Position numbers and translations under genes: made by a program. Shown one piece after another: positions 1-64,000 of a stretch of DNA of 64,000 bases. Under the pieces are notes generated by a model. It saw nothing but the letters and a program-made list of their open reading frames with translations, ran no database searches and had not been told where the DNA came from. Where the stretch lies: positions 1,163,501-1,227,500 of the forward strand of contig NZ_CP041330.1 in assembly GCF_013394165.1 (NCBI RefSeq). Direction: 5' to 3'. The DNA comes from Pseudoalteromonas sp. Scap06. Its GTDB lineage: Bacteria; Pseudomonadota; Gammaproteobacteria; Enterobacterales; Alteromonadaceae. Position 1 is the stretch's first letter. Each line of letters begins with the position of its first letter.

Positions 1-522
1 GCATACGAGTATTTTGATTCAGCCATAGAGTTAGACCAAGAACATGAATATGCGTATTTAAATCGTGGTATTGCTTTGTACTATGGTGATAGAGCGACGC
101 TTGCAAAGGATGACTTTAAAACATTCTTGGAGCGCTCTCCTAACGATCCTTATCGTGTATTGTGGCTTTATTTAGCTCAAGCAGCACAAGATAAAACCGC
201 GGCAATCGCTGCGTTAAAAGCCAATGCGGCGGCCCTTGATGAAAATGAATGGGCATATCAGCTTATTGCCTTGTATGTAGGTGATATGAGTGAAAAAGCA
301 TTTTTTTCAGGGATAGCCGATGGTGTAAGTTCACAACAAGAATATGCTCAGCGTTTATGTGAAGCTTATTTTTACTTAGCTAAACAGCACCAAGCCGCAG
401 GCGAGCTTTCAATTGCCACAGATTACTTTAAATTGGCGCTAGCAACGAACGTACATGAATTTATAGAATATAAGTATGCGCGTTTAGAGCTTGAGTTGAT
501 GGCCAGTGAAAGCGCTGGCTAA
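1..522 (+). CDS. nlpI: NlpI-like TPR lipoprotein, 3' part
   Basis: The reading frame is open from the first base of the window, so the 5' end, including any lipoprotein signal, lies outside; 173 codons are visible. The visible part is helical and TPR-like, with an AYEYFDSAIELD...YLNRGIALYYGD segment typical of NlpI. In enterobacteria NlpI is an outer-membrane lipoprotein that scaffolds peptidoglycan endopeptidases and the Prc protease. The stop overlaps the next gene by 17 nt, suggesting translational coupling. Identification is from family resemblance; the missing N-terminus prevents confirmation of the lipobox. Confidence 0.8.
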   Translation, partial: AYEYFDSAIELDQEHEYAYLNRGIALYYGDRATLAKDDFKTFLERSPNDPYRVLWLYLAQAAQDKTAAIAALKANAAALDENEWAYQLIALYVGDMSEKAFFSGIADGVSSQQEYAQRLCEAYFYLAKQHQAAGELSIATDYFKLALATNVHEFIEYKYARLELELMASESAG

Positions 523-1645
523 TTATTTAAAACTAAGTGCTTTATTACTGTGCGCTAGCGTTATTAGTGGCTCGAGTAATAAACAAAATAGCATTGGCTT
601 TTGGCAAGTATTACATGCCAAGGCCAATGTGATTGACAGTTATTGGCAATTCCCTCGTTACTTTGCAAACCACATATTACAATTACCCACCACAGCCTTA
701 GCAACCTTAGCTCGCAATAAAATAGCGGATGCTCAATATGGCTATGGGTTGTCATTATTAATCAATAATCAAACTGAAACGGCTAAACTATTTTGGCAAG
801 CAAGTTTGGATAAAATTACACGAGCACAGCAAAAAAAACTCGCCGACTCGTTATTTTCGCAACAGCGTTGGCAGGATTTAGCGCTACTAAAAAATCAAAA
901 TAAGCTTCCTAAAGGCGATATCTTTTATCACCTGCAATTACAGCAACAAGCACCCATAGAAACGTTAAGTAAATCATTTATGAATAAGTTAGGGTTTTTA
1001 GTTGCAAGCAAGCAAATTGAGATACAAAAGCAGTGTACATTTAATGTATTAATATTGAGCGATCACCGTGATGGTTTATACAGGCTCAATCAATTTCGTA
1101 ACGCGTACTTTCAAAACCCAGAGCCGAGTCTCAATACCTTTTGTTTTTCAAAACCAGTTTATGTGGGTAATGCAATTAGTTGCAATAGTACTGAATCCTC
1201 CCGTGCTGTGTGCAATTGGCAACAATCATCGCTTAAAAAGCGGCTTCCCACTGGGTTCGATTTTGCTGTTATGATGCCTAAGCAAGGTACTGCCAGTGTA
1301 AAAAATGGTTTAATGCATATTAATTCACAGGCTAGCTACGCGGTTTTTTTGCATGAGTTAATGCACTTTAATGGCTTTGAAGATGAGTACGCTTTACCGG
1401 TAAAAAAGCAAGCGTGGTTATGTCAGCTTGATGGGTTTGTTGCTCCCAACTTATTTATTGCAAAAAAATCAGTTGCTCCCAAAGGGTGGCACAAAAGCCA
1501 AAGCTGCCAACAAGGCGGCACTGCTTATAAGCCCAGTGCACAGTGGTCGATTATGCAATATCAGCAGTTAGGCCTATCAGCGCAATATCGTATTTTGTGG
1601 CAAAAGCACATAGCACTTAATGCTCATTTATTTGTACGATTTTAG
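506..1645 (+). CDS. putative secreted zinc metallopeptidase (HExxHxxGxxD)
   Basis: This 379-residue protein has a GTG start, a hydrophobic N-terminal segment (about residues 8-22) that looks like a signal peptide, and no family I can name with certainty. At about residues 283-293 it carries HELMHFNGFED, which fits the HExxHxxGxxD zinc motif of metzincin-like peptidases such as snapalysin. A SIMQY segment near residue 348 is placed where a Met-turn would be expected. The N-terminal half shows helical, TPR-like sequence (AQYGYGLSLLINNQTETAKLFWQASL). The gene overlaps the end of nlpI, whose product is known in other bacteria to regulate cell-wall hydrolases, so a periplasmic role is plausible. 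The peptidase assignment is inferred from the motif. Confidence 0.6.
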   Translation: MKALANYLKLSALLLCASVISGSSNKQNSIGFWQVLHAKANVIDSYWQFPRYFANHILQLPTTALATLARNKIADAQYGYGLSLLINNQTETAKLFWQASLDKITRAQQKKLADSLFSQQRWQDLALLKNQNKLPKGDIFYHLQLQQQAPIETLSKSFMNKLGFLVASKQIEIQKQCTFNVLILSDHRDGLYRLNQFRNAYFQNPEPSLNTFCFSKPVYVGNAISCNSTESSRAVCNWQQSSLKKRLPTGFDFAVMMPKQGTASVKNGLMHINSQASYAVFLHELMHFNGFEDEYALPVKKQAWLCQLDGFVAPNLFIAKKSVAPKGWHKSQSCQQGGTAYKPSAQWSIMQYQQLGLSAQYRILWQKHIALNAHLFVRF

Positions 1646-1899
1646 TGATTGGATATTCCGCTGTAAACTGTCTGAAAGCTGAGCTTATTTGGCTACTGTT
1701 CATTAATTTATAAGTATTTTTGTTTGATTATTGTTCCGCTAGCGGCGCTTTCTATAGACAAAAACTGCGTTTATCAGTATAACTATACGTATTAATGTTG
1801 TTAAAAAACAGACATAAAACGTATACCCAAGTCACTTTGGTATTTAATAATAACAAGTAGCGAATTGATAAACTTTATGATTCAAAAAGGCCCTTCATT
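1646..1899. other. intergenic region upstream of mrp operon
   Basis: This 254-bp AT-rich spacer has no convincing ORF. It contains an imperfect inverted repeat, ATACCCAAGTCACTTTGGTAT, shortly before the mrp operon, and an AAAGG ribosome-binding site just upstream of the ATG at 1900. I see no clean -35/-10 pair. Confidence 0.4.
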
Positions 1900-4692
1900 A
1901 TGACTTTGCTCTGGATACCCCTGTTATCCTTATTCGGCAGTGTTATTTCTGCATGCACCGGCAAACTTTCTCGAAATCAGGCAACGAGCCTAACGGCTAT
2001 TGCGCCGTTAGCCGCGCTTGCAATTACACTTTATCATGCGCCCGCGGTTCTTGCGGGGGAAACCATTCGTTTTAGCGCACAGTGGATACCAGCCTTAGGG
2101 TTAGATATTTCCTTGCGCTTGGATGGATTGAGTTTACTGTTTTTATTTATGATTCTAGGAATAGGGTTACTAGTAATTTTGTATGCCCGTTATTACCTAA
2201 GTCAAAATGATTCATTGCCAAAACTATTTAGCTACTTAATGTTATTTATGACCGCCATGCTGGGCATTGTTATGTCAAACAATGTGATTCAGTTATGGGT
2301 ATTTTGGGAGCTAACCAGTATTAGCTCGTTTTTGTTAATCAGTTATTGGTGGCACAAATCAGAGGCGCGCAAGGGGGCGCGCATGGCATTAGCGGTAACT
2401 GGCGCCGGTGGTTTAGCCTTACTCGGTGGCTTAATGTTGTTAGGCGATATTGTTGGAAGCTACGACTTAGACACCATTTTAGCTAGCAAAGCGATTATTC
2501 AATCTCACGACTTATATGAATTGGCATTAGTACTAGTATTATTAGGTGCTTTTACTAAATCTGCACAATTTCCGTTTCATTTTTGGTTACCGCATGCCAT
2601 GGCTGCACCTACGCCGGTTAGTGCGTATTTACACTCTGCCACTATGGTAAAAGCAGGTATCTTTTTACTTGCGCGTTTTTACCCCGCATTGGCGGGTACC
2701 GATACCTGGTTTTTATTAGTTGGTTTGACCGGTTTAACCACATTATTATTTGGCGCTTATATCGCGTTATTCAAACATGATTTAAAAGGCTTGTTAGCCT
2801 ATTCAACGATTAGTCATTTGGGTTTAATTACATTATTACTAGGCCTAGATACACAGCTTGCGACCGTTGCCGCTATTTTTCATATTATTAACCACGCGAC
2901 GTTTAAAGCGTCGTTATTTATGGCAACCGGCATTATTGACCATGAAACCGGTACTCGTGATATGCGTAAACTCAATGGCATGTGGCGCTACTTACCTTAT
3001 ACGGCCACCTTGGCGATGGTGGCTGCTGCCGCTATGGCAGGTGTACCGTTGTTAAATGGTTTCTTATCAAAAGAGATGTTCTTTGCTGAGACACTGCATC
3101 AGCAGGTACTTGGCTCAATGTCGTGGCTAATCCCGGTGCTGGCAACTGTAGCGGGTGCGTTGTCGGTGGCGTACTCATCACGCTTTATTCATGACGTGTT
3201 CTTTAATGGTGAGCCCATTGATTTACCACGTACCCCTCATGAAGCACCGCGTTATATGCGTGTGCCTATAGAAATCTTAGTGGTACTGTGTATTTTAGTG
3301 GGTATTTTTCCACACTTTGCCGTTGATGGTATTTTATCGGCCGCTTCACTAGCCGTACTTGGTGAAGCAATGCCTGAGTATAAATTGACTATTTGGCATG
3401 GTTTCAACTTACCTCTACTTATGAGTGGTATGGCGGTAATTGGTGGTTTATTTATTTACGTTAATCGTAAGTACTTGTTCCAGTTCCAAGCGTCGTTACC
3501 TCCTTTTAACGCTAAAAAAATCTTCGAGCGTTTTTTAGCGGTAGTGGTCAATTGGTGTCAAAACAAAATCCAATCAACAGAAAATGGCTCATTACAACGT
3601 TATGTATTTATAATGTTAGGCGTTGTATTACTTGCCTCTGGTTGGCCATTATTTGAAATGAAGCAGCTAGCCGGTAGCGTGCCTAATACACCGGTTGATA
3701 TTCAAAACGCAATTGGTGCAGGACTACTCATAATAGGTGCAATTGCTACCGTTATTTGGCATCGAATTCGAATGGTGTCGTTATTAATGCTGTCGATTGT
3801 GGGGTTAATGGTGTCGGTGGCGTTTACCCGTTTTTCAGCGCCTGACTTGGCCTTAACGCAACTTACTGTAGAAGTAGCCACTATTATACTATTAATGTTG
3901 GCACTGTTTTTCTTACCTCAAAGCACGCCAAGAGAGTCAAGCTCATTGCGTATTTTACGTGATGTGGTTATTTCCTCTACCGTGGGGATCATAATTGCTA
4001 GTATTTGTTACGCCTTACTGACTCGTCCGCTTGATTCAATTTCTGAGTTCTTTATTGCTAACGCCAAAACAGGCGGTGGTGGCACTAATGTAGTTAACGT
4101 TATTTTGGTTGATTTTAGGGGCTTTGATACTTTAGGTGAAATTACTGTACTAGGTATTGCCGCACTGGGCATATTTAAACTGTTATCAAGAATTCCACTT
4201 TATATGCCAGCGAGCGATAGTGAAGGGCGTCCATGGTCTAAAGATCGCCATCCTATTTTATTGGCTTGTATTTCTCAAAGCTTACTGCCATTAGCGCTAT
4301 TAGTGTCTGCTTATATTTTCCTACGCGGTCATAACTTACCTGGAGGAGGCTTTATAGCAGGCCTCGTAACTTCTATTGCCTTTATTTTACAATATATGGC
4401 GCATGGTACTGCGTGGATAAATGAACGCTTTGATGTTAACTATCGAAAAATTATTGCATCAGGTATTGCTATTGCCATGTTTACAGGTGTGGGAAGTTGG
4501 TTCTTTGACAAGCCATTTTTAACTACCTGGTTTGATTACTTTGATATTCCGTTTGTTGGTAAAACAGAGCTTGCCAGCGCCATTGTATTTGACTTGGGCG
4601 TGTACTTAACTGTTGTTGGCGCTACGCTGATGATCCTTGCGAGCTTAGGTAATATGACCGCGAACGCAGAGAAAGAAGAGGTAAATATTTAA
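1900..4692 (+). CDS. mrpA: Mrp Na+/H+ antiporter subunit A (fused A/B)
   Basis: The 930-residue polytopic membrane protein is the large subunit of the multi-subunit Mrp (Mnh/Pha) cation/proton antiporter. The N-terminal two thirds resemble NuoL-type proton-channel subunits: the conserved stretch [21 protein letters not shown] lies at about residues 224-244. From about residue 785 to the end the sequence matches an MrpB domain ([15 protein letters not shown]), so A and B are one polypeptide, as in group 2 Mrp systems of Gram-negative bacteria. It is the first gene of a tightly packed operon, and its stop overlaps the next start (TAATG). It probably exports Na+ using the proton gradient and supports pH homeostasis in salt water. 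Confidence 0.95.
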
Positions 4693-5039
4693 TGGAACTG
4701 TTATACGCATCTTGCGTTGGCGTGTTAGTCACCTGTGGCGTGTTTTTATTGCTAAGAGCGCGTACATTCCCAGTGGTACTGGGGCTGACAATGATTTCTT
4801 ACGCGGTTAATTTGTTTTTATTCTCATCAGGGCGCTTAACAATTAATAAAGCCGTGGTACTAGGGACTGGCGCTGATTACGCTGACCCGCTACCACAAGC
4901 CTTAGTGTTAACAGCCATTGTAATTGGCTTTGCGATGACTGCGTTTGTGGTTATTTTATCTATTCGTGGCCGAGCAGATTTAGGCAACGACCATGTTGAT
5001 GGCACCCTAACTAAAAATAAACGCAAGGAGAGAAAATGA
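4692..5039 (+). CDS. mrpC: Mrp antiporter subunit C
   Basis: The 115-residue protein has three predicted membrane helices and resembles NuoK-type subunits; the GLTMISYAVNLFLFSSGRL segment is typical of MrpC. It lies in the mrp operon with 1-nt overlap to the A/B gene and 4-nt overlap (ATGA) to subunit D, implying coupled translation. It is an integral inner-membrane component of the antiporter. Length and position both match the family. Confidence 0.93.
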   Translation: MELLYASCVGVLVTCGVFLLLRARTFPVVLGLTMISYAVNLFLFSSGRLTINKAVVLGTGADYADPLPQALVLTAIVIGFAMTAFVVILSIRGRADLGNDHVDGTLTKNKRKERK

Positions 5040-6553
5040 TTCAGCATTTAGCATCTTTGCCTATTTTACTGCCAATGTTAGCGGCAATTATTTTGTTGCT
5101 CCCACCGTGTGGCAAAAGCTTATTTGCACGCCGATTTATGTCTAGTTTAATGGCTATTTTAACCTTTGCAGTCACAGTATTACTGCTGGTTCAGGTTAAA
5201 GATAACGGTATTATTGTTTATGCAATAGGTAACTGGTCTGCACCATTTGGTATTGTACTGGTTGCAGATATGCTCTCGACCTTGTTAGTCACTTTAACCG
5301 CCTTTTTGGGGGTTGGCGTGGCTTTATATGGCTGTGCTGGTGATGATGAACAAGGTAGCTTTTTTCACCCTTTAATCCATTTTTTAATATTAGGGGTAAA
5401 TGGTGCATTTTTAACAGGGGATTTATTTAACGTCTTCGTATTTTTTGAAGTGTTATTAATTGCCTCTTATGCGCTGTTAATGCACGGTGGCGGTAAACCC
5501 AAAACGCGCGCGGCTCTGCATTACGTTATTTTAAATTTAGTTGGTTCAAGCGTATTTTTAATTGGTTTAGGTATTTTATACGGTGTATTAGGCACCTTAA
5601 ATATTGCTGATATGGCCAATAAAGTACCGCAACTAACTGGTGATGACGTTTATTTAGCGAAGGCAGGTGGTTTACTGCTATTGGTGGTGTTTGCACTTAA
5701 AAGTGCGTTATTACCATTGCATTTATGGTTACCAAACGCCTACTCAAGTGCCACACCTGTGGTTGCTGCATTATTTGCGATTATGACTAAAGTTGGTGTT
5801 TACGCAACCTTACGTGTATACACGGTTATTTTTGGTGAACAAGCTGGCGAACTTGAGCATATGGCGCAGTCTTGGTTATGGGCGCTGGCTATTGCCACCA
5901 TAGTGATTGGCGCAATAGGGGTGTTAGCCGCACAAGATTTACGTAAGCTTACCGCTAATTTAGTACTGGTTTCTGTAGGGACGTTGGTGGCATTAGTCGC
6001 ACTCCAAAACATAAATGCCACCGCTGCGTTGCTTTACTATTTAGTGCATTCAACGTTAGTGACTGCGGCGCTATTTTTACTTGCTGATTTAATTGCAACA
6101 CAACGAGGTAAAGCTGGTGATCGATTAGTCGGCGGGCGTGCAGTAAAGCAACCATTTTTATTAGGTGCGTGTTTTATTATTGCCGGTTTAACCGTTATTG
6201 GTATGCCACCTTTTTCGGGCTTTGTTGGCAAAATTTGGATTTTAAAAACGACCTTAAATAGCGAGCAAGCACTGGTATTTTGGCCTGTTTACTTAATTAT
6301 GAGCTTAGCGCTAATTGTGGCTATATCACGTGCGGGTACTAGTTTGTTTTGGGAACGTAAAGACAAAACAGGTGATGCTAGCGATGTTGCCAATGCCCAC
6401 CCGCTACAAGTGACCGTGTTAGTTGGTTTATTGGCAAGCTCAATACTACTGGTTATTTTTGGTGACGTGGCAACACAGTACGCCCTCGAGGCGGCAACAC
6501 AGCTTCACGATATTAGTGGTGGTATTAATGCGGTACTCAAGGGAGGTATGTAA
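5036..6553 (+). CDS. mrpD: Mrp antiporter subunit D
   Basis: The 505-residue membrane protein belongs to the NuoN/NuoM-like proton-translocating family. The conserved LPLHLWLPNAYSSATPVV segment lies at about residues 225-242. MrpD is the second antiporter-like channel subunit of the complex, working with MrpA. It overlaps subunit C at its start and subunit E at its stop (TAATG). Length and gene order match Mrp operons exactly. Confidence 0.95.
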   Translation: MIQHLASLPILLPMLAAIILLLPPCGKSLFARRFMSSLMAILTFAVTVLLLVQVKDNGIIVYAIGNWSAPFGIVLVADMLSTLLVTLTAFLGVGVALYGCAGDDEQGSFFHPLIHFLILGVNGAFLTGDLFNVFVFFEVLLIASYALLMHGGGKPKTRAALHYVILNLVGSSVFLIGLGILYGVLGTLNIADMANKVPQLTGDDVYLAKAGGLLLLVVFALKSALLPLHLWLPNAYSSATPVVAALFAIMTKVGVYATLRVYTVIFGEQAGELEHMAQSWLWALAIATIVIGAIGVLAAQDLRKLTANLVLVSVGTLVALVALQNINATAALLYYLVHSTLVTAALFLLADLIATQRGKAGDRLVGGRAVKQPFLLGACFIIAGLTVIGMPPFSGFVGKIWILKTTLNSEQALVFWPVYLIMSLALIVAISRAGTSLFWERKDKTGDASDVANAHPLQVTVLVGLLASSILLVIFGDVATQYALEAATQLHDISGGINAVLKGGM

Positions 6554-7089
6554 TGCGCTTACAAGCTCGTTTTGGTTGGTTACCTACGCCGTTTCGTAGT
6601 TTATTTTTATTTATAGTATGGCTCTTGTTAAATAACAGTGTGTCGGTAGGGCATATTATATTAGGGGCGCTACTCGCGTTGCTAATACCGTTATTTAGTA
6701 TGTCGTTTAGAGACCCGCAACCGCTGATATTAAAGCCGGGGCTAGCACTTAAGCAATTACTAATCGTACTTTACGATATTATAGTGGCTAATTTGCAAGT
6801 GGCATTATTAATACTGGGCCCTTCAAAAAATCTGCGTCCAGGCTTTGTTAAAGTGCCTATAGATTTAATGCATGAAATGCCAATTACTATTTTAGCAAGC
6901 TGCGTGTCTTTAACGCCGGGTACGGTAAGTGCCGAGGTTTACCCGCTGATTAAATCGCTTAATGAAGACGATGAACCGGTACAGCGTTATTTATTAATTC
7001 ACGTGTTAGATTTAGATGATGAGCAAGCGCTTATTAAACAAATAAAAGCACGTTACGAAGCTCCCCTAAAGGAGATATTTCAATGTTAG
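6553..7089 (+). CDS. mrpE: Mrp antiporter subunit E
   Basis: The 178-residue protein shows MrpE features: an N-terminal FRSLFLFIVWLLLNNSVSVGH membrane segment and the family hallmark LASCVSLTPGTVSAEV at about residues 115-130. MrpE is a small membrane subunit required for full assembly or activity of the antiporter. Its 3' end overlaps subunit F by 7 nt. A cytoplasmic C-terminal tail follows the last hydrophobic segment. Confidence 0.93.
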   Translation: MRLQARFGWLPTPFRSLFLFIVWLLLNNSVSVGHIILGALLALLIPLFSMSFRDPQPLILKPGLALKQLLIVLYDIIVANLQVALLILGPSKNLRPGFVKVPIDLMHEMPITILASCVSLTPGTVSAEVYPLIKSLNEDDEPVQRYLLIHVLDLDDEQALIKQIKARYEAPLKEIFQC

Positions 7090-7352
7090 ATACAGTATTA
7101 CTGATTGTTTTTTCAATGGTTGGATTGTCGTTATTACTTAATCTATGGCGACTTATTATTGGCCCATCAGTACCGGATCGTATTTTAGCGCTCGATACTA
7201 TGTACATTAACGTGATTGCCTTGATTATTTTATATAGCATTAGTATGGGCACGGGGCTGTACTTTGAAGCAGCCTTACTTATTGCCATGCTTGGGTTTAT
7301 AAGTACGGTAGCTGTATGTAAGTATTTACTTCGTGGCGACATAATTGAGTAA
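7083..7352 (+). CDS. mrpF: Mrp antiporter subunit F
   Basis: This 89-residue membrane protein has three predicted helices and the MrpF signature GPSVPDRILALDTM at about residues 27-40. MrpF is a small integral subunit of the antiporter. It begins inside the end of subunit E and is followed by subunit G after 9 nt, with the expected order E-F-G. Confidence 0.92.
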   Translation: MLDTVLLIVFSMVGLSLLLNLWRLIIGPSVPDRILALDTMYINVIALIILYSISMGTGLYFEAALLIAMLGFISTVAVCKYLLRGDIIE

Positions 7353-7361
7353 GGTATTAAA

Positions 7362-7694
7362 ATGATAAGTGAATGGATCGTATCAATATTGCTGCTGTTA
7401 GGCGGGTTATTTATTTTAATTGGCTCAATTGGTTTAATTAAATTACCTGATTTTTTTATGCGTTTACATGGGCCAACAAAAGCCACCACTTTAGGTATGG
7501 CGAGTATACTTACCGCTGCTATGGTATTTTTTGCTAATTCAGTCAGTGGCTTAAGTGTAAAAGAAATATTAATCACTATATTTCTATTAATCACTGCACC
7601 TATTAGTGGCTATATGCTGATTAAAACCGCTATTCATCATAAGCTTAAAGCTAAAGAGGGAACGAAAGGGCTCGATAATATCGAAAAAGATTAG
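7362..7694 (+). CDS. mrpG: Mrp antiporter subunit G
   Basis: The 110-residue protein has three predicted membrane helices and the MrpG signature LPDFFMRLHGPTKATTLG at about residues 27-44. It is the last gene of the operon and is followed after about 18 nt by a strong intrinsic terminator. All subunits A/B to G are present, so the complex should be complete. Confidence 0.93.
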   Translation: MISEWIVSILLLLGGLFILIGSIGLIKLPDFFMRLHGPTKATTLGMASILTAAMVFFANSVSGLSVKEILITIFLLITAPISGYMLIKTAIHHKLKAKEGTKGLDNIEKD

Positions 7695-7712
7695 CTCTGG
7701 GAATAAACGATT

Positions 7713-7746
7713 AAAAGCCGAATAAACACCTGTTATTCGGCTTTTT
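7713..7746 (+). terminator. mrp operon terminator
   Basis: A 13-bp perfect stem (AAAAGCCGAATAA / TTATTCGGCTTTT) with an intervening CACCTG-centred loop is followed by a T run. It ends transcription after mrpG. Confidence 0.9.
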
Positions 7747-7826
7747 CGTTTTTTGGTTGTCCCCATTTACAACACTTGTTGAACATGTGATTATGACGCT
7801 AATTCAAATACAAAAAGGATATTAAT

Positions 7827-8321
7827 ATGGGTAAGGTAATACTGCTTTCACTTTTAATTTTTTCAACTAACCTTGCAGCGCAAACTGCCAAACAGCAAAA
7901 AATTGATGAGCTGGTAGAGGTGATGAACATGGATGCCATGGTTGACTCTATGTATGCGCAAGTTGAGGGCATGATGCAAAATATGTCAGTGCAAATGGGC
8001 GTAAAGCCAGATGAGAAAGCAATTTTCGACAAATATTATGCTGATATGACCGAGGTATTAAAAACAAAAATGAGCTGGCAAAAAATGCAGCCGATGATGA
8101 TTAACCTCTACGATAAACAATTTACTAAACAAGAAATTAGCGACATGTTAGCTTTTTATAAGACAGAGTCAGGGCAGGCTATTTTGAAGAAAATGCCACA
8201 AGTAATGCAAGAATCAATGCAAATGTCACAAGCCTTAGTACAAGACGCTATGCCTGAAATTCAAGCAATTGCGGGTGAGCTTGGTGAAGCACTTAAGCAA
8301 TCTCGAAGCAAAACAAACTAA
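7827..8321 (+). CDS. DUF2059 family secreted protein
   Basis: The 164-residue protein has an N-terminal signal peptide (MGKVILLSLLIFSTNLAAQ, cleavage near residue 18) and a helical domain matching DUF2059. That family shows Met-rich repeats and the segment YDKQFTKQEISDMLAFYKTESGQAILKK (two halves at about residues 92-120). It is probably periplasmic; the molecular function is unknown. An AAAGGA-type ribosome-binding site precedes the ATG. It stands alone between the mrp terminator and the copper genes. Confidence 0.85.
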   Translation: MGKVILLSLLIFSTNLAAQTAKQQKIDELVEVMNMDAMVDSMYAQVEGMMQNMSVQMGVKPDEKAIFDKYYADMTEVLKTKMSWQKMQPMMINLYDKQFTKQEISDMLAFYKTESGQAILKKMPQVMQESMQMSQALVQDAMPEIQAIAGELGEALKQSRSKTN

Positions 8322-8344
8322 GGACTACAGTAACTCTCAAATTT

Positions 8345-8373
8345 AGCAGTCACTTATGGTGGCTGCTCTTATC
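8345..8373 (+). terminator. probable terminator after DUF2059 gene
   Basis: An imperfect hairpin, AGCAGTCAC / GTGGCTGCT with a 5-nt loop, is followed by a short T-rich tail. The T tract is interrupted, so strength is uncertain. Confidence 0.55.
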
Positions 8374-8415
8374 TTAACTTTCTTCCACACTCCCAGCCAT
8401 ATGCTTAATTAATTG

Positions 8416-8446
8416 TTGACCTATGTGTTACACATAGGTTTATTAT
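8416..8446 (+). promoter_or_regulatory. MerR-type metal promoter
   Basis: TTGACC (8416-8421) and TATTAT (8441-8446) are separated by 19 bp, the over-long spacing characteristic of MerR-family activated promoters. The spacer holds a perfect inverted repeat, ACCTATG (8419-8425) and CATAGGT (8433-8439), the expected operator. It drives the regulator and copA as one transcript, so the regulator is probably autoregulated. Confidence 0.85.
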
Positions 8447-8476
8447 GTTGTCATTACATAGCCAGCCAGAGGTTTA

Positions 8477-8917
8477 ATGATGTACGTAAAGCAATTAGCC
8501 AATACTATGGGCGTGACCCAAGACACAGTTCGTCATTACACGCGAATAAAGCTGCTTAATCCTATTCGTGGTGAGCGCAATGGTTATCAAGTGTATACCG
8601 CAGCCGATCAGCAACGTTTAAAGTTTATTATTAGTGCGCGTCAACTCGGTTTCTCAATAAAAGATATTCAACAAATTATTGCACAGTCGGAGCAAGGGCA
8701 GTGCCCTTGTCCGCTCACACGACAATTAATAGCAAAGCGACTAGAGGAAACAGAGCAGCACTTTCAAGAAACACTTAAATTACGCACGCGAATGCAAGCA
8801 GCGGTTAAACAGTGGGATAAATCGCCTGATGGGGCTGTAAGTGCAGATATATGTAGCTTAATAGAGACCTTTGTTGATCCAATCTCTGAAGTTAAAAATA
8901 CTAAGGAAGCGTTATGA
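8477..8917 (+). CDS. MerR-family metal-responsive regulator
   Basis: The 146-residue protein has a MerR winged helix at about residues 1-40 ([20 protein letters not shown]) followed by a long dimerisation helix. Putative metal ligands are Cys76, Cys78 (CPCP) and Cys126 (ICSLIE). This arrangement differs from the C-x7-C loop near residue 112 of classical CueR, so copper specificity is inferred from context, not from the ligands. It overlaps copA by 4 nt (ATGA) and lies behind a 19-bp-spacer promoter that it presumably controls. A second ATG follows immediately (8480) and could be the true start. Confidence 0.87.
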
Positions 8918-11154
8918 GTAATCAACCCACCACGCAAAACTTTATGATTGAAGGCGCAAATTGTGGCAGTTGCGTGGCTAAAATAGAGAAAGCACTGAAA
9001 AATGTAGAGGGTGCGCAGCGCGTTGAAATGAACTTTGCCGATCGAACTGTGCAAGTAGAAGGTTCGGCTAAGGCTGAGCAGCTAATGCACGCTGTCGCTG
9101 ATATTGGCTATCAAGCTAAACCTATGAACAGTGATTCTCAACAAGACGCCCTAGATGAAAAAGCCGAAGCTGATAACGCGCACTACAAAAAACTTATGCG
9201 CAATATGCTATTGGCATTGGGTTTGGGTGCGCCATTAATGCTTTATGGATTAATCTTTGATATGAGTGTCACTAGCAATGCCCAGCGTATTGGCTGGTTT
9301 ATTGTTGGAATGATGACGTTAGTCGTAATGATTGTGTCGGGTAAGCAATTTTATACTGGCGCATGGCAGTCATTTAAAAATCATACGGCTAATATGGATA
9401 CCTTGATTGCGCTTGGTACGGGAACAGCCTGGCTATATTCAATGGTGGTGGTGAGCATGCCAAGTCTATTACCAGAGGTGGCTAGGCACGTTTATTTTGA
9501 AGCCTCAGCAATGATCATAGGCTTAATTAGTCTTGGCTTAGCTTTTGAAGTAAAGGCGCGAGGGCGTACCTCTGAGGCGATTAAACGCTTAATTGGTTTA
9601 CAACCTAAAACGGCACGGGTGATCCGAGATAACCAAGAGCAAGATGTAGCTATAAGCCAAGTTATTAAAGGTGACTTGATTCGTGTCCGCCCTGGAGAGA
9701 AAATTTCAGTCGATGGAGATGTTATTGAAGGCAGCAGTACACTAGATGAATCAATGCTCACTGGTGAACCGATGCCGGTTAATAAGGATGAGGGTGACAA
9801 GGTTGTTGCTGGCAGTATTAATAAAAGTGGTACTTTGTTGTTTAAAGCAACCCATATAGGCAGCGAAACCACCTTAGCGAATATTATTAATATGGTTAAA
9901 CGTGCACAAAACTCTAAACCCTCAATTGGACGCTTAGCTGATGTTATTTCAGGCATATTTGTACCCACAGTGATGATTATTGCGGTGCTAGCAGGCTTAG
10001 CATGGCTTAATTTTGGCCCACAGCCGAGTATTGCTTATGCGGTTGTTGCAATAACCACAGTTTTAATTATTGCTTGCCCGTGTGCACTTGGTTTAGCTAC
10101 ACCGATGTCAATTATGGTCGGCATAGGTAAAGCTGCTCAGTCGGGTATACTTATTCGTAACGGTGAAGCGCTACAAACAACAGCTAAAATCACCACCATG
10201 ATCTTAGATAAAACAGGCACTATAACCGCTGGTAAGCCAACCGTGACCGATGTGGTTACGTTCAACCAAAGCGACAGTACCGAGGTGCTAAAGTTAGCAG
10301 CTAGCCTTGAAAGTAGTTCTGAGCATCCATTAGCCGAAGCCATTGTTAATTATGCTAAAAACCAAAATATCACCCTTGAAAAAGTCAGTAATTTTAATGC
10401 TATCACTGGACAAGGTGTGATCGGTACCATTAATGAGCAAAGCCTATTTTTTGGCAATCAGGCACTGATGAAAAGCCACAATATAGATATTGCAGAGGCA
10501 ATACCTCAAGCCGAGCAGCTTGCTAGCGCTGCTAAAACGCCGATGTACTTTGCTATTGGCAATCAATTACATGCCATAATCGCAGTTGCTGACCCAATAA
10601 AAGAAGATTCAGCTGAGGCCATTAAACGCTTACAAAATAAAGGTATGCAGGTGGTTATGCTGACAGGCGATAACCAAGCGACCGCTAAAGCCGTTGCCAG
10701 CAAAGTCGGTATTACAGACTTTATAGCGCAAGTAATGCCAGATGATAAAGCCAGTGAAGTGACTAAGCGTCAATCTCAAGGTGAAATTGTAGGCATGACT
10801 GGTGATGGTATAAATGATGCGCCAGCATTGGCACAAGCCGATGTTGGATTTGCCATTGGCACTGGCACAGATGTAGCTATTGAAAGTGCGGATATAACGC
10901 TGATGCGAGGCTCACTTCATGGTCTTGCAGATGCCATTGCAATTAGTGGCGCAACCATAACTAATATTAAACAAAATTTGTTTGGGGCGTTTGTTTATAA
11001 CATTGCGGGTATTCCGATTGCTGCAGGGCTGTTGTATCCGTTTTTTGGTTTACTACTAAACCCAGTCGTAGCTGGCGCGGCAATGGCTTTATCATCGCTT
11101 ACTGTAGTCACTAATGCAAACCGGTTACGTTATTTTAAAGCCAGTAACTCGTAA
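8914..11154 (+). CDS. copA: copper-exporting P1B-type ATPase
   Basis: The 746-residue pump has one N-terminal HMA domain with CGSC at residues 17-20, the CPC membrane metal site at about 388-390, the phosphorylation motif DKTGTIT starting at Asp432, and the hinge [10 protein letters not shown] near residue 630. These are diagnostic of Cu(I)-transporting P1B ATPases of the inner membrane. Co-transcription with a MerR-type regulator fits copper-induced expression. The HMA loop reads GANCGSC in place of the more usual GMTCxxC. A degraded cupredoxin gene follows directly. Confidence 0.95.
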
Positions 11155-11177
11155 CTTTATTTATAGGGGATTTAATT

Positions 11178-11522
11178 ATGTTATTAATTAATTTATTAGG
11201 CGTTTTACTTATTGTCGCTATTATTTATTGGTTTTGGTTGTATGAGCCGAAGTAAACAGTCATAGCAATCAAATAGCCATTACTGTGGGTAACGGGGTGT
11301 ATTATTATCCAGCGTATATTAAGGTAGCAGCGAACAGGACTCTGACCCTGAGCTTTAATTGACAAGACAGTTCTCCTTGCGCTGAAACAGTTCCCCGCTC
11401 AAACTTGTGAAACGCCAAGTATAGGTGAAAATGCGGCTATTGAATTACTTTCGCTTGATGTTGGAGAATATGCTTTTCATTGCTAAATACAAATGTTTAA
11501 AGGGAAGTTTTTGGTTTTTTAA
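11178..11522 (+). pseudogene. decayed membrane-anchored cupredoxin
   Basis: Only fragments of a cupredoxin remain. An intact 25-codon start (MLLINLLGVLLIVAIIYWFW, then LYEPK and stop at 11253) forms the membrane anchor. In another frame from about 11255 one reads IAITVGNGVYYYPAYIKVAAN, a stop at 11360, then QDSSPCAETV. A further frameshift leads to LLSLDVGEYAFHC, a stop at 11484, then IQMFKGKFLVF. SPCAE and YAFHC carry the Cys and His ligands of type-1 copper sites. At least two frame changes and three stops make this a pseudogene. It follows copA by 23 nt, so it was probably a periplasm-facing copper-binding partner. Confidence 0.8.
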
Positions 11523-11579
11523 TAAAACTAAACGTATCCCTGATGCGTATTCTCAAGCAGAAGACATAAAAGGTGTAGT

Positions 11580-11795
11580 ATGAATAAATTAAACCCTAAA
11601 AAACTGCTAAATAGTAAATGGACTGCCATCCCAGCTATTAATAAAGAAAAGCACTTTATTATTGTTGAGGTAGAATTTGATGAAGACGCTAATGTGATTG
11701 AATGTATCACTGAAGCGGTGATGTCAAAAAATCAATATCCTATTCAGTGGCGCGACTTAAAAGACGAACAAAGATGGCGCCAAGGCTGGAAGTGA
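11580..11795 (+). CDS. TIGR02450 family Trp-rich protein
   Basis: The 71-residue protein matches the small TIGR02450 family: NPKKLLNSKWTAIPAINKEK near the N-terminus and a Trp-rich end (QWRDLKDEQRWRQGWK). No enzymatic motif is evident and the function is unknown. It is soluble and has no signal peptide. It stands alone between the cupredoxin pseudogene and a long AT-rich spacer. Confidence 0.85.
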   Translation: MNKLNPKKLLNSKWTAIPAINKEKHFIIVEVEFDEDANVIECITEAVMSKNQYPIQWRDLKDEQRWRQGWK

Positions 11796-12332
11796 CCCCA
11801 TATACTCATGCCCAAATAAGTGGGTATGAGTGATATCAAATTAGTATCCCGCACGAGACTCATTCCTTACTTTTAGTATTTATTCGCCATACGGCGACAA
11901 ATCCTGCTTTTTCTCTCCCGGTTAAAAAAAATAATTTATATTTTTCTACAAATCAATTTAAGTTGTTTATTTTCAATTTGTTATCTATTTAATTTAACCT
12001 GTTTAATTTCGCGTTGTTAATTTGTTCAGTGGCGATTTATTCCTATAGCGGCTCAGTCTTGTTGTTTTGAGTTTAATTAGAGATAGATGTGTCTTTTTTA
12101 GATGATTTAAGTTGTTGAATTTTAATGGGTATTTTTTTAGTTAAAAGTAGCTGTTGCAAAAGAGCAACAAAATGTTGGGCATTTTTAAGTAAAAATCACA
12201 TTTTTATTTTTAACTTATTGTTTATAAATAAAAAATTAAACATGGCATCGAAGTTGTAATACCTAAGCTGTATTTAGCAAAAAGTGATTAAGCTTAACGC
12301 TTAACCTTACAACCCAATGAAGGAATTACGTT
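11796..12332. other. AT-rich intergenic region
   Basis: This 537-bp stretch is very AT-rich with long T and A runs. A small hairpin, GTTGC / GCAAC, occurs near 12150-12170. It contains only short chance ORFs (longest about 43 codons, low complexity). It presumably holds the promoter of the EF-hand cluster, but no confident -35/-10 pair is visible. Confidence 0.4.
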
Positions 12333-12545
12333 ATGACAACATTTAAATCAACACTGGTATTAATGGCACTTGCTTCTTCATCTGTGGCGTTTGCTGCAAC
12401 AGATTTTGACACAATGGATGTGGATGGTAATGGCGCAATAAGCCAAGCTGAAGCATCAGTAGACGCTTCACTTATGAGTAAGTTTACTGAGCTTGATACG
12501 GATAAAAACGGCGAGCTTTCTAAAGCAGAATTTTCTAAGGCTTAA
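12333..12545 (+). CDS. secreted EF-hand protein 1
   Basis: The 70-residue precursor has a signal peptide ending near AFA-A (residue 22) and two 12-residue EF-hand loops, DVDGNGAISQAE and DTDKNGELSKAE, each with acidic residues at positions 1, 3 and 12 and Gly at 6. Such small calmodulin-like proteins bind Ca2+ in the periplasm or outside the cell; a specific role is unknown. It is the first of three adjacent paralogues. A GAAGGA ribosome-binding site precedes the ATG. Confidence 0.88.
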   Translation: MTTFKSTLVLMALASSSVAFAATDFDTMDVDGNGAISQAEASVDASLMSKFTELDTDKNGELSKAEFSKA

Positions 12546-12555
12546 AAGGCCAATG

Positions 12556-12653
12556 CTCAACGCTATTACATATTCTGAGTTGCCAAAGACAACCTAAATA
12601 GGCAAGGGAGCCTATGAAAGAGAATAACTAGGATGTACGGTTGTAGCGTTGAG
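12556..12653 (+). ncRNA. candidate structured RNA or UTR element
   Basis: A 10-bp perfect inverted repeat, CTCAACGCTA (12556-12565) and TAGCGTTGAG (12644-12653), encloses about 80 nt. Inside are a perfect 6-bp hairpin ATAGGC-AAGGGA-GCCTAT (12598-12615), pairable ACAACC/GGTTGT (12589-12594 with 12639-12644), and TATTCT/AGAATA (12571-12576 with 12621-12626). The nested arrangement suggests a folded RNA between the first and second EF-hand genes. It matches no riboswitch class I can recall. Confidence 0.4.
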
Positions 12654-12700
12654 TTAATTAATTTATACCCAAACATTGCATACTTTGAAGGATTAATATT

Positions 12701-12913
12701 ATGAAAAAATTACAGTCAACTCTTGTACTTATGGCACTTGCTTCTTCATCAGCAGTATTTGCCAGCACAGACTTTGAGACTCTTGATGTAGATGGTAGTG
12801 GCGCAATTAGCCAAGCTGAAGCCTCGGTTGCGGCCGAACTTATGGAGCAGTTTGCAGAGCTGGATGGTGATGGCAATGGTGAACTTTCTAAAGACGAATT
12901 TTCAGCATACTAA
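12701..12913 (+). CDS. secreted EF-hand protein 2
   Basis: The 70-residue precursor is closely similar to its neighbours: signal peptide with the shared core LVLMALASSSAVFA, then EF loops DVDGSGAISQAE and DGDGNGELSKDE. The second loop is the most canonical of the set. It follows the structured spacer, so it may be regulated separately from paralogue 1. It is predicted to bind Ca2+ outside the cytoplasm. Confidence 0.88.
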   Translation: MKKLQSTLVLMALASSSAVFASTDFETLDVDGSGAISQAEASVAAELMEQFAELDGDGNGELSKDEFSAY

Positions 12914-12982
12914 CTTTCTAATTCCCTAAGGATCTTTGAAAAGGATTTCTTACCCACTTTTTTATTAAGCTAAGGATTTATT

Positions 12983-13198
12983 ATGAAAACATTTACTAAA
13001 ACGCTTGCTTTAATTGCACTTGCTTCGTCTTCTGCCGCTTTTGCTGCGGTTGACTTTGATTCTTTCGATACTGATGGCGACGGCGTTATTAGCCAGCCTG
13101 AAGCACAAACTAATTCGCAACTAGCTAAATTATTTGATGACTTAGATATTGACGGGAATGGCGAATTATCTAAGCAAGAATTTGCCAAAGTTCAGTAA
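12983..13198 (+). CDS. secreted EF-hand protein 3
   Basis: The 71-residue third paralogue has the signal peptide core LALIALASSSAAFA and EF loops DTDGDGVISQPE and DIDGNGELSKQE. A TAAGGA ribosome-binding site precedes the ATG and the spacer to paralogue 2 is only 69 bp, so the two may be co-transcribed. The tandem arrangement and shared signal peptides indicate local duplication. Confidence 0.88.
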   Translation: MKTFTKTLALIALASSSAAFAAVDFDSFDTDGDGVISQPEAQTNSQLAKLFDDLDIDGNGELSKQEFAKVQ

Positions 13199-13228
13199 CA
13201 AACACGCACAATCTTTAACGATACAGAT

Positions 13229-13264
13229 AAAAGCAGCCGAATAATTTCTCGGCTGCTTTTTTAT
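13229..13264. terminator. bidirectional terminator, EF-hand cluster / M28 peptidase
   Basis: A 12-bp stem (AAAAGCAGCCGA / TCGGCTGCTTTT) has A and T tracts on both sides, so it can end both the EF-hand transcript and the convergent peptidase transcript. Confidence 0.9.
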
Positions 13265-14875
13265 TTACTTATCTTCTAAACGTTTGGTTTTAAAATCAGA
13301 TTCATTTATCCACTTAGGCCAGTCGCCATTATTGGCAAGTTGACTGGCTATATCTATAACCAGCTCGATATCTTGTTTTGCACCAGCTAGTGACCATGTA
13401 TCTGAATAGTCGTCGGCTTCTTTATGGTATTTATGACTGATGTAGTCAGGGTCGGTATCACCTAAGCTCATAAACAGTAAACTTGGCACGCCTTGTTTAG
13501 CGAGTGAGAAATGATCTGATCTAAAAAACAATCCATTTTGTGGGCGAGGATCCATTTTTACCACGCGTCCTTGTGCTTTAGCCGCGCTTGCTAAGTAATG
13601 CTCCATTTCGGATAAGTTGCTACCGTATTGCAAAATATAATCGGTTTCATCGAGCACGTTCATACCATCGATATTTAATAATCCGACCATTTTTTTAGTG
13701 GCAATCATATTCCCATTGGCAAATTCTTCTGAGCCGATTAGACCTGTTTCTTCGGCGGTAAAGTTAGCAAACAGGATTGAGCGCTTAAACGGCTTTTGCT
13801 GATGCATCTTGCTCATAATGCGAGCAATTTCAAGCGTTGCTGCAGTGCCTGAAGCATTATCGACTGCGCCATTATAAATTTTAGGTCCACTGTCGGTTTG
13901 TTTAGTACCAAAATGGTCCCAATGGGCACTAATAATAACGTATTCGTCAGGGGTTTCACTGCCTGTAATTTGTGCAACCACATTATGTGATTTAGCGTGT
14001 GACACTTCATTTTTAAATGCAAGGTTCGCCTTTAAGTTCAATTCCTTGGCTTGAAATTGCTTACTTAATGCGTGTTGCTTTAATTGTTGATAATTTAAGT
14101 TTGCCGATGCGAATACTTGTTCAGCCGCATTAAGTGTTAACCAGCCCATAACTGGCAGTTCAGATGCATTAAGGTTGTTGTCCATCAAGCTATACTTGGT
14201 GCCCGTGTTTGAGCTTTCAACCACGCCCCAAGGGTATGCGGCTGGGGCTGTTTCATGAACAATAAATACCGCTTTTGCACCTTGGCGCGCGGCTTCTTCA
14301 TATTTATAAGTCCAGCGGCCATAGTAGGTCATGGCATTGCCTGTAAATAGTGTATCGTCTTGGGTGGCAAAGCCCGGATCGTTCACCAGCACAATAACGG
14401 TTTTATCGGTTACATCAACATTGGCATAGTCATTCCAGTTATATTCTGGCGCGTTAATCCCATAGCCAACAAACACAATATCGCTATTGCGTACATCAAT
14501 AATCGGCTGTAACTGCTTTGTACGGGCGGTGAAGTCTTTACCTGCAGTAAAGCTAAGCTCTCCCATAGTTAATTGCATTTTTTGATCTGCAGTTAGCATG
14601 GCCATTTTAACTGGCTGTAAATATTTCCCTTGATACGCGCCAGACAACCCCATAGCTTGGTATTGCTCACTTAAATAACCAACGGTTTTAACTTCACCTA
14701 AGGTAAGTGGGCCGCGTCCTTCAAAGTCATCTGATGCTAAGGTTTTAATATGCTGCTTAAGATTGTTTAAACTAACGCCTGAGCTGTTTTCAAGAGATGA
14801 AGCTGGCGTTGTAGGCTCAGAGCAACCCGTTAGTGCACTAGCTAAAAAAAGTGCAGTGATTTTTATATAAGACAT
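13265..14875 (-). CDS. M28 family zinc aminopeptidase, lipoprotein
   Basis: The 536-residue protein starts with a lipoprotein signal (ALFLASALTGC, lipobox Cys17). It has a PA-type insert in the first half and an M28 catalytic domain: SAHWDHFG (about residue 318), DNASGTAATLE, and FTAEETGLIGSEEFA with the catalytic Glu pair, followed by FRSDHFSLAKQGVPSLLF. M28 enzymes are di-zinc aminopeptidases. The lipidated form probably sits in the outer membrane or periplasm and digests peptides. It is transcribed alone, convergent with the EF-hand genes. Confidence 0.92.
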   Translation of the reverse strand: MSYIKITALFLASALTGCSEPTTPASSLENSSGVSLNNLKQHIKTLASDDFEGRGPLTLGEVKTVGYLSEQYQAMGLSGAYQGKYLQPVKMAMLTADQKMQLTMGELSFTAGKDFTARTKQLQPIIDVRNSDIVFVGYGINAPEYNWNDYANVDVTDKTVIVLVNDPGFATQDDTLFTGNAMTYYGRWTYKYEEAARQGAKAVFIVHETAPAAYPWGVVESSNTGTKYSLMDNNLNASELPVMGWLTLNAAEQVFASANLNYQQLKQHALSKQFQAKELNLKANLAFKNEVSHAKSHNVVAQITGSETPDEYVIISAHWDHFGTKQTDSGPKIYNGAVDNASGTAATLEIARIMSKMHQQKPFKRSILFANFTAEETGLIGSEEFANGNMIATKKMVGLLNIDGMNVLDETDYILQYGSNLSEMEHYLASAAKAQGRVVKMDPRPQNGLFFRSDHFSLAKQGVPSLLFMSLGDTDPDYISHKYHKEADDYSDTWSLAGAKQDIELVIDIASQLANNGDWPKWINESDFKTKRLEDK

Positions 14876-15035
14876 AACTACTTAAAATAATAATTTTTTC
14901 GACTATAACCCCAAGTAACCGTTAAATGCGAATTTTTATCTCTTTTAACCTTATTTTTATGTCGCTTACCTCTTCACCTATTTACCCGTTCATCGCCTTT
15001 AGGTAAGTTAAAACAATAACAAAAGGGATAAAGCA

Positions 15036-16406
15036 ATGAAGCAATTTAATCGTCGAGACTTTTTAAAAGCAGCCAGTGTTGCCGCAGCTGCAGGTGTAGT
15101 GAGTGGTTGTGCATCAAGTGGAAGTGCTAATGCAAGCGCACCAAAACAGCAAGGGCGCAGCGTTATTGGTTTAGTCGCGCCTAAAATGGATGTGGTTAGA
15201 GTGGGCTTTATTGGTGTGGGTCAGCGCGGTTATGGACATGTAAAGCGCATGAGCCATATTGAAGGTGCGCAAATAGTCGCTATTTGTGACACGCACACTG
15301 AGGTGCTAGAGCGAGCTGCCAATTATTTAGTTGATAAAGGGATAGCTAAGCCGGCGTTATATACTGGCACTGAGCGGGCCTATCAACAAATGCTTGAACG
15401 ACAAGACATAGATATAGTCATTATTTCTACTCCTTGGGCATGGCATGCACCTATGGCTATCGATACTATGAACAGCGCAAAACATGCTTTTGTTGAAGTG
15501 CCCTTGGCACTGACTGTTGACGAAATGTGGCAGATTGTAGATACCGCCGAACGTACTCAAAAAAATTGCATGATGATGGAAAATGTGAATTACGGTCGCG
15601 ACGAGTTAATGGTATTAAACATGGTGCGCCAAGGTGTATTTGGGGAGCTGTTACATGGCGAAGCGGCCTATATTCATGAGCTTCGTTGGCAAATGAAAGA
15701 GCTTGAGCACAAAACAGGCTCATGGCGAACGCAATGGCATGCAAAACGTGATGGTAACTTATACCCGACCCATGGATTAGGCCCTGTATCGCAATATATG
15801 AATATAAACCGTGGCGATAGGTTTGATTTTTTAACCTCAATGAGCTCACCTTCGCTGGGTAGAAGTGCCTATGCACAACGTGAATTTGCAGCGGATCATT
15901 CCCGAAATCAGCTTAATTATATTGCCGGTGATATGAACACGACACTGATTAAAACTCTCAAGGGGCGCAGTATTATGGTACAGCACGATACAACAACCCC
16001 TCGGCCATACTCTCGACATAATTTAATCCAAGGGACGAATGGGGTGTTTGCCGGTTTCCCTAATCGTATTGCGCTTGAAAATGGCGGATCAACAAGCTTT
16101 CATGAGTGGGATTATGATATGAGCGCATGGTATGAGCAGTACGACCATCCCCTATGGATTAAAATGGGTGAAGAAGCACAGCGCAATGGCGGCCACGGGG
16201 GCATGGACTTTTTAATGTTTTGGCGAATGATTTATTGCCTAAGAAATGGCGAACCGCTGGATCAGGACGTTTACGATGGCGCAGCGTGGTCGGTTATTTC
16301 ACCATTATCAGCCCAGTCTGTGAGTGAGCGTAGCCGTTCAATTGATATTCCCGACTTTACTCGTGGTGCATGGCAAACAGCAAAGCCTTTAAGCATTGTA
16401 AGCTAA
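15036..16406 (+). CDS. Gfo/Idh/MocA oxidoreductase, GH109-like
   Basis: The 456-residue protein begins with a twin-arginine signal, [20 protein letters not shown] followed by Cys, which is also a possible lipobox. A Rossmann motif, [14 protein letters not shown], follows near residue 54. The architecture and tail match GH109, the NAD+-dependent alpha-N-acetylgalactosaminidases, which hydrolyse glycosides by a redox mechanism. Tat export fits a protein folded with bound NAD. The substrate cannot be read from sequence; other Gfo/Idh/MocA functions remain possible. It is monocistronic and ends at a shared terminator. Confidence 0.83.
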
Positions 16407-16422
16407 GGTTTATAGCAGGCAC

Positions 16423-16450
16423 AAAAAAAGAGCGCATGCGCTCTTTTTTA
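16423..16450. terminator. bidirectional terminator, GH109 gene / mltD
   Basis: A perfectly self-complementary hairpin (AAAAAAGAGCGC / GCGCTCTTTTTT) lies between the two convergent genes with A and T tracts on both sides. Confidence 0.9.
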
Positions 16451-16474
16451 TTTAACAGTTTATTACAGTAGGGA

Positions 16475-18052
16475 TCAGCTACTTCTTACATCTACTTTTA
16501 ATTTAAGCTTTTGTCCTGGCTGCAAATATTTTTGTCCGGCAAGGTTATTCCATTTAATAATATCGCTTACCGTTAAATTAAACTTAGACGCTATACGCGC
16601 TAAAGAATCGCCTCGGCGCACTTTGTAGGTAATAGTACGATTAGTATTACTCGTCGACTCTTTAGGCTGGCTAGCTGACTTATAAACTACCAATTTTTGA
16701 TTTAAACGCAGTACTGCATTTTTTTTCAGCTTATTCCACTTAGCTAATTCACTCATCGTTACATCGTATTCGCGGCTAATATCCCATAGGGTATCGCCAC
16801 TTTTTACCGTATGAGAAAGTTTAGTGCGTAAACTTTTATTAGCGGCCGCACGTACTTGCTGAGGTAAATGTTCACTGTTAATTTTACCATCAGTGAGTGG
16901 TACTAAAATTTGTTGACCCACACGAATTACGTTTGAGTTAAGCTTATTTAATGACTTAATTGCGCTGATACTAGTGGTAAATTTATCTGCAATCACCGAC
17001 AAGCTATCGCCACGTTTAACCTTATATTGCTGCCAACGAAGACGGTTTTTAATCGCTGTAGCGGTAAGCTTTTCAGTGAATTGCTCTACTTTATCGGTAG
17101 GAAGTAATAAAAAGTGTGGGCCATCAGGATCGGTTGCCCAGCGGTTAAACCCTGGATTTAATCGATATAGTTCGGTAAGGGTCATATCGGCCATATCCGC
17201 AGCCAGTGCTAAATCTATTTGTGACTCAATATTAACCACTTCGACTACTTGTGCGTTAATTATTGGCTTCCACGACACTTTAAACTCATCTGCACGTTTT
17301 AATAAATCAGCTAAAGCTAATAATTTAGGCACGTAGGCGGTGGTTTCACGAGGTAAATCTAGTGACCAAAAGTCGGTAGGCAAATGCTTTTTACGATTCT
17401 TTTTTATCGCACGCAGCAAGCGGCCTTCACCTGAGTTATAGGCGGCAATTGCGTTCAGCCAATCACCTTCAAGGGTTTTGTGTAAGTATGAGAGATAATC
17501 AAGTGCAGCGCGAGTAGACTGCACAATATCGCGACGACCGTCATACCACCAGTTTTGTTTTAAATCGAAACGCTCGCCGGTTGCGGGCATAAACTGCCAA
17601 ATACCCGATGCAGTACGGTGCGAATAGCCATAAGGGTCGAACGCACTTTCTACAATGGGTAAAAGTGCAATTTCGATGGGCATTTCACGCTTTTCAATTT
17701 CTTCAACAATAAAATGTAAATACGGCTCAGCACGTTTAGAAATGCGATCTAGGTATGCCTGATGACGTGCATAATAATTACGCTCAGCGACCACTGGGCG
17801 ATTTTGTGGAATATCAATAGATAATTGGTAACGAATACGCTCCCAAACATCGTCAAACACAGGGGCTTCTTCTTCAATATCATTTACTTGTTGATATTGC
17901 GCATTAATCATTAATGCAGTGCTAATATCATTTGGGCTGGCGCCTTCAAGTTGGTTTTGAACTTGATTTTGTGAATCTGTGTCTAATGTTGTCAATGTTT
18001 GACAACCGCTTAGCGTCATCGCTAAAACCAATAAAAGAGGAGATTTATTCAT
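16475..18052 (-). CDS. mltD: membrane-bound lytic transglycosylase D
   Basis: The 525-residue lipoprotein has a signal peptide with lipobox LSGC, and an SLT domain whose catalytic Glu lies in ALLPIVESAFDPYGYS, followed by TASGIWQFMPATGERF. Three LysM domains follow in the C-terminal third (each with a YKVKRGDSLSVIADKF-type start). It cleaves peptidoglycan strands non-hydrolytically at the outer membrane. I prefer the ATG at 18052 (MNKSPLLLVLAMTLSGC); an in-frame TTG at 18061 adds three residues. mltD next to gloB is the same order as in E. coli. Confidence 0.95.
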   Translation of the reverse strand: MNKSPLLLVLAMTLSGCQTLTTLDTDSQNQVQNQLEGASPNDISTALMINAQYQQVNDIEEEAPVFDDVWERIRYQLSIDIPQNRPVVAERNYYARHQAYLDRISKRAEPYLHFIVEEIEKREMPIEIALLPIVESAFDPYGYSHRTASGIWQFMPATGERFDLKQNWWYDGRRDIVQSTRAALDYLSYLHKTLEGDWLNAIAAYNSGEGRLLRAIKKNRKKHLPTDFWSLDLPRETTAYVPKLLALADLLKRADEFKVSWKPIINAQVVEVVNIESQIDLALAADMADMTLTELYRLNPGFNRWATDPDGPHFLLLPTDKVEQFTEKLTATAIKNRLRWQQYKVKRGDSLSVIADKFTTSISAIKSLNKLNSNVIRVGQQILVPLTDGKINSEHLPQQVRAAANKSLRTKLSHTVKSGDTLWDISREYDVTMSELAKWNKLKKNAVLRLNQKLVVYKSASQPKESTSNTNRTITYKVRRGDSLARIASKFNLTVSDIIKWNNLAGQKYLQPGQKLKLKVDVRSS

Positions 18053-18205
18053 AAATACCAATACATAGGGTAAAAAACTCGGCGAATACTACTCATTATG
18101 AGCCAACATTGCCACTTGTCATCGTTAAAAATCCAAACAAATATAATTAGAAAGTGTTAACTTATTGTTATTTAAAATGAACAGTTAATTATTTTTGTTA
18201 CTGGC

Positions 18206-18979
18206 TTAAAAATTATCTTTGAACATCCTCAGACTAGCAAAGTTTTCCCAAGGTTCATTGTTTTTTGTAACTAAACAATACTCTTTTGGTAATGACTTTG
18301 TAATATCGGGCAAATTACTACGCATAAAAGGGTTAACTTTAAGCTCTTGGCCTATGGTGCTTGGCAAGCTTATTTCATCATTTTTTCGCAATTCATCTAC
18401 TTTCTGGCTGTAAGCGAGTAATTCGGGGTTTCGTGGCTCAACCGCTTTTGCAAAGGCCAAGTTTGCTTGGGTGTATTCGTGGGTGCAATATACTTTGCAA
18501 TCACTTGGCAATGCTCGCAACTTATTAAATGAATGCCACATTTGCTCTGGGCTGCCTTCAAATAAGCGCCCACAACCACCACTAAATAGGGTGTCGCCAG
18601 TAAAGGCCAGTGCATCATTAATATAACAAATATGGTCTAGGGTGTGCCCAGGGGTGGCTATAATTTCAAATGGAATGTTTAAAACGCTAATTGTATCACC
18701 TTCATTTAAAGGCGTTGTTATTCCCTCAAATGGGCTATTACTTGGGCCGTAAACTGTGATGTTAGGGTACTGCTTTACTAATTGAGCTACGCCATCGGTA
18801 TGATCATAATGATGATGGGTAATTAAAATACCGCCAAGGGTTAAGTTATGCTGTGCTAAATGCTCTAAAACTGGCGCTGATTGCCCAGGATCAACCACCC
18901 ACGCTTGGTTATTCTGCTCGGTGGTTAAGCACCAAATGTAGTTATCAGAAAAGGCTTTAATTGCTTTGACTTGCACCAT
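18206..18979 (-). CDS. gloB: hydroxyacylglutathione hydrolase (glyoxalase II)
   Basis: The 257-residue metallo-beta-lactamase-fold enzyme carries the binuclear metal motif THHHYDHTDG near residue 53 and downstream FTGDTLFSGGCGRLFEG and CTHEYTQANL. It hydrolyses S-lactoylglutathione to lactate and glutathione, the second step of methylglyoxal detoxification in the cytoplasm. Length matches E. coli GloB. It is divergent from the methyltransferase gene with a 53-bp spacer. Confidence 0.96.
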   Translation of the reverse strand: MVQVKAIKAFSDNYIWCLTTEQNNQAWVVDPGQSAPVLEHLAQHNLTLGGILITHHHYDHTDGVAQLVKQYPNITVYGPSNSPFEGITTPLNEGDTISVLNIPFEIIATPGHTLDHICYINDALAFTGDTLFSGGCGRLFEGSPEQMWHSFNKLRALPSDCKVYCTHEYTQANLAFAKAVEPRNPELLAYSQKVDELRKNDEISLPSTIGQELKVNPFMRSNLPDITKSLPKEYCLVTKNNEPWENFASLRMFKDNF

Positions 18980-19032
18980 GTATCGTTGCTCTATAAAGTG
19001 GTATTTAATTAATATTATAACGAGCTTATATA

Positions 19033-19794
19033 ATGAAACCAGCCCTTAGTTTTCAAGAAGGTCCCAAACCGTTGTCCTGGCAGCAGTTTCCGCATGGTGA
19101 TTATTTACGTTGTGATATAGAACGCAAATTGTCGCCGTGGTTACCGCGTATGTTTGGCTATCATATGCTTAAATTAGGTAATTTAAGTGCTGAGCTAGAT
19201 ACAAGCAAAAGCTCCATTAAGCATCAAGTATGCGTTGCAGAGCCTGGCCCATACACGGGGGTGGTTGCCGATATAGACGAACTGCCTTTTTATGAGCACT
19301 CTATAGATGCTTGCATTATGAGCCATTGTTTAGAATATCACTCAGATCCACATCATATTTTACGTGAGGCTCATCGAACCCTTATTCCAGGCGGTTATAT
19401 CGCCATTACGGGTTTTAATCCGTTTAGCTTTTGTGGGTTAGCGCAGTTACTGCCGTTTAGCCGTCAAAAATTACCGTGGACAGGCCGATTTTTCACACCA
19501 GCACGGGTTAAAGATTGGCTAAATTTACTTGGATTTGAAATTGTGGCCGATGAGCGCTTTATTTATTCGTCGTTGGCACGCGGTAATCGCTTATCGCGGT
19601 TCGCATTTTGGCGCAGCTTTACCAAGCAATATTTAAAACCTATGGGGAGTGTGTATATGCTGGTGGCACGAAAGCGTGTTGCGCCACTTACGCCAATAAA
19701 ACCTAAGTGGCATGCTCGCCCACAATTTGCCCCAATAAAAGGGGTAGGGCTTAGGCAAACCTCAAAACAGCATTATCAACAAAATAAAAAATAG
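19033..19794 (+). CDS. SAM-dependent methyltransferase (YafS-like)
   Basis: The 253-residue protein belongs to the class I methyltransferases of the UbiE/COQ5 type (methyltransf_11), with DIDELPFYEHSIDACIMSHCLEYHSDP in the middle and a HRTLIPGGYIAITGFNPFS motif. Its position between gloB and rnhA matches yafS of E. coli, whose substrate is not established. It is convergent with rnhA, separated by 14 bp. Its 3' end is basic, and the substrate is unknown. Confidence 0.87.
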   Translation: MKPALSFQEGPKPLSWQQFPHGDYLRCDIERKLSPWLPRMFGYHMLKLGNLSAELDTSKSSIKHQVCVAEPGPYTGVVADIDELPFYEHSIDACIMSHCLEYHSDPHHILREAHRTLIPGGYIAITGFNPFSFCGLAQLLPFSRQKLPWTGRFFTPARVKDWLNLLGFEIVADERFIYSSLARGNRLSRFAFWRSFTKQYLKPMGSVYMLVARKRVAPLTPIKPKWHARPQFAPIKGVGLRQTSKQHYQQNKK

Positions 19795-19808
19795 CATGAT
19801 GTAGAGGG

Positions 19809-20273
19809 TTACGGTTGGTAACCTTCATCATCGAGTAAATTGTTGCTGCTGGCTGCATCACGAGCAAGGTCGTCAACAATTTCGTTATATTTGTGGCCAC
19901 TGTGGCCTTTTACCCATTTCCAGGTAACGTTGTGCTCGGCACAGGCTTTGTCGAGACGTTTCCATAAATCGACATTTTTAACCGGTTTTTTAGCAGAGGT
20001 TTGCCAACCGCGTTTTTTCCAATTGGTGATCCAAGACTCAATACCCTGCTTAACATATTGGCTATCGGTAGTCAGGGTTACAGGGCAGGCACGATTAAGA
20101 GATTCTAGCGCCACAATGGCTGCCAGCATTTCCATACGGTTGTTGGTTGTAAGCTTATAACCTTGGCTTAATTTTTTTTCATGGGCTTCATAAATCATAA
20201 AAATACCATAACCACCGGGGCCTGGATTACCTAAACACGAACCATCGGTGTAAATCTCTACGGTTTTTTGCAC
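19809..20273 (-). CDS. rnhA: ribonuclease HI
   Basis: The 154-residue enzyme has all catalytic acids: [16 protein letters not shown] (Asp10), [10 protein letters not shown] (Glu48), [10 protein letters not shown] (Asp70) and a late Asp in the DDLARDAA stretch. It removes the RNA strand from RNA-DNA hybrids. It is divergent from dnaQ across a 68-bp spacer, as in E. coli, where the promoters overlap. Confidence 0.97.
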
Positions 20274-20341
20274 TGTTTTACCTTGATATTATGTACAATA
20301 AAGTGATTATAGAAAGATACCAGAGTCAGGCTTAATTCGAT

Positions 20342-21055
20342 ATGGCACGCAGACAAATAGTTTTAGATACAGAAACCACCGGCATCGACCCTAAACAAGG
20401 GCACCGTATCATCGAGATCGGCTGTGTGGAGCTTATGAATCGCCGGTTAACCGGCAATAATTTTCACGTTTACATTAATCCGCAGCGCAGCATTGAAGAA
20501 GAAGCAATCGATGTTCACGGTATTACTAATGAATTTTTACGCGATAAACCGCTTTATCGTGATATTGCCCAAGAGTTTTTTGACTATATTAAAGGGGCTG
20601 AGTTAGTCATTCATAATGCGCCGTTCGATATTGGCCATATGGATAATGAATTTGCGTTATTAAATCAAGGCTATCAAAACACCCATAGTTTTTGTGGTGT
20701 GCTTGATACCCTTAAAATGGCGCGTGACTTGCATCCAGGGCAAAAGAACAACCTAGATGCACTTTGTCGCCGCTACGATGTTGATAACACTAAGCGGACG
20801 TTACACGGCGCCTTACTGGATTCTGAAATTTTAGCCGATGTTTACCTGGCAATGACCGGGGGGCAAGTAAAGCTAAACCTAAATCAAAACAAAGATGACT
20901 CAAGTGAAGATCAAAAAGGCGGTATTAGACGCCTAAGTAGCGACAGAGCACCTTTGGTAGTTATAGCAGCTAACGATGCAGAGCAAAGCGCACATCAAAC
21001 GCGTTTAGACATTGTACAAAAGGAGGGCGGCCATTGTTTATGGCGCGCTGAATAG
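20342..21055 (+). CDS. dnaQ: DNA polymerase III epsilon subunit
   Basis: The 237-residue protein is the 3'-5' proofreading exonuclease of the replicase. It has ExoI LDTETTGID (residues 8-16), ExoII HNAPFDIGHMDNE and an ExoIII segment HGALLDSEIL of the HxAxxD type, followed by a flexible C-terminal tail that in E. coli binds the alpha subunit. A TIGR03503 gene and tRNA-Asp genes follow, extending the E. coli-like dnaQ-aspV neighbourhood. Confidence 0.96.
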   Translation: MARRQIVLDTETTGIDPKQGHRIIEIGCVELMNRRLTGNNFHVYINPQRSIEEEAIDVHGITNEFLRDKPLYRDIAQEFFDYIKGAELVIHNAPFDIGHMDNEFALLNQGYQNTHSFCGVLDTLKMARDLHPGQKNNLDALCRRYDVDNTKRTLHGALLDSEILADVYLAMTGGQVKLNLNQNKDDSSEDQKGGIRRLSSDRAPLVVIAANDAEQSAHQTRLDIVQKEGGHCLWRAE

Positions 21056-21064
21056 GGCATTATT

Positions 21065-22435
21065 ATGAAAACGCTATTAGTAGTTTCACTGCTTTTAATT
21101 GCCGTGTGTTTCCACCCCGATGCACACAGTGTAAAGCAAGTTGAAGAGTTAAAAGGCAGCGGTAAACAAAATGAAATCCCGTTACTGGATAACCGTTTTC
21201 GTGTTGATGACAAAATTGATGAAATAAAATTAATATTTTTTAGACGCCCAGGATCGCCTGCCGTAATTTTAGTAAGACCCGATGGTACTAAATACTTTGC
21301 AACCAATGCGGTGAGAAACACTAGTCTTGATTGGTACGATGAATTAAATTATGACTTAGTGGTTATTCGCAATCCCATGCCTGGGCCGTGGCAAGTTATT
21401 GGCCAAATAATGCCAGAAAGCCGCATTGTTGTTATTGGTGAGTTATCGCTAAAAGTAGACCCACTGCCTAAAATTCTGTTTCAGGGTGAAACTGTAAAGG
21501 TAACTGGTGAGATTTTAAATGATGGCGAGCCGATTCGCGCCAACCTATTTAAAGATGCGGTATCGCTTAATGTAAGCTTTGTGAGCACCAATAATGAAAA
21601 CTTTGAAAACTTTGGTGCAGGCATACAGCAAGTAACTGAATTCAAAGATGATGGCTACGGGTTCGATGAAAGCGCTAAAGACGGTGTCTTTACCGGTGAG
21701 TTTACCTTAAATTTCACACCTGGCGAGTGGCGCCCTGAGCTTTATATTACCACTGATGTATTAGAGAGGCGGGTGGTTCAAGAACCTATTGTTGTGCATG
21801 AGCCGCCTTTTAGCTTCACCTCCATTGAAGCAACTGAGGAGGGGGAAGATCACCGTATTACCATCAATATTGATGATAAGCTTTTAAAACCTGAAACGGT
21901 GATCATGCAAGGTAAAATTTATTACCCCAATGGCGAAGAGCAGGTATTTTACTTAGATAGCAACAGCACCACAGCAAGAGAGCTGGCTTTACAAGATTAT
22001 GGTTGGGGACGCTACAATATTGAAATCTCTGTTTTTGGCTCAACAATCAATGACCGAGAGTTTATGGCTACATTGCCAACCTATTTATTTGAAATAGAAA
22101 GACCGATTGAAGTGATTCCAGAAATTCCAGTTGCCAGTGTTAGCGAACCAGAAATTATTCCTGTGCCAGTTGTAAAACCAAAAGTAATGGCCACGGGATT
22201 AATGATTAGTTTAATTGTTGGTGGAAATTTGGCCATTTTATTTATAGGTTGGTTATGTATTCGTGTTTTTGTGCAGAACAAACCATTAAAACTTAAATTG
22301 AATTTAGCTTTTTTAAATAAAAAGAAAGCTGTTGAGTCAAAAAAAGCTGAACAGCAAAAATCAGATGAACCAGAAAGTAGCTCAAAAAATGATAAATCAG
22401 GTGGAATTTTAAACCTTTCGATGTCAGATGACTAA
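21065..22435 (+). CDS. TIGR03503 family membrane-anchored protein
   Basis: The 456-residue protein has an N-terminal signal peptide, a beta-rich extracytoplasmic region, one membrane helix at about residues 377-397 (MATGLMISLIVGGNLAILFI) and a Lys/Glu/Ser-rich cytoplasmic tail. The sequence KLIFFRRPGSPAVILVRPDG near residue 56 and an internal Ig-like stretch (FKDDGYGFDESAKDGVFTG) fit TIGR03503. Its function is unknown. It is 9 nt after dnaQ and so is probably co-transcribed with it. Confidence 0.85.
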   Translation: MKTLLVVSLLLIAVCFHPDAHSVKQVEELKGSGKQNEIPLLDNRFRVDDKIDEIKLIFFRRPGSPAVILVRPDGTKYFATNAVRNTSLDWYDELNYDLVVIRNPMPGPWQVIGQIMPESRIVVIGELSLKVDPLPKILFQGETVKVTGEILNDGEPIRANLFKDAVSLNVSFVSTNNENFENFGAGIQQVTEFKDDGYGFDESAKDGVFTGEFTLNFTPGEWRPELYITTDVLERRVVQEPIVVHEPPFSFTSIEATEEGEDHRITINIDDKLLKPETVIMQGKIYYPNGEEQVFYLDSNSTTARELALQDYGWGRYNIEISVFGSTINDREFMATLPTYLFEIERPIEVIPEIPVASVSEPEIIPVPVVKPKVMATGLMISLIVGGNLAILFIGWLCIRVFVQNKPLKLKLNLAFLNKKKAVESKKAEQQKSDEPESSSKNDKSGGILNLSMSDD

Positions 22436-22462
22436 AAAACCTGTAAAAAAACAAAAAAGCCC

Positions 22463-22491
22463 TTGACGAAGCAGGGGCTGGTTCGTATTAT
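22463..22491 (+). promoter_or_regulatory. tRNA-Asp array promoter
   Basis: TTGACG (22463-22468) and TATTAT (22486-22491) are spaced by 17 bp and followed by a GC-rich discriminator (ACGCCGCTG), as expected for a stable-RNA promoter under stringent control. AGCCC/GGGCT flanking the -35 could also form a hairpin serving as terminator of the preceding gene. Confidence 0.85.
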
Positions 22492-22533
22492 TCACGCCGC
22501 TGTCAGGGGAGACTCAGACAGAAACGAAAATGC

Positions 22534-22610
22534 GGAGTGGTAGTTCAGTTGGTTAGAATACCGGCCTGTCACGCCGGGGGTCGCGGGTTCGAGTCCCGTC
22601 CACTCCGCCA
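22534..22610 (+). tRNA. tRNA-Asp (GTC), copy 1
   Basis: The 77-nt gene includes encoded CCA. Acceptor GGAGTGG pairs with CCACTCC, the anticodon loop reads CTGTCAC (GTC), and the T loop is GGTTCGAGTCC. It is the first of an array of identical copies behind a strong promoter. Confidence 0.97.
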
Positions 22611-22637
22611 ATTTTCGACAATTTGTAAGTATGCGCT

Positions 22638-22714
22638 GGAGTGGTAGTTCAGTTGGTTAGAATACCGGCCTGTCACGCCGGGGGTCGCGGGTTCGAGTCC
22701 CGTCCACTCCGCCA
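22638..22714 (+). tRNA. tRNA-Asp (GTC), copy 2
   Basis: The 77-nt gene is identical to copy 1, with anticodon GTC and encoded CCA. The spacer to copy 1 is 27 nt. Confidence 0.97.
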
Positions 22715-22755
22715 ACACTTACACAACATATGGTTGTAAAACATATTCTTATTAT

Positions 22756-22832
22756 GGAGTGGTAGTTCAGTTGGTTAGAATACCGGCCTGTCACGCCGGG
22801 GGTCGCGGGTTCGAGTCCCGTCCACTCCGCCA
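22756..22832 (+). tRNA. tRNA-Asp (GTC), copy 3
   Basis: The 77-nt gene is identical to copy 1, with anticodon GTC and encoded CCA. Confidence 0.97.
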
Positions 22833-22863
22833 ATAAGAAAAAATAACAGTTTAAATACGCGCT

Positions 22864-22892
22864 GGAGTGGTAGTTCAGTTGGTTAGAATACC
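22864..22892 (+). other. truncated tRNA-Asp 5' fragment (assembly artefact)
   Basis: The first 29 nt of a tRNA-Asp stop abruptly at a synthetic transposase end sequence. The same 29 nt and their upstream flank recur after the adapter as part of the intact next copy, so this is a duplicated sequencing insert and not a gene. Confidence 0.9.
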
Positions 22893-22946
22893 TGTCTCTT
22901 ATACACAGCCTTATCGTCGGCAGCGTCAGATGTGTATAAGAGACAG
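22892..22946. other. Illumina Nextera adapter contamination
   Basis: CTGTCTCTTATACACA (22892-22907) is 16 of the 19 bases of the Tn5 mosaic-end complement. Six bases later, 22914-22946 is exactly the Nextera read-1 adapter: TCGTCGGCAGCGTC followed by the mosaic end AGATGTGTATAAGAGACAG. The 14-base tag is synthetic and does not occur in natural Tn5, so this is library adapter retained in the assembly. Confidence 0.97.
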
Positions 22947-22961
22947 GTTTAAATACGCGCT

Positions 22962-23038
22962 GGAGTGGTAGTTCAGTTGGTTAGAATACCGGCCTGTCAC
23001 GCCGGGGGTCGCGGGTTCGAGTCCCGTCCACTCCGCCA
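22962..23038 (+). tRNA. tRNA-Asp (GTC), copy 4
   Basis: The 77-nt gene is identical to copy 1. Its true upstream flank is the one at 22849; the 98 bp in between (22892-22989 or an equivalent phase) appear artefactual. Confidence 0.95.
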
Positions 23039-23076
23039 ACTATTTAAACACTGTTATATTACAAAATTTGTATGCT

Positions 23077-23153
23077 GGAGTGGTAGTTCAGTTGGTTAGA
23101 ATACCGGCCTGTCACGCCGGGGGTCGCGGGTTCGAGTCCCGTCCACTCCGCCA
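23077..23153 (+). tRNA. tRNA-Asp (GTC), copy 5
   Basis: The 77-nt gene is identical to copy 1, with anticodon GTC and encoded CCA. Confidence 0.97.
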
Positions 23154-23190
23154 ACAAATTAAGTAATGACAAGTAAAAAGATATCTCTGC

Positions 23191-23267
23191 GGAGTGGTAG
23201 TTCAGTTGGTTAGAATACCGGCCTGTCACGCCGGGGGTCGCGGGTTCGAGTCCCGTCCACTCCGCCA
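23191..23267 (+). tRNA. tRNA-Asp (GTC), copy 6
   Basis: The 77-nt gene is identical to copy 1, with anticodon GTC and encoded CCA. Confidence 0.97.
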
Positions 23268-23320
23268 TTTGATATCGTAACAAAATTAGTAAGTGCATTA
23301 CCCCATGCACATACCACTGC

Positions 23321-23397
23321 GGAGTGGTAGTTCAGTTGGTTAGAATACCGGCCTGTCACGCCGGGGGTCGCGGGTTCGAGTCCCGTCCACTCCGCCA
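23321..23397 (+). tRNA. tRNA-Asp (GTC), copy 7
   Basis: The 77-nt gene is the last copy and is identical to the others. It is followed immediately by a 9-bp hairpin. Confidence 0.97.
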
Positions 23398-23420
23398 CTT
23401 GTTATTTCCTCAATAACAAG
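23398..23420 (+). terminator. hairpin ending tRNA-Asp array
   Basis: A 9-bp perfect stem, CTTGTTATT / AATAACAAG with loop TCCTC, lies directly after the last CCA. It lacks a proper T tract (TTAAAAAATAC follows), so it may be a weak terminator or a processing hairpin. Confidence 0.55.
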
Positions 23421-23461
23421 TTAAAAAATACTTCCCTAATTAATAACAGCTAATATATTTT

Positions 23462-23503
23462 CTATCAGCTATCAGCTATCAGCTATCAGCTATCAGCTAT
23501 CAG
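23462..23503. repeat. heptamer tandem repeat (CTATCAG)x6
   Basis: Six perfect head-to-tail copies of CTATCAG occupy 42 bp between the tRNA-Asp array and the ABC genes. Such simple repeats are prone to slippage, so copy number may vary between strains. Confidence 0.95.
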
Positions 23504-23701
23504 TCACAATTAACAAGTCAGCCTTGATAGGCTTGAGTTAAAAAAAACCTAGTTTAATTTTTAGTTTAGTTCAAAGCTTTACGTGTTATCAAAATTCAAA
23601 TTATCTTTTAAAACAGTTCTTATTGTCCTTAGGCTAAGTCATAACGCCGCAGATGTAAAAAGCTTATCTTTATAGTGAACTATTAGGGTGAATCGCTGTT
23701 G

Positions 23702-23851
23702 ATGATACAAACGGTTTCAGAGCTTCTGATGCTGTTTCAACTTGCTATAAAAGGTTTGTCGCTATTAGAAAATGACGCTACTTTATCGTTATTGTTTTTT
23801 AAAGCTGTTGGGGTGGGTTTTGTTTATTATAAAAGTTTATTTATAATATAA
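23702..23851 (+). CDS. possible small hydrophobic peptide before ABC genes
   Basis: An ATG-started 49-codon frame begins MIQTVSELLMLFQLAIKGLS and ends VYYKSLFII before TAA, 23 nt before the ATPase gene. An AGGGTG element lies 11 nt before the ATG, or 8 nt before an in-frame TTG. The product would be hydrophobic with one likely membrane segment. A frame of this length can arise by chance in AT-rich DNA, so this is a candidate only. Its position suggests a peptide substrate or a leader for the ABC system. Confidence 0.3.
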   Translation: MIQTVSELLMLFQLAIKGLSLLENDATLSLLFFKAVGVGFVYYKSLFII

Positions 23852-23874
23852 AGCTGATCTAAAAAGGATATTTT

Positions 23875-24465
23875 ATGATTGAAGTGATTGGCTTAAATAA
23901 GCAGTTTGCCGCCAACGTTGTATACCATGATTACAATAAGGTGTTTAGCAGCCAAAAAGTGTGTATTGATACACCTAACGGCCAAGGCAAAACCACGTTA
24001 CTTATGATGCTAGCGGGGCTTGAAAAGCCGCAAAGTGGCACATTTTTATTTGCAGGGGAAACACTTAAAGAACTAGATAAACAGGTCGCTATTGCTACTG
24101 ATCGTATTGCTTTACCAGATTTTTTAACTGCCAATCAAATTATACATTTATCTGTTAGTACACTCGGTTGCCCATGGCCTAATGCAATGGTTAGTGGTTT
24201 TAATTTTGGCGAATTTCTTAATACGCGTTTTGATGCATTATCCTCAGGCAATCAAAAAAAGTGCCAGTTAATTTTAGCATTAATGCGCAAGGCACCTTAT
24301 CTATTACTTGATGAGCCGAGCGCAGCCCTTGATCAGGCAAGCATCCAATATCTTCTTTCCTTACTTGACACTTACTTAGCAGATAAACTAAACGGGCAAA
24401 TTATTATTACTTGTCACGAACCTACTGTGTTTGTTGAACATGGCTTTGAGCGCATATCGTTATGA
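23875..24465 (+). CDS. ABC transporter ATP-binding protein
   Basis: The 196-residue ATPase has a Walker A at about residues 34-43 (TPNGQGKTTL, with Thr-Pro where Gly-Pro is usual), a signature variant LSSGNQKKCQ, a Walker B YLLLDEPSAALD, and the switch His in ITCHE. It is shorter than most ABC ATPases (220-300 residues). It overlaps the permease start by 4 nt, so the two form an exporter or membrane-remodelling pair. The substrate is unknown; small ATPase-permease pairs of this type often export peptides or give self-protection. Confidence 0.88.
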   Translation: MIEVIGLNKQFAANVVYHDYNKVFSSQKVCIDTPNGQGKTTLLMMLAGLEKPQSGTFLFAGETLKELDKQVAIATDRIALPDFLTANQIIHLSVSTLGCPWPNAMVSGFNFGEFLNTRFDALSSGNQKKCQLILALMRKAPYLLLDEPSAALDQASIQYLLSLLDTYLADKLNGQIIITCHEPTVFVEHGFERISL

Positions 24466-25577
24466 ATATTGCACCAAGTAAACACCCATTAGCTCAATAT
24501 AGAGTGTTTATGGGTTACCGGTATTTAGCTTATAACCAAGAGCTTAAGCAATTATTATTACAACTGAAAAGTTTTGGGTTGTTATTTTTAGTGGTGTTAG
24601 GCTCATCGATGTTGGGTTTGATATTGCTACTTTTTTTAGGTCTCGGAAAAATTATAGACAGTAGCGCAGCACCACAATACGGTGCACAAATGGCCTTATT
24701 TTATTTGTTATTACAAAGTGTGATGTTCAGCGCAATGAAGTCAGCAATTAAAAATAGTCAGCAGCGGCTATTCCAGCAAACTATTGCGCGATCAGTGTGG
24801 TTATATTTAGTTGATATTAAATTATTAACGCTAAGCAATGCTTGGTTAATAGCCAGTGTATTAATTGCGCTAGATTTAACGCTATCACAATGGGTTAAAG
24901 TACCGCACTTTGTTGTATTTATGTTGTTGCAATTTAGCTTGGGCGTTTTGTGCATATACAAACCCAGCGCACTGATATATGGCTTTATATTTAGCACGAT
25001 ATTAGTGTGTGTTCCTATTTATATGCAACCGCTCACCTATCATATAGGCTTTGCTTTACTGTTTACGCTGAGTCTTTTTGTTCCCGTGGTTAATGTTAAC
25101 GGGCGAATTGCAGTAAGTTCAATATTTGGTTTTTGGTTTTGTTATTTACTAAACCATAGCTGGGTACTTGTTTGGCGCGTGTCGCTACTTTTATGTATAT
25201 TTATGGCATCAGCGGCACTAATAAACGAACGTGCTGATTTGGTACCTATACTCGTAGTGTTGACCATGGCTTTTATTGTGCTCTTTAGTAGCTCTTTGCA
25301 ATTTGATTGCGGTAAAGTTCACGAGCAGTATCGATTGTTTTTTAAAACATGCCAGCGAGAACTTGCCTTTTATATTAGCCAGTTTTTACCTAGCCTATTG
25401 CTGTTTTTAGTAGCAACGATAAGTTATAGCGTTATTTTTGGTCACATTCATATTGCATTATTTTTTATTGGTAATATGTGGTGTGTAATACAGGTTTACT
25501 TTGCGCAAAAAAAACCAGCGCATTATGCGCTGGTTTGGCTAATTTTAGCAGGGTTAATGCTAGCTTTACTAAATTAG
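24462..25577 (+). CDS. ABC-type membrane protein, unassigned
   Basis: The 371-residue protein is very hydrophobic with about ten predicted membrane segments and no soluble domain. It overlaps the ATPase gene (ATGA) and is presumably its permease, though I do not recognise a named family. Its stop codon abuts the stop codon of the convergent fadE gene with no spacer. The segment encoding AQKKPAHYALVW contains a perfect hairpin that acts as a terminator for the opposite strand. Confidence 0.75.
   Translation: MNIAPSKHPLAQYRVFMGYRYLAYNQELKQLLLQLKSFGLLFLVVLGSSMLGLILLLFLGLGKIIDSSAAPQYGAQMALFYLLLQSVMFSAMKSAIKNSQQRLFQQTIARSVWLYLVDIKLLTLSNAWLIASVLIALDLTLSQWVKVPHFVVFMLLQFSLGVLCIYKPSALIYGFIFSTILVCVPIYMQPLTYHIGFALLFTLSLFVPVVNVNGRIAVSSIFGFWFCYLLNHSWVLVWRVSLLLCIFMASAALINERADLVPILVVLTMAFIVLFSSSLQFDCGKVHEQYRLFFKTCQRELAFYISQFLPSLLLFLVATISYSVIFGHIHIALFFIGNMWCVIQVYFAQKKPAHYALVWLILAGLMLALLN
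25512..25536 (-). terminator. fadE terminator inside permease coding sequence
   Basis: A 10-bp perfect stem AAACCAGCGC / GCGCTGGTTT (loop ATTAT) is flanked on the left by eight A residues, giving a T tract on the minus strand. It therefore reads as an intrinsic terminator for fadE while lying about 40 bp inside the end of the opposite gene. Confidence 0.88.
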
Positions 25578-28040
25578 TTAAGCTGCATCTGCCTTTTTAG
25601 CTTTAGCTTTGCTATTACGCGCTGCTTTGCCGGCAAGTAAATCTGCAGGGTCAAAGTCATCAACGTTAATCACGTCTAGACGATCTTTTTCAACTGCAGC
25701 AAGCTTATCGGCTTCTGCTTGGCTTAAAATACCCGCTTCTAAACCCATTTGCGCCACTTTATCAAGCTGGAAGAATGGCAGCTTTACGCCTTTCTCCTTA
25801 CATACACGCTCAAACAATGGCTCTACTTCTAGAACGTCTTTAAGCGTTTGCTCTTGACGGCCTACAAGGTTAAGCGGTTCGTTTGTAAGGTATACATAGC
25901 TTGCTAAACGATTACGTGTTTCGCTAGGAACTTGTAACAACTGCGCTAGTTTGTGCTCAAGTTTGTCGGTAGGTTTACGAACCGGACGACCAAACGGGAA
26001 TAACAATACTTTTAAAACACCACGTAGTGGAGCCGACGGCATATTATTGATTAAATCAGCAAGTGCACGCTGGCAGTGGTAAAGGTGATCCTGACAGCTC
26101 CATTGAACCAATGCAAAATCTTCTTTTTTACGGCCTTCGTCGTTGTAACGTTTTAGCGTTGCAGATACTAAGTAAAGGTAACTTAATAAGTCGCCTAAAC
26201 GGGCTGAAATACGTTCTTTACGTTTAAGAGAACCACCAAATACCGCCATGCTAATGTCTGACATAAGTGCAAGTGATGCACTAAAGCGAGACGCAATACG
26301 GTAAAACTCTGCCGTTTCGTCTTTGTATGGCACGCTAGTAAAGCGAGCGCCAGTAAGCGCAAGCCACTTAGTACGTACTAAGTTAGACATGGTAAAGCCA
26401 ATGTGACCCATTAGCGCTTTGTCAAATACGTTAAGCGCTTCTTCGCGGTCTTCAATTTCACACGCACCTAGCTCGGTAAGTACAAATGGATGACAACGAA
26501 TTGCACCTTGACCATAAATAATCATATTACGGGTCAAGATGTTTGCACCTTCAACGGTAATGGCAATTGGTGCACCTTGATAGCCACGACCCAAATAGTT
26601 ATTTGGCCCAAGCATGATCCCTTTACCGCCTAGCACGTCCATTGCATGAATGGTTGAATCGCGCATTTGCTCGGTAAGGTGGTACTTAATAATCGCCGAC
26701 ACAACTGATGGCTTTTCGCCTAAATCAACTGCGCCAGTAGACATGCTTACTGCAGCGTCTGAGCTGTAAGCATAACCAGCAAGTTTAGCCATTGATTCTT
26801 CAACCCCTTCCATTTTACCAATAGGTAAGCGGAATTGACGACGAATACGGCTATAAGCACCGGTTGCTACTGCAATCATTTTAATGCCACCGGCTGAATT
26901 TGACGGCAACGTAATAGCACGACCAACCGATAAACATTCAACTAGCATACGCCAGCCTTGACCAGCCATTTCTGGGCCGCCAATAATGTAATCAAGTGGG
27001 ACGAAAATATCTTTACCGCGAGTAGGGCCGTTTTGGAACGGCACATTAAGCGGGAAGTGACGACGACCAATTTCTACCCCAGGGGTATCTGTTGGGATAA
27101 GTGCACAGGTAATACCTGGCTCTTTAACGTCGCTTAATAATCCATCTGGATCTTGTAACTTAAATGCTAGACCAAGTACCGTAGCTACAGGCGCAAGTGT
27201 TATGTAACGTTTGTTCCATGTAAGGCTTACACCAACTACTTCTTCGCCATTCCATTGCCCTTTACAGACTACACCGTAGTCTGGAATTGAGCTTGCATCA
27301 GAACCCGCCTCTGGCGAGGTAAGTGCAAAACATGGAATTTCTTGACCGCTTGCTAAACGCGGTAAGTAATGATTTTTTTGGTCTTCAGTACCATAGTGCT
27401 GTAATAGCTCACCTGGACCTAACGAGTTAGGTACACCAACAATTGACGAAAGCAATGTTGATTTACTGGTTAGTTTTTGCAGTACACACGATTGTGCAAA
27501 TGCAGAGAATTCTAAGCCGCCGTATTCCTTTTTAATGATCATGGCAAAGAACTTGTTATCTTTTAGATATTGCCATACATCCTGAGGTAAATCAGTCAGC
27601 TCATGCGTAGCTTCCCAATCATCAAGCATACTACATACAACTTCAACAGGGCCGTCGATAAATGCCTGCTCTTCAATAGTAAGTTTTGGAACTGGATACT
27701 GGTGAAGCTTTTTCCAATCTGGATTACCACAAAATAAATCCGCTTCCCACCACGTAGTACCGGCATCAATAGCTGACTTTTCGGTGTCAGACATGCTCGG
27801 TGTTACTTTTTTAAAGATGGTGAAAATAGGTTTGATAATGTATTGCTGGCGAATACCAGTAACAGAAAGAGGCACTGCGATGATTAAAAAGATCACCCAG
27901 CTAATTAAACCAAAAGCACCAGCAAAGGTACCAATTAATAATGTTGCGGTAGAAACACCAAGTGCTGTGTTCCAACTCGCTCTGTGGTAAAGCGCAATGC
28001 TGAGCAGTGCGATTAAACCAAGTGTAAATATGAGTGTCAT
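25578..28040 (-). CDS. fadE: acyl-CoA dehydrogenase FadE
   Basis: The 820-residue enzyme matches the large gammaproteobacterial FadE (about 814 residues): an N-terminal pair of hydrophobic segments, the acyl-CoA dehydrogenase core ([18 protein letters not shown], then [19 protein letters not shown]), and the long C-terminal DUF1974 extension. It performs the first, FAD-dependent step of fatty acid beta-oxidation at the inner membrane. A FadR-type half-palindrome, AGGTCAGACCA, lies just upstream of the start, suggesting fatty-acid-responsive repression. A shorter paralogue is encoded at 52663. Confidence 0.95.
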
Positions 28041-28057
28041 TGCTAATTCCTTAATAG

Positions 28058-28068
28058 AGGTCAGACCA
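28058..28068 (-). promoter_or_regulatory. FadR-like operator upstream of fadE
   Basis: AGGTCAGACCA differs by one base from the palindromic core TGGTCnGACCA recognised by FadR in gammaproteobacteria. It lies 18-28 bp before the fadE start codon, where a bound repressor would block transcription or early elongation. Assignment is by motif only. Confidence 0.55.
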
Positions 28069-28304
28069 CCTCGTTTAGAGTAGCGCTAGTAACGCTAAGT
28101 TTCAAGTACATTACTTAGATTAAAGTGTAGTTATCGGTACGATTATTACAATCCGTTGTATGTTATACGAACAGTTTGACAGTAATCGTTTATTTTGGCT
28201 TGTTATAAAAAATATAAGCGTTAAAAAATCACTTAATCTAATAGTAATATAAGTTTAATTAAGTAAATATACTTATGATGTTCAGTGTACGCTTATTAAA
28301 AATA

Positions 28305-28328
28305 GAACGATATTAATTGATATCGTTC
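28305..28328. repeat. inverted repeat GAACGATAT-N6-ATATCGTTC
   Basis: Two perfect 9-bp arms flank a 6-bp spacer (TAATTG). Size and symmetry suit an operator for a dimeric regulator, lying about 145 bp before the S66 peptidase gene. No regulator gene is adjacent. Confidence 0.5.
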
Positions 28329-28473
28329 ACGACACCATTTACCGCCGTTTTTGTGTGTTATAAACAATCAAAGTGTTGTGCTTAAGCTGTGAAGGAGCTA
28401 AGAGTCGAGAAATGATACATAGTATATTAGATAATATTGAATGATTAATTAGTAGTATTTGGTAGGAGGTAAA

Positions 28474-29451
28474 TTGATAATACCTAATAAATTAAAAATG
28501 AATGATGAGGTTAGGATAATTGCGCCTTCAAGAAGTTTATCAATTATTGACAAAGAGACTCGAGAAATAGCAAATAAAAGATTTGAAGAGCTTGGCCTCA
28601 AATTATCATTTTCAAAAAACTGTGAATTAATAGATGATTTCTCGTCTTCATCCATAGAAGAAAGAATTGAAGATTTACATGAAGCATTCTTAGATAAAAA
28701 AGTAAAAGCTATCTTTACTGTTATCGGGGGCGATAATGTAAATCAATTACTAAAGTATATTGACTATACGATTGTTAAAAGAAATCCAAAAATTATTTGT
28801 GGTTATTCTGATACTACAGCTTTATCAAATGCAATATTTCATAAAACTGGACTAGTAACTTACTCTGGGCCTGCATACTCAACTCTGGGAATGCTCAAGG
28901 GGATTGACTTTTCAATAAATTATATTAAAAAGTGTTTATTCTCAAGTGCTCCTTATGAAGTTATAAATCCAGCACAGTGGAGTGATGACTTATGGTTTAT
29001 AGATCAGGAAAAAAGAAACTTTTATAAAGACAATGGTATAAAAGTTTTAAACCATGGCAAAGCAGAAGGAAAAATAGTTGGAGGGAACCTTTGCACTTTA
29101 AATTTACTTCAAGGAACTGAATTTATGCCTGATTTAACAAATTCTGTATTATTTATTGAAGATGATGAGTTAACATCCCCTTCAAACTTTGACAGAGATC
29201 TTCAATCATTAATTCATCAAAAACATTTCGATAAAGTTAAAGGAATAGTCATTGGGAAATTTCAATTAAAGTCAGAAGTATCTGAGGTCTTACTTAAAAA
29301 AATTATAAAATCTAAGCGAGAGCTAGCGTCAATCCCCGTGCTTTATAATTTAAACTTTGGACATACAACACCCCATATATGTTTTCCTATTGGTGGATTT
29401 GTGAAAATAGATACGGAAAGTTATAAACAGATAATAATAGAAAAACATTAG
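28474..29451 (+). CDS. S66 peptidase, MccF/LD-carboxypeptidase family
   Basis: This 325-residue cytoplasmic serine peptidase has the S66 nucleophile region ICGYSDTTALSNA, a GGNLCTLNLLQGTEF segment, the FIEDDE acid region and the late LNFGHTTPH His. The TTG at 28474 is chosen because AGGAGG lies 4 nt upstream and the product then begins IIPNKLKMNDEVRIIAPSRS, as in homologues. S66 includes murein LD-carboxypeptidase and MccF, which cleaves microcin C-type nucleotide-peptide antibiotics; this one looks more MccF-like. The gene is clearly more AT-rich than its surroundings, with many AAA/ATA codons, which suggests transfer. Confidence 0.83.
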   Translation: MIIPNKLKMNDEVRIIAPSRSLSIIDKETREIANKRFEELGLKLSFSKNCELIDDFSSSSIEERIEDLHEAFLDKKVKAIFTVIGGDNVNQLLKYIDYTIVKRNPKIICGYSDTTALSNAIFHKTGLVTYSGPAYSTLGMLKGIDFSINYIKKCLFSSAPYEVINPAQWSDDLWFIDQEKRNFYKDNGIKVLNHGKAEGKIVGGNLCTLNLLQGTEFMPDLTNSVLFIEDDELTSPSNFDRDLQSLIHQKHFDKVKGIVIGKFQLKSEVSEVLLKKIIKSKRELASIPVLYNLNFGHTTPHICFPIGGFVKIDTESYKQIIIEKH

Positions 29452-29668
29452 CTAAGAAATATTCGAGTCAATAGCCTTAATATAATTATCAATATAAATT
29501 TGTATCCACTTGCTAACGCTCTTCAGCTGTTTAACAATAACGTCATTAAAGAAATAAAAATAAATTATATGCACACAAAAATCCAAAGTGAAACCAAAAC
29601 TGTGACCGCGTGCCAGATTTAATTGTTTATTTAGTTTTAATTTATTGAATTTAAGGTTTATTTATTTT

Positions 29669-30433
29669 ATGTGTGAATTACTTGGCATGTCAGCCAATGT
29701 GCCAACGGATATTTGTTTTAGCTTTTCAGGGTTGTTGGAGCGTGGTGGAAATACTGGCCCGCATAAAGACGGCTGGGGCATTACTTTTTATGAAGGTAAA
29801 GGGTGCAGAACCTTTAAAGATCCAGAGCCAAGTTACCAGTCAGAAATAGCAAAGCTGGTAAAAGCGTACCCAATTAAAAGTGTATCGGTTATTAGTCATA
29901 TTCGCCAAGGGAATCGTGGTCGGGTGTGTCTTGAAAACACTCATCCGTTTACCCGAGAGTTGTGGGGGCGCGAAATAACCTATGCACACAATGGGCAGCT
30001 TTCAAATTATCACGATTTAAAACCAGAGTATTATCGCCCTGTGGGAAACACCGACAGTGAACTCGCTTTTTGTTGGTTACTTGACAAAATTCGCGAAAAA
30101 TACCCAAAGCGCCCAAGTAATATGGCGTCGGTTTTTAGATATGCCGCCAAGCTTTCACATACACTGCGTGAAAAGGGCGTATTTAATATGTTATTGACCG
30201 ATGGTGTATTTGTTTTAGCGTATTGTACTAATAACTTACATTATATAACGCGCCGTGCGCCATTTGGTAAAGCTACATTGATTGATGCTGACATGGTGAT
30301 CGACTTTCAACAAGAAACCACACCAAACGATGTAGTAACGGTTATAGCAACAAGGCCATTAACTAATGATGAGCGCTGGCAAAAAATGCAGCCAGGAGAG
30401 TTTGTGTTATTTAAAATGGGTGAATTAATGTAG
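29669..30433 (+). CDS. class II glutamine amidotransferase (YafJ-like)
   Basis: The 254-residue protein must start at the ATG of 29669 so that Cys2 (MCELLGMSANVP) becomes the N-terminal nucleophile after Met removal. Downstream RGGNTGPHKDGWGITFYEG, HIRQGNRGRV, NTHPF and YAHNGQLSN are hallmarks of the Ntn-type glutaminase fold. The YafJ/GAT_4 family hydrolyses a gamma-glutamyl amide in an uncertain physiological reaction. It is monocistronic; the preceding gene is of foreign composition. Confidence 0.9.
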   Translation: MCELLGMSANVPTDICFSFSGLLERGGNTGPHKDGWGITFYEGKGCRTFKDPEPSYQSEIAKLVKAYPIKSVSVISHIRQGNRGRVCLENTHPFTRELWGREITYAHNGQLSNYHDLKPEYYRPVGNTDSELAFCWLLDKIREKYPKRPSNMASVFRYAAKLSHTLREKGVFNMLLTDGVFVLAYCTNNLHYITRRAPFGKATLIDADMVIDFQQETTPNDVVTVIATRPLTNDERWQKMQPGEFVLFKMGELM

Positions 30434-30445
30434 CTTGGGTAGCTA

Positions 30446-30461
30446 GAGTGAAACGAAACCC
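30446..30461. repeat. partial copy of dispersed GAGTGAAACGAAACCC element
   Basis: GAGTGAAACGAAACCC is an exact 16-base match to the loop and right arm of the hairpin repeat at 35734-35760. The left arm here is degenerate, so this is a decayed copy. Confidence 0.7.
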
Positions 30462-30510
30462 GACTCAAAGTTTCAAATTGATAAAGTGTATAAGTGTTAA
30501 AAATGAAAAA

Positions 30511-30542
30511 CCCAAGTTATGTTTGTCACACTTGGGCCTTTC
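30511..30542. terminator. terminator between amidotransferase and DUF3108 genes
   Basis: CCCAAGT (30511-30517) pairs with ACTTGGG (30530-30536), followed by CCTTTC. An A tract precedes it, so it can serve the convergent DUF3108 transcript as well. Confidence 0.65.
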
Positions 30543-30562
30543 ATTTGCACCTTGTAAGCAAT

Positions 30563-31369
30563 TTACTCTGGTGTTATTTCGTTTTTCACTTCTGCAGGTA
30601 AAGCAGGTGGGTTGATCACGGTAAACGATTTCATTTGCACTTCAAACTGCTCCACACCTTTTTCACCCTTCCACATGCGCACTAGCATGTAATCCATTTC
30701 TGGGGCAAACCAGGCTAAAGCTTGGCGTTTATCGTTATCGTATAAGCGTTTAACTTTCACTGCTTCTACATTACCTATAGGCAGAGAAATCATTTCGGTT
30801 TCTACCACTTCAAAGTCGTAGTCACGGCAATTACCTTTTTTATCAACCAACGGAAACGAGAAGTTGGTTTTGCCTTTTTTAAGACCTTCACGAACTTGTA
30901 CTTGATAAGAAATACCATCTTGGAAGTTATCATGCCATTGGCATTTTAACGGGTAATCGCTGGTGTTACTGGTAACCGTTTTGGTTTGACGGTCAAAGTT
31001 AATTTCATACTTTTTGTCAGGCCCAGTGCCTGTGCGGATCATAGCGTACTGAATTGGCTCTACGTTATCATTTATAAAGCTAAAGGTTGATGACTCCTGA
31101 CGTGAGTCAGAGAAAATCATCCATTCAATATCGCTGTGGTAAGTGACTTGGTAGTTATTATTATCGAGTTTTTTTAGTTCACGCTCGGCTTTGCCATGAT
31201 TAGTGCCTTTGCGCAAAATATCATAACTAGCTTGGTACTGGGTTAACTCGCCTGCAATCAGGCTGGTAGGAAGTAATAAAGTGCCCGCACATAGTAGCCA
31301 AGCACTTAATTTTTTATTTTGGGTAGTGCGCGCCGTGTGCAGGAAGTTGTTTTTCGTCAAGAACTGCAT
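30563..31369 (-). CDS. DUF3108 domain secreted protein
   Basis: The 268-residue protein matches DUF3108: a signal-like hydrophobic segment (LSAWLLCAGTLLLPTSLIAG) and a beta-rich domain beginning ELTQYQASYDILRKG. The ATG at 31369 is preferred because GGAAG lies 6 nt upstream; the frame extends 10 codons further. The start lies inside the end of purN, so it is probably co-transcribed with purMN. It is likely periplasmic, with unknown function. Confidence 0.83.
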   Translation of the reverse strand: MQFLTKNNFLHTARTTQNKKLSAWLLCAGTLLLPTSLIAGELTQYQASYDILRKGTNHGKAERELKKLDNNNYQVTYHSDIEWMIFSDSRQESSTFSFINDNVEPIQYAMIRTGTGPDKKYEINFDRQTKTVTSNTSDYPLKCQWHDNFQDGISYQVQVREGLKKGKTNFSFPLVDKKGNCRDYDFEVVETEMISLPIGNVEAVKVKRLYDNDKRQALAWFAPEMDYMLVRMWKGEKGVEQFEVQMKSFTVINPPALPAEVKNEITPE

Positions 31370-31961
31370 AATCTGCTTCCATCGTAAGTCGTTGTTCACT
31401 GAACCACTTGACCACCAAAGGATAAATTATGTGCTCTTGCGCATGCACACGTTTAGCGAGCGTGTCTGCTGTATCGTTTGCTAATACAGGCACTTTAGCT
31501 TGAAGAATAACGGGTCCGCCATCTAATTCTTCAGTTACAAAGTGAACACTAACGCCGTGAACGTCGTCTTTTGCATCAATTGCTCTTTGGTGGGTATTCA
31601 GCCCCTGGTACTTAGGCAACAAAGATGGATGAATGTTCAACATTTTTCCAACATATTTTTGCACTAAGCTAGGAGTTAGAATACGCATAAACCCAGCTAA
31701 TACAACTAGATTTGGTTCAAAAGAGTCAATTATATGCATTAACTGGGCATCGTAAGCTTCGCGTGAGTCAAACTCTTTATGACTCAGTACTTGCGTAGCA
31801 ATGCCTACACTTTTTGCACGCTCTAACCCATATGCGTCTGCTTTATTACTAATAACAGCCGCAATATGAGCGTTTATCTCGCCGCTTTCACAGGCATCAA
31901 TAATGGCTTGTAAATTTGAGCCACTGCCTGAGATTAAAACTACTAGACGAGTGGGTGCCAT
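31314..31961 (-). CDS. purN: phosphoribosylglycinamide formyltransferase
   Basis: The 215-residue enzyme transfers the formyl group of 10-formyl-THF to GAR in purine synthesis. It has SGSGSNLQAIID near the N-terminus, the catalytic AGFMRILTPSLV and LNIHPSLLPKYQGLNTH (Asn and His), and GVSVHFVTEELDGGPVILQ with the catalytic Asp. It overlaps purM by 1 nt (TAATG) and DUF3108 by 56 nt, forming one operon. Confidence 0.97.
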   Translation of the reverse strand: MAPTRLVVLISGSGSNLQAIIDACESGEINAHIAAVISNKADAYGLERAKSVGIATQVLSHKEFDSREAYDAQLMHIIDSFEPNLVVLAGFMRILTPSLVQKYVGKMLNIHPSLLPKYQGLNTHQRAIDAKDDVHGVSVHFVTEELDGGPVILQAKVPVLANDTADTLAKRVHAQEHIIYPLVVKWFSEQRLTMEADYAVLDEKQLPAHGAHYPK

Positions 31962-33013
31962 TACGCAGCACCACCTACAATTTCAACTTGCTCTTCGCCC
32001 GCAACCGCATCTTGAATTTCACCAAGGTGCCATGCGTTTTCGCCAAGATCTTTTAAAATGTTAATGCTGTTATCAAGTTGATCTGCAGGTACAACTAACA
32101 CCATACCTACGCCACAGTTGAATGTGCGGTACATTTCGTGAGTGGTAATATTGCCATTTTCTTGCAACCAACTAAATACAGTAGGCCACTGCCAGCTATC
32201 ACCTTTAACAACCGCTTTAGCAGATTCAGGTAATACACGAGGGATATTTTCCCAAAAACCGCCACCAGTAATATGCGAAAGCGCATGCACATCTACTTGC
32301 TTAAACAACTCAAGTAATGGCTTAACGTAAATGCGTGTTGGTTCTAAAAGGTGCTCACCTAAGGTTTTGCCATCAATCACTTGGTTAGTATCAGCGTTAG
32401 AGACTTCTAATACTTTACGAATTAGTGAGAAACCGTTTGAGTGAGGGCCGCTAGAAGCAAGCGCAATTAGCTGATCGCCTGCAGCTACTTTAGTGCCATC
32501 AATAATTTTTGATTTTTCTACCACACCGGTACAAAAGCCTGCCATGTCGTAGTCTTCACCATCATACATACCTGGCATTTCAGCTGTTTCGCCACCAATT
32601 AGGGCACAACCTGAAATTTCACAACCTTTACCAATACCGGTTACTACGTCGGCTGCTGTGTCTACATCTAGTTTACCCGTTGCATAGTAATCTAGAAAAA
32701 ACAGGGGTTCAGCGCCTTGTACTATTAAATCATTTACACACATCGCAACTAAGTCGATACCTACGGTATCGTGCTTTTTAAGGTCAATTGCTAAACGTAA
32801 CTTAGTGCCAACACCGTCAGTGCCTGCTACAAGTACAGGTTGCTTATAACCTTCAGGAATTTCGCAAAGTGCGCCAAAACCACCAATTCCGCCCATCACT
32901 TCAGGACGACGAGTTTTTTTAACTACACCTTTAATACGCTCAACAAGTGCATTACCAGCGTCGATATCTACGCCCGCGTCTTTATAGCTTAGAGACTGTT
33001 TTTGTTCGCTCAC
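31961..33013 (-). CDS. purM: phosphoribosylformylglycinamidine cyclo-ligase
   Basis: The 350-residue AIR synthetase begins [14 protein letters not shown] and carries [31 protein letters not shown] and [17 protein letters not shown]. It closes the imidazole ring of AIR using ATP in the cytoplasm. It is the first gene of the purMN operon; the order matches E. coli. No clear PurR box is visible upstream. Confidence 0.97.
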
Positions 33014-33158
33014 AGGTTTTCCTCAAAATAGTTGTTTTGATGCTTACTTAGAAACGCGCGTATTTTACAACAATTGCAGGGGCGCGGCTAGTTGAAATCT
33101 AGATTTGATTTTAAAGACAAGGACACTTGTCCGCTAATTGTTGCATTAGTAAACAAAA

Positions 33159-33183
33159 AAAAGCGCCCAATGGCGCTTTTTAA
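33159..33183. terminator. terminator after cmoB
   Basis: AAAAGCGCC / GGCGCTTTT with loop CAAT and flanking A/T tracts lies between cmoB and purM on the minus strand. It separates the cmoAB transcript from the purMN promoter. Confidence 0.88.
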
Positions 33184-33210
33184 CATGGAAATAAAAATTA
33201 ATACTACAAA

Positions 33211-34179
33211 TTAGGCTTTTGCTGTAAGTATCGCTCTAAGTGGAGCAGAGTAGCCTTCAATGGTTTTACTGGTGTCAGTAGGGTCTAAAAAGTCAACTAA
33301 AGATTCGTTTTCCATCCAGTCAGTTTTACGCTGCTCGTCGAGCGTTGTAATAGCGCAATCTTTAATTTGCACATCTTTAAAGCCAACACGTTCCATCCAC
33401 AGTTTTAATGCAGCAGTGCTTGGAATAAACCATACATTACGCATTTTCGCGTAGCGGTCGGTCGGAACCAGTACGGTGTTTTCATCGCCTTCAATAACTA
33501 AGGTTTCAAGCACCAGCTCACCGCCTGGGCGAAGCTGTGCTTTTAATTGCGCTAAAAAGTCGATAGGTGAGCGACGGTGATAAAGTACTCCCATCGAAAA
33601 TACCGTATCAAATGCTTTAAGTTCTGGTAGGGCTTCAACACCTAATGGTAATAAATGCACGTTTTCATCAGGGTTAAAGTGTTTAATAGCCTGAAATTGG
33701 CATAAAAATAAGTCAGATGGATCAATACCTACCACAAACTGAGCACCTTCACCGCGCATACGCCATAGGTGATAACCCGAGCCACAACCAATATCTAATA
33801 CAGTACGGCCTTTTAATGGCTCAATATGCGGTAGGAGTCGATCCCATTTCCAGTCACTGCGCCATTCTGTATTAATGTCGATACCGTGCACATTAAATGG
33901 GCCTTTACGCCAAGGCATCATCCGTTTTAATAAATGCGTGGTTTGTTTTTGCTCGCCTTCAGTCATTTCGCCAGGCGCGCCTATTGCTACTTTGCTGACA
34001 ATATCAACGTGGTTTGTTGATACCTCAGGTAAGTTTTTTAGTACTTTTTGCCATTGAGGCAAATCGCCATGGCTAGCCTCTTGTTGCCAATGCTTTAATT
34101 GCGCGGGCAAGGTTTCTAGCCAGTGGCTAAGTGGGCTTTGTGCAATTGCAGCGTAAAATTGGTTAAACCATGCAGACAT
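33211..34179 (-). CDS. cmoB: tRNA carboxymethyluridine synthase CmoB
   Basis: The 322-residue enzyme uses carboxy-SAM to convert 5-hydroxyuridine at tRNA position 34 to cmo5U. The SAM-binding motif [19 protein letters not shown] and [13 protein letters not shown] match CmoB, as does the N-terminal helical region. It lies 15 nt after cmoA, which makes its cofactor. Length equals that of E. coli CmoB. Confidence 0.96.
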
Positions 34180-34194
34180 GTGTCACTCTCTAAA

Positions 34195-34920
34195 TTATTT
34201 AATTGCTACCATTGAGCAAAAATTAAAACATTGATACCACACTTGCGTTTGGCTAAAACCAATGTCGCTTAAACGTTGTGTATGTGTGCTAAGTGTATCG
34301 GGGCGCATTACGTTTTCAATGGCGGTACGCTTTTGGCTTATTTCAAGCTCAGAGTAGCCATTATGACGCTTAAAGTCGTGGTGCAAGTCAATCAATAGGT
34401 TATCGCATTGCTCGTTTTCGGCTTTAATTTTTTCACTTAGTAGCAAAACGCCACCGGGCTTTAAATTAGCGTATATTTTTTCAAGTACCGCTTTGCGCTG
34501 CGCTGGTGGAATAAACTGCAGGGTGAAATTCATCGCCACTACCGATGCATTTTGAATATCGAGCTCGTTGATATCACCTAAAGTTACAGTTACAGGAACG
34601 TCTGATCTGAACCCTTGTAAATGGACCTTACAACGCTCCACCATGGCTTGTGAGTTATCTACAGCAATAATGTGGCAGCTATCAGTTTGAATATTACGGC
34701 GCATACTTAGGGTAACCGCCCCTAACGAGCAGCCTAGGTCATACAAATTTGAATTTGGCTGAGCATACTCACCGGCTAATTTCCCCATAGTACTGACTAT
34801 GGTGGCGTAACCGGGTACCGAGCGTTGGATCATGTCGGGAAATACTTCAACCACATTTTGATCAAAACTAAAGTCTTTTACTTGTTGCTCAGAGGCATAA
34901 ATACTGTCTTTTATACTCAC
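34195..34920 (-). CDS. cmoA: carboxy-S-adenosylmethionine synthase CmoA
   Basis: The 241-residue enzyme converts SAM and prephenate to carboxy-SAM. It shows FDQNVVEVFPDMIQRSVPGY, NLYDLGCSLGAVTLSMRR and VAMNFTLQFIPPAQR, typical of CmoA. It is the first gene of the cmoAB operon and is divergent from the DUF3334 gene. Confidence 0.96.
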   Translation of the reverse strand: MSIKDSIYASEQQVKDFSFDQNVVEVFPDMIQRSVPGYATIVSTMGKLAGEYAQPNSNLYDLGCSLGAVTLSMRRNIQTDSCHIIAVDNSQAMVERCKVHLQGFRSDVPVTVTLGDINELDIQNASVVAMNFTLQFIPPAQRKAVLEKIYANLKPGGVLLLSEKIKAENEQCDNLLIDLHHDFKRHNGYSELEISQKRTAIENVMRPDTLSTHTQRLSDIGFSQTQVWYQCFNFCSMVAIK

Positions 34921-35036
34921 GAAGGCAGTCTCTTTGAAAATAATAGTGCTATTTTAACATTTTATACTGGATAGTCAGTGATAAATTCAGTAGCTTGACT
35001 AGAATTATGAAGAATAAGTATAAAAGAGATTATTAA

Positions 35037-35720
35037 ATGAGCAAAAGTAAAGTTATTAGCACCGACGATATATTAGCAACATTATGCCACTCAGTAACGG
35101 GTGTACTTTCATCAGCCAGCGGCAACGAGATCAGCTATTCAGCCATGGTACAAAAAATTACTCGTACTTGTATGCGACCAGACATAGGCTGTTTTGTTTT
35201 ATTTGATGGGGGCTTTACCGGTTTAGTCGTTACCAACTTTACGGCGCAAGCTGCGATGGAAATTTATGGTGATTACATGCGTAATATGGGCATGCCAGAA
35301 GAGGAGATCGCGCATAGTCACTTATCTGATGACGTTTCAAACGTGATGGGTGAGTTGATGAACCAAATAGTGGGCGACTTCACGTCAAAAGTGCGTGAAC
35401 AGCTACATACCTCTATTACCCAAAATCAGCCAAAAATGATGGCTATTAACAAGCAAGTGCAAATATCGGTTGATACCACTATGGATCGTCCGCAAGCACG
35501 CCGTGTAACGTTTACCACTCGCAACCAAAATATCTTCTATTTAGAGTTGGCGATGGATAAAACAGAGTTTATTAAACTTCACGATTTTGACATTGTAGAA
35601 GCCATAGACCCAGACGACATTATCGCAAACGAAGCCAAGCAAAAAGCGGATAAGGAAAAAGCAAAACAGCCAAAGCAAGATGATAGCGACGACGACTTTA
35701 TGGCCGAATTAGGGCTTTAA
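35037..35720 (+). CDS. DUF3334 protein, CheX-like
   Basis: The 227-residue soluble protein matches DUF3334. The segment SNVMGELMNQIVGDFTSKV (about residues 101-119) resembles the ExxN phosphatase motif of CheX/CheC proteins, which dephosphorylate response regulators. The C-terminus is a charged Lys/Gln/Asp tail ending DDDFMAELGL. There are no chemotaxis genes nearby. The phosphatase role is inferred from motif similarity only. Confidence 0.75.
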   Translation: MSKSKVISTDDILATLCHSVTGVLSSASGNEISYSAMVQKITRTCMRPDIGCFVLFDGGFTGLVVTNFTAQAAMEIYGDYMRNMGMPEEEIAHSHLSDDVSNVMGELMNQIVGDFTSKVREQLHTSITQNQPKMMAINKQVQISVDTTMDRPQARRVTFTTRNQNIFYLELAMDKTEFIKLHDFDIVEAIDPDDIIANEAKQKADKEKAKQPKQDDSDDDFMAELGL

Positions 35721-35733
35721 CGTTTTTACGTAG

Positions 35734-35760
35734 GTTGGGTTGAGTGAAACGAAACCCAAC
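35734..35760. repeat. hairpin dispersed repeat GTTGGGTT...AACCCAAC
   Basis: Perfect 8-bp arms (GTTGGGTT, AACCCAAC) flank an 11-nt loop, GAGTGAAACGA. Elements with this sequence occur between genes in many proteobacteria. A partial copy occurs at 30446. Confidence 0.8.
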
Positions 35761-35802
35761 GAGCTTTTGAGCTGTCAGCTTGTAGCTATTAGTAAATTAT
35801 AA

Positions 35803-35829
35803 AAACGCGGTTTAGCATCGCGTTTTTTA
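35803..35829. terminator. terminator after DUF3334 gene
   Basis: AAACGCG / CGCGTTT with a 9-nt loop is followed by a T run. Flanking A residues also allow it to serve the convergent YgjP-like gene. Confidence 0.85.
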
Positions 35830-35882
35830 TTTTTGAGTGCTTTAGTTATGATTCAATACGTAATTATATTTTGGCTGATCGC

Positions 35883-36380
35883 TCAATTATAGGGATTCTC
35901 ACCCCTCGCAATAGCTACACAAAAAATCCGTAAATCCAGCTCTAGCTGATGGTACTGCGGCTCCATATGGCAGCACAGTTTATAAAAGCCTTTGTTATGG
36001 TCTTTTTCTTTAAAATGCGCGAGTTCGTGCACCACTAATGCTTTTAATAATGGCTCTGGCGCGCGCAGTAAATCGCTGTTGATGGCTAAATCATGCTTGC
36101 GGGTTTTACCTTGCATACGGTACGTGTGGGTACCGAGCGCATTGGTAACCATATCACCTTGTTTTTTAAACGCAGCGCGTCCAAACGGTGGGGCGTTTTT
36201 TAAATACTGCTTTTTAAGCTCAGTGGCGTAGCTATACAGTAACTTATCACTGGTAATACGATGCGCCTGCGGGTACTTTTTAAGTAAATACTCACATACC
36301 TTTCCTGCTTTTATTAGGCCTAATACTTGCTCAACGATATTGGCAGGGTAGCCGGTAAAGTAACGTGCGTATTCACTCAT
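35883..36380 (-). CDS. YgjP/WLM-like metallopeptidase-fold protein
   Basis: The 165-residue protein has the zinc motif LVVHELAHFKEKDHNKGFYKL (HExxH at about residue 117, with a later His). This matches the YgjP-type M48-related family; some members are reported as nucleotide phosphohydrolases. Here a metal-dependent hydrolase is likely but the substrate is unknown. It is shorter than typical YgjP (about 230 residues), lacking part of the N-terminal domain. Confidence 0.78.
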   Translation of the reverse strand: MSEYARYFTGYPANIVEQVLGLIKAGKVCEYLLKKYPQAHRITSDKLLYSYATELKKQYLKNAPPFGRAAFKKQGDMVTNALGTHTYRMQGKTRKHDLAINSDLLRAPEPLLKALVVHELAHFKEKDHNKGFYKLCCHMEPQYHQLELDLRIFCVAIARGENPYN

Positions 36381-36407
36381 TATTGTCTCTGTATTTTGAA
36401 TTTATTT

Positions 36408-37256
36408 TTAAAAAAGTGCTTGCTGGTGGGCTTCTTTTTCGCCACTAAATGGATTGAGTACGTTGTGATTATACCCCAAATCTTGACAAAATTGGCGAGC
36501 TAGTAAAGGCGCTTCACGGTTATCAGCGGTATGAAAAAACACATAGGGGCTTTTGCCCTCATCGAGCCACTGGCTTACTTTGCTAAGCCAAGGCTGATAA
36601 AAGGTCTTATAATCGTTTTCTAAATCAGCAATAACAAAGCGCGCCATAGGCTGCGAGCCCGTTGCAATAGCGTGCACTGGTAAATGCGGCTTTTTCTGTT
36701 GTGCGTCTATTAGCGCTTCGGTGGTTGGCTTTACCGCAAAGAGCGCCCGAGTATCCATAGCAATGCGATTTATATTGTGTGCCATTAAAAGCTGATTAAG
36801 TGCGATTTCGGCCTCACCTTTTTTGAAAAAATCAGGGTGGCGTACCTCAACCCCATAGTTTAGCTCTTTAGGAAGTAAATCTATAAAAGCGGCAAGCTTA
36901 GCTAAATGTTGTGGCGCAAACGCTTTAGGTAATTGCAGCATTATTTGCCCTGTTTTTTCAAATAGCGGGGCGAATAAATTAAGCCAATTAGTTAGCTCAT
37001 GTTGCACGTTAGTAAGTTGGAGTTCGTGACTAAAGCGCCGATGAAATTTAAAGGTAAATTTAAACTCATCGGGTACACTCGCAGCCCAGCGTAATACAGT
37101 GTCAGGCGAGGGGTCGGCGTAAAAGCTAGTATTACCCTCTACCGAATTAAAATGCTGCGCATATTCGCTAAGCATATCGGCATTTTTACACTGGCGTGAA
37201 AATAAGTTTCCTTTCCATGCGTTGCTCGACCACTGCGGGCATCCAATATATAGCAT
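36408..37256 (-). CDS. DUF72 family protein
   Basis: The 282-residue protein has the DUF72 TIM-barrel hallmarks: MLYIGCPQWSSNAWKGNLF at the start, NSVEGNTSFYADPSPDTVLRW, and YVFFHTADNREAP near the end. The ATG at 37256 is chosen because the family begins precisely there; the frame stays open 34 codons upstream without family similarity. Function is unknown, though a nuclease-like or Fe-S-associated role has been suggested for relatives. It is divergent from aspS. Confidence 0.88.
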   Translation of the reverse strand: MLYIGCPQWSSNAWKGNLFSRQCKNADMLSEYAQHFNSVEGNTSFYADPSPDTVLRWAASVPDEFKFTFKFHRRFSHELQLTNVQHELTNWLNLFAPLFEKTGQIMLQLPKAFAPQHLAKLAAFIDLLPKELNYGVEVRHPDFFKKGEAEIALNQLLMAHNINRIAMDTRALFAVKPTTEALIDAQQKKPHLPVHAIATGSQPMARFVIADLENDYKTFYQPWLSKVSQWLDEGKSPYVFFHTADNREAPLLARQFCQDLGYNHNVLNPFSGEKEAHQQALF

Positions 37257-37493
37257 ACAAACAAAAGCCTTGTTATAAAGTGCCGGTAGTGTAACAAATA
37301 ACAAAACAGTGCGCTGTAAATTCAACCTAGAAAGGTAAACACGCCCTAGCATCTTCAACCGACTTGGGTATAATGCAGGGCTTAATTTGATTATTTTGAA
37401 TTGCTAGCGGTTTTATTTTCATTTTGGTGTTTATAAAAACTTTTAAAACAACGGTGTTTAACCGCTATATGCCTTTTATCTGACAGGAAAACT

Positions 37494-39272
37494 ATGCGCT
37501 CTATATACTGCGGACAGCTAAATAAAACTCACGTAGATCAGGAAGTTGAACTATGTGGCTGGATCAACAAACGACGTGACCTTGGCGGACTTATCTTTGT
37601 CGATTTACGTGATAGAGAAGGTTTAGTACAAGTTGTATTCGATCCGGAAGTTGAAGGATTAATGGAAACAGCTAACAAACTTCGTCAAGAATTTTGTGTT
37701 CAGTTAAAAGGGATTGTACGCGCTCGCCCAGATAGCCAAGTAAACAAAGATATGGCAACCGGCGAAGTAGAAATTTTAGGCACGGGTTTAACTATTATTA
37801 ACCGCTCTGAGCCTATGCCACTTGATTTTAACCAAGTGAACTCAGAAGAGCGTCGTTTAAAATACCGTTACTTAGATTTACGTCGTTTAGAAATGAGCGA
37901 CCGCATTAAATTACGTGCTAAAGCAAGCAGCTTTGTACGTCGCTTTTTAGATGAAAATGGCTTTTTAGATATCGAAACGCCAGTGCTAACTAAAGCAACG
38001 CCTGAAGGTGCGCGCGATTACTTAGTACCAAGTCGTGTTCATAAAGGTAGCTTTTACGCATTACCACAGTCACCACAGTTATTTAAGCAATTGTTGATGA
38101 TGTCGGGTTTTGACCGTTACTACCAAATTGTTAAATGTTTCCGTGATGAAGACTTACGTGCTGACCGTCAACCTGAATTTACTCAAATAGATTTAGAAAC
38201 CTCGTTCATGAGCTCTGATCAAGTACGTGGCATGACAGAGAAAATGATCCGTGAAATGTGGCAGTCATTACTAAATGTTGATTTAGGTGATTTCCCAATT
38301 ATGCCTTACTCTGAGGCAATGAGCCTATATGGTTCTGATAAGCCAGACTTACGTAACCCAATGAAGCTTATTGATGTAGCCGATTTAGTAAAAGACGTAG
38401 AATTTAAAGTATTCTCAGGCCCAGCAAACGATGAAAAAGGCCGTGTTGCAGTACTAACGGTACCAGGTGGCGCATCACTTTCTCGTAAGCAACTAGATGA
38501 TTACACTAAGTTTATCGGTATTTACGGTGCTAAAGGTTTAGCATGGATGAAAGTAAATGACCGCGATGCAGGCGTTGAGGGCGTGCAATCGCCAATCGCT
38601 AAATTCTTAAATGAAGACGTGATCACGCAGTTACTTGAACGTACTAATGCACAAACAGGCGATATCATTTTATTTGGTGCGGATAAACGCAACACCGTAA
38701 ATGAAGCCATGGGCGCACTTCGTTTAAAAATTGGTATTGATTTAGAAATCACTAATTTAGATAGCTGGGCACCACTTTGGGTTGTTGACTTCCCAATGTT
38801 TGAAGAAGATGACGAAGGCACACTACACGCTGTACACCATCCATTTACTGCACCAAAAGATATTAGTGCCAGTGAGCTTGAAGCAAACCCAGCAGCGGCT
38901 ATTTCAGATGCTTACGATATGGTATTAAACGGCTACGAAGTGGGCGGTGGCTCGGTACGTATTCACAATGCAGATATGCAAGAAGCGGCATTTAGAATTT
39001 TAGGTATTGAAGCGCAAGAGCAGCAAGATAAATTTGGTTTCTTACTTGATGCACTTAAATACGGCACACCACCGCATGCAGGTTTAGCGTTCGGTTTAGA
39101 CCGTTTAGTTATGTTGCTATGTGGAACTGATAACATTCGTGACGTTATTGCTTTCCCTAAAACCACACAAGCATCGTGTTTATTAACAGATGCGCCTAGC
39201 AAAGCAAACAGCGATTCGCTGACAGAGCTTGCTATTAGTGTAGTTGAGAAAGAATTACCAAGCGCAGAATGA
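37494..39272 (+). CDS. aspS: aspartyl-tRNA synthetase
   Basis: The 592-residue class IIb synthetase charges tRNA-Asp. It has the OB-fold anticodon domain ([20 protein letters not shown]), motif 2 [18 protein letters not shown], the bacterial GAD insert, and motif 3 [12 protein letters not shown]. Length matches the bacterial-type enzyme. A terminator follows directly. The same window carries seven copies of its tRNA substrate. Confidence 0.97.
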
Positions 39273-39303
39273 AGCTAGCTTAACCATAGTGTTTAGTTAG
39301 ATC

Positions 39304-39338
39304 AAAACCCCTTAGGCTAAATACCTAAGGGGTTTTTT
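39304..39338 (+). terminator. aspS terminator
   Basis: A long stem, AAAACCCCTTAGG / CCTAAGGGGTTTT, with a 7-nt loop and T tract follows aspS. Confidence 0.93.
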
Positions 39339-39372
39339 GTTTGGCATAACCCAATTTAGGTGCTTTATATTT

Positions 39373-39972
39373 ATGAGTGAGCTATTTAAAGATAGTCATT
39401 ATTTCGATCAGCCATTTTTAAACTTTACAGCAAATGCAAAGCGCTTTAGCGATATTGAGTTTGAACAATGTCAGTTTATTGAGTGCGATTTTAGTCACAG
39501 CCAGTTTAATGCCTGTCGGTTTATAGAGTGTGAGTTTATTAACTGTAATTTGACTGAGCTTAATTGGAATTACAGCTCACTAGAAGAGGTGAGCTTTGCA
39601 AATTGTAAACTCAATAGCATAATGTGGGGACAAGTAAATTGGCCGCAATTAGCGCTAACGTCACCGGTGAGTTTTAAACAGTGTGAGCTGAGCCATAGTT
39701 CGTTTTTTGAATTACAGTTAAAAGCCTTAACAATGACGAACTGTTTTGCCAAAGATGTCGATTTTAGGCACGCTAACTTAGCTCAAAGCAACTTCTCGGA
39801 TACTGACTTTAGAGACAGCCTGTTTCATCAAACTAATTTGAGGAAAGCAAACTTTGTTGGCGCAACGCAATTTAATATTGATATAACAAGCAATGATGTG
39901 AGTAATGCAAAGTTTGAACGGCTTGAAGCGTTAAACTTATTAGCTGGACTTGATATCGAGCTGGTTGATTAG
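39373..39972 (+). CDS. pentapeptide repeat protein
   Basis: The 199-residue protein is built of pentapeptide repeats with central Phe/Leu (FEQCQFIECDFSHSQF; VDFRHANLAQSNFSDTDF), predicted to form a right-handed quadrilateral beta-helix. The ATG at 39373 gives MSELFKDSHYF; an earlier in-frame codon at 39337 overlaps the aspS terminator. Family relatives include Qnr proteins that shield DNA gyrase, but resistance function cannot be inferred from fold alone. Confidence 0.85.
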   Translation: MSELFKDSHYFDQPFLNFTANAKRFSDIEFEQCQFIECDFSHSQFNACRFIECEFINCNLTELNWNYSSLEEVSFANCKLNSIMWGQVNWPQLALTSPVSFKQCELSHSSFFELQLKALTMTNCFAKDVDFRHANLAQSNFSDTDFRDSLFHQTNLRKANFVGATQFNIDITSNDVSNAKFERLEALNLLAGLDIELVD

Positions 39973-40007
39973 CCGCAAGAGCTTACGGCTAATACGTATA
40001 TTTACTA

Positions 40008-40331
40008 TTAGCAAGCAGGGCCATTTTTGTTACGTGCACTAGCAAGTGCGCGGGCTATGCTCAGTAGCTCAGGCGAAATATCATCAGCGCCATCTTTAAT
40101 CAGTTTAGTTACATCACCTGATGAATATAAGCTATCACGCGGTGATTTAATTCCCAGCTCTCTCACAAAGTCTTTGGTTTTACCTGTACTGCCGGTTTCA
40201 ATGAACTTAAAAATAATCCGTTCGTTGTTACTTTTCGGCTCGGCTTGTAACACTTTAATTTCTTCTTGGTAGGCTTCAATTCTGCTTTGGAGAATGTCGA
40301 TGCGTTGTTCAATGCTGCTATATGATTTCAT
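40008..40331 (-). CDS. conserved hypothetical coiled-coil protein
   Basis: The product (107 residues from the ATG at 40331) starts MKSYSSIEQRIDILQSRIEA, a heptad-rich coiled coil, then has a helical C-terminal half with PELLSIARALASARNKNGP. The frame continues 20 codons upstream to a TTG at 40391, adding a hydrophobic stretch (LICAIIAIIVLLLS), but those bases also form an 11-bp inverted repeat, so the extension may be regulatory DNA. I do not recognise the family and assign no function. Confidence 0.6.
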   Translation of the reverse strand: MKSYSSIEQRIDILQSRIEAYQEEIKVLQAEPKSNNERIIFKFIETGSTGKTKDFVRELGIKSPRDSLYSSGDVTKLIKDGADDISPELLSIARALASARNKNGPAC

Positions 40332-40344
40332 GAATGGATTCTTT

Positions 40345-40380
40345 TGCGATAATAGTAAAACAATAATCGCTATTATCGCA
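40345..40380. repeat. inverted repeat TGCGATAATAG...CTATTATCGCA
   Basis: Two perfect 11-bp arms flank 14 bp. It lies just upstream of the coiled-coil gene and could be an operator or a 5' UTR hairpin. It alternatively codes for a hydrophobic N-terminus if the TTG start is used. Confidence 0.6.
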
Positions 40381-40460
40381 CAAATTAGCAAAGGCGCGCG
40401 CTAACCTTTATAATAAAAATTAATGTTAGTTAAAAATGTATAAGTAATACAAGGGAATGC

Positions 40461-41207
40461 ATGTTAAAAATTATAAAAAAGCGTTTAATGTTAAGTGCAC
40501 TGACTTTAAGTTCTACGCTATTTGCATCATCAAGTTATGCCCAAGACGATGCAATCATTGATGAAAGTCGTAATCGCTCTATACCTGTAAATATTACCCT
40601 ACCAGCTAACCACCTTAAGTGCAGCGCGCAAGTCAAATGCCCTGTGGTATTTGTAAATGCAGGGTATGGCATTAGCCACGATGAATACACCTTTGCGAGT
40701 AAGTTATTTAATGCGCAAGGCTATTTAAGCATTGCGGTAGCACATGAACTTAAAAGTGACCCTGCACTTAATCGTGCGCAGCCATACCTAACTACTCGTA
40801 TGGAAAATTGGCACCGGGGTGTTGTAACCCTCAAATTTTTAGTCAACGAGCTAAGTGTTAAATACCCTGAGTATGATTTTACAAAACTCACTTTATTTGG
40901 CCACTCAAATGGTGGAGATATTTCAGCCTTGTATGCAGCTATTTATCCAAGTGAAGTAAGCCAATTAATTACGCTCGATCACCGCCGCATGTTATTGCCA
41001 CGCAATAAAAACACACGCGTGCTCACACTGCGCGGTAGTGATTATCCAGCCGATGCAAACGTGCTTTTAACCGACCAAGAGTTAACCGTTTATCCTGTTA
41101 CGCAAACGTTGATAGAAAAATCACGTCATAACGATATGTACGATGGCGGCCCTAAATGGCTGGTAGGTAGAATGAGTAAAGAAATAACGACTTTTTTAGA
41201 AAATTAA
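40461..41207 (+). CDS. secreted alpha/beta hydrolase
   Basis: The 248-residue protein has a signal peptide (ending near SSYAQ) and an alpha/beta-hydrolase core. The nucleophile elbow is LTLFGHSNGGDISALYA (GHSNG at about residues 153-157), and a late His lies near SRHNDMYDG. Cys residues near residue 54 (CSAQVKC) could form a disulphide in the periplasm. It is probably an esterase-like enzyme with unknown substrate. It is divergent from the coiled-coil gene. Confidence 0.82.
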   Translation: MLKIIKKRLMLSALTLSSTLFASSSYAQDDAIIDESRNRSIPVNITLPANHLKCSAQVKCPVVFVNAGYGISHDEYTFASKLFNAQGYLSIAVAHELKSDPALNRAQPYLTTRMENWHRGVVTLKFLVNELSVKYPEYDFTKLTLFGHSNGGDISALYAAIYPSEVSQLITLDHRRMLLPRNKNTRVLTLRGSDYPADANVLLTDQELTVYPVTQTLIEKSRHNDMYDGGPKWLVGRMSKEITTFLEN

Positions 41208-41267
41208 ACGATACAGTCAGCTTTAAAATCCTAAATAGCGCAGTTAATACTGCGCTTATTCATGTAG

Positions 41268-41345
41268 TCACTCCACTAATTCACTAACCATCAGCGGGCT
41301 ATTATGTAGCGTTTTATGCACAGGGCATTTGTCGGCTATTTCGAG
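41268..41345 (-). pseudogene. OsmC C-terminal remnant
   Basis: One base out of frame with the hydrolase that precedes it on the minus strand, the sequence reads [20 protein letters not shown] and onward to a stop at 41268. [14 protein letters not shown] is the C-terminal Cys signature of OsmC-type peroxiredoxins. The first few bases overlap the hydrolase stop. This indicates that the OsmC half of a hydrolase-OsmC fusion was deleted. Confidence 0.82.
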
Positions 41346-42100
41346 TAATCGTATTCAACATAGCGATTAGCCCACGTAGCAATAACATCGGCTGCGTAGT
41401 TAGCGTCTTCTTTATTACTGAGTAAGTGATCGGCATTATCTAAACTTATAAAGCTTTTTGGATGCTTGGCAGCGGCGTAAATTTTTTCGGCTTCACTAAT
41501 ATTCACGGTAGCATCAATAGGAGAGTGCATAACTAACAAAGCACGCTTAAGCTTACCTATATGGCTGTTATCGTATTTGGCGATGTCATCTATAAATTGT
41601 TTTTTAATCGTAAATTCCCGCCCGGCTAAACACACTTTTGCTTCACCCGATTGGTTTATTTCATCTAAATGAGCAGCAAAATTATGGGTAACGTGCTGAG
41701 CATCCGATGGCGCACCTATAGTCGTAATGGCCGATACTTCGGGTATGTGCTCTGCTGCTGCAAGCACCGCAGCACCACCTAAACTGTGGCCTATCAATAA
41801 CTGAGGTGCTTTAAAGTGTGTTCTTAAGTGATTGGCTGCAGCCACTAAGTCTTGAATGTTTGATGAAAAGTTACTGTTGGCAAAGTCACCATCGCTATTA
41901 CCAAGCCCTGTAAAATCAAAGCGTAATACAGCAATGCCTTGCTGAGTGAGCGCGCGACTTATTCGTGTTGCAGCCGCTACATCTTTAGAGCAGGTAAAAC
42001 AGTGAGCAAATAAGGCATAAAATTTCACTTCACCAGAGGGCTGTTCAAGTTGTCCAGCGAGTTCTAATTCACCGCTTTTAAAAGAAACTTTTTGTCGCAT
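41336..42100 (-). CDS. alpha/beta hydrolase (truncated hydrolase-OsmC fusion)
   Basis: The 254-residue protein has the elbow [18 protein letters not shown] (GHSLG at about residues 102-106), an AHCFTCSKD oxyanion-region motif and a catalytic His in DNADHLLS. It corresponds to the N-terminal domain of bifunctional hydrolase-OsmC proteins, which normally run to about 400 residues. Here it stops at YVEYDYSK, right where an out-of-frame OsmC tail begins. The hydrolase domain seems complete and may still be active. The domain was linked to OsmC, so an oxidative-stress context is likely. Confidence 0.85.
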
Positions 42101-42189
42101 GTAGAGAGCCTTAACAAGTTGATATAGTGTGTGATGCTGATAAGGAATAGATTGGTACGATGGGGTGAAAATTCAATACAAGCGTTATT

Positions 42190-42203
42190 TTGATCTTGAT
42201 CAA
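42190..42203 (+). promoter_or_regulatory. FNR/CRP-type box TTGATCTTGATCAA
   Basis: The 14-bp sequence matches the FNR consensus TTGATnnnnATCAA perfectly. It is centred about 50 bp before a TATAAT (42244-42249) with TTGAGT (42223-42228) as -35, a plausible activator position. Regulator identity is inferred from the consensus only. Confidence 0.6.
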
Positions 42204-42222
42204 GGCAGAGAAGGCTTGCTTA

Positions 42223-42249
42223 TTGAGTGCGGACATATGTCCTTATAAT
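42223..42249 (+). promoter_or_regulatory. putative promoter with overlapping palindrome
   Basis: TTGAGT and TATAAT are separated by 15 bp, slightly short of optimum. The perfect 12-bp palindrome GGACATATGTCC (42231-42242) fills the spacer, so a repressor could bind there. It would drive the 2OG oxygenase gene at 42411. Confidence 0.5.
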
Positions 42250-42410
42250 TTCAAGGGGGTTTGTCTATCCTCGCACAGCATAAAAATGCAGCCTTTATTA
42301 CTTGAATTAAGTAGTTAAGCTATATTTGAATGTAATACTAATTTCGTGTAGACCTGTGGCTTAAGCGAATTAGTAAATGGCTTCTAACAACCTACTTACT
42401 GGAATGTACC

Positions 42411-43250
42411 ATGCAATTACCTACAGTTGATTATAAAGCGGACGATGCGGCTGCGCAATTTGTTGAATCGTTGAGAAATACTGGTTTTGGCGTATTAAAA
42501 AACCATCCTATTCCGCAATCTTTAGTTGAGTCTATTTATAAAAATTGGCAAGACTTTTTTAACTCAGAGCAAAAGCATGAGTTTTTATTTTCAAAAGAAA
42601 CGCAAGATGGTTATTTTCCACCGTCGGTATCAGAAGTAGCTAAAGGCCATACGGTAAAAGACATTAAAGAGTACTTTCATGTTTACCCTAAAGGCCGTGT
42701 TCCTGCACAATTAGAAGCAGATGTACGTGAGTACTACCGTTTAGCTAATGAATTTGCGGCAACATTATTAAGCTGGGTTCAGGCTGAAGCGCCTGAAGAA
42801 GTGCGTGCTAAGTTCTCTATTGATTTAAAAGATATGATTGCCCAGTCTGAGCAAACGTTGTTACGTATTTTACATTACCCGCCAATGACAGGTGATGAAG
42901 AGCCTGGTGCTATTCGTGCTGCTGCGCACGGTGATATTAACTTATTAACCGTATTACCGGCGTCAAATGAGCCAGGCTTACAAGTACAAAAAACCGATGG
43001 CGGTTGGTTAGACGTGCCATGTGATTTTGGTAGTTTAATTATTAATATTGGTGACATGCTACAAGAAGCATCGGGTGGCTACTTCCCATCAACGATTCAC
43101 CGTGTAATTAATCCATCGGGTAAAGCAACAACCAAATCACGTATTTCATTACCATTGTTTTTACACCCTCGTCCAGATGTGGTGTTATCTGATCGCTACA
43201 CAGCAGATAGCTACTTACAAGAGCGTTTACGTGAGTTAGGTGTAAAATAA
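42411..43250 (+). CDS. 2OG-Fe(II) oxygenase, isopenicillin N synthase-like
   Basis: The 279-residue non-haem iron oxygenase has the facial triad in RAAAHGDINLLTVLP (HxD) and PSTIHRVINP (distal His), with the 2-oxoglutarate-binding Arg in KSRISLPLF. The N-terminal DIOX_N region reads LRNTGFGVLKNHPIP. Substrate is unknown. It is monocistronic, ending at a strong terminator, and lies behind a possible FNR-controlled promoter, which fits an oxygen-dependent enzyme. Confidence 0.88.
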   Translation: MQLPTVDYKADDAAAQFVESLRNTGFGVLKNHPIPQSLVESIYKNWQDFFNSEQKHEFLFSKETQDGYFPPSVSEVAKGHTVKDIKEYFHVYPKGRVPAQLEADVREYYRLANEFAATLLSWVQAEAPEEVRAKFSIDLKDMIAQSEQTLLRILHYPPMTGDEEPGAIRAAAHGDINLLTVLPASNEPGLQVQKTDGGWLDVPCDFGSLIINIGDMLQEASGGYFPSTIHRVINPSGKATTKSRISLPLFLHPRPDVVLSDRYTADSYLQERLRELGVK

Positions 43251-43281
43251 TCTTTTAGCATTTGTAATGCTCAGGTAAATA

Positions 43282-43307
43282 AAAAGCGGCTGTTTAGCCG
43301 CTTTTTT
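43282..43307 (+). terminator. terminator after 2OG oxygenase
   Basis: AAAAGCGGC / GCCGCTTTT with loop TGTTTA is followed by T residues. Confidence 0.9.
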
Positions 43308-43421
43308 AGTATTTGTGTTTATTGATTTGGCACAAAGTAAATAATGGCATGCATTCTGAGCCACTAAAGGTATAATGCGCGCAACTGGCCACTTTGGCCT
43401 AATTTGAAATAGAGAGTTTAT

Positions 43422-44819
43422 ATGAGTTTTGATGGTTTAGGTTTATCACAGTCTTTAGTTAATGCGGTTTTAGAAAAGGGCTATGAAACGCCAACGCCTA
43501 TTCAGGCTCAAGCTATTCCAGCAATTATTGCACGTCGCGATGTAATGGCCGCAGCGCAAACCGGTACCGGTAAAACCGCTGGTTTTACTTTGCCACTGAT
43601 TGAGCGTTTATCGTCGGGTACTAAAGCAAAAAGTAATCATGTTCGTGCGCTTATTTTAACGCCAACCCGTGAGCTTGCGTTGCAAGTAAGTGAAAATGTT
43701 GAAGAATATGCTAAGCATTCAAACGTGAGTTCGTTTGTTGTTTACGGTGGTGTTAAAATTAACCCACAAATGCAGCGCCTGCGCAAAGGGGTTGATATTT
43801 TAGTGGCGACACCAGGGCGTTTAATTGATTTACACAATCAAAACGCGGTTAAATTTGATAGCGTTGAAGTACTGGTTTTAGATGAAGCCGACCGTATGTT
43901 AGACATGGGCTTTATCCATGATATTAAGCGCCTGATTGCAAAAATGCCTGAAAAGCGTCAAAACTTAATGTTCTCAGCCACGTTTTCGGATGATATTCGC
44001 GCGCTGGCAAAAGGGTTAATTAACGACCCCGTTGAAATTTCTGTTGCAGCTAAAAACACCACCGCAAAAAGTGTCACGCAAAGCGTATACGCAGTAGACA
44101 AAGCACGTAAAACGGCCCTATTAAGCCATTTAATTCGTAGCAACGATTGGCAACAAGTACTGGTATTTAGTCGTACTAAACATGGTGCTAATCGTTTAGT
44201 TAAGCAACTTGAACGCGATGATATTGTTGGTGCGGCAATCCATGGCAATAAATCTCAGGGCGCGCGTGTTAAAGCACTAGAGGGCTTTAAAAGTGGTGAA
44301 GTGCGCGTATTAGTGGCAACCGATATTGTTGCACGTGGTTTAGACATTGTTGAATTACCGCATGTTGTAAACTACGACTTACCTAATGTATATGAAGATT
44401 ATGTTCACCGTATTGGCCGAACTGGTCGTGCGGGAGCATCAGGGCATGCTATTTCGTTTGTAACGGTTGACGATGCAATAGATTTATACGGCATTGAGCG
44501 CTTTATTGGCGAGCTAATTCCACGTGCTGAAGAAGAAGGTTTTGAACCGGCTAACCCTGTTGCTGAGCGCGCACTCGATGCACGCCCGTTACCTGCTAAA
44601 AAGCCAAAGAAAAAACAACCATTTAATAAGCCTAAATCAGATAGCAGCAAGCCTAATAGCAAAAAGCCTAACAATGGTGGCAATGGTACGGGCCCACGTC
44701 GTGGTGGCTCTAAAAAGCCAGCAGCTAAAACCGATGATAATGCACAAAACCCATGGGCAAAGCGTCAATCGGTTGGGGGCAGTGGTCAACGCCGTCGTCG
44801 TCCAGCAAATAACGACTAA
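43422..44819 (+). CDS. rhlE: DEAD-box RNA helicase RhlE
   Basis: The 465-residue helicase has the Q motif ([11 protein letters not shown]), Walker [25 protein letters not shown] in [18 protein letters not shown] in MFSATF, and [11 protein letters not shown] basic, Lys/Pro/Asn/Gly-rich C-terminal tail follows from about residue 375, typical of RhlE. It remodels RNA, probably in ribosome assembly or RNA decay, and may support growth in the cold. It is monocistronic with a terminator. Confidence 0.94.
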
Positions 44820-44841
44820 TTAGGTTTAGTTCGCTTTAATA

Positions 44842-44876
44842 AAAACGCGCTTACTTTTACTGGTAGCGCGTTTTTT
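44842..44876. terminator. terminator between rhlE and DUF3307
   Basis: AAAACGCGCT / AGCGCGTTTT with a T tract ends rhlE. The A tract on the left also suits the convergent DUF3307 transcript. Confidence 0.85.
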
Positions 44877-44897
44877 AATGCCTATCTTAAAGCTTTA

Positions 44898-45572
44898 CTA
44901 ACCGATTAAATAATTAACTGCTAATCCTACAAATAAAGTAACACTAACGCTCAGTAACGTTCCTAGCATCACATATTCAGTGAGTTGTTTATCTTTGCTG
45001 GCACTTAAGTCGCCAAATCTAAACACCGATTTAGCGGCAATTAAAAACCCAAGCCCTGCAAACTGATCTAATAAAATAAATGTCAGCATAAGTACTCTTT
45101 CAAGCATACCAATACTTTGTCCTGCTAAGGGGAGGCTACCATCACTAGAAAAGTGATTAGTTAAACGCTCTAACATCATTCTTATAAATACCGCACTGGG
45201 ACTTAAAATAATAAGGTAACCAGCTATAACCCACAGCACTTTATCGTTGCACAATAACGCCATCACATTGTCAGCAAATTGCTGATTGTCAGTTAGCCAA
45301 ATACTTATCGCAATAATGACAGTGATATGTGCAATTTGGTCTAATAAAAAAGGCACTACGCCTTTATTTGAATACGATTTAGCAATATCAATAAAGTAGT
45401 GACTGATCATAATAATGCCGGTCGCCAGTAATACGCTGCTTAGTTGTTGCCAGCCAAAACTATATTCCCAAAGTGCCACTACGATTGCACTGGTAATTCC
45501 GTGAACCAATACATGGTAGTAAAGTTTTTTTGCTTTAAAATGACGGGTGTTTCTGTCGTTTACCCAGCTCAT
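44898..45572 (-). CDS. DUF3307 membrane protein (5' end cut by a stop)
   Basis: The intact reading frame from an internal ATG (MSWVNDRNTRHFKAKKLYYH) gives 224 residues with several membrane segments and matches DUF3307. The true gene starts at 45641: MEFSLLLVALIIGHLLADFYW, then an in-frame TAA at 45578-45576, probably a CAA-to-TAA change, then Pro-MSWVND. Translation may restart at the ATG 3 nt after the stop, losing the first helix, or the gene may be dead. It sits after satD, overlapping its stop by 1 nt. DUF3307 commonly accompanies SatD. Confidence 0.78.
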   Translation of the reverse strand: MSWVNDRNTRHFKAKKLYYHVLVHGITSAIVVALWEYSFGWQQLSSVLLATGIIMISHYFIDIAKSYSNKGVVPFLLDQIAHITVIIAISIWLTDNQQFADNVMALLCNDKVLWVIAGYLIILSPSAVFIRMMLERLTNHFSSDGSLPLAGQSIGMLERVLMLTFILLDQFAGLGFLIAAKSVFRFGDLSASKDKQLTEYVMLGTLLSVSVTLFVGLAVNYLIG

Positions 45573-45641
45573 GGGTTACCAATAAAAATCAGCGAGTAAG
45601 TGGCCAATAATCAGTGCAACGAGTAATAGTGAAAATTCCAT
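45573..45641 (-). pseudogene. severed N-terminus of DUF3307 gene
   Basis: A 21-codon frame (MEFSLLLVALIIGHLLADFYW) ends at TAA in the same frame as the downstream DUF3307 coding sequence. LLxxHLLADF is the normal start of this family. The ATG overlaps the satD stop as TAATG. Confidence 0.85.
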
Positions 45642-46264
45642 TAGTCATGTCCTTGCTGTTTGTTTTTAAGCTGTTGTTGTGCATGTAAAATAAATCGTTC
45701 TATCAGCTGATAGTTAGCAAGATTAAGCAGCTTTGTAACGTTTTCGCGGCTGGTGTTGAGCTCTTTAGCTAAAGCTGCATGGTTGTTATTAGTATGGGTT
45801 AAATATACATACAAAGCATTTGCTTGTTTTTGGGTTATTTTACACAATAATACATCGACAAACGCTAGGTTTAGCTTAAAGCTCTCATCAACTGATTGAT
45901 CTGCAATAGCAAATGTAAAACGCTGATTTGTCATTTTATCTAGCTCATGTCCAGAGAGAGTAAACGCAGAGCCTGTAGCAGTTTTTATACTCGTACTAGG
46001 GTTATCTATGTGCCCCAACGCCATACTTTGGCGCAATTCATAACCGGCAGATTTTAACTGTAGATAAATAAGAATAGCGGTGGTAACTAACTGTTCACTT
46101 TTATCGAGTTGCAGTTGAAATGCATCCCCGCGGTAAATATCCCAAGATGTTGTTTTATTGCAATTTGCACGTAAACTTTGCTCTAGCTGGTCAAGCATGG
46201 CATCGTATTGTTGTTTAGGTATTTTTTGCGATTTAATAATATCGCCGCTGATCACACCAATCAT
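45641..46264 (-). CDS. SatD family protein
   Basis: The 207-residue cytoplasmic protein matches SatD: MIGVISGDIIKSQKI at the start, WDIYRGDAFQLQL and a TASGSAFTLSGHELDKM-like segment (here ATGSAFTLSGHELDKM). The C-terminal 45 residues contain a helix-turn-helix-like stretch, HAALAKELNTSRENVTKLLN, so it may bind DNA. The function of SatD is not established. It is the first gene of the SatD-DUF3307 operon and faces three operator-like inverted repeats, consistent with autoregulation. Confidence 0.82.
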   Translation of the reverse strand: MIGVISGDIIKSQKIPKQQYDAMLDQLEQSLRANCNKTTSWDIYRGDAFQLQLDKSEQLVTTAILIYLQLKSAGYELRQSMALGHIDNPSTSIKTATGSAFTLSGHELDKMTNQRFTFAIADQSVDESFKLNLAFVDVLLCKITQKQANALYVYLTHTNNNHAALAKELNTSRENVTKLLNLANYQLIERFILHAQQQLKNKQQGHD

Positions 46265-46289
46265 AAAAATCCAAATAGATTATTTATAT

Positions 46290-46363
46290 GTAACTAAATT
46301 TGGTTACATTGTTAAATGTAACCGTATTTGGTTACATTGGGTTTGGTAACTAATTTAGGTTAC
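46290..46363. promoter_or_regulatory. triple operator array GTAAC-N8-GTTAC
   Basis: Three 18-bp inverted repeats with arms GTAAC and GTTAC lie at 46290-46307, 46318-46335 and 46346-46363. Start-to-start spacing is exactly 28 bp each time. Their 8-bp spacers are similar (TAAATTTG, CGTATTTG, TAATTTAG). They fill the region between divergent satD and the NYN gene, so one regulator probably controls both. Confidence 0.85.
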
Positions 46364-46403
46364 TTAACACGCAATTGCAAGTATTACTCATTGGGACATA
46401 ATA

Positions 46404-46898
46404 ATGACCTCACAACAAAGCAGTAAACCTCGTGTAGGTATTTTTGTCGATGTACAAAATATTTATTACACCTGTCGCGAAAGCTACGGTAAAAACTTTG
46501 ATTACAATGCCTTTTGGCGAATGATGGAGCAACAATACGATATAGAATGTGCGTTCGCCTATGCAATATACCGAGGTGATGAAAAGCAAAATCAGTTTCA
46601 AAATATTTTGCGCGCTATTGGCTTTGAAGTAAAACTAAAACCCTTTATTCAGCGCCGTGACGGCAGTGCCAAAGGCGATTGGGATGTGGGTATAACCATA
46701 GATATGCTAGAGCAGGGGAAGCAGCTTGATAAAGTTATTTTACTCTCGGGTGACGGTGACTTTGCATTATTACTTGGGCATTTAAAAAATCAATATAATG
46801 TTCCGTGTGATGTATACGGTGCTGATAAATTAACCGCAGAGGTACTTAAGCAAAGTGCCGAGCAATTTCATTTAATTGACAAACAGCTACTACTTTAA
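46404..46898 (+). CDS. NYN-domain (LabA/DUF88-like) protein
   Basis: The 164-residue protein is a single NYN (PIN-like) domain: VGIFVDVQNIYYTCRE (first Asp, Asn), AKGDWDVGITIDM (central Asp pair) and VILLSGDGDFALLL (SGDxDF). These acidic residues form the metal site of PIN-type RNases. It probably cleaves or processes RNA, but its target is unknown. It is divergent from satD and shares the operator array. A hairpin terminator follows it. Confidence 0.88.
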   Translation: MTSQQSSKPRVGIFVDVQNIYYTCRESYGKNFDYNAFWRMMEQQYDIECAFAYAIYRGDEKQNQFQNILRAIGFEVKLKPFIQRRDGSAKGDWDVGITIDMLEQGKQLDKVILLSGDGDFALLLGHLKNQYNVPCDVYGADKLTAEVLKQSAEQFHLIDKQLLL

Positions 46899-46990
46899 AA
46901 AGTATAAGTATTGTATTTTTGATTTATTTTTGAGCAGAATGTTTGCGTTGATCATGAGAGTATTTAATACAACGGGTGCATAGATTAATT

Positions 46991-47012
46991 AAGCCTAATT
47001 TAGGCTTTTTTT
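46991..47012 (+). terminator. terminator after NYN gene
   Basis: AAGCCTA / TAGGCTT with loop ATT and a T tract lies between the NYN gene and nudC. It falls inside the long upstream extension of the nudC frame, arguing for the later nudC start. Confidence 0.8.
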
Positions 47013-47083
47013 ATGGCGATAATAAATTGGGTTTAGTGGATGAGTATGGTAATTTTAAGATTCAATTAGTATCAAGGAATTAC

Positions 47084-48010
47084 ATGCTTAACTACAGTAA
47101 TATGCCATTAGACAGAGGCTCAAATGCGCGCAAAGATCCTACTTGGGTAGACGCAAAAAAAACAGCAGACAGTTTATGGCTTTTAGTTAAAGGCAATCAC
47201 ACCTTATTTGCTAACAGTAGCCCTGAGGTGGTGTATTTAGCTTACCAACAAGTGGCGCATTTAGATTTAACGCAGGCTATTCTTTTAGGATCAAATAAAC
47301 AGGATAATGCCGTATTTGCGCTAGACGTAACTGAACTCGAAGAGTCGTTATTAGCAACGATTGTTGGTGATGCCAAGTTTGCAGATATTCGTCAATATGG
47401 TACTCAAGTAGCACTTGAAGATGGCTCAAATGCAGCGCTTGCTCGTGGGTTGTGTTACTGGCATGCCACTCATAGTTTTTGTGGTCGCTGTGGTACCAAA
47501 AATCACTTAGTTGAAGGGGGGCATTCACGTTTATGCGACAACGCAGCCTGTATGCACCAAACTTTTCCGCGTACCGATCCAGCCGTTATTATGGTAGTAA
47601 CTAAAACATTTTCTGATGGGATTGAACGCTGCTTATTGGGTCGCCAAGCAACTTGGCCAAAAGGATTGTATTCCTCGCTTGCCGGGTTTGTCGATCCAGG
47701 TGAAACCCTTGAACAAACCGTGATCCGAGAAGTAAAAGAGGAAGCGGGCATTACCGTTGAAAAAGCAGAGTATATTGCTTCTCAACCTTGGCCGTTTCCT
47801 TCATCAATTATGCTTGGTTTTATTGCCACAGCAAGCAGTGATGAAATAAGCATAGAGCAAGATGAACTTGAAGATGCACGATGGTTTTCTCGCCAAGAAC
47901 TTGCGCAATTTAAAGATTGGCAACACGAGGGGGAGCATTTAAAGCTACCTAGAGCTGATTCGATTTCGCGTTATTTAATTGAATATTGGCGTACTCAGAT
48001 AGAAGGATGA
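47084..48010 (+). CDS. nudC: NAD+/NADH pyrophosphatase NudC
   Basis: The 308-residue Nudix hydrolase has a zinc ribbon (CGRCGTKNHLVEGGHSRLCD, with four Cys including the later Cys) and the Nudix box GFVDPGETLEQTVIREVKEEAG split here as GFVDPGETLEQTVIRE and VKEEAG, followed by SQPWPFPSSIMLGF, the NudC specificity array. The ATG at 47084 has AAGGA 5 nt upstream; the frame is open 36 codons earlier but runs over a terminator. It hydrolyses NAD(H) and removes NAD caps from RNA. metC follows after 3 nt. Confidence 0.94.
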   Translation: MLNYSNMPLDRGSNARKDPTWVDAKKTADSLWLLVKGNHTLFANSSPEVVYLAYQQVAHLDLTQAILLGSNKQDNAVFALDVTELEESLLATIVGDAKFADIRQYGTQVALEDGSNAALARGLCYWHATHSFCGRCGTKNHLVEGGHSRLCDNAACMHQTFPRTDPAVIMVVTKTFSDGIERCLLGRQATWPKGLYSSLAGFVDPGETLEQTVIREVKEEAGITVEKAEYIASQPWPFPSSIMLGFIATASSDEISIEQDELEDARWFSRQELAQFKDWQHEGEHLKLPRADSISRYLIEYWRTQIEG

Positions 48011-48013
48011 ATC

Positions 48014-49192
48014 ATGTCGAGCAAAAATAAAAATACCCAATTAGTGTCATCAGGGCGCAAAAAAGCGTACACCCATGGCGTAGTTAATCCAGTGATACAG
48101 CGCGCTTCAACGATTGTGTTTGATTCTGTGAGTGAGCTTAAAGAAGCGGCTAAAACACGTGGCGACAAAACCTTGTTTTATGGCCGCAGAGGGACGACCA
48201 CTCATTTTGCTCTGCAAGAGGCAATTACCGAACTCGAAGGCGGTGAGGGCTGTGCGTTATACCCATGTGGCGCGGCAGCGATAAGCCAAACTCTGTTATC
48301 GTTTTTAAAGTCCGGTGATCATATTTTAATAGTGGACACTGTTTACGAGCCAACCCGTGATTTTTGCGACAAGATATTAGCTGGGTTGGGTATTAGTACG
48401 ACCTATTATCCGCCCATGATTGGCGCAGACATAAAAGAGTACATTCAAGACAATACCAAAATGTTGTTTTTAGAGTCTCCGGGTTCAATTACCATGGAAG
48501 TTCAAGACGTTCCCGCCATGGTAAAAGTGGCAAACGATCATAATGTAATGACGGTGCTTGATAACACCTATGGCAATGGCTTGCATTATCGTCCGCTTGA
48601 ACATGGTGTTGATATTAGTATTCAAGCCGCCACCAAATATATTGTTGGCCACTCTGATGTGATGATGGGCGTTGCTGTAGCTAATAAAAAGTATTGGCCA
48701 ACACTTCGTGAACACTCTTATTTACTCGGGCAATGCACCAGTGCAGATGATGCGTATTTAGCACTACGAGGCTTGCGTACCATGGCAGTGCGATTAAATC
48801 AGCATGAAAAAGCCGCGCTAGAAATAGCAAAATGGCTTGAGCAACATGCGTTGGTTGATCATATTCGCCATCCTGCGTTTACAACATGCCCAGGCCATGA
48901 ATTTTTCAAACGCGATTTTGACGGCAGTAATGGTTTATTTTCGTTTGTAATGAAAGCGGGTAATCAACACGCCATAGATGCTTTTTTAGATAGCTTACAA
49001 CATTTCAAAATGGGCTTTTCGTGGGGGGGCTTTGAGAGCTTAGTAACGGCAAACCTATCAATGAAAGGGCTGCGCTCGCAAACAGGATGGGAGCATGGAC
49101 CTGTTATTCGTTTGCACATTGGTTTGGAAGATGTTGAAGATTTAATTGCCGACTTACAGCAAGCATTAGCTATTTATGAGCAACATTTATAA
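48014..49192 (+). CDS. metC: cystathionine beta-lyase
   Basis: The 392-residue PLP enzyme of the Cys/Met metabolism family has YGRRGTTTHFALQEAI, ALYPCGAAAISQ, VLDNTYGNG and the PLP lysine segment ISIQAATKYIVGHSDVM. C-terminal SWGGFESL matches MetC. It cleaves cystathionine to homocysteine in methionine synthesis. GAAGGATG lies before the start, and the gene is 3 nt after nudC, an uncommon pairing. A terminator follows. Confidence 0.95.
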   Translation: MSSKNKNTQLVSSGRKKAYTHGVVNPVIQRASTIVFDSVSELKEAAKTRGDKTLFYGRRGTTTHFALQEAITELEGGEGCALYPCGAAAISQTLLSFLKSGDHILIVDTVYEPTRDFCDKILAGLGISTTYYPPMIGADIKEYIQDNTKMLFLESPGSITMEVQDVPAMVKVANDHNVMTVLDNTYGNGLHYRPLEHGVDISIQAATKYIVGHSDVMMGVAVANKKYWPTLREHSYLLGQCTSADDAYLALRGLRTMAVRLNQHEKAALEIAKWLEQHALVDHIRHPAFTTCPGHEFFKRDFDGSNGLFSFVMKAGNQHAIDAFLDSLQHFKMGFSWGGFESLVTANLSMKGLRSQTGWEHGPVIRLHIGLEDVEDLIADLQQALAIYEQHL

Positions 49193-49224
49193 TTACTAAT
49201 TGGTTAGATTACATTATTTGTTAC

Positions 49225-49253
49225 AAAGCCTACCTCTGAGTAGGCTTTTTTTT
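49225..49253 (+). terminator. nudC-metC terminator
   Basis: AAAGCCTAC / GTAGGCTTT with loop CTCTGA is followed by a T run. Confidence 0.92.
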
Positions 49254-49335
49254 GCTAGCAATTCAACGTGTTTACACTTAGTGTTGTTAAATAACGCTTA
49301 TTTTAAAGTATGAACAACGTCATTAAGGATAGTCA

Positions 49336-50163
49336 ATGGCAACACCATCACCTATTAACGTAGGGCGCTTAACCCAAATCGCGGGTTTTGAGCTGGTACG
49401 TATGTTTTTAACTAAACGAGGACTTATTGCACTGGCGGCTTTTGCGCTAGTGTGGCTTGTTATTTTACGTTACCCCATAGGCCAAGCTGTAGGCATAATC
49501 AGCTCGCCAGATTTTGAACAAATAGCCCGTGATATTTCCGGCTCTATTGGATTAAGTAAGTTACTTGATTGGCCTGAAGCCGAATTTGCTATGTATTGGC
49601 TTATTGCTTTGTATAGTTTTCCTGTTTTTAGCTTATTTATTTGTAGTGATCAAACCGTCGGTGACAGAGAGCGCGGTACGCTAAGGTTTTTATCATTACG
49701 CTCAACGCGCTTTGAAATACTCTTTGGTCGATTTTTAGGACAGTTAGCGGTACTAACCTGTTTAGTTGGCATCACGCTTATAGCGACATTGGCGGTGCTC
49801 GGGTTTCGCGAGCCGAGCTTACTTGCTGGTGGCCTTGGTCGTGCTGTTTCAATATTTTTAATACTCATAGTTACTTTTTCGCCGTTTGTAGCCTTAATGA
49901 GCTTAATTAATACTTTTGCGAGTTCCTCTCGTCTGGCAATTGTGTTAGCTATTTTATATTTTACAGCCGGTGGCATTATTGTTGGATTACTGGAGTGGCA
50001 ACTACCCGCATTAAGTGTGCTTGATTATTTATTCCCTGGTGTGCAAATAGAGCTATTAGCGGGACAAAACTTACCGTTATTGAGCACATTAGCTATTCCA
50101 CTTGTGCAAACAGCGGTGTTACTTGCAGTTGCTCAACGTATTTTTGCAAGGAGCTCATTATGA
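49336..50163 (+). CDS. ABC-2 type permease
   Basis: The 275-residue inner-membrane protein has about six membrane segments and the cytoplasmic motif DQTVGDRERGTLRFLSLRS typical of ABC-2 permeases (NosY-like). It overlaps the ATPase gene by 4 nt (ATGA). It presumably forms a homodimeric exporter with the following ATPase. Substrate unknown. Confidence 0.87.
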   Translation: MATPSPINVGRLTQIAGFELVRMFLTKRGLIALAAFALVWLVILRYPIGQAVGIISSPDFEQIARDISGSIGLSKLLDWPEAEFAMYWLIALYSFPVFSLFICSDQTVGDRERGTLRFLSLRSTRFEILFGRFLGQLAVLTCLVGITLIATLAVLGFREPSLLAGGLGRAVSIFLILIVTFSPFVALMSLINTFASSSRLAIVLAILYFTAGGIIVGLLEWQLPALSVLDYLFPGVQIELLAGQNLPLLSTLAIPLVQTAVLLAVAQRIFARSSL

Positions 50164-51068
50164 AATCATTAATAACAGGGCGTAATTTAAGTAAATCATA
50201 CGGCTCAAAACTGGCTCTTGATAATGTGAATTTTGAGATTCAAAAAGGCGCGCCAGTTGCATTAGTTGGCCCTAATGGCGCAGGGAAAACCACTTTATTT
50301 AGTTTGTTGTGTGGCTATATCGCACCTAGCATGGGTGAGCTTGAAATACTTGGTCATAAACCAGGTAGCGCGGCTTTATTTAATAAAGTGAGTGCGTTAC
50401 CACAAGATGCACAGCTAGATCCGCGTTTTAATATAGATAAACAACTTAGCTTTTATGCCAAGCTACAAGGTATGAGCACCAAGCAAAGCCAAATAGAAGC
50501 ACTTCGAGTATTAGATTTAGTGGGTCTTAGCGAGGTTGCAAAAAACCGCGCAGGGGACTTATCTCACGGTATGCGCAAGCGCGTAACCATAGCACAAGCA
50601 TTAATTGGTTCACCGCAAATTGTGATGTTAGATGAGGCCACAGCAGGACTTGATCCGATTCATGCCAGAGAAGTCAGGGAGCTGGTGTCTGAGCTATCGT
50701 CTCAAGCGACGTTTATTTTAAGCTCTCATGATTTAACTGAACTCGAACGATTATGTTCTCAAGTACTACATTTAGATAAAGGTATATTAAGCGAGCACCA
50801 AACTAAAGCGGCGAATACCGATAAGCATTTTTATACTTTAATGCTCAGTGAAGCATATCAAAATGTGGAGCAACAACTCCAAGCACTTGATGGTGTAAGC
50901 CGTGTTTATATGAGCCAACATAAAGAGTATGTGATTGAGTATCAACCAACGAGCGAGTCACTTGACATAGCGCTATTGCAATCTTGTCGCCAACATAACT
51001 GGCAATATAGACAGTTAGTAAATGGTCATACTCTAGAAAATCAAATATTTAAACAGGAGAAATTATAA
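50160..51068 (+). CDS. ABC transporter ATP-binding protein
   Basis: The 302-residue ATPase has Walker A LVGPNGAGKTTLFSLL, Q-loop LPQDAQLDPRFN, signature LSHGMRKRVTIAQAL, Walker B IVMLDEATAGLDP and the switch His in LSSHDLTELE. A C-terminal regulatory-like extension of about 85 residues follows. It couples with the preceding ABC-2 permease and overlaps the PH-domain gene by 1 nt (TAATG). Confidence 0.93.
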   Translation: MKSLITGRNLSKSYGSKLALDNVNFEIQKGAPVALVGPNGAGKTTLFSLLCGYIAPSMGELEILGHKPGSAALFNKVSALPQDAQLDPRFNIDKQLSFYAKLQGMSTKQSQIEALRVLDLVGLSEVAKNRAGDLSHGMRKRVTIAQALIGSPQIVMLDEATAGLDPIHAREVRELVSELSSQATFILSSHDLTELERLCSQVLHLDKGILSEHQTKAANTDKHFYTLMLSEAYQNVEQQLQALDGVSRVYMSQHKEYVIEYQPTSESLDIALLQSCRQHNWQYRQLVNGHTLENQIFKQEKL

Positions 51069-51442
51069 TGGGATTATTTAGTGGTTTAATGGGGAACGCC
51101 AGTGAAGTGGATGATGCCGATTTAGAAAAAGTATTGGCCAATACACTTATCGAGGGTGAGCGAGTTGAAAAGGCGTATAAAGTAGTTCGTGATATGTTTA
51201 TCTTTACAAATAAGCGGCTAATTTTATTAGATAAACAAGGCGTGACTGGTTCTAAAATGGAAATGATCAGTATTGCTTACTCTAAGATAACTAAGTTCAG
51301 CAAAGAAAGTGCGGGGCACTTTGATTTAGATGCAGAGCTGAAAATTTGGGTTGGATCTGATCCAAACCCTATCAGCAAGGACTTTAAAGCTGGCGATAAT
51401 ATAAATGATGTTTATCGAATAATCAGCCAGTATTCATTATAG
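51068..51442 (+). CDS. PH-domain (bPH_3/DUF1696) protein
   Basis: The 124-residue protein matches bacterial PH-like domains: KAYKVVRDMFIFTNKRLILLDKQGVTGSKMEMISI in two consecutive strands sets, then ELKIWVGSDPNPISKDF. Such proteins often form rings, and binding partners are unknown. It is translationally coupled to the ABC ATPase gene, suggesting a functional link with the exporter; that link is inferred from position only. Confidence 0.85.
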   Translation: MGLFSGLMGNASEVDDADLEKVLANTLIEGERVEKAYKVVRDMFIFTNKRLILLDKQGVTGSKMEMISIAYSKITKFSKESAGHFDLDAELKIWVGSDPNPISKDFKAGDNINDVYRIISQYSL

Positions 51443-51558
51443 AAACAAACAAAAATCGGTGTAAAATTAAAGTAATTGTTTACAGCTTGTTGCGATTACT
51501 TTAACATAAATTACTCCAACACTTTCTTACAAATTCCCTAACAAATACAATTGCTTGA

Positions 51559-51577
51559 TTCAGTTTTCGTTCAGTTT
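51559..51577 (+). promoter_or_regulatory. 11-bp direct repeats upstream of porin
   Basis: TTCAGTTT occurs at 51559-51566 and 51570-51577, an 11-bp period, one helical turn. This is typical of winged-helix response regulators of the OmpR/PhoB type. It lies about 75 bp before the porin start. Confidence 0.45.
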
Positions 51578-51650
51578 CGCGGCGTTAGCATACCCCCACT
51601 TTAGCAATGTAGTTAAAGTACAAAAACAATGTACATAGGGATGTTTCATT

Positions 51651-52439
51651 ATGAAAAAGTTAGCAATTATTATTTCAGGTCTTTTATTATCAAGTGCTGC
51701 ACACGCTGCAGATAGCTATCAATCAATAAGTAACTTAAGCTACGCAGAGATTGATAACAACGATACGATCAGCGTGGACTCAACTTACTACTTCTCTCCT
51801 AAAAGCACACTAGGTCCATACGACCAATTCGAATACATCAACAAGCAAAGCAACGTATTTGGTAGCTACGCTGATGACGATTTTGGCGATGTGACTGCTA
51901 TTGGTGGTGAATACTTCGTTGAAGATTTTGTGGTTGGTGCGTCTTACCAAAATGCTGATTACAACTCTAACAACGAGTTATATACACTTTCTGCTGGTTA
52001 TTTCTTTAACCCAGATTTACTTGCAAAAGTAAGATTTGTTGATCAAAAAGATGGTGATAACGTTACATTCTTTTCTTTAGCATACAACCACATGCTAAAC
52101 GATACAGATTACGTAGGTATCACTGTTGAATCAGACGATGATTTTGATTCTCGTTCAGTAGCTGCTAAATACTTTGTTGATTTACAACAAGGTAACTACT
52201 TAACAGTAGAAGGTACATTTGTAAGCCTTGACGAAGCAGATGACCAATGGAACGTAGAAACAAACTACTACTTCTCTAAAGCGACTTCTGTATTTGCATC
52301 TTACGATAAAGAAGACAACTACAGCTTTGGTGCTCAACACTTCATCAATAAAAACATTGGTTTAAAAGTGGGTTACGGCAACAACGCAGATGATTCAGAT
52401 TACGATGCTTACTTTGCTAACATGCGTTTTCAGTTTTAA
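51651..52439 (+). CDS. putative outer-membrane porin
   Basis: The 262-residue precursor has a signal peptide (AIIISGLLLSSAAHA-A) and alternating hydrophobic residues in Tyr- and Asp-rich strands. It ends in an aromatic residue (YFANMRFQF), the C-terminal Phe signature of outer-membrane beta-barrels. Codon usage is optimised and looks highly expressed. Its substrate is unknown, and the family resembles putative porins of Alteromonadales. A terminator follows. Confidence 0.82.
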   Translation: MKKLAIIISGLLLSSAAHAADSYQSISNLSYAEIDNNDTISVDSTYYFSPKSTLGPYDQFEYINKQSNVFGSYADDDFGDVTAIGGEYFVEDFVVGASYQNADYNSNNELYTLSAGYFFNPDLLAKVRFVDQKDGDNVTFFSLAYNHMLNDTDYVGITVESDDDFDSRSVAAKYFVDLQQGNYLTVEGTFVSLDEADDQWNVETNYYFSKATSVFASYDKEDNYSFGAQHFINKNIGLKVGYGNNADDSDYDAYFANMRFQF

Positions 52440-52480
52440 TTGAGCGTTTAATCGCATAAACTAAAACCAGTTAAGTAGTA

Positions 52481-52505
52481 AAAAGCCCACATTTGTGGGC
52501 TTTTT
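52481..52505 (+). terminator. porin terminator
   Basis: AAAAGCCCAC / GTGGGCTTTT with loop ATTT and a T tail. Confidence 0.93.
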
Positions 52506-52662
52506 GCTGTGTGTAATAAACATGTAACTCTACTTATAGCTATATTTTAATTTTAACGGAATCGGCTCAGCATTTCGTGGCCCCCTCTGACACCCCATTG
52601 TATTTAAATTAAGATCGGTCATAATTAAATCAATGTTTTTATAACTGTAAAGGAATGTGCTT

Positions 52663-54939
52663 ATGTCAGTATTTATTATATTACTGGTTGTGGTGATCGT
52701 GGTATTTGCGATTAAAGATATCCGCCTTAATTTAATTACCCGACCTACTTTTAAAATGTTTAAAAAAGTATTACCGCCATTATCGCAAACAGAGCGAGAA
52801 GCCATGGAAGCGGGTGATGTTTGGTGGGATGGCGAGCTATTTAGTGGTGATCCTGATTGGCAAAAATTACACAACTATCCGCGTCCGCAGTTAAGTGAAA
52901 AAGAAACTGCATTTATTGAAAATCAGGTTGAAGCGTTATTAGCTATGCTTGATGACTATAAAATAGTACAAAAAGATAAAGACTTACCCAAAGAGGTTTG
53001 GGACTTTTTAAAAACCGAAGGGTTTTTTGCAATGATCATCCCAGAAAAATTTGGCGGTCTTGAATTCTCTGCTATTGCTAATTCCACTATAGTGTCAAAA
53101 ATCGCCACTAAAAGCTTAACCGCCGCCGTGACGGTAATGGTGCCAAACAGCTTAGGACCAGGTGAATTATTACTACACTACGGAACAACTGAGCAACAAA
53201 ATCGCTGGTTACCTAGTCTTGCAAAAGGCGACGACGTGCCTTGTTTTGCATTAACGGGCCCTGAGGCCGGTTCAGATGCTGGCAGTATTCCTGATTCTGG
53301 CGTGGTGTGCAAAGGCGAACATGACGGTGAAGAAGTGTTGGGGCTGCGTTTAAATTGGTCAAAACGTTACATTACCCTTGCGCCTGTGGCGACAGTACTT
53401 GGCCTTGCATTTAAAATGTATGACCCAGACGGCTTGTTAGGTGATGAAAAAGAGCTTGGCATTACGTGTGCACTAATACCAACCGATCATCCGGGTGTTA
53501 AAACTGGCGAGCGGCATTACCCCCTAAATATGGCGTTTATGAATGGCACAACGTATGGTGAAGATGTATTTATTCCGCTTGATTGGATTATAGGTGGTCA
53601 GCAAGGTGCTGGGCGCGGTTGGCGCATGTTGGTTGAGTGTTTAAGTGCAGGGCGTGGTATTTCGTTACCGGCATTAAGTACTGCAACAGGGCATTTAGCG
53701 GCTAAAATGACTTCGGCTTACTCTGTTGTTCGCCAACAATTTGGTGTGTCAATTGGTCAATTTGAAGGGGTTCAAGAAGGGTTAGCACGTATTGGTGGTT
53801 TAACTTACGCGCTGGAATCGTGCAGGTTAATGACAGCTGGCGCTATTGATTTAAAACTAAGCCCATCGGTAGTGACTGCTATTGCAAAATACCATATGAC
53901 CGAAATGGGTCGAACGGTTATGAATGATGCAATGGACATTCATGCAGGTAAAGGGATTCAGGTTGGGCCTAATAACTATTTAGCACATGGCTATATGGGT
54001 ATTCCAGTTTCGATTACGGTTGAGGGTGCTAATATTCTTACCCGTAATTTAATGATATTTGGCCAAGGTGCTACTCGTTGCCATCCGTTTGTATTAAAAG
54101 AAATGGAAGCGGCAGCAATGGAAGATGATGACGCCGCACTAGAGCAATTTGATGGCCTACTAATGAACCACATTGTATTTGCCATCAGCAATGCAAGTAT
54201 GGCTTTAATACATGGCTTAACTCGCAGCCATTTTGCCAAAGCACCTGTATGCGGAGAAACCGCAGCTTACTATAAACAATTAGGGAGAATGAGCCGAGGA
54301 CTTGCGTTTACAACAGATGTTGCAATGTTGATGTTAGGTGGTGAACTTAAACGCAAAGAAATGATATCGGCACGTTTAGGCGATGTATTAAGTCATTTGT
54401 ATATTGCTTCTACCGTGTTAAAACGTTTTGAAGATGAAGGGCGTCAGCAAGCTGATTTGCCTTTCGTTAAGTATGCAATAGAGGCATCATTATATGAAAT
54501 AGGTCAAGCATTTGACGGCTTCTTTAAAAATTTCTCTAACCCGGTGGTTAACTTTGCCCTTAAACGCATTGTGTTTCCGTTAGGCAATCATTATCACAAA
54601 CCAAGTGATACCACTTCACAAAGTATTTGTGAACACATGACGCAACCAGGCGTGTTTCGAAACAGGCTTACTCATTTGTGCTACATCGATGAGAATGCAG
54701 GCACTGGAGTGATGGAAAATGCTTTTTTAGCGATGCACGACATGCAAAATCAATTTAAACATTTAAAGCAGTGGCAACGAAAAGGTAAGGTACCTGCAAC
54801 TTTTGATATTGAACAAGCTATTGAGTACGCTCTTGAACATGAGTTACTTACTAAATTAGATGCTGAAGCTATGCATCATGCTAATAAATTACGAATGCAG
54901 GCTATTGCGGTAGATAATTTTAAACCTGAAGATTTCTAA
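52663..54939 (+). CDS. FadE-type acyl-CoA dehydrogenase, second copy
   Basis: The 758-residue enzyme parallels the FadE at 25578, with [40 protein letters not shown] and the DUF1974 extension, but has only one N-terminal hydrophobic helix (SVFIILLVVVIVVFAI), lacking about 60 residues. The ATG at 52663 has AAAGGA 8 nt upstream; a GTG at 52657 is also in frame. It should oxidise acyl-CoA at the membrane, possibly with a different chain-length preference. No FadR-like box is visible upstream. Confidence 0.93.
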   Translation: MSVFIILLVVVIVVFAIKDIRLNLITRPTFKMFKKVLPPLSQTEREAMEAGDVWWDGELFSGDPDWQKLHNYPRPQLSEKETAFIENQVEALLAMLDDYKIVQKDKDLPKEVWDFLKTEGFFAMIIPEKFGGLEFSAIANSTIVSKIATKSLTAAVTVMVPNSLGPGELLLHYGTTEQQNRWLPSLAKGDDVPCFALTGPEAGSDAGSIPDSGVVCKGEHDGEEVLGLRLNWSKRYITLAPVATVLGLAFKMYDPDGLLGDEKELGITCALIPTDHPGVKTGERHYPLNMAFMNGTTYGEDVFIPLDWIIGGQQGAGRGWRMLVECLSAGRGISLPALSTATGHLAAKMTSAYSVVRQQFGVSIGQFEGVQEGLARIGGLTYALESCRLMTAGAIDLKLSPSVVTAIAKYHMTEMGRTVMNDAMDIHAGKGIQVGPNNYLAHGYMGIPVSITVEGANILTRNLMIFGQGATRCHPFVLKEMEAAAMEDDDAALEQFDGLLMNHIVFAISNASMALIHGLTRSHFAKAPVCGETAAYYKQLGRMSRGLAFTTDVAMLMLGGELKRKEMISARLGDVLSHLYIASTVLKRFEDEGRQQADLPFVKYAIEASLYEIGQAFDGFFKNFSNPVVNFALKRIVFPLGNHYHKPSDTTSQSICEHMTQPGVFRNRLTHLCYIDENAGTGVMENAFLAMHDMQNQFKHLKQWQRKGKVPATFDIEQAIEYALEHELLTKLDAEAMHHANKLRMQAIAVDNFKPEDF

Positions 54940-54956
54940 CATTGTACTCAAGCACT

Positions 54957-54993
54957 AAAAAAGCCTTAAACTTATAGTTTAAGGCTTTTTTAT
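54957..54993. terminator. bidirectional terminator after second fadE
   Basis: A 15-bp stem (AAAAAAGCCTTAAAC / GTTTAAGGCTTTTTT) with loop TTATA lies between the convergent genes. Confidence 0.93.
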
Positions 54994-55015
54994 ATATTTT
55001 TAGATTGAACGTTGA

Positions 55016-55465
55016 TCAGCGCCCGTAAGGATCGGCGATGATTTTATCTACGTACCATTTACCTTTTATTTTTAGCATTTCGATGCTGCGAAAATCATCA
55101 ATTTTTTTACCGTTAAAATAACCAGTAAATACAATATTTATTTTAGCCTGATTGCCGTATTGTTCTCGAAGGCTTGAATTTGACATATCAATTTCAATAA
55201 CTACTTCATCGTACTGTAAATTAATAAGACTACGGGCAAATTGTTTTGCTGTGCCGTATGACTTCATTATACGAGCTAGTTTAGGTGTTGCAAAATTACT
55301 GGCTTTTTGCAAATTATGCTGATTATAAAGTGCATCAAAATACACCGTGGCGGTATCGCCTGGACGATCGTTGTCGATGTACTGTTCTTTAGGTTTAGTA
55401 TTTTCATTACAGCCGACGATCAAAATACTAAAAATGAGCACAAAAGAAGTTAAAATTGTTTTCAT
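55016..55465 (-). CDS. hypothetical lipoprotein
   Basis: The 149-residue precursor has a lipoprotein signal, LIFSILIVGC with Cys19. The mature part contains DTATVYFDALYNQHNLQKA and a beta-rich end KGKWYVDKIIADPYGR, resembling NTF2-like/DUF4878 lipoproteins. It is probably anchored in a membrane facing the periplasm. No function is assigned. Confidence 0.72.
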   Translation of the reverse strand: MKTILTSFVLIFSILIVGCNENTKPKEQYIDNDRPGDTATVYFDALYNQHNLQKASNFATPKLARIMKSYGTAKQFARSLINLQYDEVVIEIDMSNSSLREQYGNQAKINIVFTGYFNGKKIDDFRSIEMLKIKGKWYVDKIIADPYGR

Positions 55466-55564
55466 ATTTGGTCAGGTTGATTACTCATACATAAAGTGTG
55501 TGATGGAATGGAGAAGATGTAAAGAGGATAGCACCGAATAGTTGCCAACTTATTAAAAAAGCAA

Positions 55565-55596
55565 TAAAAAAGGATGTTAAAAAACATCCTTTTTTA
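55565..55596 (-). terminator. cysK terminator
   Basis: AAAAAAGGATGTT / AACATCCTTTTTT with a short loop lies directly after cysK on the minus strand. Confidence 0.92.
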
Positions 55597-55610
55597 ATAA
55601 GGTCGTTCGA

Positions 55611-56579
55611 TTACTGAACAAGCTCTTGCTCAGAAAACTCTTCATCAAACATTGGGCTTGATAAGTAGCGTTCTGTAGCGCTTGGTAAAATAACCACAAT
55701 ATTTTTATCTGCGTTTTCAGGACGTTCAGCAATTCGTTTTGCTGCAACCACAGCTGCACCCGAAGAAATACCGACTAAGATCCCTTCTTTTTTCATTAGC
55801 TCATGACACATTGCGATACATTCTTCATTAGACACTTGCTCTACGCCATCAATAATTGATAAGTCTAGATTCCCAGGAATAAAGCCTGCGCCAATGCCTT
55901 GTATCTTATGTGGCCCTGGTTTTACTTCTTCACCAGCAAGTGTTTGGCTAATAACTGGCGAATGGCTTGGCTCTACAGCTATTGATTTTACATTTAAGCC
56001 TTGTTCTTTTTTAAGATAACGACTTACGCCTGTAATCGTACCGCCAGTACCAACACCTGCAACAAAGAAATCGATTTCGCCATCGAGTGCATTAAAGATT
56101 TCCGGACCCGTTGTTTCAAAGTGAATTTTTGGGTTTGCCGGGTTTTCGAACTGTTGTAGCAAAATAAACTTATCTGGGTCTGCTGACTGAATTTCTTTGG
56201 CTTTAGCAATAGCGCCATTCATACCCTTAGCGCCATCTGTGAGTACTAGATTAGCACCCAGTGCCTTTAATAGTTTACGACGTTCTAAGCTCATGGTGTT
56301 TGGCATTGTAAGCGTTAGTTTGTAGCCGCGAGAAGCAGCAACAAATGCCAATGCAATACCGGTATTACCTGATGTTGGTTCTATAAGCTCTTTATCTTTG
56401 GTAAGTTGACCTGATTTTTCAGCTTCCCAAATCATTGATGCACCAATACGGCATTTGATACTAAAGCTAGGATTGCGTGATTCAACTTTAGCGTATACAT
56501 TCCCACCTGTAACACGGTTAAGTTTTACCAACGGTGTGTTACCGATGCTTAGTGAGTTATCTTCAAAAATAGTAGACAT
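55611..56579 (-). CDS. cysK: cysteine synthase A
   Basis: The 322-residue PLP enzyme converts O-acetylserine and sulfide to cysteine. It has [12 protein letters not shown], the PLP lysine in [34 protein letters not shown] and [14 protein letters not shown]. The start and length (E. coli 323) match CysK. It has a terminator at its end and a 377-bp upstream region shared with the symporter gene; no CysB site was recognised. Confidence 0.97.
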
Positions 56580-56956
56580 AATGTTCCTTTAGGTACAATC
56601 TGATCAACACGTTAACAGCTGCTCTATTAACTTTATAAGCCTACTTTACTGTGAGATAAAAAAAGTTAAAGTAAGCTTTGGCTATAACATATATTAATTA
56701 CGCTTATAACGGATTGAACTAAAAACTCAATCTGTTAATTTTTTAGTTATTAAAAAGGCGAACTTGAGATCATTTGTTCGTTTTTAACTTTGTACTTTAT
56801 CCTTTGTTTATGTAGTCGTTATTTAAACAAATCAACACAACACACTTATATTTTGTTGGTTAATTGTGCAAATGAACTGCGGTTGAACAGTTTATTGACA
56901 CAAACTATTCAAAACATGGTAAAAACACACTATCTAAATTCAATAAAGTAATCACC
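56580..56956. other. intergenic region between cysK and symporter
   Basis: This 377-bp AT-rich spacer between divergent genes has no ORF and no motif I can assign with confidence. It should contain both promoters. Confidence 0.4.
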
Positions 56957-58108
56957 ATGAAGTTAATCTTAAAATTAATTGCCGGTATTGTGGCCGGTAT
57001 TTTAGTCGGGCTCTACATTCCCCTAACTGGCGTTGAGCTTTTATACACAATAAAAGAGCTTATTGGCCAGCTTATTAGTTTTACAATCCCACTGATTATT
57101 TTATTTTTTATTGCCTCAGGGATTGCCGGGCTTCCAAAAGGCTCAGGGCACCTGCTGGGGAAAACGGTGGGTTTTGCGTATGGCTCAACAATTATAGCTG
57201 GTACTTTAGCGTTTTTATTAGTGACAGCGGTTATTCCGTTTTTAAGCGGCGGGATTTCATTTGAAGCTGAAGCCGTGACCGAAGTAGGTAGCTTCATTGA
57301 CTTAGAAATTCCACCGTTAATGGGTGTAATGACTGCTTTAGTCACAGCCTTTGTATTTGGTATTGGTATGAGCCAGCTTGGCTTAGACACATTAAAAACT
57401 GTGTCAGATCAGGGGCGCGATATTATTGATGGTTTACTTTCAAAAGTAATTATTCCGGCATTACCGTTTTACATTGCGGGTGTATTTGCTGAAATGACCG
57501 TAGCAGGCACCGTTGTTGATACATTACAAGCATTTGGTGTAGTACTTATTGCTGCATTAGTGATGCATTGGTTATGGTTGAGTGTTTTATACATTACCTC
57601 AGGCCTATTACTTAAGCGTAATCCTATTGAGCTAATTAAAAATATGTTACCTGCGTACTTTACTGCATTAGGAACCATGTCGAGTGCGGCAACCATTCCA
57701 GTATCTTTGCAATCAAGTAAAGCAAATAACGTTAAAGAGGATGTAGCTAACTTTACCGTGCCATTATGCGCCACTATTCATCTATCAGGTTCAACAATTA
57801 CAATAGTTACCTGTGCTATGGCTGTGATGTTTTTATCGCCTAGCATGGAAGTACCTTCATTAATGGCTATGTTGCCATTCATTATGATGTTAGGTGTAGT
57901 GATGATTGCAGCGCCAGGTGCACCAGGTGGTGCAGTAATGTCGGCGTTAGGTTTATTAACTAGCATGCTTGGTTTCAACGAAGGTGCGGTGGCACTAATG
58001 ATTGCACTTTACCTAGCGCAAGATAGCTTCGGCACTGCGTGTAATGTAACTGGCGATGGTATTATTGCTTTATGGGTAGACCGTTTTAGTGAAAAAGCGT
58101 CAGCATAA
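56957..58108 (+). CDS. dicarboxylate/amino acid:cation symporter (DAACS)
   Basis: The 383-residue SLC1-type transporter has about eight membrane segments. Its hallmarks are the re-entrant loop motif TMSSAATIPVSLQSSK and the helix CATIHLSGSTITIVTCAM, plus a second hairpin near the C-terminus with APGAPGGAVMSALGLL. It imports an acidic or neutral amino acid or dicarboxylate with Na+. It is monocistronic and ends at a hairpin terminator. The exact substrate cannot be read. Confidence 0.9.
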   Translation: MKLILKLIAGIVAGILVGLYIPLTGVELLYTIKELIGQLISFTIPLIILFFIASGIAGLPKGSGHLLGKTVGFAYGSTIIAGTLAFLLVTAVIPFLSGGISFEAEAVTEVGSFIDLEIPPLMGVMTALVTAFVFGIGMSQLGLDTLKTVSDQGRDIIDGLLSKVIIPALPFYIAGVFAEMTVAGTVVDTLQAFGVVLIAALVMHWLWLSVLYITSGLLLKRNPIELIKNMLPAYFTALGTMSSAATIPVSLQSSKANNVKEDVANFTVPLCATIHLSGSTITIVTCAMAVMFLSPSMEVPSLMAMLPFIMMLGVVMIAAPGAPGGAVMSALGLLTSMLGFNEGAVALMIALYLAQDSFGTACNVTGDGIIALWVDRFSEKASA

Positions 58109-58117
58109 ATCATTGGG

Positions 58118-58150
58118 GCGTATTTACCTGCTATAGGTAAATACGCTTTT
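58118..58150 (+). terminator. symporter terminator
   Basis: GCGTATTTACCT / AGGTAAATACGC with loop GCTAT and TTTT tail. Confidence 0.9.
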
Positions 58151-58275
58151 AATCATATCGGTCATGAAGACCGATGGCGAAAGCATAATATTAGTTATGG
58201 TTTCGTCGTATCTATGCTAATGTTGAATATTAAATTTGTTAACTTGCATCTTATTAGGCTAGTGAGGGTGTTCCA

Positions 58276-58926
58276 TTGATTAACGTACTTTTAGTTGATG
58301 ACCATGAACTTGTGCGCACAGGGATCAGACGTATTCTTGATGATATACGTGGTTTTAAAGTAATAGGTGAAGCTAAAACAGGCGAAGAGGCTGTGCAGTT
58401 TTGTCGTCAGCATGCGCCAAATATAGTGTTAATGGATATGAACATGCCTGGTATGGGTGGGCTTGAGGCAACTAAAAAGATTTGCCGTTACTGCCCTGAT
58501 GTAAAAATTATTGTGCTTACTGTTAATTGCGAAGACCCATTTCCAAGTAAGGTCATGCAAATTGGTGCTCATGGCTTTTTAACCAAAGGTGCTGGATCTG
58601 ATGAAATGGTTCGCGCTATACGCTGTGTGCATGCAGGACAACGCTATATTGCTCCAGAAATAGCGCAACAGATTGCACTTGCGCAGGTAACCGGGCGTAC
58701 CGATGAAAACCCATTTCAAAGCCTATCCGAGCGTGAACTACAAATTATGCTGATGATCACCAAAGGTGAAAAAGCACAGGATATTGCTGATCGCTTAAAT
58801 TTAAGTTCTAAAACAGTAAACAGTTATCGCTATCGCATGTTTGAAAAGCTTAACGTAGGAGGCGATGTAGAGCTTACTCATTTAGCCATACGTTACAAAA
58901 TGATTGATATAGATATCTCTTACTAG
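58276..58926 (+). CDS. uvrY: response regulator UvrY/GacA
   Basis: The 216-residue regulator has a receiver domain with phospho-acceptor Asp54 (VLMDMNMPGMGG) and a LuxR-type helix-turn-helix (LSERELQIMLMITKGEKAQDIA, then LSSKTVNSYRYR). It begins at a TTG preceded by GAGGGTG, giving MINVLLVDDHELV, as in homologues. It is the partner of the BarA/GacS kinase and normally activates csr-type sRNAs. It is followed after 9 nt by uvrC, the arrangement conserved across gammaproteobacteria. Confidence 0.95.
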   Translation: MINVLLVDDHELVRTGIRRILDDIRGFKVIGEAKTGEEAVQFCRQHAPNIVLMDMNMPGMGGLEATKKICRYCPDVKIIVLTVNCEDPFPSKVMQIGAHGFLTKGAGSDEMVRAIRCVHAGQRYIAPEIAQQIALAQVTGRTDENPFQSLSERELQIMLMITKGEKAQDIADRLNLSSKTVNSYRYRMFEKLNVGGDVELTHLAIRYKMIDIDISY

Positions 58927-58935
58927 TCGGTATAT

Positions 58936-60759
58936 ATGTCTGAATTTGATCATGTCCAGTTTTTAAAAACATTATCGAGTGAGCCTGGCGTTTATCGCAT
59001 GCTCGATAATGACAACCAAGTTATCTATGTCGGTAAAGCTAAAAGTTTAAAAAAGCGGGTAAGTAGTTACTTTCGTAGTAATATAACCGATAGTAAAACC
59101 CGTGTTTTAGTAAGTAATATTTGTAATATTGAAGTCACGCTTACTAATACAGAGACAGAAGCTTTACTGCTCGAAAACAACCTCATTAAAAAATATCAGC
59201 CACGTTATAATATTCTGTTACGTGATGATAAGTCGTACCCTTACATACTGCTCACTAATCATAAGCATCCTCGCTTAGCCTTTCATCGTGGTAGCAGAAA
59301 AGTAAAAGGTGAATATTTTGGTCCGTTTCCAAGCGCGGGGGCGGTTTCAGAAAGCTTACGCTTAATGCAAAAAATATTTCCGGTACGTCAATGCGAAGAT
59401 GCCTACTACCGTGCGCGTAGTCGCCCTTGCTTACAGTATCAATTAAAACGCTGCTCTGCGCCGTGTGTAAATAAAGTCTCTGAAGATGAATACGCGCAGC
59501 AAGTTGATTATGTCCGCAAGTTTTTAACTGGTAAATCTCATGAAGTAATAGCCGATCTCATTGCTAAAATGGAAAAAGCCAGTGAGCAGCTTAATTTTGA
59601 ACTTGCAGCTAAAGTTCGCGACCAAATTATGTTGCTGCGTAAAATGCAGGAGCAGCAATCTATCTCTGGCAATTTTGCGGAAATGGATGTGGTCGGCTTT
59701 GCCCATTTAAACGGTTTAAATGGGATTCATCTATTAATGATTCGCGATCATAAAGTGCTGGGTAGTAAAACTTATTTTCCAAAGGTGCCTAAAGACTCAC
59801 AAGAGCAAGAAATTTTAACCTCTTTCTTAGGCCAGTATTATTTAGCCCCAGGTGCGACAGGGCGCATTGCTAAAGAAATCATTTTACCATTTGAAATAGA
59901 AGAAAGTGATGCACTAGGTGAAGCCTTGACCCAAATTAGTGAACGTAAAGTATCGCTTAAAGTGGTTACCCGTGGTGAGCGAGCACAGTACTTACAGTTA
60001 GCGAATAAAAATGCATTAAATAGTATTACGGTTAAGCAAAGCACTCAAGACTCGATAAATAAGCGTTATGCGCAATTAAAGGCTACTTTGCGTCTTGATG
60101 ATATTAATCGCATGGAATGTTTTGATATCAGTCACACCATGGGTGAAAACACAGTGGCCAGTTGTGTTGTATTTGATTCTCAAGGCCCTAACAATAAAGA
60201 GTATCGTCGTTATAACGTGACCGGTATTACCGGTGGTGATGATTACGCCGCTATGGAATTTGCACTAAACAAACGTTACAACAAGTTGGTTGATGAGGAG
60301 AAAATTCCCGATGTTATTTTTATCGATGGTGGTAAAGGTCAATTAGGTAGAGCAGAGCAATATTTCGAAAACTGGCCGCATTCAAAAATGCCGCTATTAG
60401 TCGGTGTTGCAAAAGGCACTAGCCGTAAGCCGGGTCTTGAAACCTTGCTTATAGATGGCGGGCGTAAAACAATTCCTATGGATTCTGATGCACCAGCGCT
60501 TCATTTGATCCAGCATATACGCGATGAATCCCATCGTTTTGCAATTGCAGGGCACCGTAATAAGCGGCAAAAACAACGCACTCAGTCATTATTAGAGGAA
60601 ATAGATGGCGTAGGTTCAAAGCGTCGACAAACATTATTAAAATATTTAGGGGGCATGCAAGGTGTAAAAGCTGCTAATATAGAACAGCTAAAGAAAGTTC
60701 CTGGGATCAGTCCTGACATGGCTGAGAAGATATTTAACCATTTGCATGACAAGGGCTAG
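58936..60759 (+). CDS. uvrC: excinuclease ABC subunit C
   Basis: The 607-residue nuclease has an N-terminal GIY-YIG domain (EPGVYRMLDNDNQVIYVGKAK), a central UVR motif (KMEKASEQLNFELAAKVRDQI), an RNase H-like C-terminal nuclease region (MECFDISHTMGENTVASCVV, FIDGGKGQLG) and tandem HhH motifs. It makes both incisions in nucleotide-excision repair. It is co-transcribed with uvrY and pgsA. Confidence 0.97.
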   Translation: MSEFDHVQFLKTLSSEPGVYRMLDNDNQVIYVGKAKSLKKRVSSYFRSNITDSKTRVLVSNICNIEVTLTNTETEALLLENNLIKKYQPRYNILLRDDKSYPYILLTNHKHPRLAFHRGSRKVKGEYFGPFPSAGAVSESLRLMQKIFPVRQCEDAYYRARSRPCLQYQLKRCSAPCVNKVSEDEYAQQVDYVRKFLTGKSHEVIADLIAKMEKASEQLNFELAAKVRDQIMLLRKMQEQQSISGNFAEMDVVGFAHLNGLNGIHLLMIRDHKVLGSKTYFPKVPKDSQEQEILTSFLGQYYLAPGATGRIAKEIILPFEIEESDALGEALTQISERKVSLKVVTRGERAQYLQLANKNALNSITVKQSTQDSINKRYAQLKATLRLDDINRMECFDISHTMGENTVASCVVFDSQGPNNKEYRRYNVTGITGGDDYAAMEFALNKRYNKLVDEEKIPDVIFIDGGKGQLGRAEQYFENWPHSKMPLLVGVAKGTSRKPGLETLLIDGGRKTIPMDSDAPALHLIQHIRDESHRFAIAGHRNKRQKQRTQSLLEEIDGVGSKRRQTLLKYLGGMQGVKAANIEQLKKVPGISPDMAEKIFNHLHDKG

Positions 60760-60801
60760 CCCTATGTGCGAATATAGAAAAAAAGACATATCCAAGTAGT
60801 T

Positions 60802-61347
60802 ATGTGGAATATTCCAAACACACTCACAACGTTTAGACTCTTTCTTATCCCCATTTTTTTGGTGATATTTTATATGCCTTATTCATGGGCGTTCTTTGTT
60901 GCTGCCTTTATTTTTTGGCTGGCTTCGATCACAGATATACTTGATGGCTATTTAGCCCGTAAACTTGAGCAATCAACGCCTTTTGGTGCATTTTTAGACC
61001 CGGTTGCTGATAAAGTAATGGTGTGTGCTGCCTTGGTTGCATTATCTGAGCATTACCAATCTTTGTATATGACCATTCCCGCGCTTATTATTATTAGCCG
61101 TGAAATTGTTATATCGGCGCTACGCGAATGGATGGCTGAACAGGGGAAACGCGGTAACGTAGCTGTATCCGATATGGGTAAGTTGAAAACCGCAGCTCAA
61201 ATGTTAGCCATTATCGGTTTAATTTGGCAGTACGATAGCTGGATGATGTATTTAAGTTATGGCTTGCTTTATATAGCCACATTTTTAACGCTTAGTTCTA
61301 TGGTGCAATATTTAGTTGCTGCATGGGGAGAATTGACCAAAAATTGA
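60802..61347 (+). CDS. pgsA: phosphatidylglycerophosphate synthase
   Basis: The 181-residue membrane enzyme has the CDP-alcohol phosphotransferase motif in DILDGYLARKLEQSTPFGAF and LDPVADKVMVC (D-x2-DG-x2-AR-x8-G-x3-D-x3-D). It makes PGP from CDP-diacylglycerol and glycerol-3-phosphate in the inner membrane. It ends the uvrY-uvrC-pgsA operon and is followed by tRNA genes in the same order as in E. coli (glyW-cysT-leuZ). Confidence 0.96.
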   Translation: MWNIPNTLTTFRLFLIPIFLVIFYMPYSWAFFVAAFIFWLASITDILDGYLARKLEQSTPFGAFLDPVADKVMVCAALVALSEHYQSLYMTIPALIIISREIVISALREWMAEQGKRGNVAVSDMGKLKTAAQMLAIIGLIWQYDSWMMYLSYGLLYIATFLTLSSMVQYLVAAWGELTKN

Positions 61348-61418
61348 TTGTAAACGTCTAATAACGCACCATTTTAGATAAAAAATAATCAAACAGTTCA
61401 AAAGTAGCATTTTTTGTG

Positions 61419-61446
61419 TTGACGCGTTTAATAATCTCTGTAGAAT
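61419..61446 (+). promoter_or_regulatory. tRNA Gly-Cys-Leu array promoter
   Basis: TTGACG (61419-61424) and TAGAAT (61441-61446) are spaced by 16 bp and followed by GCGTCCG, a GC-rich discriminator typical of stable-RNA promoters. Confidence 0.82.
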
Positions 61447-61488
61447 GCGTCCGTGTTGAGAGGGCATAGCCCCCTAGATAAACATAAA

Positions 61489-61564
61489 GCGGCACTAGCT
61501 CAGTTGGTAGAGCGCGACCTTGCCAAGGTCGAGGTCACGAGTTCGAGCCTCGTGTGCCGCTCCA
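61489..61564 (+). tRNA. tRNA-Gly (GCC), copy 1
   Basis: The 76-nt gene includes CCA. The anticodon loop TTGCCAA gives GCC and the T loop is GAGTTCGAGCC. Confidence 0.97.
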
Positions 61565-61592
61565 GTTTATCTTAAAGCTAACCTAGTATTGA

Positions 61593-61666
61593 GGCGGAAT
61601 GGCAGAGTGGCCATGCACCGGATTGCAAATCCGTTTACCCCGGTTCGACTCCGGGTTCCGCCTCCA
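61593..61666 (+). tRNA. tRNA-Cys (GCA), copy 1
   Basis: The 74-nt gene includes CCA. The anticodon loop TTGCAAA gives GCA and the acceptor is GGCGGAA/TTCCGCC. Confidence 0.97.
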
Positions 61667-61702
61667 ATCAACACTCCACACGCTTTAATTAGCAAACTCG
61701 AT

Positions 61703-61789
61703 GCCCGAGTGGTGGAATTGGTAGACACAAGGGATTTAAAATCCCTCGACTAACAAGTCGTGCCGGTTCAAGTCCGGCCTCGGGCACCA
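61703..61789 (+). tRNA. tRNA-Leu (TAA), copy 1
   Basis: The 87-nt gene includes CCA and the long variable arm of class II tRNAs. The anticodon loop TTTAAAA gives TAA. Confidence 0.97.
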
Positions 61790-61851
61790 CTTTGTGGTTT
61801 GGTTATATACACCAATATGTAACTTATAAAATTATTTAGAATTAATATGAT

Positions 61852-61927
61852 GCGGCACTAGCTCAGTTGGTAGAGCGCGACCTTGCCAAGGTCGAGGTCA
61901 CGAGTTCGAGCCTCGTGTGCCGCTCCA
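61852..61927 (+). tRNA. tRNA-Gly (GCC), copy 2
   Basis: Identical to tRNA-Gly copy 1. Its upstream spacer is nearly identical to that before copy 3, showing unit duplication. Confidence 0.97.
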
Positions 61928-61966
61928 TATTAGTTTTATCCACTTGCTTTAAATAGCAAACTCGAT

Positions 61967-62053
61967 GCCCGAGTGGTGGAATTGGTAGACACAAGGGATT
62001 TAAAATCCCTCGACTAACAAGTCGTGCCGGTTCAAGTCCGGCCTCGGGCACCA
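61967..62053 (+). tRNA. tRNA-Leu (TAA), copy 2
   Basis: Identical to tRNA-Leu copy 1. No tRNA-Cys intervenes in this unit. Confidence 0.97.
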
Positions 62054-62116
62054 CTTTGTGGTTTGGTTGCATACACCAATATGTAACTTATAAAAAATAT
62101 TTAGAATTAATATGAT

Positions 62117-62192
62117 GCGGCACTAGCTCAGTTGGTAGAGCGCGACCTTGCCAAGGTCGAGGTCACGAGTTCGAGCCTCGTGTGCCGCTCCA
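62117..62192 (+). tRNA. tRNA-Gly (GCC), copy 3
   Basis: Identical to tRNA-Gly copy 1, with GCC anticodon and encoded CCA. Confidence 0.97.
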
Positions 62193-62210
62193 AATTATTT
62201 GATATGTTTA

Positions 62211-62284
62211 GGCGGAATGGCAGAGTGGCCATGCACCGGATTGCAAATCCGTTTACCCCGGTTCGACTCCGGGTTCCGCCTCCA
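62211..62284 (+). tRNA. tRNA-Cys (GCA), copy 2
   Basis: Identical to tRNA-Cys copy 1, 18 nt after tRNA-Gly copy 3. Confidence 0.97.
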
Positions 62285-62321
62285 AATAATTACTCCACAC
62301 GCTTTAATTAGCAAACTCGAT

Positions 62322-62408
62322 GCCCGAGTGGTGGAATTGGTAGACACAAGGGATTTAAAATCCCTCGACTAACAAGTCGTGCCGGTTCAAGTCCGGCCTC
62401 GGGCACCA
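62322..62408 (+). tRNA. tRNA-Leu (TAA), copy 3
   Basis: Identical to tRNA-Leu copy 1 and the last gene of the array. No clear hairpin terminator follows; T-rich sequence does. Confidence 0.97.
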
Positions 62409-62589
62409 CTTTATACTTTCCTTGTTTATTCTAGTTTAACTATTCTTCGATTAAACCATTAATTATAAAATCGCATCATCAAACTAGCATCTTATTCCTT
62501 ACACTAAATTATTTCGTTTGTTTGAGATCTTTAAGTCTCACATTTTTCAAAAGCTTATCCCATGAATATATTACCACTGATCATTTTTA

Positions 62590-62675
62590 TAGCTCAAACC
62601 TGACGCTAGCTACGGAAAAAACCTCTCATTTAGAACAAAATACTAAATTTAAGTTTTGCTATCGATAAGATTTTC
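62590..62675. repeat. diverged partial copy of MITE-like repeat
   Basis: The stretch from GCTCAAACCTGACGCTAGC to TTTTGCTATCGATAAG aligns with the interior of the element at 62980-63060 (GCTAAACCAGACGCTAGT ... TTTGCCATTAACAGG), with shared blocks CTCAT, TAGAACAA and GACGCTAG. Ends are not preserved. Confidence 0.6.
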
Positions 62676-62943
62676 ATGCCTCACAATAGAGTACTAATAT
62701 TAAGCTATTTATATAAAAGCAGTGGTACAAGGATCTTAAATGGAAGTGGTGGCTGTGCTTCGTTTGATACATAAGCGAAAGTCGGCATAAGCTTATTTCT
62801 ATTAACACCATTACAATGCCACAAAATGTATTAAGAGCGTTGATGTAAACTGTTTAACTAATCGCTTATAAGGGATATGAGAAGCTTGATGATGCTAATG
62901 TGTTTGATTGGGTCTCACTAGGTGGGTACTACTATTAGTAATA

Positions 62944-63108
62944 TAATACCAATCCGCAATAATACATAATCATTTTACGGGGCTAAACCAGACGCTAGTT
63001 GAGTTAAAAATTTCTCATATAGAACAACTAAACATCGAAATTCTTGCTTTGCCATTAACAGGTTTATCTAGCTCAATATAGGTTACTTAATTAAGTGAAT
63101 TGGTACTA
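62944..63108. mobile_element. MITE-like element, 165 bp
   Basis: Imperfect terminal inverted repeats TAATACCAATCCGC and the complement of GTGAATTGGTACTA (11 of 14 matches) bound a non-coding 165-bp unit. A second diverged copy of its interior lies 350 bp upstream. It encodes no transposase. Classification as a miniature element is inferred from these ends and the duplicate. Confidence 0.6.
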
Positions 63109-63116
63109 GACAATAA

Positions 63117-63153
63117 AAAAACCCGAAATGGCCATTGCCGTTTCGGGTTTTAA
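63117..63153 (-). terminator. AGCS symporter terminator
   Basis: AAAACCCGAAA / TTTCGGGTTTT with a 13-nt loop lies directly after the symporter gene. The A tract at the left gives a T run on the minus strand. Confidence 0.92.
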
Positions 63154-63170
63154 CTTAAATCTCTTTAAAG

Positions 63171-64000
63171 TTATTTGTGCCAAATACCTTTCGGAATAGT
63201 TTTATTAAGCTTGTTGTTTTTACTTGGATCAAACGTCGGTAACTTTCCAGCACGTCGTTGAGCGTTGTAATCTTTGGCAAGCCATACCACAACTCCTGAG
63301 AGCATAAATAGCGCGATTACGTTTACAATCGCCATTAGGCCCATAGACACATCAGCTAGAGTCCACACTAATGGTAATTCACCAAGGGCACCAAACATCA
63401 CCATACCTAACACTAATAATCTGAAGATCAGCATGCCAGATGCGTGGTTATGCTCTAAAAACAATAAGTTCGTTTCTGCATAAGAGTAGTTAGCTACAAT
63501 TGATGTAAAAGCAAAAAACAAAATAGCGACTGCAACAAATATTGCGCCCCAGCTACCAACATGCTCCTCAAGCGCTGCTTGTGTAAGTGCTATACCCGTT
63601 ACATCAGAGCCTGGTACTAACTGTTCTGATAATAAAATAAGCGCGGCAGTGGCAGTACAAATTATAATGGTATCTACAAATACACCTAGCATTTGTACAT
63701 AACCTTGTGATGCAGGGTGAGGTGGGTTAGGAGTTGCAGTTGCTGCAGCGTTAGCTGCGCTACCCATACCCGCTTCGTTTGAGAATAACCCGCGCTTGAT
63801 CCCTTGGATCATTGCTTGCATTACACCATAACCAATTGCACCAGCGCCAGCTTGTTCAAGACCAAAGGCACTTCTAATTACATGCATAAACACATCAGGC
63901 AACTCAGTGTAATTTACAGCACATATATACAGTGCAACAATTAAGTAGGCAGCGGCCATAAATGGCACTGCTAATTCAGCAAATCGTGAAATTGTTTTTA
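63171..64000 (-). CDS. AGCS sodium:alanine symporter, 3' part
   Basis: The reading frame runs out of the window on the right, so only the C-terminal 275 residues are seen. The part present begins TISRFAELAVPFMAAAYLIV and contains GYGVMQAMIQGIKRGLFSNEAGMGSA in two halves (GLFSNEAGMGSA is the AGCS signature), then several membrane helices. The family imports alanine or glycine with Na+ across the inner membrane. A strong terminator follows. Confidence 0.93.
   Translation of the reverse strand, partial: KTISRFAELAVPFMAAAYLIVALYICAVNYTELPDVFMHVIRSAFGLEQAGAGAIGYGVMQAMIQGIKRGLFSNEAGMGSAANAAATATPNPPHPASQGYVQMLGVFVDTIIICTATAALILLSEQLVPGSDVTGIALTQAALEEHVGSWGAIFVAVAILFFAFTSIVANYSYAETNLLFLEHNHASGMLIFRLLVLGMVMFGALGELPLVWTLADVSMGLMAIVNVIALFMLSGVVVWLAKDYNAQRRAGKLPTFDPSKNNKLNKTIPKGIWHK

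Follow-up and report, generated by a model that had tools for sequence, protein, structure and literature searches.

Untrimmed Nextera adapters in contigs are among the closest described counterparts of the locus analysed here, which lies in a 64,000-nt stretch of the Pseudoalteromonas sp. Scap06 genome (NZ_CP041330.1, positions 1,163,501 to 1,227,500; hereafter, the window). Both contain the same 33-nt read-1 adapter, immediately preceded by i5 index bases. A sample of public contigs yielded at least 246 copies of this adapter in at least 240 stretches, each cut at contig ends or at the stored limit. Among the matches listed, 236 of 246 copies lay no more than 60 nt from the beginning of their stretch when read in the adapter's direction, eight were at 61-200 nt, and two lay further in. 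Fewer than six upstream bases were present for 38 of the 246 copies listed; 199 of the remaining 208 were preceded by the end of one of 18 i5 indices, and nine were unmatched. By contrast, the adapter in the window lies inside a contig of 3.38 Mb, where both adapter sides and a duplicated insert are present. For the ten copies more than 60 nt from a stretch end, the 150 nt upstream contained no reverse mosaic end and no direct repeat of at least 14 nt flanked the adapter; the same double-adapter order was found in none of the viral contigs scanned. These searches therefore provided no second example of the exact arrangement. One of the two copies lying furthest in, from a viral contig (L147:2154-2186), carries the read-1 adapter shortly after NN, with letters of the S503 index before the adapter, which was apparently built in at a scaffold join. 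A literature search returned no paper tied to the present case, and we do not claim that none exists.

The junction of a Nextera mate-pair library is another related structure, in which two mosaic ends stand back to back. It shares with our locus two inverted mosaic ends that face outward. However, the mate-pair junction is 38 nt long and has no tail, whereas the left end in the window comprises 16 nt and an index fragment together with the read-1 tail lies between the two ends. Seven 38-nt stretches resembling mate-pair junctions were found in viral contigs.

IS50-like elements of Pseudoalteromonas

The first 16 bases of the mosaic end in the window are also the outer end of native IS50/Tn5-like elements in the genus. 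We found the 16-nt mosaic end in 11 of 108 Pseudoalteromonas genomes and its reversed control in none of them. We inspected 18 stretches with 16-nt matches, drawn from seven other genomes; in 17 of them the match is followed by AAT or AGT and by sequence that looks native. The remaining one (L328, from G107) is an adapter running off the contig end. Adapter contamination as the explanation for the 16-nt matches in other genomes was rejected on the basis of these 17 native contexts, which look like the ends of IS50/Tn5-like elements. The genus scan was repeated with 19 nt for the same reason. The longer mosaic end was present in three of the 108 genomes. It is internal in the present genome and stands at base 1 of a contig in G107. 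In G072, eight copies fall among the first 36 bases of their contigs, and there are seven further copies.

The identity of the IS50/Tn5-like elements was checked more closely for seven copies from G034, G106 and G108. The four copies in G034 are 1,488 nt long and run from CTGTCTCTTATACACAAAT to an inverted CTGTCTCTTGATCACAAGT; an exact 9-bp flanking duplication is present in two of them and absent in the other two. G106 has two copies of about 1.50 kb without a 9-bp duplication, each flanked by a 10-bp duplication (10/10 and 9/10 identical positions). The far end of the G108 copy was not found within the stretch examined. Two translated transposases match PF14706 and PF01609, and the one from G106 also matches PF02281, below the cut-off. 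The stretches L335-L340, L342, L343 and L346 contain native IS50/Tn5-like elements whose outer end is identical to bases 1-16 of the engineered mosaic end. Since native elements share these 16 bases at their ends, a 16-nt mosaic end cannot by itself identify an adapter in this genus. Unlike these elements, which measure about 1.49-1.50 kb in six copies and encode a transposase in the two that were translated, the inserted stretch in the window comprises 55 bp, too short for a transposase.

Composition of the insert in the tRNA-Asp array

The features in and around the insert are collected in Table 1. The initial annotation had recognised the Nextera read-1 adapter, and the match is indeed exact (33/33); it is the single match in the window at up to three mismatches and appeared in none of 100 dinucleotide shuffles. 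The reverse-complement mosaic end CTGTCTCTTATACACA, described there as preceding the adapter, is present over 16 bases. However, it does not abut the adapter, since GCCTTA (22908-22913) separates the two, and the origin of these bases in the index S521 had gone unmentioned. The two ends of the 55-bp stretch form a perfect 18-nt inverted repeat.

Table 1. Features of the insert and the surrounding tRNA-Asp array, numbered from the first base of the window
Feature	Position	Strand	Basis or remark
tRNA-Asp array, seven identical 77-nt genes	22534..23397	+	presumably 98 bp too long as assembled
Assembled copy 1 of the putative tagmented insert of 43 bp (15 nt from the end of spacer 3, 28 nt from the start of a tRNA-Asp)	22849..22891	+	exact repeat of 22947-22989
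Reverse-complement mosaic end, 16 nt, putative insert read-through	22892..22907	-	
AGCCTTA, the final 7 nt of i5 index S521 (GAGCCTTA)	22907..22913	+	index table, PMC7589761 Appendix B
Nextera read-1 adapter including the 19-nt mosaic end, exact	22914..22946	+	none in 100 shuffles
Second insert copy with its last C, running into the intact fourth tRNA-Asp	22947..22990	+	
Real fourth tRNA-Asp (GTC)	22962..23038	+	ARAGORN; same sequence as the other six
Boundary from insert to mosaic end			TTAGAATAC then CTGTCTC
Boundary from mosaic end to index			TATACACA then GCCTTA

We compared the 55 bases by a script with a prefix of the reverse-complement adapter followed by a suffix of P5, index and read-1 adapter. 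The i5 indices compared were 18, comprising the 16 from the table in PMC7589761 and two others; we took only index names and letters from that table, in which, as we read it, the index is followed by a TruSeq-type tail. S521, listed in Appendix B, was the only one of these 18 indices to explain every base, whereas the other 17 left 4-6 bases unexplained. With S521, the stretch is composed of the 16-nt reverse-complement mosaic end and 40 nt of index tail plus read-1 adapter, overlapping by one base (the A at 22907). The chance of a random 6-mer matching the end of any of the 16 indices in the table is 0.004. Judged from their letters, all 55 foreign bases are adapter-derived.

The 44 bases at 22849-22892 recur exactly at 22947-22990, in agreement with the initial annotation. 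The repeat is bounded on both sides, with A against G at 22848/22946 and T against G at 22893/22991. The same C at 22892 closes the repeat and opens the mosaic end, which leaves 43 bp for the insert, or 44 bp when this C is counted; the 43 bp are the 15 nt of spacer and the 28 nt of tRNA, with the C as one shared base. A deletion of 98 bp yields an identical product from every start between 22849 and 22893.

The second contig of the assembly also points to Pseudoalteromonas, as its first 18 kb matched 16 plasmid records, every one from this genus, with 82% identity over 43% of the query for the best-ranked record. To compare the array with those of relatives, we searched 30 of them with 1.8 kb around the array and kept the loci of 19. 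Seven tRNA-Asp genes were present in 9 of the 19 loci and one to six genes in the other 10, as counted in the stretch compared. Six Pseudoalteromonas relatives (L007-L012) have the same spacer series of 27, 41, 29-31, 37-38, 31-37 and 50-54 nt with recognisably similar spacer sequences, and L014, L015 and L016 have seven genes but different spacer series. The spacers in the window are 27, 41, 129, 38, 37 and 53 nt long. The third one thus has 129 nt, whereas its counterparts measure 31 nt in four of these six relatives and 30 and 29 nt in the other two. The proposed removal of 98 bp (22892-22989) does restore a normal spacer, as the resulting 31 nt equal in length the third spacer of four relatives, in which the sequence is nearly the same (ataagaaaaaataacagtttaaatacgcgct after the removal, ataagaaaaaataacagtttaaatatgcgct in L007 and L010). 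ARAGORN reported seven tRNA-Asp genes in the window both as it stands and after this deletion. The apparent eighth copy consists of only the first 29 nt of a tRNA-Asp gene (22864-22892), where ARAGORN found no gene with a full cloverleaf. The claim that the array has seven tRNA-Asp genes and that the partial eighth is not a gene is therefore correct.

Three further observations concern the array and its surroundings. A related locus, L013 (G008:C1:2309697-2313860), in which the spacer order differs, has ten Ns in the tRNA-Asp array, after a third-like spacer and near a tRNA start; this kind of place troubled another assembly as well. A search of phage sequences with the array returned tRNA-Asp copies and also phage records that match about 36-40 nt at window positions 22912-22952, which is the adapter part. 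A CTATCAG heptamer is repeated in tandem at window positions 23462-23509, and similar arrays are dispersed in this genome and in those of several relatives.

Other adapter remnants in the assembly

Of the four exact occurrences of the 16-nt mosaic end in the whole assembly (4.13 Mb), two are in the window and the others are at C1:876658 and C1:2887733. A fifth match, with two mismatches, is at window positions 34904-34919, and one site of the reversed control matches equally well. At C1:876658-876681 (L270:6659-6682), 24 nt of the i5-side Nextera adapter are followed by a GC-rich (CCCCGAG)-like repeat. At C1:2887733-2887755 (L271:7734-7756), we observed 23 nt of the i7-side Nextera adapter, the last A of which starts a poly-A run. 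The former remnant lies between genes that we take to be yajQ-like and TonB-receptor-like, and the latter upstream of what is presumably a GntR-type regulator gene, as judged from the translations. Both are situated between larger open reading frames, and a mechanical frame of 78 aa overlaps the remnant at C1:876658.

Neither remnant has a flanking direct repeat of at least 12 nt within 200 nt. Their surroundings are not conserved in the relatives searched. Genome searches with 20 nt of the read-2 adapter and with 26 nt of P5, each allowing up to three mismatches, gave no matches, which indicates that the genome contains no full second adapter. Failed ends from a single Nextera library would explain all three adapter sites.

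Origin of the inserted bases

The adapter and the 43-bp duplication in the tRNA array are almost certainly an assembly artefact and not biology, judging from the sequence comparisons. The locus combines a synthetic tail, adjoining index bases, and an insert on both sides whose restored sequence resembles that of relatives, as a Nextera read-through would leave. In this account, a Nextera molecule would have carried a 43-bp insert that runs from the last part of spacer 3 into the fourth tRNA-Asp; sequencing would have continued past the insert into the adapters on either side, and the reads would have been left untrimmed. The left end would then consist of the insert and the reverse-complement mosaic end, and the right end of the S521 index, the read-1 adapter and the insert. 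Joining these ends with a single-base overlap would duplicate the 43 bp and add the 55 synthetic bases. The initial annotation had likewise proposed that a 43-44 bp tagmented insert, read into both adapters, was threaded into the repeat during assembly. The adapter origin of all 55 bases, the exact duplication, the third spacer of 29-31 nt in six relatives and the two other remnants support this proposal in substance. A one-base overlap is smaller than what an ordinary assembler requires, which speaks against this account as regards the joining step.

The two ends could alternatively have been joined before assembly, in a library-PCR chimera of two adapter-bearing strands that was then sequenced faithfully and assembled. 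This would also be an artefact and differs in the joining step alone. A one-base overlap might arise more easily within a molecule than under the overlap rule of an assembler. Such a chimera, however, would prevail in the consensus only if enough reads supported it, and the other two remnants are one-sided and stand beside difficult sequence, which would fit failed assembly ends better. We regard a chimera as rather unlikely and infer that the ends were joined by the assembler or a gap closer rather than in a chimeric library molecule.

A natural origin was also considered, namely a real Tn5/IS50-type mini-transposon of 55 bp with the perfect inverted ends CTGTCTCTTATACACA...TGTGTATAAGAGACAG in the array. 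The 18-nt inverted repeat and the occurrence of genuine IS50-like elements with the same 16-nt end in the genus would be compatible with such an element. The 10-nt flanks of the 55 bases, GTTAGAATAC and GTTTAAATAC, are alike at 8 of 10 positions, and both native copies in G106 have 10-bp duplications, one of them with a mismatch. However, the 9-nt flanks match at only 3 of 9 positions, and there is no exact 9- or 10-bp target-site duplication around the 55 bases; the only exact repeat is that of 43-44 nt. The second 10-nt flank is nearly the same in relatives without the insert, four of which have GTTTAAATAT at the corresponding place in spacer 3. Each flank is ordinary sequence of its place, the tRNA in one case and spacer 3 in the other, and we read the 8/10 match as chance. 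Given this imperfect match and the mixture of 9- and 10-bp duplications among native copies, the missing target duplication is weak evidence, and the verdict instead follows from the synthetic tail together with the index bases and from the conservation of the spacer. The interior is a synthetic Illumina tail with index bases, which in effect refutes a mini-transposon. Moreover, the bases after the 16 nt are AAT or AGT in native elements but the engineered TCT at the right end in the window, and no copy of the exact 16-nt end exists in the genome beyond the window and the two other adapter remnants. The chance that this is a real mini-transposon is minute.

A strain that physically carries adapter DNA, such as one tagged by a Tn5 with Nextera ends, is just as implausible, since the outward-facing inverted ends are transposon-like but enclose an index fragment and no cargo, the 9-bp duplication is missing (3/9), and two more truncated remnants from different adapter sides occur elsewhere. 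It would be extraordinary for the site to be due to adapter DNA in the living strain, or to a natural mini-element of 55 bp whose ends are of the mosaic type and which includes the Illumina tail by coincidence.

The assembly artefact is, in its combination of parts, unusual in form and ordinary in cause. Its importance is limited to data quality: a chromosome-scale assembly has kept three or more adapter remnants, and through one of them a spacer has grown by 98 bp and 29 nt of a spurious eighth tRNA-Asp have appeared. For the genus, the comparison means that an adapter screen keyed to the 16-nt mosaic end falsely flags the IS50-like elements of Pseudoalteromonas, with hits in 11 of 108 genomes as against 3 of 108 for the 19-nt end.
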